The notes under the pieces are model-generated. The model did not search any database, was not told where the DNA came from, and was given only the letters and a program-made list of their open reading frames with translations. From positions 3,233,181 to 3,297,180 of the forward strand of contig CP013099.1 in NCBI GenBank assembly GCA_001447805.1: a stretch of DNA of 64,000 nucleotides, written 5' to 3'. Origin of the DNA: Candidatus Tenderia electrophaga (GTDB lineage: Bacteria > Pseudomonadota > Gammaproteobacteria > Tenderiales > Tenderiaceae). Within the stretch, counting starts at the first letter, position 1, and each line of letters begins with the position of its first letter. A program made the translations under genes and the position numbers. Of this stretch, positions 1 to 64,000 are shown piece after piece.

Positions 1-2
1 AT

Positions 3-2186
3 CCTGCCACGGTGCAGTTCATGCGCGAACGGCTACGTGCCGGCGAGGGCTTCCGCACCGAGATCATCAACTACGGCAAACAGGGCGAGAAATACTGGCT
101 CGCCTTGGAAGTGCAGCCGGTGCGCGACAACAGCGGGCGGATCATCAACTTTATCGCCATCGAACGGGATATCACCCAGCGCAAACGCGCCACTGAGGAA
201 TTGCGCCGCGTCAACTACACCCTCGATAACACCCACGATATGATCTTCATGTTCGAGGCCGAAAGCCTGCGTTTTGTCTATCTCAACAAGGGCGCCGTGG
301 CGTCCATGGGCTACAGTCGGGAAGAGCTTTTGCAGATGACGCCCTATCAGATCAAGCCGCACATTCCCGAATCGCGCTTTCGCGAGATGATCGAGCCGCT
401 ATTAAATGGTGAAAAGGACGCGCTTCATTTTGAAACAGTTCATCGCCATAAAAACGGTCACGACTTTGCGGTCGAGGTCTTTTTGCAGTTGGTGCGCGAT
501 GAAGAAAGCGGCGAGGCCCGCTTCGTCGCCATTGTTCGCAATATCAGCGAGCGCAAGCGCGCCGAGCAGGAGATGCGGCAGTACACGGCGTCGTTGGAAA
601 AACTGCATGCCATTACCACCGATCCCAAGCTCGATCTGGATGGCAAGATTCAGGCGCTGTTGGCGCTGGGACGTGAGGTATTTGGTCTACCACTGGCCAT
701 CGTCAGTCATATAGTGGAAGACCGCTATTGTGTCGAATATAGCGCCGGTCCTCCGCAAGCGCCGCCACCCGGCGCCCAGTTTCCGCTGGATGAGACGTAT
801 TGTAGTCATACACTGCATGCCAATCATCCCATCGGCTTTCATCATGTCGGCAATAGTAAAATCAGAAACCATCCCTGTTATCGCCAGTTTGGGTTGGAGT
901 CCTACATCGGTACCCCCCTGTTGGTGGGGCACGAGCGTTACGGCACGCTCAATTTTTCAGGCCCCGAGCGGCGGCCCACGCCCTTTAGCCATTTTCATTA
1001 TTCATTGATACGCCTGTTTGCCCAGTGGGTGGGCAGTCAATTGGAACAACACATCACCACTCAAGCCCTGTATCGGGAGACGGCCCTGCGCCAGGCCATC
1101 CTCGATAGTGCCAATCTGTCCATCATCTCCACCGAGGTGGATGGCACCATTACCAGCTTCAATAAAGGCGCCGAGCGCCTGCTCGGTTATGCCGCCGATG
1201 AAGTCATTGGCAAGATGACCCCGGGGGTCATTCATGACAAGGACGAGATAAGCAGACGGGCCGACGTATTGACGCACGAACTGGGCAGGTCCGTCGCTCC
1301 CGGTTTCGAGGTCTTCGTCGCCAAGGCGAAGCAGGGACAGATCGATGAGCGGGAGTGGACCTATATCCGCAAGGATGGCAGCCGGTTTCCAGTGCTGTTG
1401 TCTATCACCGCCGTGTATGACAGCGACGGCAAAGTCAACGGCTTTCTCGGCATTGCCAGCGACATTACCGAACGCAAGAAGATCGAGCAAATGAAGCGCG
1501 AATTCGTCTCCACTGTGAGTCACGAACTGCGCACGCCGTTGACGTCTATTCGCGGCGCGCTGGGCTTGCTGCTCGGCGGTGCCGCCGGTCCGATGCGCGA
1601 TGAAGGCCGCGCCATGCTTGATGTGGCGCAGCGCAACTCTAAGCGTCTGACGTTATTGATCAATGATCTGCTGGATTTGGAAAAGATTGAATCCGGACGC
1701 CTGGAATTCAATGTTAAGCCGTTGGACCTGGTCGCGTTGGCGCACAGTGCGCTTGAGGCCAACGAGGCTTATGCCCGCCAGCATAACGTCTCACTGCGAC
1801 TGACGTGCGCGCCTGAGCAGGCCATGGTGCAGGGCGATGAAAACCGCCTGTTGCAGGTCTTCGCCAATCTCATCTCCAATGCGGTGAAATATTCGCCTGA
1901 AAGGGAAACGGTGCGATTGACCATCGAGCGCAAGGCGGAGTTCTACCGGGTCGCGGTGATCGACCAGGGCCCGGGCATTCCCGAGGAATTTCGTGCCCGC
2001 ATCTTCGAGCGTTTTGCCCAGGCCGACAGTTCGGACACCCGTGAAAAAGGCGGTACCGGTTTGGGTTTGAGCATCAGTAAAGTCATTGTCGAGCGCCATG
2101 GCGGGCGCATCGGTTTTGACAGCGAAGTCGGTAAGGGTGCCTGCTTCTATTTCGATTTACCCCCGTATCAACATTTTGGATCATAG
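3..2186 (+). CDS. Multi-PAS/GAF sensor histidine kinase (5'-truncated by window edge)
   Basis: The reading frame is open to the left edge, so the N-terminus is missing; the first visible residues are already the end of a PAS domain (motif RDITQRKRA). Counting from the GTG at 12, the order is: end of PAS 1 (1-60), PAS 2 (about 65-185, ending RNISERKRAE), GAF (about 200-352), PAS 3 (about 360-490), HisKA dimerisation domain with the H box FVSTVSHELRTPLTS (phospho-acceptor His504), then HATPase_c with N box (NLISNAVKYSP), DQGPGIP and GGTGLGLSI. No receiver domain and no membrane segment are visible in this part, so it may be cytosolic. No cognate regulator lies within 2 kb downstream. Kinase identity is secure; the signal is unknown. 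Confidence 0.93.
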   Translation, partial: PATVQFMRERLRAGEGFRTEIINYGKQGEKYWLALEVQPVRDNSGRIINFIAIERDITQRKRATEELRRVNYTLDNTHDMIFMFEAESLRFVYLNKGAVASMGYSREELLQMTPYQIKPHIPESRFREMIEPLLNGEKDALHFETVHRHKNGHDFAVEVFLQLVRDEESGEARFVAIVRNISERKRAEQEMRQYTASLEKLHAITTDPKLDLDGKIQALLALGREVFGLPLAIVSHIVEDRYCVEYSAGPPQAPPPGAQFPLDETYCSHTLHANHPIGFHHVGNSKIRNHPCYRQFGLESYIGTPLLVGHERYGTLNFSGPERRPTPFSHFHYSLIRLFAQWVGSQLEQHITTQALYRETALRQAILDSANLSIISTEVDGTITSFNKGAERLLGYAADEVIGKMTPGVIHDKDEISRRADVLTHELGRSVAPGFEVFVAKAKQGQIDEREWTYIRKDGSRFPVLLSITAVYDSDGKVNGFLGIASDITERKKIEQMKREFVSTVSHELRTPLTSIRGALGLLLGGAAGPMRDEGRAMLDVAQRNSKRLTLLINDLLDLEKIESGRLEFNVKPLDLVALAHSALEANEAYARQHNVSLRLTCAPEQAMVQGDENRLLQVFANLISNAVKYSPERETVRLTIERKAEFYRVAVIDQGPGIPEEFRARIFERFAQADSSDTREKGGTGLGLSISKVIVERHGGRIGFDSEVGKGACFYFDLPPYQHFGS

Positions 2187-2381
2187 CCAGCGTATTCCAC
2201 GCCGCACAGCCGGGCCTTGGACTGATGCGCTGGTGTCAAGGTAAGTCATGACTCATGAGGGTTATCACAGACTCAAGCAGCGTTTGGCGCCGCGCCAACC
2301 GGATCTCACCGTATTGCTGAAAGGGTGCCAAACCCCATAACCTGACCGCCGTCATGCGCCGCTGCGATGCGCTGGACGTGC

Positions 2382-5300
2382 TCATCCCGGGTCGGTTTCC
2401 ATCTCCTGGGCCAAGCCGGCCAGAACGGCGTCGACATGGTGGATACCATGGCGGTGATAGCGTTCTGCCAGTGCGTCGACGCTGAACGCCTGGGCGTCGG
2501 CGTGCCCCCGGCTTGCCGCCAGTCGGCCCAGCGTCATAATCAGCTCGGCCCAAGGCAGGGGCTCGGCCGCGGTGTAGTGCCCCAAGGCCTCGGCATAGCG
2601 GCCTGCCTGGTCCCAGTCCTGCTGTTGAATACAGCTGTAGATCGCATTTTCGTAAAAGTGGATGTGATTGTGACCCACGGCGCCGGCCGACAGGATGCGC
2701 TGGGCCTCCGCCAAGGCCCAACGGCGCTTATCCCCATCCGGGGTATAGCGGGCCATCTGGCCCAGAAACCAGGCCCCCATGTAGGCCAGGTCGTCACCGC
2801 TGAGACGCAGGGCCCGTTGGATCAGCCGCAAGGCATGATCCGGACGCCCCTGGGCCGCGGCGATGTCCGCCAGAACACCGAAGCAATCCGCCTCGAAGCG
2901 GCGCGCGCCCAGCTGTTGGGCCAGGGCCAGGCCACGTTCTAGTTGGTCTTGGGCCGCCGCCAGCGCCCCCTGGAAATAGAGCATCATGCCGAGGATCTCG
3001 CGGGCGCTGAGCTCGGCGCGACGATTGCCGATCTGCTGCGCCAGCTCGATACAGCGGCGATTGTCCTCCATACCCTGTTCCAGGCGATTGAGATACATGG
3101 CCGTCAGGCCGCGCATGGAGAGGTTGTTCACCTCGATCTGCTTAAGATCGTGTTGGCGGGCGAGATCGACACAGCGACGGAACAGCTCATGGGCGGTCTG
3201 CATGCGCCCGCGCAGGTAGTGGGCGTCGGCCAAGCCGCTCAGGGCGTGGGCCTCCAACGCCAGTGAGCCGCACTGCCGGGCGCCGTCCAAGGCCTGCTGG
3301 TGGGAGGCCATGCACTCATCCAGGCGTCCCAGGGGGAACAGCACATTGCCGCGTAAATAGGCGATGCGCGCGCGCTCGGCGACGGCGTCCTGGCGGCGGG
3401 TCAAAGCCTCGGCCTGGGCCAGGGTGGTCAAGGCTGCTTGATATTCGTCGTGCAGATGCAGACAGGCGGCCCTGCCCATCAGGGCGCGGCAGCGTTGCAG
3501 GGGGTGCTGGGCGGCGGCCTCGGCGCGCGCAAAGGCGGCGATGGCGGCATCGATATGGCCGGTCTCGCGTGACAGCTCGCCCAGCAGCAGGGCCAGCTCG
3601 AAGCCGTCATCCCCGGTGCGGGACAGCCCGCGCCGTAACAGCTGGCGGGCGTGGGGCAGGCGATACTGGGCCGCCAAGCGCCGGGCCGCCGCCAGCAGGG
3701 CCGCGGCCGCGGCGGGATGATCGGCCCGATCCAGGTGTTCGGCATGCAGGACCGCGTCGCGCTGCGCATACCACTGGGCGGCGCGCTGATGCAGGGCCGC
3801 CGCCTCGCGCCCGAGCATTGAGGTATAGACACTCTCCTGGATCAGGGCATGGTGGAAGATCAGCACCTCGCCCTGGGGTCGCAGCATACCCGCCTGCGCC
3901 AGTGCAGCGCCGTCATAGGCGTCGTCCGCCAGCAGATGGCGCAGCGCGGCCAGGGGGCTGTGCTGACCCAGTACCGCCGCGGCCTGGGCCGCCTGTCTGT
4001 CGCGCGCTGCCAGGCGGTCCAGTTGGGCCTGGACCAGGACCTGAATCGAGTCGGGAAGGCGGGCGTCCGTGTCACCGACCCCTTGCAACAGCTGCAGCAG
4101 GAAGAAGGGATTGCCGGCGGCTCGTTCGATGCAACGCTGGGCCAGGCCCGAGTCGGCTTCCTGGGTCCGGGCCAAGGCCTGCATCTCCTCCGGCGCTAGT
4201 ACGCCCAGGTCCAGGGTGGTCAGGCTGGCCCCCAGCATGGCCCCGCGCCAGGCGGGATCCAAGGGCTCTCCCGCCACCCGTGAGGTCATCGCCAGCAGCA
4301 GCGGCAGACGACTGGCACTTTGCACCAGGGCGGCCAGATGGGACAGGGTGTCGGCATCGGCCCAGTGGATATCCTCCACCAGCAGCAGCAACGGTCGCTG
4401 CGCCGCCGCGGCCTGCAGTAACCGTGTCAGGACAGCCTGCCGGCCCTGCTGGCGCGCCGCGTCCTCCATGGCGGCGAACATGCTCGCCGCGTCCGGCGCC
4501 TGGCCCAACAGGTCGTGCAGCAGGGGGCGTTGACCGGATTCGATGACACCGCGCTTGACCAAGGCCTCCACCTGGCCCTGGGCCAGCCGACCTACCAGGC
4601 CCTGGACCAGGGTCTGTATGACGCTGGGGGCGGAGTCGCCGACGTCCCGGCATTGCATCACCTGGGCCTCGAATCCTTGGGCGCAGGCCCGTTCGACCCA
4701 GGCCTCCATGAGGCGGCTCTTGCCGATACCCGCCGCGCCGCGCACGTAAAATGCCTCGCCGCGTTCGTTGGACCGGCACTCCTGCAGGGCTGCACTCAAC
4801 AGGCGCATCTCCCGCTGGCGCCCGATAAACCCGGGTCTGTGGATGGCCTGGGGATGCAAGGCATGGATCTGCCAGCCTTGGACCGAGGTCAGCGGGCGCG
4901 CCTCCAGCTGTTGGGCATGTTGGCGATAACAGGCCTCGCTGACCAACACTTGACCGCCCGCCGCGGCCCGTGCCAGCCGCTCCGCGCTGCTCAGGGGGCT
5001 GCCCACCACGCCGTATTCCTGGAACTGGGGGCTGCCCAGGTCGCCGGCCAGCAGCTGGCCGCTGGCCAGCCCCAGCTGGGCTGTCAGCCCCTCGCGTCTG
5101 AAGGCCGCGCCCACCGCTCGACGCAGCGCAACGGCGGCCTGCAGGGCCCGCCAGCTGTCATCGTCATGGGTCAGTGGCACCCCGAACAGGACCATCACCA
5201 GATCGTCCAGCCGTTTGACGACGTTGCCGCCGCGCCGGCCTACTTCGGCATCGACCAAGGCGTAATAGCGGCTCAGGTGTCGATGCAGGGCCTCCGCCCC

Positions 5301-6170
5301 GAGGGTCTCCGCCCACGTGGCAAAGCCCTCGAGACGCAGGCACAGTACCGTGGCTTGGCGCAGTTGCGCGCGGGCTGCCGTCGTCGGGGCGGGGGGCGGT
5401 GCCTCGTCCTGGGCGGCATCGCCGGGACGGCGGCGTCGGGCCAGGATCTGTTGCTGTAGTTGTTCGGTCTCGGCCTCGGGGGCGACCCCGAGCTCGCGCT
5501 GCAATAGGCGTCGGCACTGGTCATACTGCTTCAGGGCCGCGGTGAAATGGCCGCGCCGAGCATGAAGCTGCATGATCACGCGATGGGTGGCCTCGCGCAG
5601 GGGGTCCAGGGACAACAGCCTCAAGGCCAGGTCGAGGGCCTGTCCCGGGTGTTCGTCTTCCAGATGGCGCGTCAGTAAACGCTCCATCAGCACCAAGGCC
5701 TGGTGCTGCAGCTGGGCGCGTTCGCTCAACAGCCACTCCTCAAATACCTCGGCGCGTGGATTGAGTCCCTCCAGCAATTCCCCCTGGTACAGGTCCAGCG
5801 CGCGCACCAGGTTCTCGCTGGAGCCCGCCTCCCCCAGGCGCCGAAACTCGTTGACGTCGCAGCTCAGCCGGGCCGCGTCGATCCACAGCTGGTCGTCGAC
5901 GGCACCGATGACGTTGGCGGGCAGGGCCTTGCGCAGCCCGGCCAGGGCCTGGCGCAGGCTTTGGCGCGCCTGTTCATCGCTCCCTTCCCCCCATAGCAGG
6001 GCGGCCAGTTTTTCGCGCGTCTGGGCCTGGCCGGGCTGCAGGGCGAGATAGGCCAGCAGTGCCTTCGCCTTTTTCGCTGCGACGATGCGCTCCGTGCCGG
6101 CGGCGTCGCGCAGCTGGAAGCCACCCAACAGGGTGAGCCTTGCCGCGGGGGAGGTGGGATGCGCGTTCAT
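2382..6170 (-). CDS. SARP/BTAD regulator with degenerate cyclase, AAA ATPase and TPR domains
   Basis: A 1262-residue regulator. Residues about 10-95 form an OmpR-like winged helix and about 97-245 a bacterial transcriptional activation (BTAD) domain, as in SARP/AfsR proteins. Residues about 270-440 resemble a class III nucleotide cyclase, but the first metal Asp is replaced (CLRLEGFA) and the usual GDAVN reads GSPLS, so catalysis is unlikely. Next is an STAND-type ATPase: Walker A GAAGIGKSR with Lys484 and Walker B LLLLVEDIHWAD near 598. The C-terminal third is TPR-like helices. The ATG at 6170 is used because the wHTH begins directly after it. It is divergent from a methyltransferase/MATE pair that it may control (inference). 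Long open frames on the opposite strand are GC-driven shadows. Confidence 0.88.
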   Translation of the reverse strand: MNAHPTSPAARLTLLGGFQLRDAAGTERIVAAKKAKALLAYLALQPGQAQTREKLAALLWGEGSDEQARQSLRQALAGLRKALPANVIGAVDDQLWIDAARLSCDVNEFRRLGEAGSSENLVRALDLYQGELLEGLNPRAEVFEEWLLSERAQLQHQALVLMERLLTRHLEDEHPGQALDLALRLLSLDPLREATHRVIMQLHARRGHFTAALKQYDQCRRLLQRELGVAPEAETEQLQQQILARRRRPGDAAQDEAPPPAPTTAARAQLRQATVLCLRLEGFATWAETLGAEALHRHLSRYYALVDAEVGRRGGNVVKRLDDLVMVLFGVPLTHDDDSWRALQAAVALRRAVGAAFRREGLTAQLGLASGQLLAGDLGSPQFQEYGVVGSPLSSAERLARAAAGGQVLVSEACYRQHAQQLEARPLTSVQGWQIHALHPQAIHRPGFIGRQREMRLLSAALQECRSNERGEAFYVRGAAGIGKSRLMEAWVERACAQGFEAQVMQCRDVGDSAPSVIQTLVQGLVGRLAQGQVEALVKRGVIESGQRPLLHDLLGQAPDAASMFAAMEDAARQQGRQAVLTRLLQAAAAQRPLLLLVEDIHWADADTLSHLAALVQSASRLPLLLAMTSRVAGEPLDPAWRGAMLGASLTTLDLGVLAPEEMQALARTQEADSGLAQRCIERAAGNPFFLLQLLQGVGDTDARLPDSIQVLVQAQLDRLAARDRQAAQAAAVLGQHSPLAALRHLLADDAYDGAALAQAGMLRPQGEVLIFHHALIQESVYTSMLGREAAALHQRAAQWYAQRDAVLHAEHLDRADHPAAAAALLAAARRLAAQYRLPHARQLLRRGLSRTGDDGFELALLLGELSRETGHIDAAIAAFARAEAAAQHPLQRCRALMGRAACLHLHDEYQAALTTLAQAEALTRRQDAVAERARIAYLRGNVLFPLGRLDECMASHQQALDGARQCGSLALEAHALSGLADAHYLRGRMQTAHELFRRCVDLARQHDLKQIEVNNLSMRGLTAMYLNRLEQGMEDNRRCIELAQQIGNRRAELSAREILGMMLYFQGALAAAQDQLERGLALAQQLGARRFEADCFGVLADIAAAQGRPDHALRLIQRALRLSGDDLAYMGAWFLGQMARYTPDGDKRRWALAEAQRILSAGAVGHNHIHFYENAIYSCIQQQDWDQAGRYAEALGHYTAAEPLPWAELIMTLGRLAASRGHADAQAFSVDALAERYHRHGIHHVDAVLAGLAQEMETDPG

Positions 6171-6219
6171 GATCAGCGATTGTGGTCCCGGCGCGGGCAG
6201 GATGCAAAAAAATTATGTT

Positions 6220-6280
6220 TTGACGCACTTTTCACGCCGCGCTTGACGCCGGCTTGACGGCGGCGGGCTAGCTTGATTGG
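6220..6280. promoter_or_regulatory. Candidate SARP operator: repeated TTGACG direct repeats
   Basis: TTGACG occurs at 6220, 6243 and 6254 (spacings 23 and 11), and a related TTGATT at 6273. The unit GCTTGACGSCG is repeated exactly 11 bp apart at 6241 and 6252. SARP proteins are known to bind heptameric direct repeats spaced by one or two helical turns near the -35 region. The location between the SARP gene and the methyltransferase fits this, but the assignment is inference. Confidence 0.4.
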
Positions 6281-6311
6281 GGAAGGGAGAGGTATTTCAT
6301 TTATCGCAACC

Positions 6312-6320
6312 GAGGAGGAG
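6312..6320 (+). promoter_or_regulatory. Strong Shine-Dalgarno that fixes the 6327 start
   Basis: GAGGAGGAG lies 6 nt upstream of the ATG at 6327. It favours this start over the in-frame TTG at 6273, which has no such site. Confidence 0.8.
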
Positions 6321-6326
6321 ATTGCC

Positions 6327-7418
6327 ATGTGTCTGAATCATCAACTTGCCCAGTTTTCCAGCGCCAAGGCCGACGCCTTTGCCGAGCGTCTGGTGGACAG
6401 CCTCAACCAGGGGGCCGTCTGTTTGATGACCTCGATCGGTCACCGCACCGGCCTGTTCGATCGCCTGGCCGAGATCGGTCCCGCCGACAGCGCCCGGCTG
6501 GCCCGCAGCGCCGGGCTTAACGAACGCTATGTGCGCGAATGGCTCAATGCCCTGACTGTCGCCGCTGTGGTGGAGTACGACCCGCACAACGGGGTATATA
6601 CCCTGCCCGCCGAGCACGCGGCCTATTTGACCCGCGCCGCGGCGGCGGACAACATCGCCGTGTTTGCCCAATACATCCCCGTGTTGGCCACGGTGGAGGA
6701 CGCCATTATCGATTGTTTCCATGAGGGGGGCGGTGTGCCCTATGAAAGGTTCGACCGCTTCCATGAGGTGATGGCCGAAGACAGCGGCCAGTCCGTGTTG
6801 TCTTCCCTGTTCGATCATATCCTGCCGCTGGTCCCCGGGCTTAAGGAACGCCTGGCGGCGGGTATCGAGGTCTTGGATCTGGGCTGTGGCCGGGGCCGGG
6901 CCCTGCAGCTATTGGCTCAGCACTATCCGCGCAGTCAGTTCGTCGGTATTGATTTGTCCCAAGAGGCCATCGACTATGCCCGTGCACAGGCTGAGCAGAG
7001 CGGACTGGACAACCTCCATTTCCTGCAACAGGACCTGACCCACTTCGATGAGGATGCGCTGGCCGATCAGTTTGATCTGATCACCACTTTTGATGCCATT
7101 CACGACCAGGCCAAACCCCGGGCGGTGTTGAAAGGGATCCACACGGCACTCAGGGATGACGGTGTCTATTTGATGCAGGACATCCATGGCTCCAGTCGGG
7201 TGGAGAACAATCTCGATCACCCCATCGGGCCCCTGCTTTACACCCTCTCCACCATGCACTGCATGACGGTGTCCTTGGCCCAGGGGGGTGATGGCCTGGG
7301 CACCCTGTGGGGCCGCGAGACGGCCAGCGCACTGCTCCGGGAGGCTGGTTTCCGCGACATCGACATCCACCGGCTGGCGCATGACTTTCAGAACGACTAT
7401 TATATCATCCGCAAGTAG
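6327..7418 (+). CDS. Class I SAM-dependent methyltransferase with N-terminal winged helix
   Basis: 363 residues starting MCLNHQLAQ behind a strong ribosome-binding site. The N-terminal third has the winged-helix fold seen in Rv2258c-like methyltransferases (LARSAGLNERYVREWLNAL). The C-terminal part has the Rossmann SAM motif DLGCGRGRALQLL followed by the acidic GIDLSQEAI. The substrate is unknown. Such proteins modify small molecules or act as regulatory methyltransferases. The gene is divergent from the giant SARP regulator, with repeated elements between, and is followed after 33 bp by a MATE exporter. A regulated modify-and-export pair is a plausible inference, not shown. Confidence 0.85.
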   Translation: MCLNHQLAQFSSAKADAFAERLVDSLNQGAVCLMTSIGHRTGLFDRLAEIGPADSARLARSAGLNERYVREWLNALTVAAVVEYDPHNGVYTLPAEHAAYLTRAAAADNIAVFAQYIPVLATVEDAIIDCFHEGGGVPYERFDRFHEVMAEDSGQSVLSSLFDHILPLVPGLKERLAAGIEVLDLGCGRGRALQLLAQHYPRSQFVGIDLSQEAIDYARAQAEQSGLDNLHFLQQDLTHFDEDALADQFDLITTFDAIHDQAKPRAVLKGIHTALRDDGVYLMQDIHGSSRVENNLDHPIGPLLYTLSTMHCMTVSLAQGGDGLGTLWGRETASALLREAGFRDIDIHRLAHDFQNDYYIIRK

Positions 7419-7451
7419 GCTAAGGGGGCGGCCGCACCGCCCCCTGCTTCC

Positions 7452-8834
7452 ATGCAAGCTCAACGCACACCGTCAGAGACCCTGCCCCTGCTCCGCATCG
7501 CCTGGCCCCTGGTCATGGCGTCCCTGCTCAGTATGGGAATCTCCATCACCGATGTGGTCATGAGCGCTTGGCTGGGCCCGCTGCAACTGGCCGCGGGGGC
7601 GGCCATGAGTGATTTCTATTCCGTGGTCTATTACCTGGCCCTGGGGGTGATTGCCGCCTTGTCGCCCATCATCGGCCAGGCCCTGGGGGCGGGCGATCGG
7701 CGCACCGTGCGCCGTGCCACCCAACAGGCCTTCTGGGTGGTGGCGCTGTTGTGTCTGCCGGGTGTCCTGATCATCGGGCACAGCGCCTGGTTCCTGTCCC
7801 TGTTGCAGGTCAAGGCGGAGATCATCCAGGCCGGTATTCCCTACGCACGCATGATGGCGCTCTATTTCTGTTTCATGTTGCTGGCCATGGTGTGGCACTA
7901 CTTTCTCTCGGCGCATAAGCAGACAGCGGTCATCTTCCGCGCCATGCTCGCCATCCTGCCCCTCAATGCCCTGTGCAATTACCTGTTCATGTATGGCTTC
8001 TGGGGCGTGCCGGCCTTGGGCCTGGCCGGGATAGGGTTCGCCTCGGTGGTCTGCGCCACCACCTTGTTTGCGGCCTTGACTGTCTATGTGCTCAGGCACA
8101 GGCAATATCATCGTTATCGCCTCGACAAGGGCCTGTTGCGCTTCGACGGCACGCAGTTCGCTGCCCTGTTCCGCATCGGCCTGCCCATCGGCATGATCAA
8201 TCTGGCCGAGCTGGGGGTATTTCTGCTCGCCACGGTGATCATGGGGGCCATCAGTGTGGAGGTGCTGGCGGCCCACACCATTGCCATCCGCATGGCCGGG
8301 GTGATCTATGCATTGCCGCTGGGGCTGGCCCAGGCGGCGGCGGTGCGGGTGGCTTGGTCGGTGGGGGCCAAGGATGCCCCGGCCGTGTGGGCGGCGGGGC
8401 GCAGCGCCTGTGCTCTAGCCTTGGGGCTGGGACTGGCGTATCTGATCCTGTTGACGCTGTTCAGCGAGGCCATCGCGGGTCTGTTTCTCCAGGGCCAAGG
8501 GGGCATGGATGAGACGCTGGCCCTGGCCCAGCGTTTTCTCATTTTGCTGGCCCTGGCCCAGCCCTTGGCCTGTCTCGGGACGGTCGCCGGCGGCCTCCTG
8601 CGCGGCTGCAAGGATACCCGCGTCCCCATGGTCATCACCCTGGTCTGTTATTGGGGCTTGGGCTTCGCCACGGCCATGGTGCTGGCCTTCGGCCTGGGCT
8701 ATGGCGGCACCGGCATCTGGATCGGCCTGGCGCTGGGCGACGCCCTGGTGGGGATCATGCTGAGCCTGCGACTGAATCGCTACCGGCGCCAACTCAAGCT
8801 GCCGGATGCCGGCGCGCTGGTCTTGAAGGGCTAA
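7452..8834 (+). CDS. MATE family multidrug/metabolite efflux transporter
   Basis: 460 residues, very hydrophobic throughout with about 12 predicted membrane helices in two related halves, the MATE (NorM/DinF) architecture. It starts MQAQRTPSETLPLLRIAWPL, with the typical MATE opening of a polar stretch leading into helix 1. Family members export cationic drugs or secondary metabolites by Na+ or H+ antiport in the inner membrane. It follows the methyltransferase by 33 bp on the same strand, so co-transcription is likely. Its last 4 bases overlap the end of the convergent glutamate synthase gene. The substrate cannot be read from sequence. Confidence 0.92.
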   Translation: MQAQRTPSETLPLLRIAWPLVMASLLSMGISITDVVMSAWLGPLQLAAGAAMSDFYSVVYYLALGVIAALSPIIGQALGAGDRRTVRRATQQAFWVVALLCLPGVLIIGHSAWFLSLLQVKAEIIQAGIPYARMMALYFCFMLLAMVWHYFLSAHKQTAVIFRAMLAILPLNALCNYLFMYGFWGVPALGLAGIGFASVVCATTLFAALTVYVLRHRQYHRYRLDKGLLRFDGTQFAALFRIGLPIGMINLAELGVFLLATVIMGAISVEVLAAHTIAIRMAGVIYALPLGLAQAAAVRVAWSVGAKDAPAVWAAGRSACALALGLGLAYLILLTLFSEAIAGLFLQGQGGMDETLALAQRFLILLALAQPLACLGTVAGGLLRGCKDTRVPMVITLVCYWGLGFATAMVLAFGLGYGGTGIWIGLALGDALVGIMLSLRLNRYRRQLKLPDAGALVLKG

Positions 8835-10378
8835 CGCTTCAGGTCATAGCCGCCATATTCCACCCCGGTGAGCTGGGCCATGTCCGTCTTAAAGGTGGTC
8901 AGGTCGTCCTTGTTGAACTGGTGCAGATGATCATGACCGCAGGCGCGCGCCATCACCTGCATCAGGGAGACCGAGGCATTGAGGAAATTGGCCAGGCGCC
9001 GGGCACTTTCATCGACCTTGATGCGTTGGCGTAGCGTTGGGTCCTGGGTGGCCACCCCCGAGGGGCAGTTATTGGTGTGGCAGATGCGCGCTGCCACACA
9101 GCCCACCGCCTGGATGGCGCTGTTGGCCAAAGCGATGCCGTCGGCGCCCAGGGCCAGGGCTTTAATGAAGTCGCTGGGCAGGCGCAGCCCGCCGGTGACC
9201 ATGAGCGTGACCTTGCCGCTGGCGCCCTGGTTGTCCAGGTAATGGCGTGCCCGCGCCAGGGCCGGAATGGTGGGCACGCCGATGTGATCACGGAATAACA
9301 AGGGGGCGGCCCCGGTGCCGCCGCCGCGGCCGTCCAGAATGATGTAATCGGCCCCGGCCTGCAGGGCGAACTCGAGGTCGCGCTCGATATGATTGGCGCT
9401 CATCTTGAAGCCCACCGGGATACCGCCCGTGATCTCGCGCACCCGGTCGGCGAATTGTTTGAATTCCTTGGGCGTGGTGAGATCCGCGAAGGCGGCCGGG
9501 GAGAGCGCCGGGGTGCCCGCCTTCAGGCCCCGGATCTGGGCGATCTTGCCCACATTCTTGGCGCCGGGCAGGTGGCCGCCGGCGCCGGTCTTGGCCGCCT
9601 GGCCCACCTTGAAATGAAAGGCCTGGACCTTGCTCAGGAGCGCCTCCGTGTAGCCGAAGCGGGCACTGGCCAGTTCATACAGATAGCGGCGGTTGGCCTG
9701 CTGCTCCTCCGGCAGCATGCCGCCCTCGCCGGAGCAGATACCGGTGCCGGCCAGTTCGGCCCCCTGGGCCAGGGCCAGCTTGGCCTCTTCGGACAGGGCG
9801 CCGAAACTCATGTCCGACACCAACAGGGGTATCTTGAGCTCCAGGGGCTTTTTGCTCTGCGGACCGATGACCAACTCGGTGCCCACCGCCACGTCCTCCA
9901 TCAGCGGTTTGGTATCCAGTTGGGCGACCATGAGTTGCAGATCGTCCCAGTCGGGCAGTTTATAGCGCGGTACCCCCATGGCGGCCATGGGCCCATGCGG
10001 GCCCAGTTGATCCAGACCCTCCTGGGCCAGCTGATGGATCAGCTCGACGCTGGGTTCCTCGGCGGTCGCCTTGGGGCTGGGCGCACCCGCCGTGTCCACA
10101 GCGTCATCCGCCGGGGCCGCTTTACCCACCTGCTCGTCACTGAACTGCTGATGGGTGCCGTCGCAATAGGGGGCATTACGTGTCTGTTTACAGCGACACA
10201 GCCAGGCATCGGTGTCTTCTTCCACCTGAAACGGCAAGGGCTCGATGCCGGTGCCCTGGTGGGAGCCGTCGCAAAAGGGCTGATTATCGGAGCGGCCGCA
10301 GCGACAAAAATAGTACTCCTGGCCTTCCTTGAGCTGGACATTGATGGGTTGATTGTTCGCGATGATGGGTCTGTTCAA
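8831..10378 (-). CDS. FMN-binding glutamate synthase-like protein with two N-terminal CDGSH Fe-S motifs
   Basis: 515 residues. The first about 85 residues carry two CDGSH-type [2Fe-2S] motifs: CRCGRSDNQPFCDGSH and CRCKQTRNAPYCDGTH. From about 130 onward the protein is a GltB/GltS central (FMN, TIM-barrel) domain with landmarks SDMSFGALSEEAK, GEGGMLPEE, GAKPGxx-like LPGAKNVGK, DGRGGGTGAAP and CHTNNCPSGVATQDP. There is no glutaminase domain, so it is not a complete glutamate synthase. Start: a TTG at 10378 with AGGGAG 8 nt upstream; no ATG lies before the CDGSH motifs. A redox role with electrons delivered through the CDGSH clusters is inference. The 3' end overlaps the MATE gene by 4 bp. Confidence 0.88.
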   Translation of the reverse strand: MNRPIIANNQPINVQLKEGQEYYFCRCGRSDNQPFCDGSHQGTGIEPLPFQVEEDTDAWLCRCKQTRNAPYCDGTHQQFSDEQVGKAAPADDAVDTAGAPSPKATAEEPSVELIHQLAQEGLDQLGPHGPMAAMGVPRYKLPDWDDLQLMVAQLDTKPLMEDVAVGTELVIGPQSKKPLELKIPLLVSDMSFGALSEEAKLALAQGAELAGTGICSGEGGMLPEEQQANRRYLYELASARFGYTEALLSKVQAFHFKVGQAAKTGAGGHLPGAKNVGKIAQIRGLKAGTPALSPAAFADLTTPKEFKQFADRVREITGGIPVGFKMSANHIERDLEFALQAGADYIILDGRGGGTGAAPLLFRDHIGVPTIPALARARHYLDNQGASGKVTLMVTGGLRLPSDFIKALALGADGIALANSAIQAVGCVAARICHTNNCPSGVATQDPTLRQRIKVDESARRLANFLNASVSLMQVMARACGHDHLHQFNKDDLTTFKTDMAQLTGVEYGGYDLKR

Positions 10379-10423
10379 GCCGTGTTCTCCCTGGCGTCGG
10401 GCCTAAGCCGCGTGATCTTGTTA

Positions 10424-10453
10424 CCCGACTTATCTTAGAAAAGATCCGTCGGG
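10424..10453. promoter_or_regulatory. 30-bp imperfect palindrome upstream of the CDGSH-glutamate synthase
   Basis: CCCGAC at 10424-10429 pairs with GTCGGG at 10448-10453, and the inner arms ATCTT/AAGAT flank an AGAA core. It lies about 45 bp upstream of the TTG start and has no T-run, so an operator is more likely than a terminator. The binding protein is unknown. Confidence 0.4.
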
Positions 10454-10456
10454 AAT

Positions 10457-10483
10457 GACACAGCCGCCCTCGGCGGCTGTGTC
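10457..10483. terminator. Perfect 12-bp stem hairpin after the 10495 gene
   Basis: GACACAGCCGCC (10457-10468) pairs perfectly with 10472-10483 around a CTC loop, 11 nt beyond the stop codon of the minus-strand gene ending at 10495. No poly-U run follows, so this is a hairpin-type transcript end rather than a classical intrinsic terminator. Confidence 0.5.
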
Positions 10484-10494
10484 AACGGGGCCGC

Positions 10495-11664
10495 TCAAGC
10501 GGTGGACCGGACCGCGAAGGAGAGCGACTCCCCCGGGAAATCGTCCAGGCAGAACACCGTATGCCAGGCGCAGGCGTTCAGGTCCTGTTGCGGCAGCAGG
10601 ATGATATCGCCGGGGTGGAGGATATAGCCATAGCCCTTGTCCATGAGTTGGCGACAGAACTCGGGGCAGCGGTTGAGCAGTAATTCCAGGGCTTCGTGGT
10701 CCCGTTCGTCCAGCCCGCGATTCAACTGTTCGCGGTGGTTGGCCGTGTCGTTGAGTTGTCGCCGCACGGCGTCATCCGGCAACAGCCTGTCCAAAACGGC
10801 CTGGTGGCGCGGCTGGTTGATAAAGGCCTGGATCTCGTCCATCAATTGGGTCTTGGCGCAGGCCAGCCAGGCGGTGCGGCCATGCAGCTGGGCGAAGACC
10901 ACGCCCAGGTGACCGCGCTCTATATCCTGATGAAATTGGGCGCCGCCGTTGGGGGCGTTGAAATAGATGATGCGTTCCACATAGGCCAGCTGCGTTGTGC
11001 CCAGCACCCTGCCCATAAACGCCTCCAGGGCCGGGTTGGCGCTGATGATCGCCGACTCTGGGAACAGGGCCTCGGTTAGGCGCGCGGCATAGTCTTGTCT
11101 GACCGGATCGGCGGCCACGTCTTCATAGCCCACCATGCCGAAGGAGAAGCGAAAGCGCAGCGAGGCGTCATCCTCTTCGAAGGACAGCCAGGAGGCCTTG
11201 CACCAGAGGTTTTCAGCCACCACCTCGTCGCCCGCGACGGCGTCGTATTCGATGGTTTCGATTTCCTGGTCGTCGCCCTCGTCCTGACAGGCGGCGAGCA
11301 TTTCGAATTGCGCCGCGGTGCGTTCGCGGTAGGGGGGCTGTTCGAATAGCTCGGCCACCTCTGCGCCGGCCGCCACCCGCTCAAACAAACGCAGCGAGGC
11401 CTCAATGTGGCCCTGTTGTGAGTCGAGCTGCGCGCGCACGAAACCCGGCAGCACATAGGCGCCTGCGTCGGCCCAGGCGGCGGCGGCCTCATGGGCGTCG
11501 ATCGCGGGTGCCGCGTGACCTGCGGCAATCCAACCTAGCGCGGTGCCGCGTCGTTTAAGCAGCATGGGCGGGTTGAGTCCCTGTTGCTGTGCCATGAGAG
11601 TGGCCTGGTCTGCGCTGGTGCCAGGGCCGGCGAGATAGGTGACATGTGACTGCTGCATGCGCAT
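10495..11664 (-). CDS. Uncharacterised protein with HxD...H dioxygenase/cupin-like C-terminus
   Basis: 389 residues, not recognised as a named family. The N-terminal half is acidic and helical (clusters such as DEGDDQEIETIEYD). The C-terminal half contains FHQDIERGHLGVVFAQLHG and, near the end, HPGDIILLPQQDLNACAWH. An HxD pair followed by a distant His and an HPGD turn is what Fe(II)/2-oxoglutarate dioxygenases and JmjC-like cupins show, so a metal-dependent oxygenase fold is possible. The ATG at 11664 is used; a second ATG two codons on is equally possible. It is divergent from the YgjP gene and followed by a strong hairpin. Function is unknown. Confidence 0.7.
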   Translation of the reverse strand: MRMQQSHVTYLAGPGTSADQATLMAQQQGLNPPMLLKRRGTALGWIAAGHAAPAIDAHEAAAAWADAGAYVLPGFVRAQLDSQQGHIEASLRLFERVAAGAEVAELFEQPPYRERTAAQFEMLAACQDEGDDQEIETIEYDAVAGDEVVAENLWCKASWLSFEEDDASLRFRFSFGMVGYEDVAADPVRQDYAARLTEALFPESAIISANPALEAFMGRVLGTTQLAYVERIIYFNAPNGGAQFHQDIERGHLGVVFAQLHGRTAWLACAKTQLMDEIQAFINQPRHQAVLDRLLPDDAVRRQLNDTANHREQLNRGLDERDHEALELLLNRCPEFCRQLMDKGYGYILHPGDIILLPQQDLNACAWHTVFCLDDFPGESLSFAVRSTA

Positions 11665-11732
11665 TCCGTAATCCGATTCAAGTGGGCCAATACTGATAGT
11701 TTACATTGAGTTGCAGCGCGGATTTGGTCACA

Positions 11733-12431
11733 ATGGCGCCCATGTCCACGCCGCCTTATTCTATCCGCGTCAGCACGCGCGCCAAACGCCTGCAGCTCAA
11801 GGTGCTGCCGCCGGGCAAGGTGGAGGTGGTGGTGCCCAAGCGGGTCAGCTTGAAACACGTGCCGGGTTTCGTCGCCGAACACCAACACTGGCTGCGCGCG
11901 CAAGTGCAGCGCATGACGACCATTTACGCCGCCGAGCCGCTATTGCCCGATATCATCCGCTTACCCGCTGTCGCCGAACAGTGGCAGGTCGATCATACGC
12001 GCGCCGAGCGCAATCGGCTGCGGCAATCGGGCGAGTGCCGGCTGCAGCTCAGCTGCGCGGACCAGCATCATGCCTGTGGGTTACTGCAGCAGTGGCTGCA
12101 ACACCATGCCCGCCGGCTGTTGCCGCCGCGCCTGGCGCAGCTCAGCGACGCGCTGGGCCTGCCCTTCAATCGCGTTACGGTGCGGGCGCAGAAAAGCCGG
12201 TGGGGCAGCTGCTCGGCGCGCAACAACATCAATCTCAATCGCGCCCTGCTGTTCGTCTCGCCGGGGGCGCTGCGTTACCTCATGCTTCATGAGCTGTGTC
12301 ATACCGTGCATCTGAACCATTCGCCACGCTATTGGAATCTGGTGGCGAGCCTGATGCCGGATTACCGGACCTATGAAGCCGAATTGCGTCAGGCCATGCG
12401 GGTGGTCCCGCGCTGGGCTTTGCCCGGCTAG
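11733..12431 (+). CDS. YgjP/DUF45-type zinc metallohydrolase
   Basis: About 232 residues. The C-terminal half carries the signature of this family: SRWGSCSARNNINLN, then HELCHTVHLNHSPRYW, a HExxH-like zinc site with a downstream His/Trp. The N-terminal part is the beta-rich RAKRLQLKV region usual for M48-like YgjP proteins. Homologues are putative metal-dependent hydrolases, in some cases linked to restriction systems; no such genes lie here. ATGs at 11733 and 11742 are both credible, and neither has a strong ribosome-binding site. Confidence 0.87.
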   Translation: MAPMSTPPYSIRVSTRAKRLQLKVLPPGKVEVVVPKRVSLKHVPGFVAEHQHWLRAQVQRMTTIYAAEPLLPDIIRLPAVAEQWQVDHTRAERNRLRQSGECRLQLSCADQHHACGLLQQWLQHHARRLLPPRLAQLSDALGLPFNRVTVRAQKSRWGSCSARNNINLNRALLFVSPGALRYLMLHELCHTVHLNHSPRYWNLVASLMPDYRTYEAELRQAMRVVPRWALPG

Positions 12432-12513
12432 AGGCCGTTTCGTTATACTGGCGCGTCCAACTCACCTATCGAAAATGCCGGTCCAGTGCGACGGCCGGGG
12501 CCTGGGAGACATA

Positions 12514-12663
12514 ATGAAGTGGATCATTCTGGAAATCACCCTGCTGGTGCTGGCGGTGGCGTTTGTGGTGTTTCTGGCGCTGGACGATCGCAAGAATCGC
12601 CGCCTGCGCGCCGAAGAGGATCGGCACAAGGAGCAACAGCAAGACCGTGAAAAGAGCGACTAG
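12514..12663 (+). CDS. Small single-pass membrane protein (49 aa)
   Basis: 49 residues beginning MKWIILEITLLVLAVAF: a single N-terminal hydrophobic helix followed by a highly charged tail rich in Arg, Glu, Lys and Gln (DDRKNRRLRAEEDRHKEQQ). The ATG at 12514 has GGGAG 5 nt upstream. Its stop codon TAG is the first three bases of the inverted-repeat element that starts here. It is too small for a family assignment; a membrane-tethered accessory peptide is all that can be said. Confidence 0.68.
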   Translation: MKWIILEITLLVLAVAFVVFLALDDRKNRRLRAEEDRHKEQQQDREKSD

Positions 12664-12843
12664 CCCGCATTTCTCACCACTGTTCGTTGCGAGAGCGCCA
12701 AGGCGCTGATTTGACGGGGTGCTCGGAGCGGAAGACGGTGCAGGCGTAGTCGACACTACGTCAAGCTGGCTGGAGTGAGAACGCCCTGTCAAATCAGATG
12801 GATTGGTGTTCGCAGTAGGAGAGTGGTGAGAAATGCGGGCTAG
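12660..12843. mobile_element. MITE-like inverted-repeat element, copy 1 (CTAG-flanked)
   Basis: The 182 bp at 12661-12842 have perfect 21-bp terminal inverted repeats (12661-12681 and 12822-12842) and are bounded by CTAG on both sides. A second copy at 33221-33404 differs at three positions. Internally there is a second inverted repeat (ATTTGACGGGG at 12709 pairing near 12785) and a central stem CGTAGT-CGAC-ACTACG at 12745-12760, so the whole element can fold as a nested hairpin. It carries no transposase. CTAG fits the YTAR target of IS5-type transposases. Its first bases form the stop codon of the 49-aa gene. Confidence 0.85.
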
Positions 12844-12950
12844 CGCGCCTGTCTCACCATTGTGCGTAGGGACACGGTTCAAGGCGGCGGTAGGGCGTGC
12901 CATTGGATTGGGCCTGCCCCGGTAGCAGGGGGCTGAGACAGGCGGATTAG
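12840..12950. mobile_element. Shorter, diverged relative of the MITE, abutting copy 1
   Basis: Immediately after copy 1 the sequence again begins TAGCGCGCCTGTCTCACCA, resembling the MITE end (TAGCCCGCATTTCTCACCA). It ends with the inverted counterpart TGAGACAGGCG (arms 12846-12856 and 12934-12944). Flanks are CTAG (12840) and TTAG (12947), both YTAR. The interior is about half the length, suggesting an internally deleted derivative. The right end overlaps the stop codon of the convergent endonuclease gene. It could equally act as a transcript-end hairpin. Confidence 0.5.
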
Positions 12951-13753
12951 TCGGCCCCAGGTGCTTGCGGCAGGCAGATCTCCATGGCGATGGGCAAGTG
13001 GTCTGACAGCGCCTGATTCACTACTTTGACCTCGTTGACCTGCACCGCCGACGTCGTCAGGATGTGGTCAATATTGCGCGCCGGGCGCCAGCTGGGAAAG
13101 GTCAGGTGGGTCTCTTCCGGTGCGCACAAATCGGTGTTGGCGAACAGCCTGCGCATCTCTTCACTGTCCAAACTGCAGTTGAAATCCCCCATGACACAGG
13201 CATGTGAGTAGTCGCTCACCAGTTCGCCGACGAAGTCCAGTTGATATTGGCGTGCCCGTTTGCCCAGTGCCAGGTGTACCAGGAATAGGGTCAGGCTGTG
13301 ATCGTGGGAGCCGAAGCGCGCCATCAGGGCGCCGCGCCCCGGCATCATGCCGGGCAGCTTGTATTCGGTGACCTCGGAGGGCTTGAAGCGGCTCAGGATG
13401 CCATTGCTGTGCTGGGCGAACTTGCCCAGGTTGCGGTTGGTCTGGTTGTACCAGAACGGGAAACTGCCGTGCTGGGCCAGATATTCCACCTGGTTGATGA
13501 AATGGCTGCGCAGGCTGCCGCCGTCCACCTCCTGCAGGCCGACGATGTCGTAATCGCCCACCACCTGGGCGATGCGGTCGAGATTGTCCAGGCACTGGGA
13601 GTGCGGCAGGATGTGCTTCCAGCTGTGCGTCAGGTAATGGCGCGTGCGGGTGGAGGCGATGGCCACCTGGATATTGAAGCTCATCAGCCGGATCTTGCGG
13701 CCGCCGTCGGCGGCGTCGGCGGGCGCGTTGTTGACGCAGTCGGCGGTTTGCAT
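12947..13753 (-). CDS. Endonuclease/exonuclease/phosphatase (EEP) family hydrolase
   Basis: 268 residues with the EEP-fold landmarks in order: KIRLMSFNIQVA (metal-binding Asn), DIVGLQEVDGG (catalytic Glu), VHLALG, CVMGDFNCS (DxN) and the terminal SDHLPI (catalytic Asp-His). This is a soluble Mg-dependent phosphodiesterase/nuclease fold; the substrate (DNA, phosphoinositide-like or other) cannot be told. The ATG at 13753 lies 4 nt after the stop of the upstream acetolactate synthase-like gene; a GTG at 13780 inside that gene is an alternative start adding 9 residues. Co-transcription with 13758-15389 is likely. Confidence 0.87.
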   Translation of the reverse strand: MQTADCVNNAPADAADGGRKIRLMSFNIQVAIASTRTRHYLTHSWKHILPHSQCLDNLDRIAQVVGDYDIVGLQEVDGGSLRSHFINQVEYLAQHGSFPFWYNQTNRNLGKFAQHSNGILSRFKPSEVTEYKLPGMMPGRGALMARFGSHDHSLTLFLVHLALGKRARQYQLDFVGELVSDYSHACVMGDFNCSLDSEEMRRLFANTDLCAPEETHLTFPSWRPARNIDHILTTSAVQVNEVKVVNQALSDHLPIAMEICLPQAPGAD

Positions 13754-13757
13754 TGTG

Positions 13758-15389
13758 TTATAGATGTATGATGGTCTCACCCAGTTTGGCGGTCAGTTTC
13801 AGGTTTTCTGAATAGTCCACCGGGCAGTCGATAATGCTGACCGTGTCGTCGGCCAAGGCCTGCTTCAGGGTCGGCAGCAGATCTTCGGTCTTGTCAATGC
13901 GATAGCCCTTGGCGCCGAAGGCCTCGGCGTATTTGACGAAATCCGGGTTGTCAAAATCCACGTGGCTCTTGCGGCCGTAATGGCTCATCTGTTTCCACTC
14001 GATCAGGCCGTAGCCGCTGTCATTCCATATCAGGATCACAATCGGCGTCTTGAGGCGCATGGCGGTTTCGATCTCCTGGCTGTTCATGAGAAAGCCGGCA
14101 TCGCCGGTGACGGCGACGATCTTTTTATCAGGATAGGCCAGTTTGGCGGCGATGGCGCCCGGTACTGCGATGCCCATGCTGGCGAAGCCGTTGGAGATGA
14201 GACAGGTATTGGGCCGCTCGCAGCGGAACATGCGCGCCATCCACATCTTGTGGGCGCCGACGTCGCAGATGGCGATGTCGGACAGCTTCATGGCGGTGCG
14301 CAGGTCCCAGATCAGCTTTTGCGGTTGCACTGGGAAGGCGCGGCTTTCGGCGTGTTCGTTCATGTCCTTGATCAGCGCTTGGCGCAGCGCGCGCATGGGT
14401 TCCCCCTGGTGCGGGGTGGCCCGTTCGGCGATGCGTTGCAGACTGAGCTTGATGTCCCCCACCACGCCCATGCTGACACCGTAATGGGCGTCCACCTCGG
14501 CCGGTTCCACGTCGATGTGGATGATGCTGCGGTCCTTGGTGGGGTGCCAGAGGTAGGGGTGGTATTCCACCAGGTCGTAACCGACGCAAATGATGACATC
14601 GGCCTTGTCGAAGCCGATGCCCACATAGTCCTTGGCCTGCAGCCCGGCGCTGCCCAGGTTCATGGGGTGCTTGAAGGGCACCACGCCCTTGGCCATGAAG
14701 GTATTGCAGACCGGAATGTTGAGCCGGTCGGCGAAGTCGGCCAATTCCTTCGCGGCCCCGGCGCGTATGACGCCGTGACCGGCCAGGATAATGGGGTGCT
14801 TGGCCGCCGAGATGGCTTGGGCGGCCGACTCCACCCGTAGTTCGGAAGGCGCGGGCATGACCGGTTGCTTCGACCACAGCGGCTCATCCTCGATTGCCAT
14901 GTCGGCGATGTTTTCCGGGAACTCGATAAAGCAGGCGCCGCTCTTTTCGGCCTGGGCCAGCTTGAAGGCCTTGCGCACCACCTCGGTGATGATGTTGGGG
15001 CTGAGCAATCGCGCCGAATATTTGGTGATGGGGCGGAACATCTCTTCCAGATCGAGCACCTGGTGCGATTCCTTGTGCAGCCGGTTGGTGCCGGCCTGAC
15101 CGGCGATGGCCACCAGCGGGGCGTGGTCCATGTTGGCATCGGCCACGCCGGTAATCAGATTGGTGGCGCCGGGACCCAGGGTGGAGAGACACACCCCGGC
15201 GCGGCCGGTGAGGCGGCCGTAGACATCGGCCATGAAGGCGGCGCCCTGCTCGTGGCGCACGGTGACGAAGCGGATGCTGGAGTCCAGCAAGGCGTCCATC
15301 ACCGCCAGGTTCTCCTCGCCCGGGATGCCGAAGATGTACTCGACACCTTCGTTCTCCAGGCAGCGAACGAACAGTTCAGCCGCGTTCAT
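13758..15389 (-). CDS. Acetolactate synthase large-subunit-like ThDP enzyme
   Basis: 543 residues with the three-domain ThDP fold: N-terminal PYR domain with FGIPGEENLAVMDAL (activating Glu), a central domain, and C-terminal PP domain with VTGDAGFLMNSQEIETA. Typical AHAS stretches such as LSTLGPGATNLITGVADA are present. It condenses pyruvate to acetolactate if it is a true AHAS. No ilvN regulatory subunit and no other branched-chain gene is nearby, so a catabolic AlsS-like or divergent carboligase role is equally possible. It lies between dsbA (8 bp away) and the EEP hydrolase on the same strand. Confidence 0.87.
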   Translation of the reverse strand: MNAAELFVRCLENEGVEYIFGIPGEENLAVMDALLDSSIRFVTVRHEQGAAFMADVYGRLTGRAGVCLSTLGPGATNLITGVADANMDHAPLVAIAGQAGTNRLHKESHQVLDLEEMFRPITKYSARLLSPNIITEVVRKAFKLAQAEKSGACFIEFPENIADMAIEDEPLWSKQPVMPAPSELRVESAAQAISAAKHPIILAGHGVIRAGAAKELADFADRLNIPVCNTFMAKGVVPFKHPMNLGSAGLQAKDYVGIGFDKADVIICVGYDLVEYHPYLWHPTKDRSIIHIDVEPAEVDAHYGVSMGVVGDIKLSLQRIAERATPHQGEPMRALRQALIKDMNEHAESRAFPVQPQKLIWDLRTAMKLSDIAICDVGAHKMWMARMFRCERPNTCLISNGFASMGIAVPGAIAAKLAYPDKKIVAVTGDAGFLMNSQEIETAMRLKTPIVILIWNDSGYGLIEWKQMSHYGRKSHVDFDNPDFVKYAEAFGAKGYRIDKTEDLLPTLKQALADDTVSIIDCPVDYSENLKLTAKLGETIIHL

Positions 15390-15397
15390 AAGGTGAT

Positions 15398-16024
15398 TTA
15401 ACCCTCTTTTTCGACCAGGGCGTTGACCGTCTCGATCATGCCGCGAAAGCCGTTGGTCTTGCCCGGATCGGTGATGTACTTGCCGTTCACCACCATGGAC
15501 GGGGTGGCGCGCACGCCGTAGCGCTTGCCCAGTTCGGCGGCGCGGCGCACCTTGGCCTCCACCGCGAAGGAGCGGAAGGCCTTGTCGAATTTGTCGCGGT
15601 CGACACCGTGCTCGACGAATAACTGAGCGATTTCCTCTTCGCTATTCATGCGCCGTTTCTGCAGGTGGATGGCCTCGAAGAAGGGTTGGTGGATCTGATC
15701 CAGCACACCCAGGGCCTCGGCGGCATAGAAGGCGCGCGCGTAGAGGGCCAGGGTGCTGTTAAAAATGGCGGGCAGGCGCACAAATTCCACATTGTCCGGC
15801 TTATTCTTCAGCCAGCGCTCCAGCATGGGCTCGAAGCGGTGACAGTGGGAGCAGCCATAAGAAAAGATTTCCACCACCTCAATCTTGCCTTCGTCGGTGG
15901 AGGTGGGTTGGGCCGGTACGATGGCCACATGGGTCACGCCCTCTTGCAATGGCGCGGCATGGGCGCCTGACATGGCGAAAAACGGAATCAGCGTCAGCAG
16001 GGCGAGTTTGAACAGTTTCATCAT
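15398..16024 (-). CDS. dsbA: Thiol:disulfide interchange protein DsbA
   Basis: 208 residues with a signal peptide (MMKLFKLALLTLIPFFAM, cleavage after GAHA) and the thioredoxin-like DsbA fold. The active site reads CSHC (Cys58, Cys61), not the usual CPHC. The cis-Pro loop ATPSMVVNG is intact. It oxidises cysteines in periplasmic proteins. The substitution at the second position of the CxxC pair should alter its redox potential, though that is inference. AAGGA stands 6 nt before the ATG at 16024. The neighbourhood (engB, polA) matches that of dsbA in E. coli and Pseudomonas. Confidence 0.93.
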   Translation of the reverse strand: MMKLFKLALLTLIPFFAMSGAHAAPLQEGVTHVAIVPAQPTSTDEGKIEVVEIFSYGCSHCHRFEPMLERWLKNKPDNVEFVRLPAIFNSTLALYARAFYAAEALGVLDQIHQPFFEAIHLQKRRMNSEEEIAQLFVEHGVDRDKFDKAFRSFAVEAKVRRAAELGKRYGVRATPSMVVNGKYITDPGKTNGFRGMIETVNALVEKEG

Positions 16025-16218
16025 GCAATATCCTTAAATTGTTAATGACTCTCGGTGTGACTGTGGAGATCAAGTGCGCAAATTGTATCTGATTGTCGGC
16101 GGCTTGTGGGTGAGGCGCGCACATCAGCGCGTGGGCTGTTGCCGCGCTAGAACATGAGACCGTTTTGTTGGTAATATCGTTCTGAATTTTTTCACAATTT
16201 TTTAGGAGCAGGCGCGCC

Positions 16219-16707
16219 ATGTCGGGTAAAGGGATAGATCTGAAGGCCTTCATGAACCAGCAATACTTGTGCGAATCCTTGACCATGAGCGAGGTTGAGA
16301 AACTGCTGGAATATACCGAGCTGGTGTCATTCAAGAAGAATGAGACCATCGCCCCGGCGGGCTCGGTGGGCGATGCACTGTATTTCGTGGTGCGCGGCGA
16401 GGCGGCGCTGCTGTTCGATGACAGCGGCCGCGAGGTGGAGGTGGGGGCCATGAAAGAGGGCGAATTGATGGGTGAAATGTCTTTCTTCGACCGCAAACCG
16501 CGCATGCTGCAGATGCGTGCCACCAGCGCCCATACCGAGCTGCTTAAATTGCCGCGCCCCATGTACGACCGGCTCAGGATCGAACACCCCTACATCGCCG
16601 TGAATCTGCTGGAGCACGCCATTATCAGCCTCGATCACCTGGTGCGGCGACTGAGCACGGAAGAGATCAACCTGTCGCGTTACATCTACGGACCGGGCAA
16701 AAGATAG
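16219..16707 (+). CDS. Cyclic nucleotide-binding (Crp-type cNMP) domain protein
   Basis: 162 residues consisting almost wholly of a cNMP-binding beta-roll: [39 protein letters not shown] (the phosphate-binding cassette region). The C-terminal helices lack any recognisable helix-turn-helix, so it is not a Crp-like transcription factor. The usual cAMP-binding Arg-Ser pair is not evident in the cassette, so the ligand is uncertain. AGGAG lies 12 nt before the ATG at 16219. It is followed after 5 bp by engB, so co-transcription is likely. Confidence 0.82.
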
Positions 16708-16712
16708 TCCCG

Positions 16713-17354
16713 ATGCATCCCCTCTATCAACGCGCGAGCTTCGTCACCGGCGCCCACAACCTGTCGCAACTGCCGCCCGACACAGGCACGGAAGTCGCCT
16801 TCGCCGGGCGTTCCAATTCCGGCAAGTCCAGCGCCATCAATCGCATCACCGGGCAAAAGTCGCTGGCCCGCACCAGCAAAACCCCCGGCCGCACCCAGCA
16901 GATCAATTATTTCGCCCTGGATGAGCAGCGCCATATCGTCGACCTGCCCGGCTATGGCTACGCCAAGGTGTCGGAAAAGGTGAAACTGCATTGGCAGCAC
17001 ACCCTGGAAGCCTATCTGCAGCAGCGCCAGGCGCTGCGCGGCTTGGTATTGATGATGGATATCCGCCATCCGCTCAATGAATTCGATCGCCAGATGATCC
17101 TCTGGTGCCAGCACAGCGCCATGCCATTGCACATCCTGCTCACCAAGGCCGACAAGCTCGGCCGCGGCGCCGCTGGCAATGTGCTGCAACAGGTGCGCCA
17201 GGTGCTGGCCAACGACTATGGTGTGGAACGTGAGCGGCCCTGGGCCACGGTGCAGTTGTTTTCAGCCTTGAAGGGCCTGGGGACCGAGGAGGTATGGACG
17301 GTGCTGGATGCCTGGTTCGAGCGGGCGGCGGAAAAAGAAAGAGCCCCGAATTAA
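16713..17354 (+). CDS. engB: Ribosome biogenesis GTPase EngB (YihA/YsxC)
   Basis: 213 residues, the normal length. G motifs are in order: G1 GRSNSGKSS (Lys38), G2/G3 region [11 protein letters not shown] and [14 protein letters not shown]4 [10 protein letters not shown]5 FSALKG. EngB helps assemble the 50S subunit in the cytosol. It is convergent with polA, and the intervening 0.5 kb holds the small-RNA locus. The 3' end of this gene (17332-17354) contains part of the minus-strand terminator of small RNA C, so coding and terminator sequence overlap. Confidence 0.96.
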
Positions 17355-17438
17355 CCACGGTTCGGGGCTCAAATTACCACCCAGGGGTTAGGTGGGAGTC
17401 TGCCATTAACTGAGGAGGAGAAGGCAGATTGTTGCGTT
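17332..17438 (-). ncRNA. C-rich-loop small RNA C (ErsA/Spot 42/sX13-like position)
   Basis: Predicted transcript of about 107 nt, read leftward. Hairpin 1: TCTGCC/GGCAGA (plus-strand 17399-17428) with loop containing CUCCUCCUC. Hairpin 2: CCACC/GGTGG (17377-17395) with loop UAACCCCUG. It ends in a perfect 10-bp stem (GAGCCCCGAA, 17341-17370) followed by TTTCTTTTTC at 17340-17331, an intrinsic terminator inside the 3' end of engB. The 5' end is estimated from the GAACTT/TCAAA promoter upstream. The C-rich loops could pair with Shine-Dalgarno sequences of target mRNAs (inference). Confidence 0.68.
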
Positions 17439-17444
17439 CGAAAA

Positions 17445-17472
17445 TTTGACAGCGGTGCTGAAATTAAAGTTC
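17445..17472 (-). promoter_or_regulatory. Sigma-E-like promoter of small RNA C
   Basis: On the minus strand GAACTT (17472-17467) is separated by 17 nt from TCAAA (17449-17445). This matches the extracytoplasmic sigma-E/AlgU pattern GAACTT-N16/17-TCnnA. Pseudomonas ErsA, at the equivalent place, is known to depend on this sigma factor. Confidence 0.55.
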
Positions 17473-17486
17473 AATAGCGGGGCCTT

Positions 17487-17598
17487 AAAAAAAATACCCC
17501 GGCCAATTGGGGGGACCGGGGCGAAGGCTCTGCCGGATATTGGGGGAATGTCCGGCAGTCGTGTCCGCTGAGGGAGGAATTCCAACGGACCCATAACT
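17487..17598 (-). ncRNA. C-rich-loop small RNA B
   Basis: Predicted transcript of about 112 nt with three hairpins. (1) GTCCG/CGGAC (plus 17563-17590), loop with CCUCCCUC. (2) TGCCGGA/TCCGGCA (17531-17557), loop CAUUCCCCCAAUA. (3) Terminator CCCCGG/CCGGGG (17497-17521), loop UCCCCCCAAUUGG, followed by TA and eight U. The layout of about 112 nt and three C-loop hairpins resembles Xanthomonas sX13. It is preceded by a near-consensus sigma-70 promoter. The 5' end is an estimate. Confidence 0.75.
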
Positions 17599-17604
17599 TC
17601 CGTA

Positions 17605-17632
17605 ATTATACAACAATCTTAGAATCAGTCAA
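17605..17632 (-). promoter_or_regulatory. Near-consensus sigma-70 promoter of small RNA B
   Basis: On the minus strand TTGACT (17632-17627), a 16-nt spacer and a perfect TATAAT (17610-17605). It is the best sigma-70 promoter match noticed in the window and points directly into small RNA B. Confidence 0.75.
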
Positions 17633-17665
17633 AATAATCGCCTTAGTTTGTGTGTATACGGGTAT

Positions 17666-17788
17666 AAAAAAAGCCCCGGAAACTTGGAGGGAGTCCGGGG
17701 CATCAAGTCTAAGCCCGGCTTGGGGAAACCGGGTAGAGGGGGCCCCGCTCAGGGAGGGGAGCGGGATTAAGCGCAAAGGGTAGCGCTT
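17666..17788 (-). ncRNA. C-rich-loop small RNA A (polA-proximal copy)
   Basis: Predicted transcript of about 123 nt with four hairpins. (1) AAGCGC/GCGCTT (plus 17769-17788), loop UACCCUUU. (2) CCCGCTC/GAGCGGG (17744-17765), loop CCCUCCCU. (3) CCCGG/CCGGG (17714-17733), loop UUUCCCCAAG. (4) Terminator GCCCCGGA/TCCGGGGC (17673-17701), loop CUCCCUCCAAGUU, followed by seven U. Every loop is C-rich. It is read in the same direction as polA and lies just downstream of it, as ErsA and Spot 42 do. Confidence 0.72.
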
Positions 17789-17794
17789 ACCTAT

Positions 17795-17821
17795 GTAGAT
17801 CGGCCCGGAATTTAAAAGTTC
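17795..17821 (-). promoter_or_regulatory. Sigma-E-like promoter of small RNA A
   Basis: On the minus strand GAACTT (17821-17816), a 16-nt spacer and TCTAC (17799-17795), close to the sigma-E -10 TCTGA. It shares the string TTGAACTTT with the small RNA C promoter. It lies inside the stem-loop of the plus-strand terminator at 17797-17842. Confidence 0.45.
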
Positions 17822-17842
17822 AAGGGCCGATCTTCTTTTTTT
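17797..17842 (+). terminator. Intrinsic terminator facing polA
   Basis: Plus-strand stem AGATCGGCCC (17797-17806) / GGGCCGATCT (17824-17833), followed by TCTTTTTTT to 17842. It would stop rightward transcription from engB before it runs antisense into polA. Confidence 0.75.
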
Positions 17843-17883
17843 AAGGTAATTTTTTTGGCTTAATCCGCATTTCTCGCCCGCGC

Positions 17884-20592
17884 TTAATGGGCCTCGTCCC
17901 AGTTGGCCCCCACACCGATATCCACCACTAAGGGCACATCCAGTTCGGCGGCGCCGGCCATACAGCGGCGGATGCCGTCCTTGGCTTCCTCTATCTGGCC
18001 TGTTTTCACCTCGAACACCAGCTCGTCGTGTACCTGCATGATCATGCGTGCCTCGACCTTGCTGTCGGCCAGCCAGGCGTAGGTCTCGATCATAGAGCGT
18101 TTGATGATGTCGGCCGCGCTGCCCTGCATGGGGGCGTTGATGGCGGCGCGCTCGGCGTACTGACGGCGCTGGCCGTTGCGGGAATTGATGTCGGGCAGGT
18201 AGAGGCGGCGGCCGAACAGGGTCTCCACGTAGCCCTGGTCGTGGGCTTGGGCACGCATGCGGTCCATAAAGGCCTTCACCCCCGGATAGCGCTCGAAATA
18301 GAGATTCACATATTCCTGGGCCGCGCCGCGCGCGATGCCCAGCTGTTTGGCCAGGCCGAAGGCCGACATGCCGTAGATCAGGCCGAAGTTGATGGCCTTG
18401 GCGCTGCGGCGCTGGTTGGGCTCCACTTTATCCAGCGGCAGGTTGAAGATCTCGGCGGCGGTGGCGCTGTGGATGTCCTTGTCTTCCTGAAACGCCTTGA
18501 CCAGCCCTGCGTCGCCGGAGAGGTGGGCCATGATGCGCAGCTCGATCTGGGAATAGTCCGCCGCCAGCAGTTGGCAGCCCTCCGGAGCGATGAAGGCCTG
18601 ACGGATGCGCCGGCCCTCCTCGCTTCTGATGGGGATATTCTGCAGGTTGGGATCCGAAGAGGACAGCCGCCCGGTGGCCGCCACCGCCTGATGATAGGAG
18701 GTATGCACCCGGCCGGTGTCGGGATTGATCTGCAGCGGCAGTTTATCGGTATAGGTGGACTTGAGTTTGCTCATGCCGCGGTGTTCCAGGATCAGACGCG
18801 GCAGCTCAAAGTCCAGCGCCAGCTCCTGCAGTACCGCCTCAGCGGTGGAGGGCGCCCCCTTGGGGGTCTTTTGCAGCACCGGCAGTTCCAGTTTGTCGTA
18901 GAGAATGGCCTGGATCTGCTTGGGGGAGCCCAGGTTGAAGCGTTCTCCCGCCGCCGTGTGGGCCTGCTGCTCGATCTCGTCCATGCGCCGGGCCAGGGTC
19001 TTGCTCTGCTTGGCCAGCATGCCGGTGTCGATGAGCACGCCGCGGCGTTCGATGTCCGACAGTATGGGCACCAGCGGCATTTCGATGGTCTCGAACACCT
19101 GTTTCAGGCCGGGCTCTTGTTCCAGCCGTGGCCACAGGGTCTCATGCAGGCGCAGGGTGATGTCGGCATCCTCGGCGGCATAGGGGGCGGCCTGCTCCAC
19201 GGCGATCTGGTTGAAGGTCAGTTGTTTGGCGCCCTTGCCGGCGATCTGTTCGAAGTGGATGGTCTGATGGCCTAGATAGGCTAAGGCGAGGGAGTCCATG
19301 TCGTGGCGCGAGGCGGTGCTGTTGTAGACATAGGATTCCAGCATGGTGTCAAACTGCACGCCGCGCAGGGTGATGCCGTGGTTGGCCAGCACGCTCATGT
19401 CGTATTTCAGATTCTGGCCGACTTTTTTCTTGCCGTCGTCTTCCAGCAGCGGTTTGAGTTGATCCAATACCTCATCGCGATCGAGTTGCTCGGGGGCGCC
19501 GGGATAGTCGTGGGCCAGGGGTACGTACGCCGCTGTGCCGCTGTTGATGGCGAACGACACGCCGACGATGCGGGCGGCCATGTAGGCCAGATCGGTGGTC
19601 TCGGTGTCGAAGGCGAACAGTTCGGCCTTGGCGAGTTTGTTCAGCCATTGATCCAGCTGTTTTTGTGTCAGGAGGGTCTGGTAGTCGGTCACCACGGCGG
19701 CGCTTTCGGGCTCGCCTATGCCCTCTGCCTCCGGCGCCCCTTCGTCCAACTGGCGCAGCCAGGTCTTGAACTCCAGCTTCGTATACAGCCGGCGCAAAGC
19801 CTTCGTGTCCGGGGTTTGCAGTTTCAGTTGCTCCGGTGTCTGCGCCAACTCTACATCGCATTTGATGGTGGCGAGCTGGCGCGATAAGCGCAGCTGCTCC
19901 AGGTTGTCGCGCAGGCTCTCGCCCACCTTGCCCTTGATCTCATCGGCCCGCTCGATGATCGCATCCAGGGAGCCGTACGCCTTGAGCCACTTTACCGCCG
20001 TCTTGGGGCCGACCTTGGGCACACCCGGGATGTTGTCCGAGCTGTCGCCCACCAAGGCGAGATAATCGATGATGCACTCCGGCGGGATGCCGAATTTGTC
20101 GATCACCCCGTCGTGGTCCAGGCGCGTATTGGTCATGGTGTTGATGAGGCTAATCTTGCGGTCCACCAGCTGGGCCATGTCCTTGTCGCCGGTGGAAATA
20201 ACGGTATCCAGGCCGTGCGCGGTGGCCTGGCGTGCCAGGGTGCCGATGACGTCGTCCGCCTCCACCCCGTCGATGATCAGCATGGGAATGCCCATGGCCC
20301 GCACCAGTTCGTGCAGCGGTTCGATTTGGCTGCGCATGTCGTCCGGCATGGGTGGCCGGTGTGCCTTGTACTGCTCGAATAGCTCGTCGCGGAAGGTTTT
20401 GCCCTTGGCGTCGAACACCACTGCCATCAAGTCGGGCTCGTAGTCCTTCAGCAGACGGCGCAGCATATTGGCCACGCCGTAGGCCGCGCCGGTGGGCTGG
20501 CCGTCGGCAGTGGTCAGCGGCGGCAGGGCGAAAAAGGCACGATACAGGTAGGAGGATCCGTCGACGAGGATGAGCGGTTTGGGTGTGGTCAT
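17884..20592 (-). CDS. polA: DNA polymerase I
   Basis: 902 residues (E. coli 928). N-terminal 5'-3' exonuclease domain (about 1-290) begins [19 protein letters not shown]. The 3'-5' proofreading domain keeps its metal residues ([10 protein letters not shown], Asp329 and Glu331), so proofreading should be active. The polymerase domain has motif [15 protein letters not shown] (Asp679), the O-helix region [16 protein letters not shown] and motif C VHDELVFE (Asp856). It fills gaps in repair and removes Okazaki RNA primers. It starts at the ATG at 20592 and is divergent from the LOG gene. The 3' flank is the small-RNA array. Confidence 0.98.
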
Positions 20593-20688
20593 AATGAATG
20601 CCGGATTTGTCTTCTAAACTGATAGTGAGGTGGGGCAACATTATGCAACACTTCGTCCATCGAGGTGAGAACCCCATTCAGTGACAGC

Positions 20689-20695
20689 AGGAGGG
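20689..20695 (+). promoter_or_regulatory. Shine-Dalgarno that fixes a GTG start
   Basis: AGGAGGG lies 5 nt before the GTG at 20701. It favours that start over the upstream in-frame GTG at 20665 and the downstream ATG at 20734. Confidence 0.75.
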
Positions 20696-20700
20696 CCGCA

Positions 20701-21426
20701 GTGGACGAGCAACAAAAATCCAGTCATCCCGGCATGGCGCAACCCAACGATTCCATGCTGACGCGCGAATCGTGGAAGATTTTTCAGATCATGGCCGAGT
20801 TCGTCGAGGGTTTCGAACGCCTGGCGCAGATCAAGCCTTCGGTGAGCATTTTCGGGTCGGCCCGCACGCCGCCCGATCACCCCTATTATACGTTGGGCGA
20901 GGAGATCGCCATGGCCCTGTCCGAAGCCGGCTTCAGCGTGGTCAGCGGCGGCGGCCCCGGCATCATGGAGGCGGCCAACAAGGGCGCCTTCGCCGGTAAG
21001 TCCCCCAGCATCGGCCTGAATATCGCGTTACCATTTGAACAGATCGCCAATCCCTATCAGGACATCTCGCTCAATTTCCGCCATTTCTTTTCGCGCAAGG
21101 TGATGTTCGTCAAATACGCCTCGGCCTATGTGGTGCTGCCCGGCGGCTTCGGCACCCTGGACGAACTGGCCGAGATCCTGACCCTGGTGCAGACCAAGAA
21201 GACACGCCGCATTCCCATCATCCTGGTGCACAAACCTTTTTGGCAGGGCTTGTTGCAATGGTTCGAGCACACCCTGGTCAAGGAGAAGGTGATTGCGGCG
21301 AAGGACATGCAGTTGATACAACTGGTGGATTCGCCTAACGAGGTGGTAGATGCTATCTTTAGCCACTACGAAACGCGCAGGTTCGAGCCGTCGCCGGAGG
21401 AAAAAGAACGGCTGATGGATCTGTAA
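20701..21426 (+). CDS. LOG family (TIGR00730) Rossmann-fold protein
   Basis: 241 residues starting at a GTG with a strong ribosome-binding site. The family signatures are exact: SGGGPGIMEAANKGAF for nucleotide binding and LPGGFGTLDELAEILTLVQT, the PGGxGTxxE motif of cytokinin-riboside-monophosphate phosphoribohydrolases (LOG/YgdH-like). It probably cleaves the N-glycosidic bond of nucleotide monophosphates; the physiological substrate in bacteria is uncertain. It is divergent from polA and followed after 19 bp by the DUF2782 gene. Confidence 0.92.
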   Translation: MDEQQKSSHPGMAQPNDSMLTRESWKIFQIMAEFVEGFERLAQIKPSVSIFGSARTPPDHPYYTLGEEIAMALSEAGFSVVSGGGPGIMEAANKGAFAGKSPSIGLNIALPFEQIANPYQDISLNFRHFFSRKVMFVKYASAYVVLPGGFGTLDELAEILTLVQTKKTRRIPIILVHKPFWQGLLQWFEHTLVKEKVIAAKDMQLIQLVDSPNEVVDAIFSHYETRRFEPSPEEKERLMDL

Positions 21427-21445
21427 GGACGAGACGAACGGATTG

Positions 21446-21754
21446 ATGCAAACCCGATATTTATTGGCCCTGTGGACGTTATTGTCGGCCCCCGCGCTGC
21501 TGGCCCAAGCGCCGCAAGAGGGCGCGTCGCCCCTGGATCAGGCCATGGAGCCGGAGGTGGTCATCACCCCCACGGAACAGGGCCGGGTCAAGGAATATCG
21601 CGTCAATGGCCAGCTCTACATGATCGAAATCGTGCCCACCAAGGGCGCCCCCTATTATCTGATCGATACGGACGGTGACGGACTGCTGGACAACCGCCAG
21701 AATCACCTTGAACCCGATCTGACCATTCCGCGCTGGCCCGTCTTGCGCTGGTAG
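21446..21754 (+). CDS. DUF2782 family secreted protein
   Basis: 102 residues with a signal peptide (MQTRYLLALWTLLSAPALLAQA) and a compact beta-rich domain: RVKEYRVNGQLYMIEIVPTK, then PYYLIDTDGDGLLDNR. This is the DUF2782 pattern, often encoded next to polA in gammaproteobacteria. It is predicted to be periplasmic; function unknown. The ATG at 21446 is preferred over the overlapping TTG at 21443. Confidence 0.83.
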   Translation: MQTRYLLALWTLLSAPALLAQAPQEGASPLDQAMEPEVVITPTEQGRVKEYRVNGQLYMIEIVPTKGAPYYLIDTDGDGLLDNRQNHLEPDLTIPRWPVLRW

Positions 21755-22228
21755 ACGTTTCGCTTCACCGTTGATGCCACCGAGCCGGGCGCTATTCCGG
21801 TATCGGTGCGGCATTGTTGATGGTGACAAAAACAAACAGAATAATCCTTGCTTAGACGTCTTTTTGTAAAGAATTGCCAATAAAATGCGCTAACCTATTG
21901 TTGGCGCTGGGTTGTTTTTCAGTTATGCACAAAATCTGTGGATAAGTGTGTGGAAAGTTTGTCATAAACAGAGATAGATGCCGCCATAAGGGCGCCATCC
22001 CAGGATTGGTCAAAATGTGCCCAGGCGTTTATAGATATAAAAATCAATGAGTTGTGGAGTTCAATCAAACGCCGTGGACGATCAGGGTAACCGTTTAACA
22101 GGCAATCGCTGTAGCCGTTCGATGGTGTGCATAAGTGATGCCGCACGCCTGTGCGCAGCGCCGCCCGGGCTGGCCGACAAAAAAGGATTGTTGTAATCGT
22201 GGTCGCCATCAGCGGGAAGGATTTGCTC
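21755..22228. other. 474-bp non-coding region with AT-rich stretch and DnaA-box-like sites
   Basis: No credible gene was seen here. The first half (about 21820-21965) is AT-rich compared with its surroundings and holds the DnaA-box-like cluster. A further match to the relaxed consensus, TGTGCATAA, lies at 22126-22134. A -10-like TATAAA lies at 22036-22041 but has no convincing -35. The promoter of the gsp operon must lie in this interval. Confidence 0.6.
21923..21957. promoter_or_regulatory. Cluster of DnaA-box-like 9-mers
   Basis: TTATGCACA (21923-21931, fits TTATNCACA), TGTGGATAA (21937-21945, exact reverse complement of TTATCCACA) and the weaker TGTGGAAAG (21949-21957) fall within 35 bp. 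Three such words so close together are unlikely to be random. The role (origin-related, titration or DnaA-controlled promoter) is open. Confidence 0.5.
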
Positions 22229-23101
22229 ATGTTGTGCCGCCAGCCGGGTGCGCGCCTGCGCGTCCTGGTGCATGTGCTGCTGATCCTGATGTTGTGCTAC
22301 AGCCTGGCCCAGCTGACCTGGCGCCTCTGGCCCGAACCGCAATTGCCGGCCTTGTTGCCGACGCCGGGGCAGAGTGTCGCCGTTGCCGGCGGCGCTAGCG
22401 ACAGCGGGCTGGCGCGTCAGATTCCCCAGTGGCACCTGTTCGGCGAGGTGGCGCGTGAGGTGGTGGCGCCCAAGCCGGTGGATTTGCCGGAGACCAATCT
22501 CAAACTTACCCTGCGGGGTCTGATTGCCTCCACCGATCCGCGCGAGGCGCGCGCCATCGTCGCCGACGCGTCCGGTAAAGAGAATTTTTACCGCATCGGC
22601 GACCAGCTGCCGGGCAATGCCGAGCTGGATGAGATCCATGTCGACCGCATCGTGATCAAGCGCGGCGGGCGCTATGAAACCCTCAAGCTGCCCAAAGAGT
22701 CATTGAACATGGGTGTCACAGCGCCGGCCCGGGCGGCGGACCCTGCCGCCGGTGTCGGTGGCAGGACGCCGGCCGTGGCGCCGCGGCGTTCATACTCGCT
22801 GCGTGAGTACCGTGATACTTTATTAAATGATCCCCAGCAGGTGGCCGATCTGGTGCGTATCAACCCGGCCTATGACAACGGCAAGTTTGCCGGCTACAAA
22901 CTACAAGCCGGCCGTGACGCCAGTTTTCTGGCCCGTTACGGTCTGCGGCCGGGAGATGTGGTGACCGCGGTAAACGGCGTGGCGCTGGACAGTCCCGCCA
23001 AGGGCTTCGGTTTAATGAAGGATTTGGCCAACGCTGATACCCTCGACCTGGTGGTGGAGCGCGACGGCATTAAGCAACGCTTCGCCCTGCCAATGAATTA
23101 G
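22229..23101 (+). CDS. gspC: Type II secretion system inner-membrane protein GspC
   Basis: 290 residues: a short cytoplasmic N-terminus, one membrane helix (LVHVLLILMLCYSLAQL), the homology region (WHLFGEVA..., LKLTLRGLIAS, ARAIVAD) and a C-terminal PDZ-like domain (LRPGDVVTAVNGVALD). GspC links the inner-membrane platform to the GspD secretin and helps choose substrates. The ATG at 22229 is chosen because GGAAGGA lies about 9 nt upstream. It is the first gene of a contiguous gspC-N operon. Confidence 0.9.
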   Translation: MLCRQPGARLRVLVHVLLILMLCYSLAQLTWRLWPEPQLPALLPTPGQSVAVAGGASDSGLARQIPQWHLFGEVAREVVAPKPVDLPETNLKLTLRGLIASTDPREARAIVADASGKENFYRIGDQLPGNAELDEIHVDRIVIKRGGRYETLKLPKESLNMGVTAPARAADPAAGVGGRTPAVAPRRSYSLREYRDTLLNDPQQVADLVRINPAYDNGKFAGYKLQAGRDASFLARYGLRPGDVVTAVNGVALDSPAKGFGLMKDLANADTLDLVVERDGIKQRFALPMN

Positions 23102-23118
23102 GGGCGAGTAGGAAAATA

Positions 23119-25146
23119 ATGGAATCAAGTCAAATGAATTGCAGGCCAAACGCCACGCATGTCCGGCACCGCGGGTGGTGGCTGGCGGCCTTGTTGGTAT
23201 TCAGCAGCCTGTGGCTGGGCGCCGCCCAGGCCCAGCAGTCCAGCATCACCTTTAATCTCAAGGATGCCGAGCTGGAAACCGTCATCGCCACCGTGGCCGA
23301 GTTCACCGGCAGGAATTTCATTATCGATCCGCGCGTCAAGGGCAAGGTCACGGTCATTTCATCCAAGCCCATGAATGCCAATGAGGTGTATCAGACCTTC
23401 CTCTCCCTGCTCGAAGTCCATAACTTCTCCGCCGTGCCGGTGGGCAACGTGATCAAGATCGTGCCCTCGGTGAACGCCAAGCAGATGGGCGGCGCCGAGC
23501 GGCTGCGCGGCCAGGCCGAGGGCGACGAAATCGTCACCCGCGTCATCGATGTGAAAAATGTCTCCGCCGCCCAGCTGGTGCCCATCCTGCGGCCCTTGGT
23601 GCCCCAGCACGGCCACATGGCCGCCTATGCCCCCACCAACGTGCTCATCGTCTCCGACGCCGCCGCCAACGTCGACCGCCTGCTGAGCATCATCAACCGC
23701 ATCGATGTGGCCAGCGCCTCCGATCTGGAGGTGATGGCGCTCAAGCACGCCTCGGCCACCGAGGTGGTGCGCATTCTGGAAAACCTGCGTCAGCAGGGTA
23801 AGCGTACGGATCCCAATCAGCAGTCCGGCGCCGCCGTGCTGGTGGCCGACGAGCGCACCAACAGTATCCTCATCAGCGGTGATAAGTCGGAGCGGCTCAA
23901 CATCCGCGCCATTATCAGCCATCTGGACACGCCGTTGGAGACCACCGGCAACACCCATGTCATCTATCTGCGTTACGCCAAGGCCAAGGATCTGGTGCCG
24001 GTGCTGACCGGCCTGGGCGAGAGCTTCGAGAAGGAGCAGCAGGGCGGCGGTAAGGCGCCGGCGCCGACAATGCGTTCGCCCATTACCATCCAAGCCCACG
24101 AATCCACCAACGCCCTGGTGATCACCGCGCCGCCGGACCTGCTGCGCTCGCTCAAGGGGGTCATCAAGCAGCTCGACGTGCGTCGCGCCCAGGTGCTGGT
24201 GGAGGCGGTCATTGCCGAGGTCACCGAGAACAAGACCGCCGAATTGGGGGTGAGCTGGTTTGTCGACGGTTCGGGAGACGGCAAGGGACCCATCGCCGGC
24301 ACCAGCTTCACCGAATTCAATGCCACCGCGGTCGGGCTTGGACTGCGCAGCGGCAACATCACCTCGCCGACCCCGCCACTGAGTTTTCTCGGGGTGGGGC
24401 GAATCAACAGCGGCAGCACCGATTTCGTCGGTTTGATCAAGGCCTTGCAGGGCGATAGCCGCGCCAACGTGTTGTCCAAGCCCACCATCCTGACCCTGGA
24501 TAATGAGGAGGCCGAGATCGTGGTGGGCCAGAATGTCCCCTTTCGTACCGGCAGCTACACCAGCACCGGTGACGGCAGCACGCCCAACAATCCCTTCACC
24601 ACCATCGAGCGCAAGGACGTGGGCGTGACCCTCAAGGTCAAACCCCAGATCAATGAGGGCGATGCGGTCAAGCTCGACATCGAACAGAATGTGGACAGTG
24701 TCGCCCCGTCGACCGAGGGCGCCTCCGACCTCATCACCAATAAACGCTCCATCCGCACCTCGGTGCTGGTGGATGACGGCGGTACCATCGTCCTTGGCGG
24801 CCTGGTTCAGGACGACGTCAACGAGTCGGAACAAAAGGTGCCCCTGCTCGGCGACATCCCCTTCCTGGGGGCCCTGTTCCGCAATAAGTCTTCGGAAAAG
24901 GTGAAGAACAACCTGCTGGTGTTCATCCGTCCCACCATCGTGCGTGACGCCGCCGTGGCCGGCAATATCACCTCCAGCAAATACGACTACGTACGCGCCG
25001 AGCAGCTCAAGTTTCAGCGCCAGGGCGTGATGATGTTGGACGAGAGCGAGGTGCCGGTGTTGCCCGAATTCCTGGAACTGCCGCCGGCCTACGAGCCCCT
25101 TCCGGCCGGCACCGAAAGCGGTCGATTGAACGACGATGCTGACTGA
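23119..25146 (+). CDS. gspD: Type II secretion secretin GspD
   Basis: 675 residues with a signal peptide ending AAQA. The N0 domain begins [19 protein letters not shown] with [14 protein letters not shown]1-N3 repeats follow (about 110-330). The secretin core has [10 protein letters not shown], the [21 protein letters not shown] region and [23 protein letters not shown]. It forms the outer-membrane channel of the T2SS. AGGA lies 7 nt before the ATG at 23119. The 3' end overlaps gspE by 11 bp. No pilotin gene (gspS) is seen nearby. Confidence 0.97.
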
Positions 25147-26656
25147 CACCCAGCCTGCCGACACCCCCGCCGATGCCGCAACGCCGCGCAAACGACTCAG
25201 CTTCGGGTTTGCCAAGCGCCACGGTGCCCTGCTCAAGGCCCTGACGCCGGACGCCGCCCAACTGCAATGCCGCGCCACGATCGCCAGCCGCAGCCTGGCC
25301 GAGTTGCGGCGCTATTTCGGCGTGCCCCTGCAATTGGAGGTGATGCCCCCGGAGCAGTTCGAGCGCCTGCTGCAGCAGAGCTATGAAGGCGGCTCCGGCG
25401 AGGCCTTCGACATGATGGGCACAATGGGCGAGGAGGACGACCTGTCCAGCATCGCCCAAGAGCTGGACGAGCCCGAAGACCTGCTGGAAAGCGAGGACGA
25501 CGCCCCCATCATCCGCCTGCTCAACGCCCTGCTCACCCAGGCCATCAAGGAAGGCGCCTCCGATATCCATCTCGATACCTTCGAGGGCCGCATGGCGGTG
25601 CGCTTCCGCGTCGACGGCGTGTTGCGCGAGGTGCTGGAGCCCAACCGCCACCTGGCGCCGCTGCTGGTGTCGCGCATCAAGGTCATGGCGCGGCTCGACA
25701 TCGCCGAAAAGCGCCTGCCGCAAGACGGCCGTATTTCACTGCGTATCGCCGGCCGGCCGGTGGACGTGCGTGTCTCCACCCTGCCGGTGGGCCAGGGTGG
25801 CGAGCGTGTGGTGCTGCGCCTGCTCGACAAACAGGCCGGACGCCTGGACCTGGAACACCTGGGCATGGAACAAAACGCCATGCGCCAGCTGGACAAGCTG
25901 ATCCACCGCCCCCACGGCATCATCCTGGTCACCGGCCCCACCGGCTCGGGCAAGACCACCACCCTGTACGCGGGGCTGGCCCGGCTCAACGACAATCAGC
26001 GCAACATCATGACCGTGGAAGACCCTATCGAATACTATATCGACGGCATCTCCCAGACCGCCGTCAACACCAAGGTGAAGATGTCCTTCGCGCGTGGCCT
26101 GCGCGCCATCCTGCGCCAGGATCCGGACGTGGTCATGGTGGGCGAGATCCGCGACCTGGAGACCGCCGAGATTGCGGTGCAGGCCTCCCTCACCGGCCAC
26201 CTGGTGCTCTCCACCCTGCACACCAACACCGCCGTCGGCGCCATGACCCGCTTGCGCGACATGGGGGTGGAGCCCTTCCTGCTCTCCTCCAGCCTGATCG
26301 GGGTGCTGGCCCAGCGCTTGGTGCGCCTGCTCTGCCCCCACTGCAAGCAAGCCCACCCGGCCAGCGCCAGCGAATGCGAAAGCTTCGGCTGGGATGCGGC
26401 CAATCCGCCCACGCTCTATCGCGCCCAGGGCTGTCCCGAGTGCAAGCAGGTGGGCTATATCGGCCGCACCGGCATCTACGAACTGGTGATCGTCGATGAG
26501 CCACTGCAGACCATGATCCACGACGGCGCCAGCGAACAGCAGATGGAGCGCCACGCGCGCCAGACCACCGCCGGCATTCGCGACGACGGCCTGCGCCGCG
26601 TGCTGGCCGGCGCGACCTCGCTGGAGGAAGTACTGCGCGTCACCAAAGAAAACTAG
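25136..26656 (+). CDS. gspE: Type II secretion ATPase GspE
   Basis: 506 residues. The N-terminal N1E-like domain precedes the ATPase core: Walker [16 protein letters not shown] (Lys273), Asp box [13 protein letters not shown], Walker [17 protein letters not shown] and His box [14 protein letters not shown]. The tetracysteine zinc loop is present (CPHCKQ and CPECKQ). GspE is the cytoplasmic hexamer that drives pseudopilus assembly. It overlaps gspD by 11 bp and is 17 bp before gspF. Confidence 0.97.
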
Positions 26657-26673
26657 GCGCAAGGACACACTAA

Positions 26674-27891
26674 ATGCCCGCCTTCGAATACAAGGCCCTG
26701 GACGCCGCCGGCAAGCAGCACAAGGGTGTGCTTGAGGCCGACACCGCGCGCCAGATTCGCCAACAACTGCGCGACAAGGGTTGGATGCCCCTGGGCGTGG
26801 ACGAGGTGCGCCAGCGTGAGACCCGCCAGCGCCAGTCCTTGACCCTGCTCAGGCGCGGCCTCAACCCCGCCGATCTGGCCCTGATTACGCGTCAGCTTGC
26901 CACCCTGGTACGCGCCGGCACCCCCATCGATACGGCCTTGCAGGCGGTGTCGCGCCAGACCGAAAAGCCGCGTTTGAGCAATATGCTGCTGGCGGTGCGC
27001 TCCAAGGTGAAAGAAGGCCATCCCCTGGCCGTGGCGTTGGCCGACTTCCCCCATGCCTTTTCCGATCTCTATCGCGCCACCGTCGATGCCGGTGAGCAGT
27101 CCGGTCATCTGGACGGCGTGTTGGAGCGCCTGGCCGACTATACCGAGACGCGTCACGCCCTGCGCCAGAAATTCCAGCTGGCGCTGATCTACCCGGTACT
27201 CATCGCCGCAGTGGCGGTGATGGTGGTGGTGGGGCTGGTGGCCTATGTGGTGCCCAAAGTGGTGGAGGTGTTTGAGGGTATCGGCCAGGAACTGCCCCTG
27301 CTCACGCGCGGTCTTATCGCCCTGAGTGATTTTTTGCAGAACAACGGGTTCCTGCTGCTTGGCAGCCTGGTGACTGCCATAGCGGTCGGCGCCTGGTTGC
27401 TGCGCCGCGAGGGACCGAAGCGCCAGTTCCATAAACTGCTGCTGCGGCTACCGCTGATCGCGCGCCTGGTGCGCGGCATGAACACCGCCCGCTTCGCCCG
27501 CACCTTCAGCATCCTGGCCAGCAGCGGCGTGCCGGTGCTGGACGCCATGCGCATCTCCGCCGAGGTGGTCACCAACCTGCCCATGAAGAGCGCGGTGGAA
27601 GAGGCGGCGCGGCGGGTGCGCGAGGGCACGGCCATCAACAAGGCGCTGGAGCACAGCGGCTATTTTCCGCCCATGACCGTCCATCTCATCGCCAGTGGTG
27701 AGGCCAGTGGTAATCTGGACGAGATGCTGGAGCGCTCGGCCTCCGCCCAGGAGCGTGAAATGGAGACCCTGCTCGGGATACTGCTGGGCCTCTTCGAGCC
27801 CTTTATGATTCTGTTTATGGGGGGCACAGTGCTGGTGATCGTACTGGCCATCCTGCTACCGATTTTTGATCTCAACCAACTGGTGAAATAG
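26674..27891 (+). CDS. gspF: Type II secretion platform protein GspF
   Basis: 405 residues, typical length. It has two repeated T2SSF cytoplasmic four-helix domains (about 70-190 and 275-395) separated by membrane helices ([33 protein letters not shown]) and ends with a third ([19 protein letters not shown]). Motifs [14 protein letters not shown] and [18 protein letters not shown] mark the two halves. It is the polytopic core of the inner-membrane platform, contacting GspE and GspL. Confidence 0.97.
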
Positions 27892-27899
27892 GAACGTTA

Positions 27900-28334
27900 A
27901 TGAAACAGAGACGCAAGCAACCGCAACAGCGCGGCTTCACCCTCATCGAGGTGATGGTGGTGGTGGTCATCCTCGGCATCCTGGCGGCCTTCATCGTGCC
28001 GCGCCTGATGGACCGCCCCGACGCCGCGCGCATCGCCAAGGCAAAATCTGATATTCGTGCCATCGAGAGCGCCCTGGCGCTCTACCGCCTCGACAACCAC
28101 AGCTATCCCAGCACCGACCAGGGGCTGGAGGCGCTGGTGGACAAGCCGGCCGATGCCCCGGCCTGGAAGGAAGGCGGCTACCTGGACCGCCTGCCCAAGG
28201 ATCCCTGGGGCAATGACTACCAGTATCTCAACCCCGGCATCCACGGCACTATCGATGTGTTCACCTACGGCGCCGACCAGGCCGAGGGCGGTGAAGGGCC
28301 CAATGCCGACGTCGGTAACTGGACCATCGAATAA
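27900..28334 (+). CDS. gspG: Major pseudopilin GspG
   Basis: 144 residues with a prepilin leader cut before the Phe of [17 protein letters not shown] (Glu at mature position 5), a long hydrophobic helix, and the conserved calcium-site end region ([26 protein letters not shown]). It builds the pseudopilus fibre. The prepilin peptidase GspO that would process it is not in the window. Confidence 0.97.
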
Positions 28335-28340
28335 GGCCTG

Positions 28341-28862
28341 ATGAGCTCGGGTCGCCGCCAGTGTGATGCGCAACGGGGCTTCACCATCCTCGAATTGCTG
28401 GTGGTATTGCTGATCATCGGCATCGTCGTCAGCCTGGCCACCCTGTCGGTGGGCGGCAACGAGACGCGCGTGTTGCGCGACGAGGCCCAGCGCCTCAGCG
28501 CGTTGCTGGAGCTGGCGGCGCAGGATGCCATCCTCAACGCCCGCGAACTGGCCCTGGAGGTGGATGAAGAGGCCTATCGCTTCGTGCAATATAACGTCGA
28601 GGACGAAACATGGCAGACGCTGGCGGACGATGTCTTCCGGCCGCGCGAACTGCCGCCGGGGATCGAGCTTAACGCCGTCGTCGAAGGCCAGCAGCCGGAA
28701 GCGGGCAAGTTCGGCGAGACCGAGGCCACGCGCATTTTTATCCTCTCCAGCGGCGAGATGACCCCGTTTACCCTCACCCTAAAACGTGTAGACGGTCCGA
28801 GTTATGAATTGGCAGGCGATATGCTCGGCGGCTTGATATTGGAGGGCCCCCGGGAATCATGA
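28341..28862 (+). CDS. gspH: Minor pseudopilin GspH
   Basis: 173 residues with the prepilin motif RGFTILELLVVLLIIGI and a periplasmic beta domain. It follows gspG by 6 bp and its ATGA overlap with gspI implies translational coupling. It is a minor pseudopilin near the fibre tip. Sequence is variable in this subunit, so position and leader carry most of the weight. Confidence 0.9.
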   Translation: MSSGRRQCDAQRGFTILELLVVLLIIGIVVSLATLSVGGNETRVLRDEAQRLSALLELAAQDAILNARELALEVDEEAYRFVQYNVEDETWQTLADDVFRPRELPPGIELNAVVEGQQPEAGKFGETEATRIFILSSGEMTPFTLTLKRVDGPSYELAGDMLGGLILEGPRES

Positions 28863-29224
28863 AACAACGTGGTTTCACCTTGCTGGAAGTGCTCATCGCC
28901 CTGGCCATTCTGGCCGTGGCCCTGGCAGCGGCCATCAAGGGCATCAGCAGTCATGTGGGCAATATCAGTTATCTGAAGGAGCGCAGCCTGGCCCACTGGG
29001 TGGGCATGAACGCCCTCACCGAGTTGCGCGTCAGCGGCCGTTACCCCAGCGCCGGCGAGATCAAGGGCGACGAATCCATGGCCGGGCGCGAATTCAGTTG
29101 GGTCATCAAGGTCACCGAGGTGGAGGGCGGCGATGTACGCCGCCTCGACGTGCGCGTGGTGCCGGAGAATGACCCGGAGCGCCCGCTGACCAGCCTTATC
29201 GCCTACATCGGCAAGCCGGCATGA
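28859..29224 (+). CDS. gspI: Minor pseudopilin GspI
   Basis: 121 residues, starting MKQRGFTLLEVLIALAILAV with the prepilin cleavage site directly at the N-terminus, followed by a short periplasmic domain (LKERSLAHWVGMNAL is the GspI-typical NRxxAxWVAxN-like stretch). It forms the tip complex with GspJ and GspK. It overlaps both gspH and gspJ by 4 bp (ATGA). Confidence 0.93.
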   Translation: MKQRGFTLLEVLIALAILAVALAAAIKGISSHVGNISYLKERSLAHWVGMNALTELRVSGRYPSAGEIKGDESMAGREFSWVIKVTEVEGGDVRRLDVRVVPENDPERPLTSLIAYIGKPA

Positions 29225-29835
29225 GCGTGAATCGGCAACAGGGCTTTACTCTGCTGGAACTGGTGATCGCCATCGGCATTTTCGCCCTCATGTCGGCCAT
29301 GGCCTACGGCGGCCTCAACAGCGCCCTCAACACCCGCCAGCACGCCGACGCCCAGGCCGACCGCCTGGCCCGGTTGCAAAAGGCCATGCTGATCATGTCT
29401 CGCGATGTCGAGCAGGCCATCGGGCGCGAGGTGCGCAATAACTACGGCGACCCGGAGCCACCCCTCAGGGGGGGCGGCTACGGCAGCCTGATCCTGGAAT
29501 TCAGCCGCAGCGGGCGCGCCAATCCCATGGGGCAACAGCGCAGTCACCTGCAGCGCATCGCTTACCTGGTGGCGGAAGACCGCCTGCTGCGGCAGATGTG
29601 GCCGGTGCTGGACCGCGCCGTTGATACGACGCCCTATGAAGGGGTGTTGTTGGAGGAGGTGGAGCAGATGGACATCCGTTTTATGGATGACAATCATGAG
29701 TGGCAGCCCCAATGGCCGCCGGCTAGCAGCATTGCTTCCCCGCCTAGTCACCCTGAAATGCCGCGCGCGCTGGAAATCACCATCGACCTGGAAGACTGGG
29801 GCCGGGTGCGGCGCGTCTTTGAGGTTACAGGCTGA
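29221..29835 (+). CDS. gspJ: Minor pseudopilin GspJ
   Basis: 204 residues with the leader motif QGFTLLELVIAIGIFALMS and the GspJ-typical MSRDVEQAIGREVR and LILEFSRSGRANP segments. It is part of the quasi-helical I-J-K tip that starts pseudopilus assembly. It overlaps gspI by 4 bp and gspK by one base (TGATG). Confidence 0.94.
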   Translation: MSVNRQQGFTLLELVIAIGIFALMSAMAYGGLNSALNTRQHADAQADRLARLQKAMLIMSRDVEQAIGREVRNNYGDPEPPLRGGGYGSLILEFSRSGRANPMGQQRSHLQRIAYLVAEDRLLRQMWPVLDRAVDTTPYEGVLLEEVEQMDIRFMDDNHEWQPQWPPASSIASPPSHPEMPRALEITIDLEDWGRVRRVFEVTG

Positions 29836-30770
29836 TGCGGCGACAACAGCAAGGCGTCGCCCTGATCACCGCCGTGCTCATCGTCGCCCTGGTGACCGCG
29901 GCGGCGGTGGCCATGGCCGCGCGTCAGCAGGTGGACATCCGTCGTTCGGCCAATATTTTCAGCAATGACCAGGCCTACCTGTTCGCCCTGGGGGGGGAAG
30001 ATTACGCCCGCAACGTATTGCAGTTTGACGCAGACCCCAATAAGGGTGATCCCAATGTGGATCACCTGGGGGAGTTCTGGGCCCAGCCCGCCTCATTTCC
30101 CGTGGAGGGGGCCACGCTCAGCGGTTCGGTGAAGGATATGCAGGGGCGCTTCAATCTCAATGCCCTGGTGGACAGTGGCGGTAGGGTAAGTACGGTGAGG
30201 CTGGAACAGTTCATACGGCTGTTACAGTTGTTGGATCTGAATCAGGACCTTGCCGACGGAGTGGTGGACTGGATCGACAGCGACAGCACCCCTCAGTTCG
30301 GTCCCTTGGGCGCCGAGGATGACTATTACATGCTGCAGGATCCGCCCTATCGCGCCGCCAACACGCTCATGAAAAGCGCCAGCGAGCTGCGCCTGATTCG
30401 CGGCGTGGATGACGAGACCTATCAGAAATTGATCCCCCTGGTGACCGCCCTGCCCGTCGCCGACACCGCCATCAACGTTAATACTGCGCCGGCCGAGGTG
30501 CTGGCCGCGTTGGTAGGCAGAGGCAGTGTATCGCTTGCCGACGGGGCGGGCATTGTAGAAGAGCGTGAGGGTAAGGAGTTTGCTAGTATTGCGGATTTTA
30601 ACCATCGAACTGGTAATTCTGTTGATATTAGTATTGCCGATGTTAAAAGCAGTTACTTCCGGGTCGACGCCGTGGCCGAATTCGACCAGACCCGCGCCCG
30701 CCTGCACAGCTTGCTGCGGCGCGATGGCGCCAAGGTCGAGGTCTTGATGCGCAGCCGGGGATCGTACTGA
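29835..30770 (+). CDS. gspK: Minor pseudopilin GspK
   Basis: 311 residues. The leader QQGVALITAVLIVALVTAA lacks the Glu at +5, as is normal for GspK, the fibre cap. Typical motifs follow: VKDMQGRFNLNALVD, DWIDSDSTPQ, INVNTAPAEVLAAL. A short stretch around 30585-30655 is notably AT-richer than the rest of the gene, with Ile/Asn/Asp codons of unlike usage. It overlaps gspL by one base. Confidence 0.95.
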   Translation: MRRQQQGVALITAVLIVALVTAAAVAMAARQQVDIRRSANIFSNDQAYLFALGGEDYARNVLQFDADPNKGDPNVDHLGEFWAQPASFPVEGATLSGSVKDMQGRFNLNALVDSGGRVSTVRLEQFIRLLQLLDLNQDLADGVVDWIDSDSTPQFGPLGAEDDYYMLQDPPYRAANTLMKSASELRLIRGVDDETYQKLIPLVTALPVADTAINVNTAPAEVLAALVGRGSVSLADGAGIVEEREGKEFASIADFNHRTGNSVDISIADVKSSYFRVDAVAEFDQTRARLHSLLRRDGAKVEVLMRSRGSY

Positions 30771-31990
30771 TGGCCCTATTTATCTATCTCGAATCCGCCG
30801 AGCACAGCAGCTGGGTCAAGCTGGGGGCGGACGGGTCTATCGCGGCCAAGGGCCAGGCGCCCCTGGCCGAGATTCCCAGCGGCGGCGAGCGCGTCATCGT
30901 GCTGGTGCCCGGCGAGGAGGTACTGCTCACTCAGACCGAAGTGCCGGGCCACAGCCGCCGCCTGCTGGCCCAGGCCGTGCCCTACGCCCTTGAGGAACAG
31001 CTGGTCGAAGACGTGGATGATCTGCACTTCGCCCTCGGCGCGGTCGCTGGCGATCGGGTCCAGGTGGCGGTGGTGAGCCGGGCACGCATGGATGCCTGGC
31101 TGGGCGAGTTGCATCAGGCCGGTATCGAGGCCGAACGCATGGTCCCCGATGTCCTGGCCCTGCCCCTGCACGACGATGCCTGGCATGTGCTGCGACTCAA
31201 GCAGCGGCTGCTGCTGCGCAGCGGTCCCCAGAGCGGCATGGTAATGGATGCTGACAACGCCGCCTTCTGGTTGGCCGCCGTGCTCAAGGAGGCCGAACCT
31301 AAGCCCGCTGCCCTGCGCATCCAGGACTTTTCCGACAGCGCAGAACCCCTGTCTGAGTTGGGGGCCGAGTTGGAGCCCGCGTTGGAGGTAGAGCGGCTCG
31401 AAGAGCCCGCCGCCGGCCTGCCGGTGGCGGTGCTGGCCAGTGGTTTCGATGCGCAGCAGGCCATCAATCTGCTCCAGGGCCCCTACAGCCGGCGTGAGCG
31501 CGTCAGTCGCTACTGGCGCCCCTGGCGCGCCGCGGCGGCGTTGCTGGCGGGCTTTATCGTGGTCCAATTTGCAGCCGGCGTGGTGGAGCGGCAGCAACTC
31601 GAAGCGCAACAACAGGCCCTGGATGCCGAGATCGAACAGATCTATCGCCAGGCCTTTCCCGAGGCGCGCAAGGTGGTCAACGCCCGGGTACAGATGGAAC
31701 GCGCCCTCGCCTCGCTGCGCGGCGGCGGTTCAGCCGAGGGGGGCGGTTTCGCCGAGCTGTTGGCCCAGGCCGGGCGGCAGTTCAACGCCGCGGCCGGCCT
31801 CGCCCTGCAGCGCCTCAGTTATAAAGGCGGCCAGCTCGATGTGGCCCTGCTGATCGGCGACCTGCAGCAGCTGGATCAATTGAAACAGCGCCTGGTGGAC
31901 GAGGCCGGGCTGGAGGTGGAGATCCAATCCGCCAGCGCCCGCGACAATCTGGTTGAGGCGCGCCTGAAAATCAAGGAGGGTGCCTCATGA
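30770..31990 (+). CDS. gspL: Type II secretion protein GspL
   Basis: 406 residues: a cytoplasmic actin-like domain (about 1-250; VLVPGEEVLLTQTEVPG, QAVPYALEEQLVEDVDDLHF are GspL hallmarks), one membrane helix near 260 (AAALLAGFIVVQFAAGV) and a periplasmic ferredoxin-like domain. It anchors GspE to the membrane and pairs with GspM. It overlaps gspM by 4 bp (ATGA). Confidence 0.95.
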   Translation: MALFIYLESAEHSSWVKLGADGSIAAKGQAPLAEIPSGGERVIVLVPGEEVLLTQTEVPGHSRRLLAQAVPYALEEQLVEDVDDLHFALGAVAGDRVQVAVVSRARMDAWLGELHQAGIEAERMVPDVLALPLHDDAWHVLRLKQRLLLRSGPQSGMVMDADNAAFWLAAVLKEAEPKPAALRIQDFSDSAEPLSELGAELEPALEVERLEEPAAGLPVAVLASGFDAQQAINLLQGPYSRRERVSRYWRPWRAAAALLAGFIVVQFAAGVVERQQLEAQQQALDAEIEQIYRQAFPEARKVVNARVQMERALASLRGGGSAEGGGFAELLAQAGRQFNAAAGLALQRLSYKGGQLDVALLIGDLQQLDQLKQRLVDEAGLEVEIQSASARDNLVEARLKIKEGAS

Positions 31991-32481
31991 AGGCCTGGTG
32001 GGCGCGTTTGCAGGCCAACGAGCGGCGCATCATGATTGCCGGCGCCGTGGTGCTGGCCCTGGTGGTGCCCTATTTCGGCGTTTGGCTGCCGCTGCAGGAC
32101 GATATCGCCGCCCTGGAAGAGCAGGTGCGGGAACAGCAGGCGGTGAAACGCTGGATGCAGCAGGCCGCCGCCGAGGTGAAGCAGCTTAGCGCTTCCGGCA
32201 GCGCTCCCGCTGAGCGCCCACGCGACGGCCGCTCCTTGCTGGCGGTGGTGGATCAGACCGCCAAGCGCAGCGGCCTGGGCCCGGGATTGAGACGGCTGGA
32301 GCCCGAGGGCCAGGCAGCGGTGCGGGTGTGGCTGGAGCAGGTCGCCTTCGATGATATGGCGGCCTGGCTCACCGGCCTGGAGCAGCAAAACGGTCTGGTG
32401 GTGGACACCATCACCATCGATCGTCAGGACCTGCCCGGCCAGGTCAACGCCCGCATCACCCTGGCGGCACCGGGCGTATGA
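31987..32481 (+). CDS. gspM: Type II secretion protein GspM
   Basis: 164 residues with a short N-terminal tail, one membrane helix (RIMIAGAVVLALVVPYFGVWL), a coiled region and a ferredoxin-like periplasmic domain. Motifs SLLAVVDQTAKRSGLGPGLRRLEPEG and FDDMAAWLTGLEQQNGL are usual for GspM. It stabilises GspL in the platform. Its stop overlaps the gspN start (ATGA). Confidence 0.94.
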   Translation: MKAWWARLQANERRIMIAGAVVLALVVPYFGVWLPLQDDIAALEEQVREQQAVKRWMQQAAAEVKQLSASGSAPAERPRDGRSLLAVVDQTAKRSGLGPGLRRLEPEGQAAVRVWLEQVAFDDMAAWLTGLEQQNGLVVDTITIDRQDLPGQVNARITLAAPGV

Positions 32482-33224
32482 TGCGCGTCGTCGGCTACAT
32501 CATGCTGGGCCTGCTGGCCTATGCCGCCTTTCTGGTGGCCACCTTCCCCGCGACTCAGGCCGTCGCCCTGTTGCAGCAACAGCTGCCCAATGTGCGCGCG
32601 GCGGGTGTGAGCGGCAGCGCCTGGTCGGGCGAGGCGGCTGTGCTGCAACTCGCGGGGCAGAATCTGAAGCGGGTCGAGTGGCGGGTCAAACCCTGGCGCG
32701 TGCTGCTGGGCGAGCTGGAAATCGACCTGCAACTGGACGATGCCGACCTGTCCGGACACGCCGGCATCGCACTGCAACCGGACGGCGGCGTGCGTCTCCA
32801 TGATGTGGACCTGCGCCTGGCCGCGCCAGAGGTCGCCCGCCTGTTCAATGTTCCGGTGGGGCTCGGCGGGCAGTTCGACCTGCAATTGCAAAGCGCCGTA
32901 CTCCAGGGCCGGACAATCCAGTCCGCCGAGGGCGTGCTGCGCTGGCAGCGTGCCGCCATCACCGCCCCGCTGCTGCAGCCGCTGGGGGAGTACGTGGCCC
33001 GGCTGAACACCACCGCACAGGGCATCCAGGCCCAGATCAAGGATGACGGCGGTCCGCTGCAGCTCGACGGCACGGCGCTGTTGAGCCCGGCCGGGGCCTA
33101 CAACTTTAACGGCGCCGTGGCGGTACGCGACCCGCAGCAGCAGATGCTGGTGCAGGGCGTGCGCGCCCTGGGGCGGCCCGGCGCCGATGGCCGGGTGGCG
33201 TTGCGCTATGCCGGCAGGCTCTAG
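32478..33224 (+). CDS. gspN: Type II secretion protein GspN
   Basis: 248 residues with an N-terminal membrane anchor (MRVVGYIMLGLLAYAAFLVA) and a beta-rich periplasmic part, opening with the GspN-typical VSGSAWSGEA. GspN is an accessory T2SS component found only in some systems. It is the last gene of the operon. Its TAG stop codon is supplied by the first bases of MITE copy 2, so the native 3' end may have been altered by that insertion. A second ATG follows at 32481. Confidence 0.9.
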   Translation: MMRVVGYIMLGLLAYAAFLVATFPATQAVALLQQQLPNVRAAGVSGSAWSGEAAVLQLAGQNLKRVEWRVKPWRVLLGELEIDLQLDDADLSGHAGIALQPDGGVRLHDVDLRLAAPEVARLFNVPVGLGGQFDLQLQSAVLQGRTIQSAEGVLRWQRAAITAPLLQPLGEYVARLNTTAQGIQAQIKDDGGPLQLDGTALLSPAGAYNFNGAVAVRDPQQQMLVQGVRALGRPGADGRVALRYAGRL

Positions 33225-33404
33225 CCCGCATTTCTCACCACTGTTCGTTGCGAGAGCGCCAAGGCGCTGATTTGACGGGGTGCTCGGAGCGGAAGACGGT
33301 GCAGGCGTAGTCGACACTACGTCAAGCTGGCTGGAGTGAGAACGCCCCGTCAAATTAGATGGATTGGCGTTCGCAGTAGGAGAGTGGTGAGAAATGCGGG
33401 CTAG
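33221..33404. mobile_element. MITE-like inverted-repeat element, copy 2 (CTAG-flanked)
   Basis: The 182 bp at 33222-33403 are identical to copy 1 (12661-12842) except at three positions. They have the same perfect 21-bp terminal inverted repeats and CTAG on both sides (33221-33224, 33401-33404). The inner arms ATTTGACGGGG (33270-33280) and CCCCGTCAAAT (33345-33355) pair perfectly here, unlike copy 1, so this copy may be the less decayed. It lies between gspN and the TRAP genes and may end gsp transcription. Confidence 0.87.
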
Positions 33405-33460
33405 GCGGGCGACCTTAATAATTCCCCTGCCCACCCCAAGCCGGTACAATGCCCGGCGTC

Positions 33461-34009
33461 ATGAACCCCCTACTGCAAACCCTGGATAGATTGGCTGCCG
33501 CCATCGATTGCCTCAATGAATGGATCGGTCGATTCACTGCCTGGCTGGTGGTGGCGCTGGTGTTGCTGGTTTGTTACGACGTGGCGATGCGCTATCTGTT
33601 CCAGGCCGGTTCGGTGGCGCTGCAGGAGTTGGAATGGCATCTGTTCGCCCTGATTTTTCTGCTCGGCGCCGCCTATACCCTCAAGCACGACGCGCATGTG
33701 CGCGTCGATGTGCTCTACCAGGCCAATTGGATGACGCCGCGCCGTCGGGCGCTGGTGAATCTGTTCGGCTGTTTGTTCCTGTTGCTGCCGTTTTGCGTCT
33801 TGATGGTGCTCAGCTCAGTTCCGTTTGTGGAGCAGTCCTACGGCTGGGGCGAGGCTTCGCCCGATCCCGGCGGCCTGCCTTATCGCTGGTTGCTCAAGGC
33901 CATGATCCCTACCGGTTTTGTGTTGCTCGGCTTGCAGGGGTTGGCGCTCGCCATCCGCAGTCTGCAGGCCTTGGCGGCGCCCCCCGACCCTGATTCGGAG
34001 CCGCGCTGA
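33461..34009 (+). CDS. TRAP transporter small permease (DctQ type)
   Basis: 182 residues with four membrane helices, opening MNPLLQTLDRLAAAIDCLNEWIG and containing DVAMRYLF and LEWHLFALIFLLGAAYTLK, the DctQ family stretch. With the large permease it imports organic anions driven by the Na+ gradient. The ATG at 33461 is preferred; an ATG at 33449 overlaps a TACAAT -10-like box, suggesting a nearly leaderless transcript. It overlaps the large-permease start by one base. Confidence 0.9.
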   Translation: MNPLLQTLDRLAAAIDCLNEWIGRFTAWLVVALVLLVCYDVAMRYLFQAGSVALQELEWHLFALIFLLGAAYTLKHDAHVRVDVLYQANWMTPRRRALVNLFGCLFLLLPFCVLMVLSSVPFVEQSYGWGEASPDPGGLPYRWLLKAMIPTGFVLLGLQGLALAIRSLQALAAPPDPDSEPR

Positions 34010-35331
34010 TGGCGATGGAATATTGGGCCATCGTGATGTTCGCGGTGGCGGTCGTGCTGCTGCTGATCGGCTTTCCGGTGGCCTTCACCCTGGGGGCGGT
34101 GGCGATGGGCTTCGGCGGCTATTTCCTCGGTTGGCAGGAATTTCAGTTGCTGCCCATGCGGGTCTGGGGCGTAATGACCAATTTCACCCTGCTGGCCGTG
34201 CCCCTGTTCGTCTATATGGGGGTGATGCTGGAACGCTCGGGCCTGGCCGAGGAATTATTGGAGACCATGGGCCAGCTATTCGGCCGTATCCGCGGCGGGC
34301 TGGCGGTGTCCATCGTGGCGGTGGGCGCCCTGCTGGCGGCCACCACCGGGGTGGTGGGTGCCACCGTGGTGACCATGGGCATCATCGCCCTGCCCGCCAT
34401 GCTTAAGCGCGGCTACGACGTGCGCCTGGCCTCGGGCACCATCGCCGCCTCGGGCACCCTGGGCCAGATCATCCCGCCCAGCATTATCTTGATCCTGCTG
34501 GGCGATGTCATGGGCGTGCCGGTAGGCGAGCTGTTTGCCGCCGCCGTGGTGCCGGGGCTGCTGTTGGTGGGCGCCTTTATGATTTACATCCTGGTGATCG
34601 CCTTTATGCGTCCCAGGCTGGCGCCGTCGGTGGCGCGCGCGGCGGATGGCGCCGGGCTGGGACGCAAGGTGGTGAAGAGTCTGGTGCCGCCGCTGGTGCT
34701 GGTGATCGCGGTACTGGGCTCGATCTTTTTCGGCATTGCCTCGCCCACCGAATCGGCGGCGGTGGGGGCGCTCGGCGCCATGATCCTGGCGGCTCTGCAC
34801 AAGCGTCTGAGTCTGCTAAACCTGCGCCAGGCGGCGCAGCAGACGGCGCGCCTGACGAGCATGGTGTTCCTGATTCTGATCGGCGCCACGGCCTTCGGGC
34901 TGGTGTTCCGCTCCATGGGCGGTGATTTCGTGGTGGAGGATTTCATGACAACGCTGCCCGGCGGCGAGTGGGGCTTTATCGCTGTCAGCATGCTGGTGAT
35001 TTTCGTGCTGGGCTTTTTCCTCGACTTTCTCGAGATCTGCTTCATCGTGGTGCCGATCCTGGCACCCATCGCCGAGCTGATGGGGATCGACCTGTTGTGG
35101 TTCGCGGTGCTCATCGCCATGAACCTGCAGACCTCGTTTTTGACCCCACCCTTCGGCTTTTCCCTGTTTTATCTCAAGGCGGCGGCGCCGCCCGAGGTGC
35201 GCATCCAGCACATCTACCGCGGCGTGATCCCCTTCGTGCTGATTCAGATTGCGGTATTGGCGGTGTTGCTGCTGTTTCCCGAATCGGTGCGCTGGCTGCC
35301 GGATCTGATGAACCAGCTGCAGGGTTACTGA
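34009..35331 (+). CDS. TRAP transporter large permease (DctM type)
   Basis: 440 residues, about 12 membrane helices. DctM-family landmarks: LLLIGFPVAFTLGAVAMGF near the start, TGVVGATVVTMGIIALPAML, GTIAASGTLGQIIPPSIILIL and SPTESAAVGALGAMIL. It is the membrane pathway subunit of a TRAP importer. The matching solute-binding subunit is 0.7 kb downstream on the opposite strand. The stop codon overlaps the end of the convergent FliL gene by 7 bp. Confidence 0.95.
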   Translation: MAMEYWAIVMFAVAVVLLLIGFPVAFTLGAVAMGFGGYFLGWQEFQLLPMRVWGVMTNFTLLAVPLFVYMGVMLERSGLAEELLETMGQLFGRIRGGLAVSIVAVGALLAATTGVVGATVVTMGIIALPAMLKRGYDVRLASGTIAASGTLGQIIPPSIILILLGDVMGVPVGELFAAAVVPGLLLVGAFMIYILVIAFMRPRLAPSVARAADGAGLGRKVVKSLVPPLVLVIAVLGSIFFGIASPTESAAVGALGAMILAALHKRLSLLNLRQAAQQTARLTSMVFLILIGATAFGLVFRSMGGDFVVEDFMTTLPGGEWGFIAVSMLVIFVLGFFLDFLEICFIVVPILAPIAELMGIDLLWFAVLIAMNLQTSFLTPPFGFSLFYLKAAAPPEVRIQHIYRGVIPFVLIQIAVLAVLLLFPESVRWLPDLMNQLQGY

Positions 35332-35834
35332 ATCACAAAACTGGTGAACAACACATCTTGAATGCCGGTGGGGTATTTATTGCCGTCCGAGTCTTTGGCC
35401 TTGGCGTCTGATTTTATGTCGGCGTATTGCAGCAGTGCCGCGCGGATTCGCTCCAGCGCTTGCTGACGTAGTTCGTTACGTTGCTGCAGGCCCAGGACCT
35501 CGGACAGATCGCGATGCGCGAACAGCATCAGCAGTGAGTGACGGATGGGTGCGCGGTGATCCTGGATGGCCTCGATGGCGGCGCTGTCCATGGATACCAC
35601 ATCCACCTCCACCTGCATGAAGCGCAGGGCCTGGCCGTCGATGATGTTCACCACAAAGGCGGGCTCGAGAGTGAAGTAATTGGTCTTGCCGTCCGCAATG
35701 CTGGCCTCGCCGCCCCCGCCCCCCGCTGCGGCTTGGGCGCCGCCGGCCAGAAGGAGCAATAGCAGAAACGGATACATTGTGGCGCTGAAACGGATTGTGC
35801 CCGGCTGCGGGCGCTGGGGGCCGAAAAACTGCAT
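35325..35834 (-). CDS. FliL family protein outside any flagellar cluster
   Basis: 169 residues: a leader with hydrophobic core MYPFLLLLLLAGGAQA, then the FliL domain (YFTLEPAFVVNIIDGQALRFMQVEVDV, HRAPIRHSLLMLFAHRD, LRQQALERIRAALL). FliL sits beside flagellar stators; its orphan location between the two halves of a TRAP system is unusual. The ATG at 35834 is chosen for its AGGAGAG ribosome-binding site, although an internal ATG at 35777 would give a neater signal peptide. Predicted secreted or membrane-anchored. Confidence 0.83.
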   Translation of the reverse strand: MQFFGPQRPQPGTIRFSATMYPFLLLLLLAGGAQAAAGGGGGEASIADGKTNYFTLEPAFVVNIIDGQALRFMQVEVDVVSMDSAAIEAIQDHRAPIRHSLLMLFAHRDLSEVLGLQQRNELRQQALERIRAALLQYADIKSDAKAKDSDGNKYPTGIQDVLFTSFVIQ

Positions 35835-35842
35835 CTGCCGAT

Positions 35843-35849
35843 CTCTCCT
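35843..35849 (-). promoter_or_regulatory. Shine-Dalgarno that fixes the FliL start
   Basis: AGGAGAG on the minus strand lies 8 nt before the ATG at 35834. The internal ATG at 35777 has no such site. Confidence 0.7.
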
Positions 35850-36062
35850 GCTTGGACTGCGTGCTGCCGGGCGCTGATAGTCATCGGTATAGGGGACCCG
35901 GTGGGGACGTGTATTTCTTAAAGCAATATCGGGGTGCTCAAGCGAGTCTTTAATAGAGATTTTCTATGTAGCTGATGGTCTGATTCGATCCCATCGGCCG
36001 ATCCGGGTTGCAGGAAGGAACTCAGCGCCGCCGCGCGCCCAGCGCAGCGACGCTTTGGGGCC

Positions 36063-37145
<1,083 letters not shown>

Positions 37146-37480
37146 GATTTTGGGTTCGCCCTTTTATATGTTTTGCTGGGAAGTCAGGGCGATGGTAGCC
37201 CAGCTTCGCGCAAGGGCGCAAATGAGGCGTCGCCGCTGCCAAGGATGGTTGAGCCGCAAACATGCGTCCGGCCCGGTCTTAGCCTTTGTATTTTCGTAAA
37301 TCTCATATGTATAGCGGCGCGCTCGCTGGCTTCGGCGGCGCCGCACCGGCGGTGTTGTGATGCCTATATCAAGTCAGGCCGATTGAAGACGATACTTATA
37401 AGAGCGCCGGCTGCCAAAGGGTGAGGTCACCCTGTGGACAGGCAGCGGCTATGGATGCGTGACAGTTGGAGACATGGGCA
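37146..37480. other. 335-bp intergenic region without recognised gene
   Basis: This divergent region between the TRAP binding protein and the receiver gene shows no credible coding frame. It contains short AT-rich patches (about 37285-37310 and 37385-37400) that could hold promoters for either gene, but no -35/-10 pair with good spacing was found. Confidence 0.5.
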
Positions 37481-37864
37481 ATGACAAGCAGTAAACCAAA
37501 TATCTTAATCGTTGATGACGAGCAGTTCCTGGCCAAGGGCATCTCTGTGGTGATCAACAAAAAGCTAAGCTGCAATGAGTTGGTCGCCGTTGACGGTGAG
37601 CAGGCTTGGGAGATGTTGCAGAACGAGGATGTAGACATCGTCATTTCGGATTGGAACATGCCCAAGAAAAACGGCGCCGAACTGTTGCGCGACATGAAGG
37701 CCAATCCGCGCACGCGACACATCCCCTTTTTGATGCTGTCCGGTCGCAACGATGTGGACAGTATCAAGTCGGCCGAGACGTCCGGTGCGGTGGATTACAT
37801 CGTCAAGCCATTCAATGGCGACGAGTTGGTCAAGAAGATCAAGCAGCTGTTGGGCTGTAGGTAA
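37481..37864 (+). CDS. Single-domain response regulator (CheY-like)
   Basis: 127 residues, receiver domain only: NILIVDDEQF acidic pair, phospho-acceptor Asp57 in VISDWNMPKKNG, LMLSGRND and the switch Lys in VDYIVKPFNGDELVKKI. No output domain. Its phosphorylation site is nearly identical to that of the receiver-HDOD protein at 40741, so both may be served by the kinase at 38607. The ATG at 37481 is preferred to the upstream TTG at 37466. A terminator follows. Confidence 0.9.
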   Translation: MTSSKPNILIVDDEQFLAKGISVVINKKLSCNELVAVDGEQAWEMLQNEDVDIVISDWNMPKKNGAELLRDMKANPRTRHIPFLMLSGRNDVDSIKSAETSGAVDYIVKPFNGDELVKKIKQLLGCR

Positions 37865-37883
37865 GCCCTCGGGTACGTCCTTG

Positions 37884-37911
37884 GCCGACAGGACAGTCCT
37901 GTCTGGCTTTT
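37884..37911 (+). terminator. Intrinsic terminator after the receiver gene
   Basis: GACAGGA/TCCTGTC stem (37887-37893, 37897-37903) extended by GCC/GGC and followed by TTTT. It lies 20 nt beyond the stop codon. Confidence 0.6.
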
Positions 37912-37969
37912 GTGACACCACGTCTGTCAACGCCCGGCGTGTACCACAGTTCACCATAAAGGGAGATGC

Positions 37970-38578
37970 GTGAAAATAATATGTGCATGCTTGCTGCTGG
38001 TGCTAGGCTGCGGCGCAGTACACGCCGCTGAGATGGCCCCTGGCGCGCTGATCAAATTGATTCAACAGGGCGGCTACGTCATCTACTTTCGTCATGCGGC
38101 GACCGATCATGATCAGTTCGACCTTGATCGTTCCATGCTGGATGATTGCTCGACCCAGCGCAATCTGGATGCGTTGGGAAGGCGCCAGGCAGAGGCCATC
38201 GGTGAGGGTTTCAAGCGCCTGAGAATTCCCGTGGGTAAAATCCTGGCCAGTCCCTGGTGCCGTGCCAAGGATACCGCGATGATGGCATTCGGCCGCGTCG
38301 AAACCACAGAGGATCTCAGCTTTTCCATCTCCAAGGGCAAACAGGAAACCGACCGTTTGGCGCATGCCTTAAGGAAAATGTTGCGCGAGACGCCCAGCCC
38401 GCGAAGCAATACCGTGCTGATCGCCCATACCTCGAATCTGAAGGAGGCCACCGGTATCTGGCCCAAACCCGAGGGAGCGATGGCGGTGTTCAAACCAGAT
38501 CCTGATGCAGACACCGGCTACGAATACTTGGGCATGCTAGGGCCAGGTTACTGGCTCGGTGGGATTGCCGGTGAATAA
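37970..38578 (+). CDS. Secreted histidine phosphatase superfamily protein
   Basis: 202 residues with a signal peptide (MKIICACLLLVLGCGAVHA). The histidine-phosphatase core has the catalytic His in YFRHAATDHD (RHA rather than RHG), ASPWCRAKDTA with the conserved Arg, and the second His in LIAHTSNLKE. It is predicted periplasmic. It lies inside a two-component cluster, but a periplasmic enzyme could not act directly on cytosolic phospho-His. A GTG start at 37970 follows GGGAG. Confidence 0.85.
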   Translation: MKIICACLLLVLGCGAVHAAEMAPGALIKLIQQGGYVIYFRHAATDHDQFDLDRSMLDDCSTQRNLDALGRRQAEAIGEGFKRLRIPVGKILASPWCRAKDTAMMAFGRVETTEDLSFSISKGKQETDRLAHALRKMLRETPSPRSNTVLIAHTSNLKEATGIWPKPEGAMAVFKPDPDADTGYEYLGMLGPGYWLGGIAGE

Positions 38579-38606
38579 TGCCGGCTAAGGCCTTGGGGTA
38601 AGTGAT

Positions 38607-40730
38607 TTGTTTCCGATCGCCAAACGCGTACTGAACGGGACCTCCCTGCGCGCCAAGTTTATGGTGGCGCCCGTGACCGCGCTGATCGCGCTGATCGTGC
38701 TGTCGGCTGTGTTCATGCAGGAGATGTCGACGCTCACCGAACACCGCGAAGCGATGCAGAAGAATGATCTGGTGATCATCTCCGGACTGACCGAGTTCTC
38801 GGTCGATATATCGCGCTTTCACTCGAAAATCTACGACATCCTATTGATGGCTCAGGACGGTGCGGATGAAGAGCGTATTTATGAGTATGGCAAACCCGTT
38901 CTCGAGGGGCTTGTCGCCCTTGAAAGACATCTGGCCGAAGCGCATGAGCTTTCATCCGGTCCCGGGATGGAGCAGAAGATGCCCGCTTGGCAGAAGTTCT
39001 CACAGATCAGTGAAAGCTACGCAAGCTACAAGAACACGGCCATCACGGCCATTGAGATGTCGACGGTCAACAGCGCCGGCGCCAAAGAGCAATTGTTCAA
39101 GGCGGATGACATATACAACCGGTTGATCCTGGCTGTTCAGGAAGGGCTTGGTACGGTCGGCAAAACTATTGCCAGCGACTTTGATAAACAGCAAGCCTTG
39201 ATGGATGCGACCTCACAGGTGATGATGTCGGTGGCGATTGTCGCGATCATGATTACGTTTTTGTCAGGCCTGTATTTGTCCGGCGCCTTGGGTAGTGAGT
39301 TGGACGCCTTGATCAAGACTATGACTGAGCTTTCAGGCGGTGATACGGATGTGGATATCCCCAGGATTTCCACCGGCAAGGAATTGGTCGCCCTGGCCAA
39401 TGGGGTAGGCATATTCCGCGACAGCCTGAAAAAGAATTTCGAAAATAAAATCGAGCTCGAGCAAAACAATATTCTCTTGAAATGGGAGATCGACGGACAC
39501 CGCAAGACCGAAGCCGATTTGCGTGAAACCCGCTCCCGCTTCCAGTATTTGTTGGATCACAGCCCTGCCATGATTTACTCCGCGGTGCCGTCGGATGACG
39601 GAATTAAAGTGACCTACATCAGCGAGAATGCCCAAAAGATACTGGGCCAAGATGTGAGTGGCTTGTTGTGCGACCGGCGCTTATGGGTCAAGCGCTTGGG
39701 CGTCGATGATGGTGCGCCGTTCTTCAGCGAACTGAGTACGCTTTACAAGCAAGGGCAGTTGACGTGTGAGTACCATATTAAGACCAAGGAAGGCAAATCC
39801 ATCTGGATACATGATGAACTCAAGGTGAGCCGCTATGATCGCGGCGTGCCAGTGGAAATGCTCGGATCGCTGAGCAATGTCACCGAATTGAAGAAGGCGG
39901 AACAAAAGCTTCAGGCCATGAACTACGAATTGTTAAATTTGGCCTCCAGCCTGGAGGATAAGGTTGCGCTACGTACTGCGGATCTGGAAAAGGCGAATCA
40001 GGAACTGCGCCGTTTGAGCGAAGCGAAATCGGAGTTCGTCTCCATCGTCTCGCATGATTTGAGAACGCCCTTGACCGGGGTCAAGCTGTTTACCGACATC
40101 ATGCTCGACGGTATCGACGATATCGATAAGGAAACGCAAGTTGAATATTTATCGATCATCAGCTCGGAGACAGACCGGCTAAGTCGTTTGATTACCAATA
40201 TCTTGGACTTCCAAAAAATATCCGCGGGCAAGATGCAATGGAACGATGCCTTGGTGGACGTCGTCGAGGTAATCGATGAGTGTGTTCGGCCGTTCAAGGT
40301 TTCCTTTGAGTCGAAGGGTATAGCGTTTGGGTTTAACTGTGACTTGGAAAAACTGGAGACGGTCATCGACGGTGATCGTTTGGCTCAAGTGGTCTACAAC
40401 CTGCTGTCAAACGCCTTGAAGTTTACCGATGAAGGCAGTGTGCAGGTTGATCTTAAGTTAAATGAGACAGTCGACGGCGACAGGATCTCGCTCACTGTCT
40501 CCGATACCGGCCCGGGGATGCCACAGGATCAGCTTAAGAAAGTATTTGAGCCGTTCGAGCAATATGATGGTGTGCCTAACCTTGGTAAAGGCACCGGGCT
40601 CGGCTTGTACATTACCAGTTGTGTGGTGGATAGGTATCATGGCCGCGCCTGGGCCGAGAGTGTGGAAAACGAAGGCACAAGCTTTCATGTCGAATTGCCG
40701 GTGCGATTGCCTGAGGCGTATGTGATATAG
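38607..40730 (+). CDS. Membrane sensor histidine kinase (periplasmic sensor, HAMP, PAS)
   Basis: 707 residues. Membrane helix 1 at about 18-38, a helical periplasmic domain, helix 2 near 205-228 (SVAIVAIMITFLSGLYLSGAL), HAMP (to about 280), PAS (about 305-435), a coiled coil, HisKA with FVSIVSHDLRTPLTG (His483), and HATPase_c (NLLSNALKFTDEG, DTGPGMPQ, GKGTGLGLYI). The start is a TTG at 38607, 28 bp after the phosphatase gene; no ATG precedes the first helix. The receiver-HDOD gene follows after 10 bp and is the likely partner. Confidence 0.92.
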   Translation: MFPIAKRVLNGTSLRAKFMVAPVTALIALIVLSAVFMQEMSTLTEHREAMQKNDLVIISGLTEFSVDISRFHSKIYDILLMAQDGADEERIYEYGKPVLEGLVALERHLAEAHELSSGPGMEQKMPAWQKFSQISESYASYKNTAITAIEMSTVNSAGAKEQLFKADDIYNRLILAVQEGLGTVGKTIASDFDKQQALMDATSQVMMSVAIVAIMITFLSGLYLSGALGSELDALIKTMTELSGGDTDVDIPRISTGKELVALANGVGIFRDSLKKNFENKIELEQNNILLKWEIDGHRKTEADLRETRSRFQYLLDHSPAMIYSAVPSDDGIKVTYISENAQKILGQDVSGLLCDRRLWVKRLGVDDGAPFFSELSTLYKQGQLTCEYHIKTKEGKSIWIHDELKVSRYDRGVPVEMLGSLSNVTELKKAEQKLQAMNYELLNLASSLEDKVALRTADLEKANQELRRLSEAKSEFVSIVSHDLRTPLTGVKLFTDIMLDGIDDIDKETQVEYLSIISSETDRLSRLITNILDFQKISAGKMQWNDALVDVVEVIDECVRPFKVSFESKGIAFGFNCDLEKLETVIDGDRLAQVVYNLLSNALKFTDEGSVQVDLKLNETVDGDRISLTVSDTGPGMPQDQLKKVFEPFEQYDGVPNLGKGTGLGLYITSCVVDRYHGRAWAESVENEGTSFHVELPVRLPEAYVI

Positions 40731-40740
40731 GTAGGTCATA

Positions 40741-41994
40741 ATGAGTGAATCCTTGAAAATATTGATAGCCGAAGACGAGGTGCATATCGCCCGGGCGGTG
40801 ATGACGATACTGAAAAAGTCCTTGTCCGGGTGTAACACTGATCATGCCAAAAACGGTGAAGAGGCGGTGAGGATGGCCGCCGCGAATGACTACGATTTGA
40901 TTATCTCGGACTGGAATATGCCGAAGAAAAACGGCGATCAGGTGTTGAGAGAGCTTAAGGAGAATGAGCGCACGATGAATGTCCCCTTCGTTATGCTCAC
41001 TGCCCGCGGCGACCGCGATAGCGTCATGGAGGCACTTAAGGACGGGGCCAATGAATATGTCGTCAAGCCGTTTAAGACGCCTGAATTTATTGCCAAGATA
41101 CAGGGGGTGTTGAATAGCACCTCCCCCGACAAACGACGCTCAGCTGTCGACAATAGCAAAGAAGTCAGCTTGGTGGATTTGATTGTCGACAAATTCAAGA
41201 AGGGCGAGGTGGCCTTGCCTGTGTTGCCGGGCGTGGTAACGCGGGTGAATACCTTGTTTGAGTCTGAGGAGGTGGACGTCGAGGCCTTGGCGAAAGTGAT
41301 CGAGTCGGATGCAGCCATCGCCGCAAAATTGATTACCGTCGCCAATAGCCCGTTGGTACGGGGTTCCTCCAAGTGTGTCTCCGTGGAGCAGGCCATCACC
41401 CGGCTAGGTCTGCAGCAGACCAAGAATTATGTCTTTGCCGCAGCGAACAAGGCCGACTTCGTTGCGGACAATAAGCTGTTAAAAGGTGTTGTGGAGGATC
41501 TCTGGGAGCACTCTCTGGCGACGGCCTATTGCGCCAAGGCCTTGGCCCAAGAGCTAAAGTGCACTGATATCGATACGCTATTCATCATGGGGCTGTTGCA
41601 CGATATCGGAAAACTACTGCTGATCAGTATTATTCAGGAGCTGGCGAAGGTGCGCGAGGGATTTGATGAGGATGCTGTGCTCGATATTCTGACCAAGCTT
41701 CATTGTGAATTCGGCGCGGCCTTGTTAAAGAGCTGGCACTACGATGCGGGGTTCCAGGATGTGGCCCGTTATCACCATGCGGCGTTCAATTCCGAGCAGG
41801 TGTCATGCGAATTGTTGATTGTGTATCTGGCCAATCTGATGGTACGAGAGATCGGCCTCGGTGGCGATGGCGCGGGCTTCGGCGAGGCGCTGGATTCCGA
41901 GGCGGCCAGAAAACTCAATGTTTCGGCCGAGTGTGCCGCCACGGTGTTGATGCACACCGAGCAAAGCCTGGCGGCGGCCAAGCAGGCCCTTTGA
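40741..41994 (+). CDS. Response regulator with HDOD output domain
   Basis: 417 residues: receiver (1-125) with Asp57 in LIISDWNMPKKNG and YVVKPFKTPEF, a linker, and an HDOD domain (about 150-370) with LPVLPGVVTRV, AAIAAKLITVANSPL and an intact HDIGK motif (LLHDIGKLLLI), so phosphohydrolase activity is conceivable although most HDOD domains lack it. HDOD proteins act in signalling and cell-cycle or motility control. It follows the kinase by 10 bp and ends near the convergent uvrD gene. Confidence 0.92.
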   Translation: MSESLKILIAEDEVHIARAVMTILKKSLSGCNTDHAKNGEEAVRMAAANDYDLIISDWNMPKKNGDQVLRELKENERTMNVPFVMLTARGDRDSVMEALKDGANEYVVKPFKTPEFIAKIQGVLNSTSPDKRRSAVDNSKEVSLVDLIVDKFKKGEVALPVLPGVVTRVNTLFESEEVDVEALAKVIESDAAIAAKLITVANSPLVRGSSKCVSVEQAITRLGLQQTKNYVFAAANKADFVADNKLLKGVVEDLWEHSLATAYCAKALAQELKCTDIDTLFIMGLLHDIGKLLLISIIQELAKVREGFDEDAVLDILTKLHCEFGAALLKSWHYDAGFQDVARYHHAAFNSEQVSCELLIVYLANLMVREIGLGGDGAGFGEALDSEAARKLNVSAECAATVLMHTEQSLAAAKQAL

Positions 41995-42003
41995 TCTAAG
42001 CTG

Positions 42004-44175
42004 TCAGCAGGGGTGTAAATTGGCGTAGGCGATCACCAACCATTTGCTGCCGGCGTCATCGAAGTTCACCTGCACCCGCGCGCTGCTCCCCTGCCCTTCG
42101 TAATTGAGCAACACGCCTTGGCCAAACTTTTGATGAAACACCCGTTGTCCCACATGAAAACCGTCCGGGGCGTCCTGGTTGTAGTCAAAATCGTCGTCGA
42201 AACCGGATGCCGTGGCGCGATGGGCGCGGGCCTTGGGTCGTACGGTGTGGATGAACTCGTCCGGGATCTCGGTGACGAAACGCGAGGGTAGCGAGTAATG
42301 CTCCTGGCCGTGCAGGCGGCGCACTTCGGCGTGGGTGATGTAGAGCGCCAGCCGTGCGCGCGTGATGCCGACGTAGCACAGGCGGCGTTCCTCTTCCAGG
42401 CGGCCCGGTTCCTCCAGGGACATCTGATGGGGAAACAGTCCCTCCTCCATGCCGCACAAAAACACCAACGGAAATTCCAGGCCCTTGGCCGAGTGCAGGG
42501 TCATGAGTTGGACGCAATCCTCCCAGGGGTCGCCCTGCCCCTCGCCGGCTTCAAGCGCGGCATGGGCAAGGAAGGCGGTAAGCATGTCCATGCCCTCCTC
42601 GCCCTCTTCGTCGTATTCAAATTCACGCGCGGCACTCACCAGTTCTTCAAGGTTTTCTACCCGTGCCTGGCCCTTTTCGCCCTTCTCTTTTTGGTAATGC
42701 TCGATCAGGCCGCTGCGGCTGAGCATGTGGTCGGTCTGCTCGGCCAATTCCATGGCTTGAGAGTCATCGGCGATGGCATCGATAAGGTTTAAAAACCCCT
42801 GGATGGCGTTGTTGGCGCGCGCCGCTAGGCGCTTTTCAGCGACGAGGGTCTCGGCCGCGCTCCACAGACTGAGGACCCGTTCACGCGCCAGGTCGCGCAC
42901 GGCGCTGATGCTGCGCTCGCCGATGCCGCGCGTCGGCGTATTGACCACGCGCTCGAAGGAGCCGTCGTCGTGACGGTTGGCGATCAGGCGCAGATAGGCC
43001 ATGGCGTCCTTGATCTCCTGGCGTTCGAAGAAGCGCTGGCCGCCGTAGATGCGATAGGGAATGCCGTGATGCAGCAGCTCGGCTTCGAGCACGCGCGACT
43101 GGGCGTTGGAGCGATACAGGATGGCCGCCTCGCGCCGGGCGTGGCCGTCGTGAATCCAGTGCTGAATGCGTTCGACGATGAAGCGCGCCTCGTCCAGGTC
43201 ATTGAAGGCGGTGTAGAGCTGGATTGGTTCGCCTTCCTCGCCGTCGGTCCATAATTCTTTTCCCAGCCGGTCGGCATTGTGATCGATCAGGGCATTCGCC
43301 GCCTTGAGGATGGTGGCGGTGGAGCGGTAATTCTGTTCCAGGCGAATGGTCTGTGCGCCGGGATAGTCCTGGCTGAAACGGTGGATGTTTTCGATCTTGG
43401 CGCCGCGCCAGCCGTAGATGGATTGGTCGTCGTCACCGACGATGAACAGGTTGCCGCCCTCCCCGGCCAGCAGCCTGAGCCAGGCGTACTGGATGGTGTT
43501 GGTGTCCTGGAACTCATCCACCAGCACGAAGCGAAACCGTTCCCGGTAATGATGCAGGATATCGGCGCGGTCGCGCAGCAGCTCGTGGGCGCGCAGCAGG
43601 AGTTCGGCGAAATCCACCAGTCCGGCCTTATTACAGTGATCCTCATAGGCCTGATAGATGCGCAGCATCTGTTTGCTGTAGGGATCGCCGTAGTGGTCTA
43701 CATGTGCCGGACGTTGGCCTTCATCCTTGCGCGTGTTGATGAACCACTGCACCTGGCGCGGCGGCCATTTGGCCTCGTCCAGCTCCAGAGTCTTGAGCAG
43801 GCGGCGGATCAGACGGTACTGGTCATCGGAATCCAGGATCTGGAACGCCTGGGGCAGACCGGCGTCCTGCCAGTGGGCGCGCAGAAAACGGTGCGCCAGG
43901 CTGTGGAAAGTGCCTACCCACATGCCGCCGACGGGCTGGCCGAGTAACGCCTCGATGCGGTGCTTCATCTCGGCGGCGGCCTTGTTGGTGAAGGTTACCG
44001 CCAGGATGTTATAGGGCGAGACGTGCTCCACCGCCATGATCCAGGCGATACGGTGCACCAGTACCCGGGTCTTGCCGCTGCCGGCGCCGGCCAGGACCAA
44101 TTGCTGCCCCTGGGGGGCCGTGACGGCATCGCGCTGCGGATCGTTGAGGGGATCGATAATGTGGGTAACATCCAT
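42004..44175 (-). CDS. uvrD: DNA helicase II (UvrD/PcrA type)
   Basis: 723 residues, matching UvrD length. Helicase motifs: I AGAGSGKTRVL (Lys35), Ia VTFTNKAAAEMK, II LVDEFQDTN, III GDDDQSIYGWRGA, IV RLEQNYRS, V LMTLHSAKGLEFPLVFL, VI EERRLCYVGITRA. The C-terminal end (FGQGVLLNYEGQG) is the Tudor-like region that contacts RNA polymerase. It works in nucleotide-excision and mismatch repair. Confidence 0.97.
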   Translation of the reverse strand: MDVTHIIDPLNDPQRDAVTAPQGQQLVLAGAGSGKTRVLVHRIAWIMAVEHVSPYNILAVTFTNKAAAEMKHRIEALLGQPVGGMWVGTFHSLAHRFLRAHWQDAGLPQAFQILDSDDQYRLIRRLLKTLELDEAKWPPRQVQWFINTRKDEGQRPAHVDHYGDPYSKQMLRIYQAYEDHCNKAGLVDFAELLLRAHELLRDRADILHHYRERFRFVLVDEFQDTNTIQYAWLRLLAGEGGNLFIVGDDDQSIYGWRGAKIENIHRFSQDYPGAQTIRLEQNYRSTATILKAANALIDHNADRLGKELWTDGEEGEPIQLYTAFNDLDEARFIVERIQHWIHDGHARREAAILYRSNAQSRVLEAELLHHGIPYRIYGGQRFFERQEIKDAMAYLRLIANRHDDGSFERVVNTPTRGIGERSISAVRDLARERVLSLWSAAETLVAEKRLAARANNAIQGFLNLIDAIADDSQAMELAEQTDHMLSRSGLIEHYQKEKGEKGQARVENLEELVSAAREFEYDEEGEEGMDMLTAFLAHAALEAGEGQGDPWEDCVQLMTLHSAKGLEFPLVFLCGMEEGLFPHQMSLEEPGRLEEERRLCYVGITRARLALYITHAEVRRLHGQEHYSLPSRFVTEIPDEFIHTVRPKARAHRATASGFDDDFDYNQDAPDGFHVGQRVFHQKFGQGVLLNYEGQGSSARVQVNFDDAGSKWLVIAYANLHPC

Positions 44176-44282
44176 GGTGCAGGGATTTTAGCAAATTCAG
44201 CCGCCGCCGGGGGGATGACGCGGTTACCCAATGTATGACGTTAAGTTATTGATTTAAAATAGAACCGGAATGCGCCGTAGCA

Positions 44283-44306
44283 ATCGCCCAGCGGCCGCTG
44301 GGCGAT
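44283..44306. terminator. Palindromic hairpin between uvrD and the 77-aa gene
   Basis: ATCGCCCAGC (44283-44292) pairs perfectly with 44297-44306 around GGCC. It lies 24 nt beyond the stop of the minus-strand gene ending at 44330. No T-run is present, so termination is only probable. Confidence 0.45.
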
Positions 44307-44329
44307 CAATGGTGAAACGAAGGCCGTGC

Positions 44330-44563
44330 TCAGCTGGCGATGGCGTGAGTGCGATTGGGCAGCCAGGCCACGTGGGGATGGAGGGCGTCTGCCGAGATCA
44401 CGATTTCCATGCGTAAGCGGCGGGTGATTTGGTCGAAATCCTCCACCCGGCTGAATTCGCCCTGCCAGTGGCGGAATTGCTCCGGATTGAGGTAGAGCAT
44501 GTTGGGCCAGTAGCCGTGTTGACGTTCAAATTTGACGGCAAGGCGAAAGATAAAACTCAGCAT
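44330..44563 (-). CDS. Small orphan protein (77 aa)
   Basis: 77 residues beginning MLSFIFRLAVKFERQHG and rich in aromatic and basic residues (YWPNMLYLNPEQFRHWQ), no signal peptide, no recognised family. The ATG at 44563 has AGGAGGTG 5 nt upstream, far better than any longer start. It is one of three small minus-strand genes (with 44747-44884 and 45059-45250), and shares the leader pattern GGAGGnGCCACCATG with the 63-aa gene, which suggests linked origin or control. Confidence 0.72.
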   Translation of the reverse strand: MLSFIFRLAVKFERQHGYWPNMLYLNPEQFRHWQGEFSRVEDFDQITRRLRMEIVISADALHPHVAWLPNRTHAIAS

Positions 44564-44603
44564 GGTGGCACCTCCTGGCTCGCTGTGTGAAGCGATTGAC
44601 TCA

Positions 44604-44641
44604 ATATATTGTGTTGTGCTTATCGCACTCATACAATATAT
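44604..44641. promoter_or_regulatory. AT-rich inverted repeat upstream of the 77-aa gene
   Basis: ATATATTGT (44604-44612) and ACAATATAT (44633-44641) form a 9-bp inverted repeat about 40 bp upstream of the ATG at 44563, in an AT-rich island. It may be an operator or hold the promoter. Confidence 0.35.
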
Positions 44642-44700
44642 CGGGATCCCAAGGCGCGACTTTAGTATTATTACAAAATTATTACTGTCTTATAAACGCA

Positions 44701-44720
44701 ACCGCCCCAGCCGGGGCGGT
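44701..44720. terminator. GC-rich hairpin downstream of the 45-aa gene
   Basis: ACCGCCCC/GGGGCGGT with loop AGCC (44701-44720), 26 nt beyond the stop of the minus-strand 45-aa gene. The minus-strand sequence after it, TGCGTTTATAAG, is only weakly U-rich. Confidence 0.45.
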
Positions 44721-44746
44721 CTAGTTTGGCGCGTGTTAAGGGTGTC

Positions 44747-44884
44747 CTAAGGGATGCCGGCGTACGAGGTAACAAAATTGGCGCAAAAAACGGCAAAGGT
44801 TGCGACAACCGGAATTCCACAGATGACGAAAGCGACGTCCTTGATTGGATACAGTTCCTTTTTCTTGTCCAGTTTGGTGCTCAT
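44747..44884 (-). CDS. Small membrane protein (45 aa)
   Basis: 45 residues: a charged N-terminus (MSTKLDKKKELYPIKD) followed by one membrane helix (VAFVICGIPVVATFAVF) and a short tail ending YAGIP. The ATG at 44884 has GGGAGAG 6 nt upstream, and a GC-rich hairpin follows the stop. The plus-strand frames across this interval look non-genic in composition. No family is recognised. It may work with its two small neighbours. Confidence 0.72.
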   Translation of the reverse strand: MSTKLDKKKELYPIKDVAFVICGIPVVATFAVFCANFVTSYAGIP

Positions 44885-45058
44885 GATGGGCTCTCCCGAA
44901 TCTATTAATGCAACTATTGGGTTAACTGCTCAATAGATCGCGCCACCGTTGCTTCAGGTGATCGCAGGATAAAGAGTAGAACAATAAATCCGAGTTTCAA
45001 GCTCAGGTAAGCATTGCGGGTGACACCGCTTGTGCCCCGGACGGATCAATAGGGGACG

Positions 45059-45250
45059 TCAGCAGCTCTGGCGAATCTGCCAGCCGAAGTCATCATCCTT
45101 GTTGAGTTTCACCTGGTCCGCGGTGCCCCACGAGATCTCGATACAATCGATTTCGTCCTCATCCTTAACGCCTGCTTCCTCAATCAAGCGGCGGATTTCG
45201 CGCCAGGTAAACTTGCTGTTGCGTGCCGTTGTCGGCTTGTCGGATAACAT
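45059..45250 (-). CDS. Small acidic orphan protein (63 aa)
   Basis: 63 residues starting MLSDKPTTARNSKFTW, soluble and acidic (EEAGVKDEDEIDCIEISW), no signal peptide, with two cysteines (one near the C-terminus). The ATG at 45250 has GGAGGGG 5 nt upstream and the same GCCACCATG leader end as the 77-aa gene. No family is recognised; the N-terminal half could form a small helix-turn-helix-like fold (FTWREIRRLIEEAG), but that is a weak impression. Confidence 0.72.
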   Translation of the reverse strand: MLSDKPTTARNSKFTWREIRRLIEEAGVKDEDEIDCIEISWGTADQVKLNKDDDFGWQIRQSC

Positions 45251-45419
45251 GGTGGCCCCTCCGCGAATGCCCGTGATCAATCAGTATAGCAACACAATTT
45301 TTATTTGTATTTTTGAGCATTTTACTTGGTTAATCAGTGGCTTGCTGGCTCGACACCGGCCGGCGTGAAGCTTGGCGACGGGGCCAATGCTGTTGCCGCC
45401 GAGCAGGGGTGCTAGAATC

Positions 45420-45920
45420 ATGAACATGATTCCCGTGCCGAAACTCATGCTCTTGTCGCTGGCCGTTTTGTGTTGTGCCCAGGCCGTGGCGGCGGAAAAA
45501 GTCTATAAATGGCGTAACGAGGAGGGCACCGTGATCTTTTCCGATACGCCGCCGCCGGGACGGGAGGTAGAGGAAATCAACTTGCCCGAGTTGTCCGGTA
45601 CAACCTTGGAAACGCCCCCGCAGGAACGGCGCCAGCTGCTGCGCAAGTCGGACCAGATCGGTGAAGCCATCGAACTGCGGCAGGAAACGCGCCAAGCGCT
45701 GCAGCAGGAGTTGGAGCAGACTCGCGAGAAGCTGGAACAGGCGCGTCGGGCGCTGGAGCAGGGTAAGGAACCCAAGCCCGACGAGCGCCGCGGCCTGGTC
45801 GGCGGAGGCACACGCCTGCTGCCCAGTTATTTCAATCGCATCGAGCGCCAAAAACAGGAAATCCAACGCCTGGAACAGCGTATCGCCGAGTTGGAACAGC
45901 AGCTCGGCTCGCTGCGTTAA
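45420..45920 (+). CDS. DUF4124 domain secreted protein
   Basis: 166 residues: a signal peptide (MNMIPVPKLMLLSLAVLCCAQAVAA), the DUF4124 motif KVYKWRNEEGTVIFSDTPPPG, then a long Glu/Gln/Arg-rich coiled coil to the C-terminus. Periplasmic, function unknown. A TAGAAT -10-like box ends 1 nt before the ATG at 45420; a transcript starting 7 nt downstream would make the ATG at 45426 leaderless. The stop overlaps the end of the convergent TauE/SafE gene. Confidence 0.83.
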   Translation: MNMIPVPKLMLLSLAVLCCAQAVAAEKVYKWRNEEGTVIFSDTPPPGREVEEINLPELSGTTLETPPQERRQLLRKSDQIGEAIELRQETRQALQQELEQTREKLEQARRALEQGKEPKPDERRGLVGGGTRLLPSYFNRIERQKQEIQRLEQRIAELEQQLGSLR

Positions 45921-46696
45921 TGCAGAACGAATTTCATTCCGATAAGCAGCAACAGGGTGGCCAGCAACGGCCGCATGATGCGTTCTGGAAAGACGCTGCT
46001 CAAGTGGCTGCCCAGGTAGATGCCGGGCAGGGAGCCCAGCAATAGCACCAGCAGCAGTCCCGGGTCCACCGTACCCAGGTGCAGATGACCCAGCCCGGCG
46101 AGCAGGGTGAGTGGCACGGCATGGGCGATGTCGGTGCCGACGATACGCTTGGTGGGCAGGGATGGATACAAGAACATCAGCATGGCGGCCCCCAAGGCGC
46201 CGGCCCCCACCGAGGTAATCGGCACCAGCAGGCCGAGCAATACTCCACCGGCCACCGTGGCATAGGGCCGCTGGCGGTGCCAGCGCGGAAAGCGCCGTTT
46301 CACCCGCGCGGCGCAGCGGTGCATCTGGCGCCGCAGCACGATGGCGGCGGCGGTGAGGATCAGGGCGACCCCGAGTGTGATGGTGATGAGGGCGTCCAGG
46401 TGCCCGTTCTGGTCCAACAATCCCTTTACCAACCAAAGGCTTAACAGCGCGGTCGGGAGGCTGCCGAGGGCCATCAGAGCGACGATGTGCCAATCGATTT
46501 GGCGTTTGCGGCTGTGGCTCCAAATGCCGCCGGCCTTGGTGGCGGCGGCGAACAGCAGGTCGGTGCCGACGGCGATGGCGGGGTTAACATGGAAGGCGAA
46601 GATGAGCAGGGGCGTCATCAGCGAACCGCCACCGACGCCGGTCAGCCCCACCAGCAGGCCCACTAGAAAGCCGGCAATTGTGTATCCCCATTCCAT
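45917..46696 (-). CDS. TauE/SafE family sulfite/anion exporter
   Basis: 259 residues with about 8 membrane helices, opening MEWGYTIAGFLVGLLVGLTGVGGGSLMTPLL, the canonical TauE/SafE glycine-rich start. A second GAGALGAAMLMFLYPSL segment marks the inverted repeat half. Family members carry sulfite, sulfoacetate or related anions. It is divergent from cysB, which fits sulfur control (inference). The ATG at 46696 is chosen because the family motif begins directly after it. Confidence 0.9.
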   Translation of the reverse strand: MEWGYTIAGFLVGLLVGLTGVGGGSLMTPLLIFAFHVNPAIAVGTDLLFAAATKAGGIWSHSRKRQIDWHIVALMALGSLPTALLSLWLVKGLLDQNGHLDALITITLGVALILTAAAIVLRRQMHRCAARVKRRFPRWHRQRPYATVAGGVLLGLLVPITSVGAGALGAAMLMFLYPSLPTKRIVGTDIAHAVPLTLLAGLGHLHLGTVDPGLLLVLLLGSLPGIYLGSHLSSVFPERIMRPLLATLLLLIGMKFVLH

Positions 46697-46775
46697 TTGT
46701 TTACATCTGTGCCAATATTGATTAAGGCCCGCGACGTCGGCCCGAGAGGGCAATATATCAATCTGTCTTTATTGC

Positions 46776-46805
46776 GAATAATAATATGGTGTTCTAGTAT
46801 TATTC
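46776..46805. promoter_or_regulatory. AT-rich inverted repeat between tauE/safE and cysB
   Basis: GAATAATA (46776-46783) and TATTATTC (46798-46805) form a perfect 8-bp inverted repeat with a 14-nt centre, 26 bp before the cysB ATG. CysB binds AT-rich dyads and represses its own gene in enterics, so this may be its operator. Confidence 0.45.
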
Positions 46806-46830
46806 ATTAAATCGATATGAATTGGCGCTC

Positions 46831-47778
46831 ATGAAGCTACAACAACTCAACTATATTCGTGAAGTGGCGCGCCGCGGTCTGAACGTCTCGGCCGCCGCCG
46901 ATGCCCTGCACACGGCTCAACCCGGTGTCAGTAGTCAGATCCGTTTGCTGGAGGACGAGCTGAACGTGCAGATCTTCGAGCGCAACGGCAAGCGTCTGGT
47001 GGGGATTACCGAGCCGGGGCGCCAGATCCTAGATATCGTTGAACGGGTGCTGCAGGAGGTCGACAACATCAAGAAGGTGAGTGGGGAATATTCCGACGAG
47101 GCCAGCGGCCGCCTCGCCATCGCCACCACCCACACTCAGGCGCGTTACGCCCTGCCGCCGGTCGTCACAATATTTAAGCAAAAATACCCCGACGTGCGCC
47201 TGGAGCTGCATCAAGGCAGTCCCAGTCAGGCGGCGGACCAGGCCGCCAGAGGGGAGGTGGACATCGCCATCGCCACCGAGGCCATATCCGATTATCCGGA
47301 CTTGGTGATGATGCCCTGCTATGAATGGAATCGTTGCGTGGTGTGTCCGCCGGGCCACCCGCTACTGGATGAGGCGCCGCTGAGCTTGGCGGCCTTGGCG
47401 CGCTATCCCATCATTACCTATGACTTCGCCGTGGCCGGCCGCACCAAGATCAACAAGGCCTTCGACGCGGCCGGGCTGGAACCCAACGTTGTGCTCACCG
47501 CCATCGACTCGGACGTCATCAAGACCTATGTGGAGCTCGGCCTGGGAGTGGGCGTGTTGGCCAAGATGGCGTTTAATCCGGCGCGTGACATCAACCTGCG
47601 CGCCGTCGACGCGGCGCATTTATTCGAGCCTAGCACGACTCGCGTCGGCATCCGCCGCGGCGCGTTTTTACGACGCTATGTGTATGATTTTATAGAGATG
47701 TTCGCCTCTCATCTGACGCGCGCGGTCATCGACGAGGCCATGGTCGGTCGCGCCAAGGGCCGTGAGGCGGACGGGTGA
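46831..47778 (+). CDS. cysB: LysR-type sulfur regulator CysB
   Basis: 315 residues (E. coli 324). N-terminal MKLQQLNYIREVARRGLNVSAAADALHTAQPGVSSQIRLLEDEL is a near-canonical CysB helix-turn-helix, including the KLQQL opening. The effector domain has HTQARYALPPVV and HQGSPSQAADQAARGEVDIAIATEA, typical of CysB. It senses O- or N-acetylserine and activates sulfate assimilation genes. The motif text is given here only in part. It is convergent with topA. Confidence 0.96.
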   Translation: MKLQQLNYIREVARRGLNVSAAADALHTAQPGVSSQIRLLEDELNVQIFERNGKRLVGITEPGRQILDIVERVLQEVDNIKKVSGEYSDEASGRLAIATTHTQARYALPPVVTIFKQKYPDVRLELHQGSPSQAADQAARGEVDIAIATEAISDYPDLVMMPCYEWNRCVVCPPGHPLLDEAPLSLAALARYPIITYDFAVAGRTKINKAFDAAGLEPNVVLTAIDSDVIKTYVELGLGVGVLAKMAFNPARDINLRAVDAAHLFEPSTTRVGIRRGAFLRRYVYDFIEMFASHLTRAVIDEAMVGRAKGREADG

Positions 47779-47785
47779 CAAGCCT

Positions 47786-50089
47786 TCAGGAGGCCTCGTC
47801 CTGGTCACTTTCGACCGGTTCCGAATAACCGCACTCCTTCTGCGGACAGACCTTTTCCGTGCCGCGCCGTTTGGTGGTCTTGAGGGTCAGGATGGGCCAG
47901 TCGCAATTGGGACAGGGCTCGGCAATGGGCTCGTTCCAGACCGCGTATTTGCAGTCCGGATAGCGCGAACAGGAGTAGAACAGTTTGCCGTAGCGCGATT
48001 TGCGCGACACCATGCTGCCTTGTTTGCACTCCGGGCATTCCACCCCGGTGTCCTTGGGCTTTTCCAGCGGTTCGATGTGTTTGCAGTCGGGATAGGCCGA
48101 GCAGCCGATGAACTTGCCGTAGCGCCCGGTGCGGATAATCAGTTCGGAGCCGCATTTGGGACAGCTGCGACCTTCCACCACTTCCGGTTCCGCCGCCGAC
48201 TCCGCATCCTCGTCCAGGCTGCGGGTGTAGTCGCACTCGGGAAATCCGGTGCAGCCAATGAAACGCCCGCGCCGACCCAGGCGGATGGAGAGCGGTTTGC
48301 CGCACTTGGGGCAGTCCTCGTCCATGGCCTCGTGGGTCACGTCCTGGCGGCTGACATTGGCCTCGGTCTCATCGATCTGGTGTTTGAAGGGCGACCAGAA
48401 CGAGCTCAACAGGGGCAGCCAGTCCTCTTCGCCGCGGGAGATGGCGTCCAGCTCGTCCTCCAGCTTGGCGGTGAATTCATAGTCTACATACTGGGAGAAA
48501 TACTCGGTCAGGAATTTGTTAACGATGCGACCCACGTCGGTGGGGCGGAAGCGCTTTTTCTCCAGATTGACATACTCGCGTGCCTGCAAGGTGGAGATGA
48601 TGGAGGCATAGGTCGACGGCCGGCCGATGCCGTGCTCCTCCAAGGTCTTCACCAGGCTGGCTTCGCTGAAGCGCGGCGGCGGTTCGGTAAAGTGCTGCTC
48701 GGTGCGGATCTGCAGCAGTTTGATTTCATCGCCTTCTTCCAGCGGCGGCAGCATTTTTTCGTCATCACTGGCCTTGGCGTCGTCCACGTCCTCCTGATAG
48801 ACGGCGATGAAGCCGGGGGTATGGATGGAGGAGCCGTTGGCGCGGAACAGGTTGTCCTCACTGCCGGCGGCCAGGTCCACCGCCATGGTGTTGATGGTGG
48901 CGTGGATCATCTGACAGGCCACGGTGCGCTTCCAGATCAGCTCGTAGAGCTTGAACTGATCCTTGCTCAGGTGTTGTTTGATCGCGCCCGGTTCGGTGGC
49001 GACGGAGGTGGGGCGGATCGCCTCATGCGCCTCTTGGGCGTTCTTGGATTTGGTCTTGTAGATATTGGGCGAGTCCGGCAGGTTGTCCTTGCCGTAACGC
49101 TGTTCGATAAAGGCGCGCATTTCGTCCAGCGCCTCTTGCGCCAGATTGACTGAGTCGGTACGCATGTAGGTAATCAGGCCGATGGCGCCGCTGCCGGTGT
49201 CGATCCCTTCGTACAGCTGCTGGGCGGTGCGCATGGTGCGCTGGGCGGTGAAACCGAGCTTGCGCGAGGCCTCCTGCTGCAGGGTGGAGGTGATGAAGGG
49301 CGGCGCCGGATTGCGCTTGCGCTTGCGCTTATCCACCTTGATCACCTTGAGCTGGCCATTGGCGGCCTGGCTCAGGGTCTGTTCGGTGCTGTGAGCCTGG
49401 CGTTCGTTATCAATGCTGAACTGGGTCAGCTTGTCGCCCTGGAATTGGGTCAGTTTGCCGCTGAACTGGGTGCTGCGCTCCTTTTTCAGATCGGCCTCGA
49501 TGGTCCAGTATTCCTGCGGCTGGAATTTTTCAATCTCCTGCTCGCGCTCCACGATCATGCGCAGGGCGGGGCTTTGTACCCGGCCGGCGGAGAGGCCGCG
49601 GCGAATCTTCTTCCACAGCAGCGGCGACAGGTTAAAGCCCACCAAGTAGTCCAGGGCGCGGCGCGCCTGCTGGGCGTTGACCAGATCCTCGGCCAGGCCG
49701 CGGGGGTGCTCCATGGCCTCCTGGATGGCGCGTTTGGTGATCTCGTGGAACACCACCCGGTGGACCGCTTTGTCCTTGAGCAGCTTTTTCTGTTTCAGGT
49801 ATTCGCAAATGTGCCAGGAGATGGCTTCGCCCTCGCGATCCGGGTCAGTGGCCAGGTACAGGGCGTCGGCCTTCCTCATGGCCTTGGCGATGGCGTCGAT
49901 GTGCTTTTGATTCTTCTCGATGGTCTGGTATTTCATGGCGAAGTCATTGGCCGGATCGACGGCCCCTTCCTTGGGCAACAGATCGCGCACGTGGCCATAG
50001 GAGGCCATCACCTCGTAGTCCTTACCGAGGTATTTCTTGATGGTCTTGGCCTTGGCCGGCGACTCTACGATGACTAAATTTGTGCTCAT
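47786..50089 (-). CDS. topA: DNA topoisomerase I
   Basis: 767 residues. The Toprim domain opens LVIVESPAKAKTIKKYLG and has DPDREGEAISWH. The catalytic Tyr308 lies in ITYMRTDSVN. The C-terminus carries four zinc-ribbon repeats (first CPKCGKPLSIRLGRRG, last CPNCDWPIL...CPQKECG). It relaxes negative supercoils. It is downstream of smg and dprA on the same strand, as in many gammaproteobacteria. Confidence 0.97.
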   Translation of the reverse strand: MSTNLVIVESPAKAKTIKKYLGKDYEVMASYGHVRDLLPKEGAVDPANDFAMKYQTIEKNQKHIDAIAKAMRKADALYLATDPDREGEAISWHICEYLKQKKLLKDKAVHRVVFHEITKRAIQEAMEHPRGLAEDLVNAQQARRALDYLVGFNLSPLLWKKIRRGLSAGRVQSPALRMIVEREQEIEKFQPQEYWTIEADLKKERSTQFSGKLTQFQGDKLTQFSIDNERQAHSTEQTLSQAANGQLKVIKVDKRKRKRNPAPPFITSTLQQEASRKLGFTAQRTMRTAQQLYEGIDTGSGAIGLITYMRTDSVNLAQEALDEMRAFIEQRYGKDNLPDSPNIYKTKSKNAQEAHEAIRPTSVATEPGAIKQHLSKDQFKLYELIWKRTVACQMIHATINTMAVDLAAGSEDNLFRANGSSIHTPGFIAVYQEDVDDAKASDDEKMLPPLEEGDEIKLLQIRTEQHFTEPPPRFSEASLVKTLEEHGIGRPSTYASIISTLQAREYVNLEKKRFRPTDVGRIVNKFLTEYFSQYVDYEFTAKLEDELDAISRGEEDWLPLLSSFWSPFKHQIDETEANVSRQDVTHEAMDEDCPKCGKPLSIRLGRRGRFIGCTGFPECDYTRSLDEDAESAAEPEVVEGRSCPKCGSELIIRTGRYGKFIGCSAYPDCKHIEPLEKPKDTGVECPECKQGSMVSRKSRYGKLFYSCSRYPDCKYAVWNEPIAEPCPNCDWPILTLKTTKRRGTEKVCPQKECGYSEPVESDQDEAS

Positions 50090-50205
50090 GTATCCAAATG
50101 ACTTATTGGTCTGATCGTTGTTGGGGTAGCGGTCGAAACAACACAGAGTTTAGGGGGTTGCGACGGATGTCGAGACGGCTGTCAGAATTCGATGGATTGT
50201 CGGTG

Positions 50206-50682
50206 CTAGTGGAGGTGGTCGGAGATCTCGTCGAAGATCAGATCCTCCATCCAGGCATAGGCCGCTTCGTGGCCGGGCTGGTTGAACAGGACCATCAGGA
50301 TCACCCACTTCAGTTGCGGCAGGTCGATCTCCTCGGTCTCCAGGGCCATGGCGCGGTCGATGACCAGCTCCCGGGCCTCCGGATCGAGCACGCCGGCCTG
50401 CTCCAAAAACATGATGAAACCGCGGCACTCGGCATCCATCTTGGCGACTTCCTGACTGCCGTAGACGCGGATCGAGCGGCCTGACACCGGCCTGCTGAAG
50501 CCGCTTTCGCGGGCATTGCTCAGGTCTTCCAGCCAATTGAAGGCCTTGTCCACTTCCTGATTGTGAAAGCCGGCGCTGTCCAGATGGTCGCGCAGGGCCT
50601 TTTCGTCCGGCATCGCCCCGTTGTCACTGTCGAGGCAGTGTTCAAACAGGTACATCAGGATGTCGAGTACGTTTTCTTTCAT
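50206..50682 (-). CDS. smg: Smg family protein (DUF494)
   Basis: 158 residues beginning MKENVLDILMYLFEHCLD, the characteristic Smg opening, with GFHNQEVDKAFNWLEDL and GLEPxAREL-like LDPEARELVIDRAMAL. Smg is encoded beside dprA in most gammaproteobacteria; its role is not settled. Its start overlaps the dprA stop by 4 bp. Confidence 0.93.
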   Translation of the reverse strand: MKENVLDILMYLFEHCLDSDNGAMPDEKALRDHLDSAGFHNQEVDKAFNWLEDLSNARESGFSRPVSGRSIRVYGSQEVAKMDAECRGFIMFLEQAGVLDPEARELVIDRAMALETEEIDLPQLKWVILMVLFNQPGHEAAYAWMEDLIFDEISDHLH

Positions 50683-51836
50683 GGGTGATCGTATGCCTTT
50701 ATATAGAGTCCACCTGCGGGGCAGGATACCATCCCCTGTAATTCCAATACCAGCAGAATCGAGGCGACCGCCTCGGCGGGCAGCCCGCTACGCTCTATCA
50801 GGGTGTCCATGCTGACCGGGTCGTGGCCCATTAATTCCAGGAGTTTCAAGGCGCTGGGGTCAAGCTCGGGACGCTGTGCAAGATTAGACTGCGGCGCCGT
50901 CGCGGGGTTCGGCAGGCCCAGTTCGGTGATGATGTCGTCGATAGTTTCCACCAGCTTGGCGCCCTGACGGATCAGGTTGTGGCAACCACGCGCCAGCGGA
51001 TTGTGGATGGAACCGGGGATGGCGAATACCTCGCGGCCCTGCTCGCTGGCCAGGCGGGCGGTGATCAGGGAGCCGCTCTTGGGCGCAGCTTCCACGACCA
51101 GAATTCCCAGGCTCAGGCCGCTGATGATGCGGTTGCGGCGCGGAAAGTGATCGGCCATGGGCAGGCTGCCGAGGGGGAATTCGGACACCAGCGCGCCGTG
51201 CGCGGCGATGTCGTGGGCCAGTTTGCGATGTCGGGCGGGGTAGACCCGATCCAGCCCGGTGCCGGCGACGGCGAGCGTTCGGCCGCTGCCCGCCAGGGCG
51301 CCCTCGTGGGCCGCGGCGTCGATGCCCAGCGCCAGACCGCTGGTGACGGTCAGGCCGGCATGGCTCAGGCTTTGGGCGAAATTGAAGGCGTTGTCGCGGC
51401 CACCGGCGCTGGGATTGCGGCTGCCGACGATGCCCAGCTGGGGCGTCGCCAGCAATTCCACCCGGCCCTTGACGAACAGCAGCGGCGGGGCGCTGTCGAT
51501 CTGTTTCAGGCGCTCGGGGTAGCCGGGGTCATGCAGGGTGAGGATATGGTGATCAGGACTCTGACGGTGCCAGTCCAGATCGGCCGCCACCCGCTCCCAG
51601 TCCGGCTGTTTGAGCCAGTCCTTGCTTTCGCGCGGCAACTCCAGGCGGTTGATCTCGCCGGCGCCGGCGTCCAGCAGGTGTTCGGGGTGTTGGTAGTAAT
51701 CTAATAGAATTTGGTAGCGCCGCGGGCCGATGCCGGGGCAATGGAGCAGGGCCAGCCAGGCGGCGAGGGTTTTGTCTTGAGATCGCCCCCGGCCGGGCTC
51801 GTCGGCATTGACCGGATCGGCGCTGATGGCATCCAT
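50679..51836 (-). CDS. dprA: DNA-protecting protein DprA
   Basis: 385 residues: N-terminal SAM-like region (LLHCPGIGPRRYQILL), Rossmann DNA-binding core with GSRNPSAGGRDNAFNFA, SGLALGIDAAAHEGAL, FPRRNRIISGLS and VEAAPKSGSLITARLA, and a C-terminal winged helix. It protects incoming single strands and loads RecA during natural transformation. It lies between the LysM gene and smg on the minus strand. Confidence 0.96.
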   Translation of the reverse strand: MDAISADPVNADEPGRGRSQDKTLAAWLALLHCPGIGPRRYQILLDYYQHPEHLLDAGAGEINRLELPRESKDWLKQPDWERVAADLDWHRQSPDHHILTLHDPGYPERLKQIDSAPPLLFVKGRVELLATPQLGIVGSRNPSAGGRDNAFNFAQSLSHAGLTVTSGLALGIDAAAHEGALAGSGRTLAVAGTGLDRVYPARHRKLAHDIAAHGALVSEFPLGSLPMADHFPRRNRIISGLSLGILVVEAAPKSGSLITARLASEQGREVFAIPGSIHNPLARGCHNLIRQGAKLVETIDDIITELGLPNPATAPQSNLAQRPELDPSALKLLELMGHDPVSMDTLIERSGLPAEAVASILLVLELQGMVSCPAGGLYIKAYDHP

Positions 51837-51857
51837 GCCATCAGACTACCACTTTAG

Positions 51858-52898
51858 CTAGGGTTTGGTAACGGGATCGCCGATGCGAATGTCCTTCACC
51901 GCGCTCATCACCAGGGCGTAACTGACCCGGTCGAAGACATTCACCACCATCAGCAGGCCGGAGCGTTCGTCGGGCAGCTGGACCTGGGGTTTGAAGAAGT
52001 CTTCCGATTGTTCGTCGGTTACCTTGATCCCTTTCTTGCGCACCGCCAGCACATGGCCCAGCTCCATGCCGTCCATCTTGCCCAGGTTGAGCACCACCGT
52101 CTGGTATTGGCCGGCGCGCGACATGCCATCGAAGATGGAGATGATGCGGCCGTTGCTCAGATTGCCCGGCGCATGGGGCGTGAAACTGTTGTCGATGGCC
52201 TCTTCGTCGGAGGCCATGACCTTGTCGCCCAGCAGGGTCTCACGATAACTCTCGACGATGCGCAGGGTGGCGGGCTCGCCCTCGCGGATCAAACGGGCAT
52301 CGGAGACGTGGATGGCCTCGTAGCCGAGGATGTCATTCTTGTCATCCGGGTTGCGATAGACATTGCCAATGCGGTAGATGCTGTAATCCTTGCTGTCGTC
52401 CTGCTGCAGGTCGGCGACATAGATCTTGCCGCCTTCGCCGCTGATCAGGTGATCCTCTTCGGCGTAGCTGATGTAGCCGGCCTGATTGATCTCCGCCTGG
52501 GTGAGAATGCGCGGCCGTTTCAGAAACTGGGCCACGGCGCTGGACGGAATGGTGGTGATGGCGCTTTCCAAGCGGCTGGTACGCGCGGTGGGCGATAGTT
52601 TAATGGTGGGGCGGCCGCGGGTCAGCTCCAGTACCGGTTTGCCGTCGCGAAATACCAGGCTGATGACATCACCGGGATAGATCAGGTGCGGATTTTTGAT
52701 TTCCGGATTGATATGCCAGATTTCGGGCCAGCGCCAGGGGTCGCGCAGGAATTTGGAGGAGATATCCCAGAGTGTGTCGCCCTTGACCACCACATAACGT
52801 TGCGGATGGTCCGGATTGAGCGCCAGGGTGTCGGCGAACACGGCCGTGTTCAGGCAGAGGCTGGCGATGAGGGCGAGCAGTGCATTCCTGATTGACAT
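51858..52898 (-). CDS. LysM domain cell-envelope protein
   Basis: 346 residues with a signal peptide (MSIRNALLALIASLCLNTAVFA) and one LysM domain (YVVVKGDTLWDISSKFLRDPWRWPEIW..., ending PHLIYPGDVI) that binds peptidoglycan, followed by a long region of unknown fold (about 110-346). A gene of this type often precedes dprA in this order. AAGGAAG stands 6 nt before the ATG at 52898. It is divergent from def. Confidence 0.9.
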   Translation of the reverse strand: MSIRNALLALIASLCLNTAVFADTLALNPDHPQRYVVVKGDTLWDISSKFLRDPWRWPEIWHINPEIKNPHLIYPGDVISLVFRDGKPVLELTRGRPTIKLSPTARTSRLESAITTIPSSAVAQFLKRPRILTQAEINQAGYISYAEEDHLISGEGGKIYVADLQQDDSKDYSIYRIGNVYRNPDDKNDILGYEAIHVSDARLIREGEPATLRIVESYRETLLGDKVMASDEEAIDNSFTPHAPGNLSNGRIISIFDGMSRAGQYQTVVLNLGKMDGMELGHVLAVRKKGIKVTDEQSEDFFKPQVQLPDERSGLLMVVNVFDRVSYALVMSAVKDIRIGDPVTKP

Positions 52899-53017
52899 AG
52901 GGGCTTCCTTAAATAGCATTCCAAATTACATCGAGTGTAGCGAATAACAAGGTCCGGGCGAACCAAACCGGAAAAATGGGGTCCCCCATTAACGGTGATA
53001 TCATTTCAGTTCAGCAG

Positions 53018-53023
53018 TATAAT
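53018..53023 (+). promoter_or_regulatory. -10 element of the def operon
   Basis: A perfect TATAAT 32 bp before the def ATG in an AT-rich leader. The -35 is poor (TGATAT at 16-bp spacing), so only the -10 is supported. Confidence 0.45.
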
Positions 53024-53055
53024 CGGCAGTTCGAGTAAATATTTAATCTTTTGTT

Positions 53056-53559
53056 ATGTCAATCAGACCCATATTGCACTTTCCCGATGAGCGCTTGAGA
53101 CAGCCGTCACAGCCGGTGGCAGCTGTGGACGATGATATTCGCCAGCTCGTCGACGATATGTTCGAGACCATGTACGAGGCGCCCGGCATCGGCTTGGCCG
53201 CGCCCCAGGTGAATGTCTTCCAGCGCGTTATTGTGATCGATATCTCGGAAGACAAAAGCGCGCCTCAGGCCTTCATCAATCCCGAGCTGTTGGAAATCCG
53301 CGGCATCGAGCAGATGGAGGAGGGCTGTCTGTCCGTCCCCGGTATTTACGAAACGGTGGAGCGCGCCGACTGGATCCGTGTGCGCGCCCTGGATCGCAAC
53401 GGCGAGATATTCGAAAGAGAGATGGACGGTCTGGAAGCGGTCTGCATTCAGCACGAGATCGACCACCTGGACGGCAAATTGTTCGTCGATTATCTCTCCC
53501 CCCTAAAGCGCCAGCGCATTCGCAAGAAGATGGAAAAACAGCGTCGCCAGACGTTGTGA
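53056..53559 (+). CDS. def: Peptide deformylase
   Basis: 167 residues. All three motifs are intact: [19 protein letters not shown] (metal ligand Cys91) and QHEIDHLDG (His133, Glu134, His137). It removes the formyl group from nascent proteins. First gene of def-fmt-rsmB-DUF4390-ntrYX-trkAH on the plus strand; fmt follows after 23 bp. Confidence 0.98.
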
Positions 53560-53582
53560 TCTTGGCCAGATAATTTTTCTTG

Positions 53583-54542
53583 ATGTCAGCCCCCCTGAAA
53601 GTCATTTTCGCCGGCACGCCCGAGTTCGCCGCCGTCGCCCTGCGGGCATTGCTGGATTCACATCATGATGTCATCGCCGTGTATACCCAGCCCGACCGCC
53701 CTGCCGGTCGCGGCCGCAAGCTGACGCCCAGCCCGGTCAAAGGACTGGCCCGGGAACACGACATCGTGGTCTGCCAGCCCGTCACCCTCAAGGATGCCGA
53801 GGCCCAGCGGCAATTGGCCGACCTCAACGCCGATGTCATGGTGGTGGTGGCCTACGGCCTGTTGCTGCCGCCGGCGGTCATCGAGATACCGCGCTTGGGT
53901 TGTGTCAACATCCACGCCTCGTTGCTGCCGCGCTGGCGCGGCGCGGCGCCGATTCAGCGGGCCATTTTGGCGGGCGACAGCGAGACCGGCGTCACCATTA
54001 TGCAGATGGACGCGGGTTTGGATACCGGCGCCATGCTGCTCAAACGCAACACCCCCATCGGCCGCGAGGACAGTGCCCAGACCCTGCACGATCGCTTGGC
54101 TGAAATCGGCGCCGCGGCGGCCGTCGAGGTGTTGGATCAATTGAGTGAGGGAAGGCTCGAGCCCGAGGCACAGGACGACAGCCAGGCCTGTTATGCCGCC
54201 AAGCTGAGCAAGGCCGAGGCGCTGATCGACTGGCATCAGCCGGCGCTCGACATCGAACGCCGGGTGCGCGCCTTCAACCCCTGGCCGGTGGCCCAGACCC
54301 GCCTCGGCGAGGACGTGCTGCGTGTTTGGCAGGCCCAGGCGCTGGACGACGTGATGACCCAGGCCCAGCCCGGCAGTGTCATCCGGGCGGGCAAGACCGG
54401 CATCGACGTGGCCACGGGCAAGGGGGTATTGCGCATCGTGTCGGCCCAGTTGCCGGGCAAACGGGCCATGGCCGCCGCAGATTTGCTCAATGCGCGCAAA
54501 GAACTGAAGCAGCCGGGACACCGGTTGGGTTCGGCCGGGTAG
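53583..54542 (+). CDS. fmt: Methionyl-tRNA formyltransferase
   Basis: 319 residues: N-terminal formyltransferase fold with VIFAGTPEFAAVAL, QPDRPAGRGRKLTPSPVK, the catalytic stretch NIHASLLPRWRGAAPIQ (Asn and His) and MQMDAGLDTGAML. The C-terminal OB-fold binds tRNA. It formylates initiator Met-tRNA with formyl-tetrahydrofolate. The ATG at 53583 is preferred to the overlapping TTG at 53580. Confidence 0.98.
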   Translation: MSAPLKVIFAGTPEFAAVALRALLDSHHDVIAVYTQPDRPAGRGRKLTPSPVKGLAREHDIVVCQPVTLKDAEAQRQLADLNADVMVVVAYGLLLPPAVIEIPRLGCVNIHASLLPRWRGAAPIQRAILAGDSETGVTIMQMDAGLDTGAMLLKRNTPIGREDSAQTLHDRLAEIGAAAAVEVLDQLSEGRLEPEAQDDSQACYAAKLSKAEALIDWHQPALDIERRVRAFNPWPVAQTRLGEDVLRVWQAQALDDVMTQAQPGSVIRAGKTGIDVATGKGVLRIVSAQLPGKRAMAAADLLNARKELKQPGHRLGSAG

Positions 54543-54552
54543 CGCCTTATTT

Positions 54553-55860
54553 ATGGATGCCCGGATCGCCGCCGCCAAGGCGCTGGATGAGGTGATCCGT
54601 CAGGGCCGCTCCCTGAACTCCGCATTGCCACGCTGGCAGGACAAGGTCAGCCTGCGTGACCGTGCCCTGTTGCAGGAGCTGTGTTTCGGTAGCCTGCGCT
54701 GGTACTGGCGCCTCGACGCCATCGCCAAACAGCTGTTGCGCAAACCCTTCAAGGCCAAGGACACCGATGTCCAAGCCCTCATCCTGGTGGGTCTGTACCA
54801 GTTGGAATATCTGCGCGTACCCGATCACGCCGCCGTCGGCGCGACCGTGGCGGCCACCCAGGGTCTCAATAAACCTTGGGCGCGGGGGCTGGTGAACGCG
54901 GTGCTGCGTAATTTTCAGCGCGGCCGGGAAAACATTCTGACCCGCCTGCAGCGCGACCCGGTGGCGTTATACGCGCACCCCGCCTGGCTGATCGAACGTC
55001 TGCAGGCGGCCTATCCGCAGCACTGGCAGGCCGTGCTCGAGGCCAACAACCAACACCCGCCCATGACCCTGAGGGTGAATGCCTGTCGCAGCGCCCGCGA
55101 TGATTATCTTGCCGCATTGGCCGCCGCCGGCTATCAGGCCCGTGCCTTTCCCTACTCAGATTCAGGTGTCGTCTTAGAGAGCGCTGTCGATGTCGACCTG
55201 TTGCCCGGTTTCGCCGCCGGTGATGTGTCGGTGCAGGACGGCGCGGCGCAGCTGGCGGCGCTGTTGTTGGATGCACAGCCCGGTGAACGCATTCTGGATG
55301 CCTGCGCCGCGCCCGGCGGTAAGGCCGCCCACGTGCTCGAGCGTCAGCCCCGCTTGGCCGAGCTGGTGGCCGTGGATCAGGATGGCCAGCGCCTGGAGCG
55401 GGTCGGGCAAACGCTGGCGCGTCTGAATCTATGCGCCACCTTGGTGTGTGCCGATGCCGCCCGGCCTGAGGTGTGGTGGGACGGCCGCGTCTTCGATCGC
55501 ATTCTGCTCGACGCGCCCTGCTCGGCCAGCGGCGTGATGCGCCGTCATCCCGACATCAAACTGCTGCGCCGTGACAGTGACATTGCCGCGCTGGCGCAAC
55601 TGCAGGGGCGCATCCTGCGCGCCCTGTGGCCCTTGTTAAGGCCAGGCGGTATGCTGGTGTACGTCACCTGCTCGGTGCTGCCGCAGGAGAATGTGCAGCA
55701 GGTACAGCGCTTTTGTGCCGAACAAGAGGATGCCGAGCCGGTGCCGATAGCAGCGCAATGGGGCAGGGAGCAGGTCTTGGGGCGCCAGATTCTGCCGGGA
55801 CAGCAAGGGATGGACGGCTTTTATTATGCATGTCTGCGTAAACGGGCGATGACGGAATAA
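54553..55860 (+). CDS. rsmB: 16S rRNA (cytosine-967-C5) methyltransferase RsmB
   Basis: 435 residues. The N-terminal NusB-like RNA-binding domain (about 1-140; LCFGSLRWYWRLD) is followed by the SAM fold with LDACAAPGGKAAHVLE, DAPCSASGVMRRHPDIK (Cys323) and YVTCSVLPQEN (catalytic Cys373). It methylates C967 of 16S rRNA. It follows fmt by 10 bp. Confidence 0.97.
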   Translation: MDARIAAAKALDEVIRQGRSLNSALPRWQDKVSLRDRALLQELCFGSLRWYWRLDAIAKQLLRKPFKAKDTDVQALILVGLYQLEYLRVPDHAAVGATVAATQGLNKPWARGLVNAVLRNFQRGRENILTRLQRDPVALYAHPAWLIERLQAAYPQHWQAVLEANNQHPPMTLRVNACRSARDDYLAALAAAGYQARAFPYSDSGVVLESAVDVDLLPGFAAGDVSVQDGAAQLAALLLDAQPGERILDACAAPGGKAAHVLERQPRLAELVAVDQDGQRLERVGQTLARLNLCATLVCADAARPEVWWDGRVFDRILLDAPCSASGVMRRHPDIKLLRRDSDIAALAQLQGRILRALWPLLRPGGMLVYVTCSVLPQENVQQVQRFCAEQEDAEPVPIAAQWGREQVLGRQILPGQQGMDGFYYACLRKRAMTE

Positions 55861-55866
55861 TCTTTG

Positions 55867-56451
55867 ATGCAGCGGCTGCTCACATTCAGGCGCTGGCTGG
55901 CGGGCATGGCGCTGGGCTTGGTCGTGGCGCCGGCCTGGGGGCAAGAGCCGCCCGCCGTGACGCCCGGTTTCGAGGTGATCTCGGTGAGTTCGCGTCTGGC
56001 GGACCAGGTGCTGCGTCTGGATGCATTGTTCGAATTGCGCGTCAGCCAGCAGTTGGTGGAGGCGCTGCAAAACGGTGTGGCGCTGAATCTGCTCATCGAA
56101 ATCGAGGTCAGCAAGGAGCGCGATTATCTCTGGTCTGCCAGCGTGGCCAGCCTCACTCAGCGCTATCAAATTTCCTATCAGCCGCTGACCACGCACTATG
56201 TGCTGGAAAATCTCAACAGCGGGGTGGAATTCCAGTTTCCCAGTCTGGAATCCTTGCTGGCGGTGGCCTCGGTATTGAGCGATTTTCCCCTGCTCGACAG
56301 CAGCCTGCTGGAAGAGGACGCCCGCTATTACGGCGAGATCCGCATCTCCATCGATCGCGACAGTTTTCCCGTGCCCTTGCGCTTGATGTCCTACGTCACC
56401 GATGACTGGTATCTGGCCAGCGAGTGGTTTGCATGGCCGTTGCTGCCCTGA
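55867..56451 (+). CDS. DUF4390 family protein
   Basis: 194 residues with a signal peptide (GLVVAPAWGQ cleavage region) and a DUF4390 domain: FELRVSQQLVEALQNGVALNLLIEIEV, ALxTRYxLSYHxLTxxYxL-like SLTQRYQISYQPLTTHYVL, and FPVPLRLMSYVTDDWYLASEWF at the end. This family is regularly found between rsmB and the ntrY-like kinase. Function unknown, predicted periplasmic. The 3' end overlaps the kinase by 19 bp. Confidence 0.87.
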   Translation: MQRLLTFRRWLAGMALGLVVAPAWGQEPPAVTPGFEVISVSSRLADQVLRLDALFELRVSQQLVEALQNGVALNLLIEIEVSKERDYLWSASVASLTQRYQISYQPLTTHYVLENLNSGVEFQFPSLESLLAVASVLSDFPLLDSSLLEEDARYYGEIRISIDRDSFPVPLRLMSYVTDDWYLASEWFAWPLLP

Positions 56452-58655
56452 GGCGCTTTTTCTCCAGCCAGGTGCCGGTGATCCTGCTGGTGGTGCTGCT
56501 GCTCGGTTCGCTCTACCTGATGAGCAGCGCCACGCAAAACTCGGAACAGTTCAGCCGCCTCTACATCCCCCTGCTGGTGATCAACGTAGTGGAGTTGCTG
56601 ATCCTGGCCGGGCTGATCGCCGTCAACTTGGGGCGGCTGGTGCGCCAGTATCGCAACCACGCCACCGGTTCGCGCCTCACGGCGCGCCTGGTGGTGCTGT
56701 TCGTGGTGCTGGCGGTGGGGCCGGTGTCAGTCCTCTATTATTTCTCCCTCGGCTTCGTGCGCCACGGCATCGACAGTTGGTTCGATGTGCGCGTCGACCA
56801 GGCCCTCAACGACGCGCTCAACCTGAGTCGCACGGCCCTGGACTGGCGTATGCGCGACATGATGCGCCAGGCCGAATACGTGGCCGACAGTATCAGTGAC
56901 GTGCCGCCCGACGAGCTGATCCTGTCGCTTAACGAAATGCGGCGCCAGATCGGTGCCCTGGAAGTGGCCCTGTTCAGCGTCAAGGGCGAGGTGATCGCCT
57001 TCAGCAGTGACGACGCCGGCAAACTGGCGCCGGAAACGGTGGACAAGATCATCCTATCGCAACTGGAGGGCGGTCTGGCCTACGTCGGCATCGACCCCAT
57101 CAAGGACGGTCTGTACGCGCGCCTGGTGGTGAATGTGCCCGCCAGCCAGGCCACCTTCGAAGCGCGCGCGCTGCAGGCCCTGTATCCGGTGCCCGAGGGT
57201 ATCAACCAGCTGGTCGACAGTGTCCAGGCCGCCTATGCCCAGCATGAACGCCTGGTGTTTTTGAGCGGGCCGCTGAAATTCAGCTTCACCCTGACCCTGT
57301 CCATCATCCTGTTGCTGAGTATCTTCACCGCGGTGTGGGCCGCCTTCTTTCTGGCGCGGCGGCTGGTGGCGCCGATCCGTATCCTGGCCATCGGCACGCG
57401 CGCCGTGGCCCAGGGGGATTATCATCGCCGCCTGCCGTTGGCGGCCACGCCCGGCGACGAATTGGGTTTTTTGGTTAAGTCGTTCAACACCATGATGGGG
57501 CGTATCGCCCGTGCCCAGGAGGAGGCCCGCATCAGTCAACAACGCCTGGAAGACCAGAAACTGTATCTGGAAACCGTGTTGGGCCACCTCTCCTCCGGCG
57601 TCATGACCTTGAACCAGGATGGCGTGCTGCGCACCGTCAACACCACCGCCGAGCTGATCCTGGGCAGCGATATCGCCGCCTGTATCGGCATGGGCTTGGT
57701 CGACATCGCCGCGCGCTATCCCCATATGGAGGAATTCATCGCCATGCTCGCCAGTCATATGGAGCAACAAAGCGGCAGCTGGCAGGAGCAGGTCACCGTG
57801 TTCGGCGCCGAGGGGCGTCAGCTGCTGATGTGTCGCGGTGTGCCCTTGCCGGACCCGGACGCCGGCCACGTGGTGGTATTCGACGACGTCACCACCCTGG
57901 TTCAGGCCCAGCGCGACGCCGCCTGGGGCGAGGTGGCACGGCGTCTGGCGCACGAGATCAAGAACCCGCTGACCCCCATCCAGTTGTCGGCCGAGCGCCT
58001 GCGGCACAAGTATCTGGCCATGATGCCCGAAGATGAACGCCGTGTGCTGGACCGCTCCACCCACACGATTATCCAGCAGGTGGAGACCATGAAGGAGATG
58101 GTCAAGGCCTTTTCCGATTACGCCCGCTCGCCGCGGCTGCAATTATCGGCCCTCGATTTCAACGAGTTGGTCAATGAGGTGCTGGAGTTGTATCGGGATG
58201 ACAAGCAGCCGTTGCGCATCGATACCGACTTCGATGCGCGTATCGGCCAGGTGGATGTGGACAGCGGCCGACTGCGTCAGTTGCTGCACAACCTGATCAA
58301 GAACGCCATCGAGGCCCAGGCCGGTCAGGACGACGCCTGGATCCGCGTCCAGACGCGTCTGCTGGACAACAGTGGCGGCCGGTCGCTGGAGCTGGAGGTG
58401 GCGGACAATGGCGCCGGCATTCCGGATGCTATGATGGCCGATCTGTTCGAGCCCTATATCAGCTCCAAGACCAAGGGCAGCGGCCTGGGGCTGGCGATTG
58501 TGAAAAAGATCGTCGAAGAACATAACGGCGTGATCTGGGCCGAAAACAGCGCTGCAGGCGGGGCTCGGTTCACGATCCGTTTGCCGTTAAAATCGATGCC
58601 CAAGACTGATCGCCGGGCGGCGGGCCGGCCCGGCGCAAGCGAGGACGAAGCATGA
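56433..58655 (+). CDS. ntrY: NtrY-like sensor histidine kinase
   Basis: 740 residues: four N-terminal membrane helices in two pairs (VPVILLVVLLLGSLYLM, IPLLVINVVELLILAGLI and following), a periplasmic/linker region, another helix near 285-310, HAMP (RRLVAPIRILAIGTRAV), PAS, HisKA with RRLAHEIKNPLTPIQLS (His507), and HATPase (LLHNLIKNAIEA, DNGAGIP, GSGLGLAIV). The NtrY/PrlS-type architecture implies envelope or nitrogen/redox sensing. The ATG at 56433 is used; a GTG at 56424 is possible. It overlaps ntrX by 4 bp. Confidence 0.92.
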   Translation: MAVAALRRFFSSQVPVILLVVLLLGSLYLMSSATQNSEQFSRLYIPLLVINVVELLILAGLIAVNLGRLVRQYRNHATGSRLTARLVVLFVVLAVGPVSVLYYFSLGFVRHGIDSWFDVRVDQALNDALNLSRTALDWRMRDMMRQAEYVADSISDVPPDELILSLNEMRRQIGALEVALFSVKGEVIAFSSDDAGKLAPETVDKIILSQLEGGLAYVGIDPIKDGLYARLVVNVPASQATFEARALQALYPVPEGINQLVDSVQAAYAQHERLVFLSGPLKFSFTLTLSIILLLSIFTAVWAAFFLARRLVAPIRILAIGTRAVAQGDYHRRLPLAATPGDELGFLVKSFNTMMGRIARAQEEARISQQRLEDQKLYLETVLGHLSSGVMTLNQDGVLRTVNTTAELILGSDIAACIGMGLVDIAARYPHMEEFIAMLASHMEQQSGSWQEQVTVFGAEGRQLLMCRGVPLPDPDAGHVVVFDDVTTLVQAQRDAAWGEVARRLAHEIKNPLTPIQLSAERLRHKYLAMMPEDERRVLDRSTHTIIQQVETMKEMVKAFSDYARSPRLQLSALDFNELVNEVLELYRDDKQPLRIDTDFDARIGQVDVDSGRLRQLLHNLIKNAIEAQAGQDDAWIRVQTRLLDNSGGRSLELEVADNGAGIPDAMMADLFEPYISSKTKGSGLGLAIVKKIVEEHNGVIWAENSAAGGARFTIRLPLKSMPKTDRRAAGRPGASEDEA

Positions 58656-60019
58656 GTGTCTCTCACATTCTAGTGGTGGACGATGAACCGGATATCCGCG
58701 AGCTGGTCAAGGAGATCCTGGAAGACGAGCACTACCGGGTGTCGGTGGCGGCCGACGGTGCCGCGGCGCGCCAGGCGCGCATGGAGCGCCGCCCGGACCT
58801 GATCCTGCTGGATATCTGGATGCCCGATATCGATGGCATCAGTCTGCTCAAGGAGTGGCAGCAAAGCGACGAACCGGCGCCGCCGGTGGTGGTGATGTCG
58901 GGTCACGGCACGGTGGAGACCGCGGTCGAGGCCACCCGCCTGGGGGCCTATGATTTTCTGGAAAAGCCCCTGTCCATGGCCAAGCTGCTGCTCACCATTC
59001 GCCATGCCCTGGACGACTACAACCTGCGGCGCGAAAACCTGGGCCTGCGCCGCCACCTGCGTCCGCTCAGCCGGCCGCTGGGGCGCAGTCAGGCCATGGC
59101 GACCCTGCGCGATCAGGCCGAGAAGGTCGCCCAAACCGACGCCTGGGTGTTGCTCAGCGGTGAGCCCGGTGTCGGCAAGCGTCTGCTGGCGCGCCTCATC
59201 CACAATCTCAGCCCGCGTCGCGAGGGCGATTTCGTCGAGGTGGGCGTGGCCACCATCGTGCCCGCCAATGCGGTGATGGAGCTGTTCGGTGAGGAGAGCG
59301 GCGATAAGGTGCGCTACGGCCTGCTGGAGCAGGCCAGCGGCGGCACCCTGTTTTTGAATGAGGTCGCCGACATGGACCTGGATCTGCAGGCGCGCCTGGC
59401 CAGTGCCCTGCAGGGGCAGTCCTTTGTCCGCCTGGGCGGCTCACGCGCGGTACAGATCGATATCCGCGTCATTGCCTCCAGTCACAAAGATCTGCTCGAA
59501 GAGGTGCGCCGCGGCCGCTTCCGCGAAGACTTGTATTACCTGCTCAACGTGGTGCCCATCACTGTGCCGCCGCTGCGGCAGCATCGTGAAGACATCACCG
59601 ATTTATTGTCCTATTACGTCGATTTTTTCGTCGACAGCGATGCCTTACCCTACCGCGCCTTTTCCGTGGCGGCGCAAAACAAGTTGCGTAATTACGACTG
59701 GCCGGGCAATGTGCGCGAGTTGAAGAGTATTGTGCATCGCCTGTTGATCCTCGGCGCGGGTGAGAGCATCGACATCGACGAGGTCGACGCCGTGCTCGGC
59801 ACCCAGCCGCCGGCCACGCTCCAGACGGCTGGATTCAACTTTGAGCTGCCGCTGCGCCAGGCGCGCGAACAGTTCGAAAAGGCCTATATCGAACATCAGC
59901 TGCGCAATGCCGACGGCAATGTGTCCCAGGTGGCCAAAGCGGCGGGCATTGAGCGCACTCATCTGTACCGTAAAATGAAGGCGCTGGGCATCAATCCGAA
60001 GGAGGGCGGGCAGGCGTGA
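58652..60019 (+). CDS. ntrX: NtrX-like response regulator lacking the GAFTGA motif
   Basis: 455 residues: receiver with Asp54 (LLDIWMPDIDG), AAA+ domain and a C-terminal Fis-type helix-turn-helix (NVSQVAKAAGIERTHLYRKMKALG). Walker A reads GEPGVGKRLLA and Walker B GGTLFLNEVADM. Between ELFG and the Walker B, where sigma-54 activators carry GAFTGA, the sequence is only EESGDKVRYGLLEQ, so it cannot engage sigma-54 in the normal way. It probably regulates sigma-70 promoters or acts as a repressor, as proposed for other NtrX proteins. Confidence 0.92.
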   Translation: MSVSHILVVDDEPDIRELVKEILEDEHYRVSVAADGAAARQARMERRPDLILLDIWMPDIDGISLLKEWQQSDEPAPPVVVMSGHGTVETAVEATRLGAYDFLEKPLSMAKLLLTIRHALDDYNLRRENLGLRRHLRPLSRPLGRSQAMATLRDQAEKVAQTDAWVLLSGEPGVGKRLLARLIHNLSPRREGDFVEVGVATIVPANAVMELFGEESGDKVRYGLLEQASGGTLFLNEVADMDLDLQARLASALQGQSFVRLGGSRAVQIDIRVIASSHKDLLEEVRRGRFREDLYYLLNVVPITVPPLRQHREDITDLLSYYVDFFVDSDALPYRAFSVAAQNKLRNYDWPGNVRELKSIVHRLLILGAGESIDIDEVDAVLGTQPPATLQTAGFNFELPLRQAREQFEKAYIEHQLRNADGNVSQVAKAAGIERTHLYRKMKALGINPKEGGQA

Positions 60020-60060
60020 AGGGCGGGCATGACAACCATAAAGCGCTGGATGGATAGTCT

Positions 60061-61434
60061 ATGAAAATCATTATTCTCGGGGCGGGGCAGGTGGGTTCTT
60101 CGGTGGCCGCCAATCTGGCCAGTGAGGCCAACGACATCACCATGGTGGACGTGGACGCCAAACTGTTGCGCGACCTGCAGGACCGCCTCGACATCCGCAC
60201 CGTCAACGGCCATGCCTCCTACCCTGACGTGTTGCGCCGCGCCGGCGCCGAGGACGCTGACATGATCCTGGCGGTGACCAACAGCGACGAGACCAACATG
60301 ATCGCCTGCCAGGTGGCCTACAGTCTGTTCCGCACCCCCACCAAGGTGGCGCGCATCCGCTCGCGCGAATATCTCGGCTACAGCAAACTGTTCGGCAACG
60401 AGGCGGTGCCGGTGGATGTGATGATCAGCCCGGAGCAGGTGATCATCGATTACGTGCAAAAGCTGATCGCCCACCCCGGCGCCCTGCAAGTGCTCGACTT
60501 CGCCGACGGCCTGGCACAGCTGGTGGCGGTGAAGGCCTACTACGGCGGTCCGCTGGTGGGCCAGGAGCTGCGCAAGCTGAGGGATCACATGCCTACCGTA
60601 GACACGCGCGTGGCCGCTATCTTCCGCCGCGGCACGCCCATCATCCCCGAGGGTGATACGGTGATCGAGGCCGACGACGAGGTCTTCTTCATCGCCGCGC
60701 GCAAGGATATCCGCACCGTCATGGGCGAGCTGCGTCGCATCGACCGGCCCAATAAGCGCATCATCATCGCCGGCGGCGGCAACATCGGCAAGGGCCTGGC
60801 CCAGACCTTGGAGAACGATTACAACGTCAAGCTCATCGACCACAATCCGCGCCGCTCGCGCCAGATCTCCGAGGAGTTGGATAAAACCATCGTGCTGCAG
60901 GCCGACGCCGCCGACGAGGAGCTGCTGCTGGAGGAAAACATCACCAGCACCGACGTCTTCTGCGCCGTCACCAACGACGACGAAGCCAACATCCTCTCGG
61001 CCATGCTGGCCAAGCGCCTGGGGGCGCGCAAAGTGCTGGCCCTGATCAATCGCGCCTCTTATGTAGACCTGGTAGAGTCGGGCGATATCGATATCGCCAT
61101 CTCGCCGCACCAGGCCATGATCGGCAGCCTGTTGGCCCACGTGCGGCGCGGCGACGTGGCGGCGGTGCATTCCCTGCGCCGCGGCGCCGCCGAGGCCATC
61201 GAGGCGGTGGCTCACGGCGATGCGCGTTCCTCCAAGGTGGTGGGCCGCGCCATCGAAGAGATCCGCCTGCCGCCGGGCGCCAACATCGGCGCCATTGTCA
61301 GGGGCGAGGACGTCATCATCGCCCATCACGATACGGTCATCGAGGCCGAGGACCACGTCATCCTGTTCCTGGTGGACAAGCGCCGCGTGCGCGACGTGGA
61401 AAAGCTGTTCCAGGTCGGCGTGACCTTTCTATAA
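60061..61434 (+). CDS. trkA: Trk potassium uptake protein TrkA
   Basis: 457 residues (E. coli 458): two RCK modules. The first opens [19 protein letters not shown] (NAD-binding GxGxxG), the second at about residue 230 [19 protein letters not shown]. Each is followed by a TrkA-C domain. It is the cytoplasmic NAD(H)-binding gate of the Trk K+ channel. trkH follows after 27 bp. Confidence 0.97.
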
Positions 61435-61461
61435 CTCCAATTATCCGGGTGAATTAGACGC

Positions 61462-62919
61462 ATGCAGTTGTTTGTCATCCAGCGCATCCTCGGCCTGTTG
61501 CTGATGTTGTTCAGCATCACCATACTGACGCCGGTGCCGGTTTCGATCTTCTATCAGGACGGCGCCATGATGCCTTTCCTGGTGGCCTTTCTGGTCACTC
61601 TCGTCACCGGCGCGGTGTTTTGGTTTCCGGTGCGCGGGCATCGCTCCGATCTGCGCGTGCGCGACGGCTTCGTGGTGGTGGTGATGTTCTGGACGGTGCT
61701 GGGCGTATTCGGTGCACTGCCGTTTCTGCTGTCGGGTCAGCCGAGCATTTCGATAACGGACTCCATCTTTGAGTCCATGTCCGGCCTTACCACCACCGGC
61801 GCGACGGTGATCTCGGGGCTGGATACCCTGCCGCGCTCCATCCTGTTCTATCGCCAACAGCTGCAGTGGCTGGGAGGCATGGGGATTATCGTATTGGCGG
61901 TGGCGGTATTGCCCATGCTCGGCATCGGCGGCATGCAGCTGTATCGCGCCGAGACCCCGGGCCCGATGAAGGACAACAAGCTGACGCCGCGCATCACCGA
62001 GACCGCCAAGGCGCTGTGGTACATCTATCTGACCCTGACCATCGCCTGCGGCCTGGCGTACTGGGCGGCGGGCATGAATGCTTTCGACGCCGTGGCCCAT
62101 GCCTTTTCCACCGTGGCCATCGGCGGCTTCTCCACCCACGATCTGAGCATGGGCTACTTTTTCGCCGAGGCACCGCTGGTGGAGGTGGTGGCGATCGTGT
62201 TCATGTTTTTGTCGGGGATCAATTTTGCGCTGCATTTTCTGGCCTGGCGTCGTCACGGCCCGCGCGCCTATTTCGTCGACACCGAATTCAAGGTCTATGC
62301 CGCCATTCTCCTGATCGCCGCCATCGTGACCAGCGCTTATCTCTATTGGACCGCCACCTTCGAGTCGCCGGGTGAGGCGGCGCTGCGCGGTGTGTTTCAG
62401 GCCGTCTCCATCGGCACCACTACCGGTTTCACCGTGGCCGAGTATCACACCTGGCCCGGCATCCTGCCCATCATGCTGCTGATGATGAGCTTCATCGGCG
62501 GCTGCGCCGGCTCCACCGGAGGCGGTATGAAGGTGATTCGGGTGGTGATGCTGATTAAGCAGGGCGCGCGCGAGATCCTGCGCCTGGTCCATCCCAGCGC
62601 CCACATTCCGGTCAAGGTGGGCAACAAGGCCTTGACAGACCGGGTCATGGAGGCGGTGTGGGGCTTCTTCTCGCTCTATGTCGTGTGTTTTTGCATCATG
62701 TCCCTGATCCTGGTGGCCACCGGGCTCGACTTCGTGACGGCCTTTTCCGCCGTGGCGGCCTGCATGAATAATCTGGGTCCGGGGCTGGGCGACGTGGGGT
62801 CCAACTACACCAGCGTCAATGATGTCGCCAAGTGGGTGCTGTGTTTCGCCATGTTGCTCGGCCGCCTGGAGATCTTTACCCTGTTGGTATTGTTGACCCC
62901 CGCCTTCTGGCGTAAATAG
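61462..62919 (+). CDS. trkH: Trk potassium channel subunit TrkH
   Basis: 485 residues with about 10 membrane helices and four P-loop filter segments: ESMSGLTTTGATVI, FSTVAIGGFSTHD, SIGTTTGFTVAEY and MNNLGPGLGDVG. It forms the K+-conducting pore controlled by TrkA. Long frames on the opposite strand are shadows. Confidence 0.97.
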   Translation: MQLFVIQRILGLLLMLFSITILTPVPVSIFYQDGAMMPFLVAFLVTLVTGAVFWFPVRGHRSDLRVRDGFVVVVMFWTVLGVFGALPFLLSGQPSISITDSIFESMSGLTTTGATVISGLDTLPRSILFYRQQLQWLGGMGIIVLAVAVLPMLGIGGMQLYRAETPGPMKDNKLTPRITETAKALWYIYLTLTIACGLAYWAAGMNAFDAVAHAFSTVAIGGFSTHDLSMGYFFAEAPLVEVVAIVFMFLSGINFALHFLAWRRHGPRAYFVDTEFKVYAAILLIAAIVTSAYLYWTATFESPGEAALRGVFQAVSIGTTTGFTVAEYHTWPGILPIMLLMMSFIGGCAGSTGGGMKVIRVVMLIKQGAREILRLVHPSAHIPVKVGNKALTDRVMEAVWGFFSLYVVCFCIMSLILVATGLDFVTAFSAVAACMNNLGPGLGDVGSNYTSVNDVAKWVLCFAMLLGRLEIFTLLVLLTPAFWRK

Positions 62920-62936
62920 CATAAGGAACAGCTGTG

Positions 62937-63521
62937 ATGAGCGACCCGACCCAGGAAAAATGGGATCGTATTTATAGTCAAACCCGCGAGCAGGCCGTGC
63001 CCGCCATGGCGGTGGTGCGCGATAACCTGCACCTGGTGCCGGAAGCGGGCGCGGGTCTGGAACTGGCCTGCGGCCTGGCGGCCAACAGCTTCGCCCTGGC
63101 CGAGGCGGGCCTGGAAATGGATGCCTGGGATATTTCGCCGGTGGCGGTGGAACAGATCAACCGCCGTGCCGCCGACAGCGGCTTGCCGGTCCGGGGCGAG
63201 GCGCGCGACGTGGTCAGCCGTCCGCCCGCGAGTGGCCGCTACGATGTGGTGGTGGTGAGCCACTTTCTCGACCGTTCCATCATCCCCGCCATTCAAGACT
63301 GTCTCAAACCGGGGGGGCTGGTGTTCTATCAGACCTTTACCCAGACGCGCGTCAGCGAGGGCGGTCCCACCAATTTGGACTTTCGTCTGGCCGACAATGA
63401 GCTGTTGCAGCTGTTTAAAGGCTTCAAGGTGCTGGTCTATCGTGAAGAGGGGCGCCAGGGGGACACCACCCAGGGCTTTCGCAACGAGGCCCTGCTGGTG
63501 GCACAGAAGCCTGCCGTCTAA
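62937..63521 (+). CDS. Class I SAM-dependent methyltransferase (TehB-like)
   Basis: 194 residues with SAM motif I LELACGLAANSFALAEAG, an acidic strand MDAWDISPVAV, and the later DVVVVSHFLDRSIIPAIQDCLKPGGLVFYQTF, a layout close to TehB-like methyltransferases. The substrate is unknown. The ATG at 62937 and the GTG at 62934 share one AAGGA ribosome-binding site; the ATG is preferred. It follows trkH by 17 bp. Confidence 0.87.
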   Translation: MSDPTQEKWDRIYSQTREQAVPAMAVVRDNLHLVPEAGAGLELACGLAANSFALAEAGLEMDAWDISPVAVEQINRRAADSGLPVRGEARDVVSRPPASGRYDVVVVSHFLDRSIIPAIQDCLKPGGLVFYQTFTQTRVSEGGPTNLDFRLADNELLQLFKGFKVLVYREEGRQGDTTQGFRNEALLVAQKPAV

Positions 63522-63566
63522 GCCGCATTCCTCGGCGCCCTTGAGCCGTCCGCACGGGGTGAACCT

Positions 63567-64000
63567 TTACCTGTCATAAATATCCGCTTCGCCCGCCGGC
63601 CGGGTGCGGAAGCGTTTATACCCCCATTGATACTGCGTCGGCAGGCGGCGCACCGCCTGTTCCACCATTTGGTTGAGCGCCGTGAGCGATGTTTCCAGAT
63701 CCTTAGCATAGAGTGCATCGGGCGCCGGCGCGAAGTGAATGGCGAAGCCGCGGGCGCGCGGCAGGCGTTCGGCATAACAGCACAACACCGTGGCCCCGGA
63801 CTTGCCGGCCAAGCGCGATAGCAGGGTCATGGTGTTGGCCTGAATGCCGAAGAAGGGGGCGAACTGGCCGCCGCTATCGCGCGGGTCCTGGTCCGGCAGG
63901 ATGGCCACCACTTCGTTGTGCGCCAGGGCCTGATAAAGCGCACGCACGCCCTTGGCCGTGGTGGGCACCAGCTTGGCGCCGAAGTGCTCCCGTGCCCGGC
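63567..64000 (-). CDS. LpxL/HtrB-type lysophospholipid acyltransferase (truncated by window edge)
   Basis: About 144 C-terminal residues are visible and the frame stays open to the right edge. The visible part shows REHFGAKLVPTTAKGVRAL, NEVVAILPDQDPRDSGGQFAPFFG and TLLSRLAGKSGATVLCCYAERLP, matching lipid A acyltransferases of the LpxL/LpxM family. The catalytic HX4D near the N-terminus lies outside the window. It would add a secondary acyl chain to lipid A at the inner membrane. Confidence 0.88.
   Translation of the reverse strand, partial: RAREHFGAKLVPTTAKGVRALYQALAHNEVVAILPDQDPRDSGGQFAPFFGIQANTMTLLSRLAGKSGATVLCCYAERLPRARGFAIHFAPAPDALYAKDLETSLTALNQMVEQAVRRLPTQYQWGYKRFRTRPAGEADIYDR

Follow-up and report, generated by a model that had tools for sequence, protein, structure and literature searches.

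The sigma-22 dependence of ErsA, a small RNA (sRNA) of Pseudomonas, is said to have been described originally by Ferrara et al. in 2015. Two papers place the ErsA gene between polA and engB and report its expression to be dependent on sigma-22 (AlgU) (PMC7565897, PMC8575079), a dependence that the first of them calls strict (PMC7565897). ErsA has so far been studied as a Pseudomonas RNA. In Xanthomonas, the sRNA sX13 adjoins polA, forms stable hairpins and is reported to repress its targets independently of Hfq, for which it needs both its own C-rich loops and G-rich motifs close to the translation starts of the targets (PMC3771888). The same text mentions that the Spot 42 gene of Escherichia coli is next to polA, and its authors asked whether polA loci elsewhere encode RNAs of the sX13 kind (PMC3771888). 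NmsRA and NmsRB of Neisseria are, in the available part of their description, tandem sibling sRNAs with anti-Shine-Dalgarno motifs, both with sigma-70-like signatures (PMC5362039). Our literature search, to which subscription papers were mostly closed, returned neither an sRNA array of mixed sigma dependence nor a class-wide ErsA family.

Here we analysed a polA locus in a 64-kb window, the whole stretch of 64,000 nucleotides taken from the 3.76-Mb genome of the marine bacterium Candidatus Tenderia electrophaga (G000). The interval between polA and engB carries three predicted sRNA units (A, B and C), all on the minus strand, which is also the polA strand. In each of them, paired promoter-like boxes precede a compactly folded RNA that ends in a U-run terminator. 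The features, in window coordinates, are as follows.

17884..20592, minus strand: polA (DNA polymerase I), upstream neighbour, reading frame recognised by eye and by tblastn synteny
17795..17821, minus strand: promoter A, sigma-E type, GAACTT-N16-TCTAC, with -35 box at 17821-17816, -10 box TCTAC at 17799-17795 and a 16-nt spacer; predicted start about 17790-17792
17664..17791, minus strand: sRNA A, four hairpins and a U-run
17789-17768, minus strand: sRNA A, stem-loop SL1
17766-17743, minus strand: sRNA A, stem-loop SL2, loop CCCUCCCU
17737-17708, minus strand: sRNA A, stem-loop SL3, CCCC loop
17701-17673, minus strand: sRNA A, terminator, loop CUCCCUCC
17605..17632, minus strand: promoter B, sigma-70 type, TTGACT-N16-TATAAT, with TTGACT at 17632-17627, TATAAT at 17610-17605 and a 16-nt spacer; predicted start about 17598-17601
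17486..17600, minus strand: sRNA B, three hairpins and a U-run
17590-17563, minus strand: sRNA B, hairpin 1, loop UUCCUCCCUC
17558-17530, minus strand: sRNA B, hairpin 2, CCCCC loop
17522-17496, minus strand: sRNA B, terminator, CCCCCC loop
17445..17472, minus strand: promoter C, sigma-E type, GAACTT-N17-TCAAA, with GAACTT at 17472-17467, TCAAA at 17449-17445 and a 17-nt spacer; predicted start about 17437-17440
17335..17440, minus strand: sRNA C, three hairpins
17428-17399, minus strand: sRNA C, hairpin 1, loop UCUCCUCCUC
17395-17377, minus strand: sRNA C, hairpin 2
17370-17341, minus strand: sRNA C, terminator, overlapping the 3' end of engB
16713..17354, plus strand: engB (YihA/YsxC GTPase), convergent neighbour, reading frame recognised by eye and by tblastn synteny

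The folds have z-scores of -5.0 (A), -2.9 (B) and -4.3 (C). Their loops are alike but not identical, and the terminator loop of C has no C run, so that the three RNAs need not share all of their targets. A consensus terminator scan of the window recovered none of the three terminators, because their loops are longer than its limit. The terminator of C (17335-17370) occupies the last codons of engB, the frame of which outruns the part conserved in most relatives, the match often stopping at residue 202-207 of 213. In this genome, promoter A is spanned by an inverted repeat (AGATCGGCCC...GGGCCGATCT) that has a plus-strand T-run (17797-17836); it could terminate plus-strand transcription from engB or be a chance occurrence.

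The boxes and spacings of the three promoters, all on the minus strand, are exactly those given by a sequence-only reading of this DNA, which had assigned A and C to sigma-E and B to sigma-70. We scored both strands of the window with a sigma-E position weight matrix built from the promoters of 109 homologous sRNAs, all taken from genomes outside the host family to avoid circularity. Promoter A ranked first (23.6 bits) and promoter C second (22.9 bits), and the third site reached 12.5 bits. These ranks, together with the alignment of promoters across relatives, in which the boxes are conserved, give good support to the assignment of A and C to sigma-E. Likewise, the sigma-70 assignment of B is well supported by its being the sole site in the window with 11 of 12 sigma-70 matches and with the presence of sigma-70-like boxes in five species. 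A matrix trained instead on the host family's rpoE autopromoters (eight sequences) placed A no higher than 4th and C 14th among the sites of the window. Its top site, GAACCC-N16-TCTAAT (50910..50883, minus strand), falls inside the frame of a dprA-like gene, some 200 nt ahead of an open reading frame downstream, and is probably due to chance.

The same reading had called the three RNAs siblings, and a covariance model derived from nine copies of A only (R1) bears this out. Specifically, R1 matches B (31.2 bits, E 3e-6) and C (20.2 bits, E 0.002) in this genome, as well as the orthologs of B (31-43 bits) and C (15-43 bits) in relatives, and because the model contains nothing but A, the three RNAs are related rather than just alike in composition. 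In its structure, 97.6% of cells are paired and five pairs show two-sided changes. Application of RNAalifold to all 15 A-type rows overlooked hairpin 2 owing to a register shift, and the structure was therefore written by hand on nine rows; in this alignment, hairpin 2 of G000 is one column out of register.

The host family was sampled by eleven genomes, seven of them from the host genus. RNA A and its promoter are present in all eleven, and sigma-E boxes precede each of the 13 family copies of A, a total that includes the tandem duplicate of G006 and the extra locus of G009. When two copies from another family, f22, are added, GAACTTT and the TC of the -10 box are without variation across the 15 aligned A-type sequences. 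RNA C is found in nine of the eleven genomes; of the other two, G007 is a doubtful case and G005 has none. Nine of ten candidates entered the C alignment (A3), the one from L012 being omitted as no terminator was found, and ATTGAACTTT and TGTC are invariant in all nine, although the columns of the alignment as a whole average only 57% identity. The motif is partly selected, given that GAACTT helped in picking the copies; nevertheless, the eight C copies recovered by the RNA model alone all have the boxes. RNA B is confined to a narrower range, with orthologs in five of the seven genus members (here and in G001-G004), and the RNA model did not find it in the other four genera of the family. All five orthologs have sigma-70-like boxes and no sigma-E boxes by the rule of the survey described below, with the -10 box weak in G003 and the -35 box weak in G004 (TCGACC). 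A GAAGTT/GAACTT-N16-TCCTCC arrangement within B (G000 and G003) was rejected as a promoter, TCCTCC being the RNA's own loop. Copies located outside the polA-engB interval in G009 and G031 (L020 1504-1630; L022 1464-1845) keep sigma-E-type boxes.

Beyond the family, R1 detects 161 of 369 gammaproteobacterial genomes (E 0.001). We surveyed promoters in the better-scoring part of this list, retaining 152 copies in 119 loci from 170 matches; the 18 dropped comprised 15 duplicate places (copies from the window itself, and loci that had been retrieved twice), one match cut at its 5' end (L109) and two weak matches (L048 and L041:120). The sigma-E rule demanded a GAACTT-like -35 box (one mismatch, or GAAC plus two), 15-18 nt and a TC at the expected distance. 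Sigma-E-type boxes precede 130 of the 152 copies, versus 5.5% per copy in Markov shuffles. Only sigma-70-type boxes were found for six copies (2.0% in shuffles), five of which are the B orthologs and the sixth a lone copy in G268 (L154); the other 16 have neither type by the survey rules. Across the class, the box pair with its 16-17-nt spacing recurs, and its distance to the RNA start hardly varies; among the 109 out-of-family promoters, 93 have a spacer of 16 nt and 16 have one of 17 nt. Either polA or engB lies within the fetched stretch for 124 of the 152 copies. Tandem arrays reach five copies in G271, whereas G180 and G287 have four each, and under the survey rule every one of these copies has sigma-E-type boxes; the five-copy and four-copy arrays are at L099 757-1501, L041 1090-1846 and L098 959-1896.

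Known Rfam families capture little of this diversity. No family reached its gathering threshold anywhere in the window, and among 40 scanned loci five did so, four matching anti-hemB and one Pseudomon-1/ErsA (RF01719). The latter family is over its cut-off in only one of the 369 genomes of the class, and 12 of the 13 loci that match it above or below the cut-off are flanked by polA or engB. RpoE is encoded in every one of the 40 genomes checked, even where the RNA copy is without sigma-E boxes, and its presence is thus non-discriminating. RNA A is of a type found at polA loci, and ErsA and sX13 occupy the same locus. As judged from these comparisons, sigma-E control is the ancestral, class-wide state and the sigma-70 promoter of B a lineage-specific exception, a point that the sequence-only reading had missed. 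The sequence comparison suggests that a polA-locus RNA with anti-Shine-Dalgarno loops, putatively controlled by sigma-E, is common in the envelope-stress response of the class.

A second such exception appears in family f22, in which all eight genomes have copies. The engB-linked copy of genus g26 has TTGAGT or TTGAAG, 18 nt and TATAAC or TATAAG in all four species (L207, L073, L075 and L081), where GAACTT-N16-TCTAAT occupies the same register in the sister genus, g275. In one f22 copy, TATAAC now stands at the very position of a former TCTAAT -10 box, and the first copy of genus g274 is also without the -10 TC (three of three). The f22 sibling copies of which the upstream region was read keep the TC at -10 and have GAACTT, GAATTT or GAACTC at -35. 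The g26 sites match the sigma-70 consensus at 9 of 12 positions at best, with 18-nt spacing, and fail the sigma-70 rule of the survey at the last -10 base. TTGAACTT-N16-TCTAAT is a single -10 base away from TTGAAC-N18-TATAAT; since TTGAACTT already offers TTGA, one base change (TCTAAT to TATAAT) could start the switch. Taken with B, the f22 case suggests that reassignment of one copy to another sigma factor has occurred repeatedly, at least twice, and this lineage supplies promoter sequences from before and after the event. The broadest reading of these patterns, that a single sigma-E-controlled sRNA family with ErsA as its Pseudomonas branch resides at polA-engB in much of Gammaproteobacteria, expands repeatedly in tandem to up to five copies and has at least twice passed one copy to sigma-70 as its siblings stayed under sigma-E, has in our judgement an even chance of being correct.

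The host genome encodes a full-length RpoE (TIGR02939, 330.6 bits), with RseA-like and MucB-like genes recognised by eye downstream of rpoE, and Hfq. The rpoE autopromoters of the host clade share the layout of promoter A, GAACCY-N16-TC[TC]A[TC], in all eight loci read (eight of nine full-length matches, L061 being left out). A genome-wide search with a loose E. coli-like sigma-E consensus gave no enrichment, with 15 matches versus 29 for the reversed pattern. In the same genome, GAACTT-N16-TCTAA lies upstream of an HtpX-like protease gene recognised by eye (L027, about 1501), which is likely a sigma-E target. A search for GGAGGGAG-N1-10-ATG, a candidate target pattern, returned eight places versus two for the reversed pattern, and only two of them head long reading frames, one glnA-like and the other of the HIT type (by eye; L199 and L202, about 1501). 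In both cases GGAGGGAG, which could pair with the CUCCCUCC loop of A, stands directly ahead of the start codon, and this is suggestive only as a pointer to the two genes as candidate targets.

The reading that we favour, and hold with good confidence, is that of an ErsA-like tandem array in which A and C are driven by RpoE in envelope stress, B is made from a sigma-70 promoter without stress, and the C-rich loops repress translation. In this reading A represents the ancestral gene, with C as a sibling of long standing. Envelope stress would free RpoE from the RseA-like anti-sigma factor, and the RpoE holoenzyme would then transcribe both genes; B, having passed to the housekeeping sigma-70, would be transcribed without envelope stress. 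The anti-Shine-Dalgarno-like C-rich loops (CUCCCUCC, UUCCUCCCUC and UCUCCUCCUC) most likely base-pair with translation-start regions rich in G, a step in which Hfq probably takes part, and would thereby repress translation. By analogy with ErsA and sX13, stress would induce A and C to repress mRNAs whose ribosome sites are G-rich, and B would provide a similar activity to cells that are not under stress, giving the cell a basal as well as a stress-dependent supply. The proposal of the sequence-only reading that alike loops confer graded control of shared targets is plausible, the CCUCC-type loops being consistent with it.

The description of B as constitutive is an assumption. All six columns of its -35 box agree in at least four of the five species, as do 62.5% of the spacer columns, versus 13-21% of flanking columns, and TCTAA in the spacer is common to all five. 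This striking conservation of the spacer raises the possibility of extra regulation, and B need not be constitutive. Tentatively, a specific regulator may bind the stretch of -35 box and spacer, so that the array would join envelope stress to a second signal; we regard this as possible, though on the improbable side, as the putative operator motif of the spacer, TTGACTNATTCTAA, shows no genome-wide distribution: its exact matches occur only at B, in three of the seven genus genomes, and with up to one mismatch there are 23 in those seven genomes versus 39 for the reversed control, revealing no regulon.

The same conservation weighs on the idea that the sigma split reflects neutral drift after duplication, with B a redundant copy that simply lost its sigma-E control. 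Turnover of the array lends this idea some weight: in G006, a duplicate of A occupies the place of B, and behind it 19 nt remain that are identical to a portion of a B terminator region (L006), implying that B was probably once present there and lost, and G005 retains A only. Nevertheless, the -35 box, spacer and C-rich loops of B have been kept in five species despite diverged flanks, and we consider drift unlikely.

The GAACTT boxes might, rather than being promoters, belong to a different conserved element, for instance a terminator or the binding site of a protein. The inverted repeat across promoter A occurs in G002 and G003 as well as in G000, where it is accompanied by the plus-strand T-run; however, other relatives lose the repeat yet keep the boxes, and the near-constant placement of the box pair relative to the RNA start throughout the class makes this explanation very improbable. 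A functional RNA on the plus strand, a CsrA sponge with GGA loops, was dropped as scarcely credible: the complementary loops do hold GGGAGG, the plus strand does have a stem with a T-run at 17797-17836 and CsrC lies near engB in E. coli, but the U-runs of all three units and the conserved promoters point to the minus strand, and B and C fit the minus-strand model.

If the favoured reading of an array split between RpoE and sigma-70 is correct, cells could produce RNAs of one kind under stress as well as during normal growth. The polA-locus RNAs found across the class partly answer the question that the sX13 authors pose in their paper (PMC3771888). Arrays with split sigma control also constitute a natural test of whether duplicated sRNAs diverge in their control before they diverge in their targets.

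Among the known systems, Spot 42 differs from the array in its control, which is by cAMP-CRP; the Spot 42 model (RF00021) has no match in the window even at E 5. NmsRA and NmsRB resemble the array as tandem siblings and differ from it in that no split involving an alternative sigma factor is described in the available part of their account. The alpha-proteobacterial ar14 model (RF02344) gives B 26.8 bits, below its gathering threshold of 58.8. With anti-hemB/Burkholderia RNA 7 (RF02837), the window RNAs share a layout of a hairpin with a C-rich loop, CCUCCCUGAGCGGG, and a terminator; A scores 37.3 bits (E 4e-7) and B 24.6 bits, neither reaching the cut-off of 49.5, which the A copy of G008 just exceeds (49.8). 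Adjacency to polA and C-rich loops are common to sX13 and the window RNAs, and its model (RF02232) gives B 16.2 bits, under the 50-bit gathering threshold. ErsA (RF01719) shares with the RNAs described here the polA-engB location, the polA strand, a structured body and a terminator at the end, even though its 50-bit gathering threshold is not reached (the best window score is 16.2 bits, for C, and the host genome has no match at E 0.001). The one match in the class above this threshold (L040) has GAACTT-N17-TCATA upstream. On the evidence of their sequences, A and C also have AlgU/sigma-E-type promoters of the ErsA kind, whereas B does not. ErsA regulates targets such as algC, oprD, amrZ and anr in an Hfq-dependent manner, and an hfq gene is present in the host genome. 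Unlike ErsA, the locus has three tandem genes, one of them with a sigma-70 promoter.
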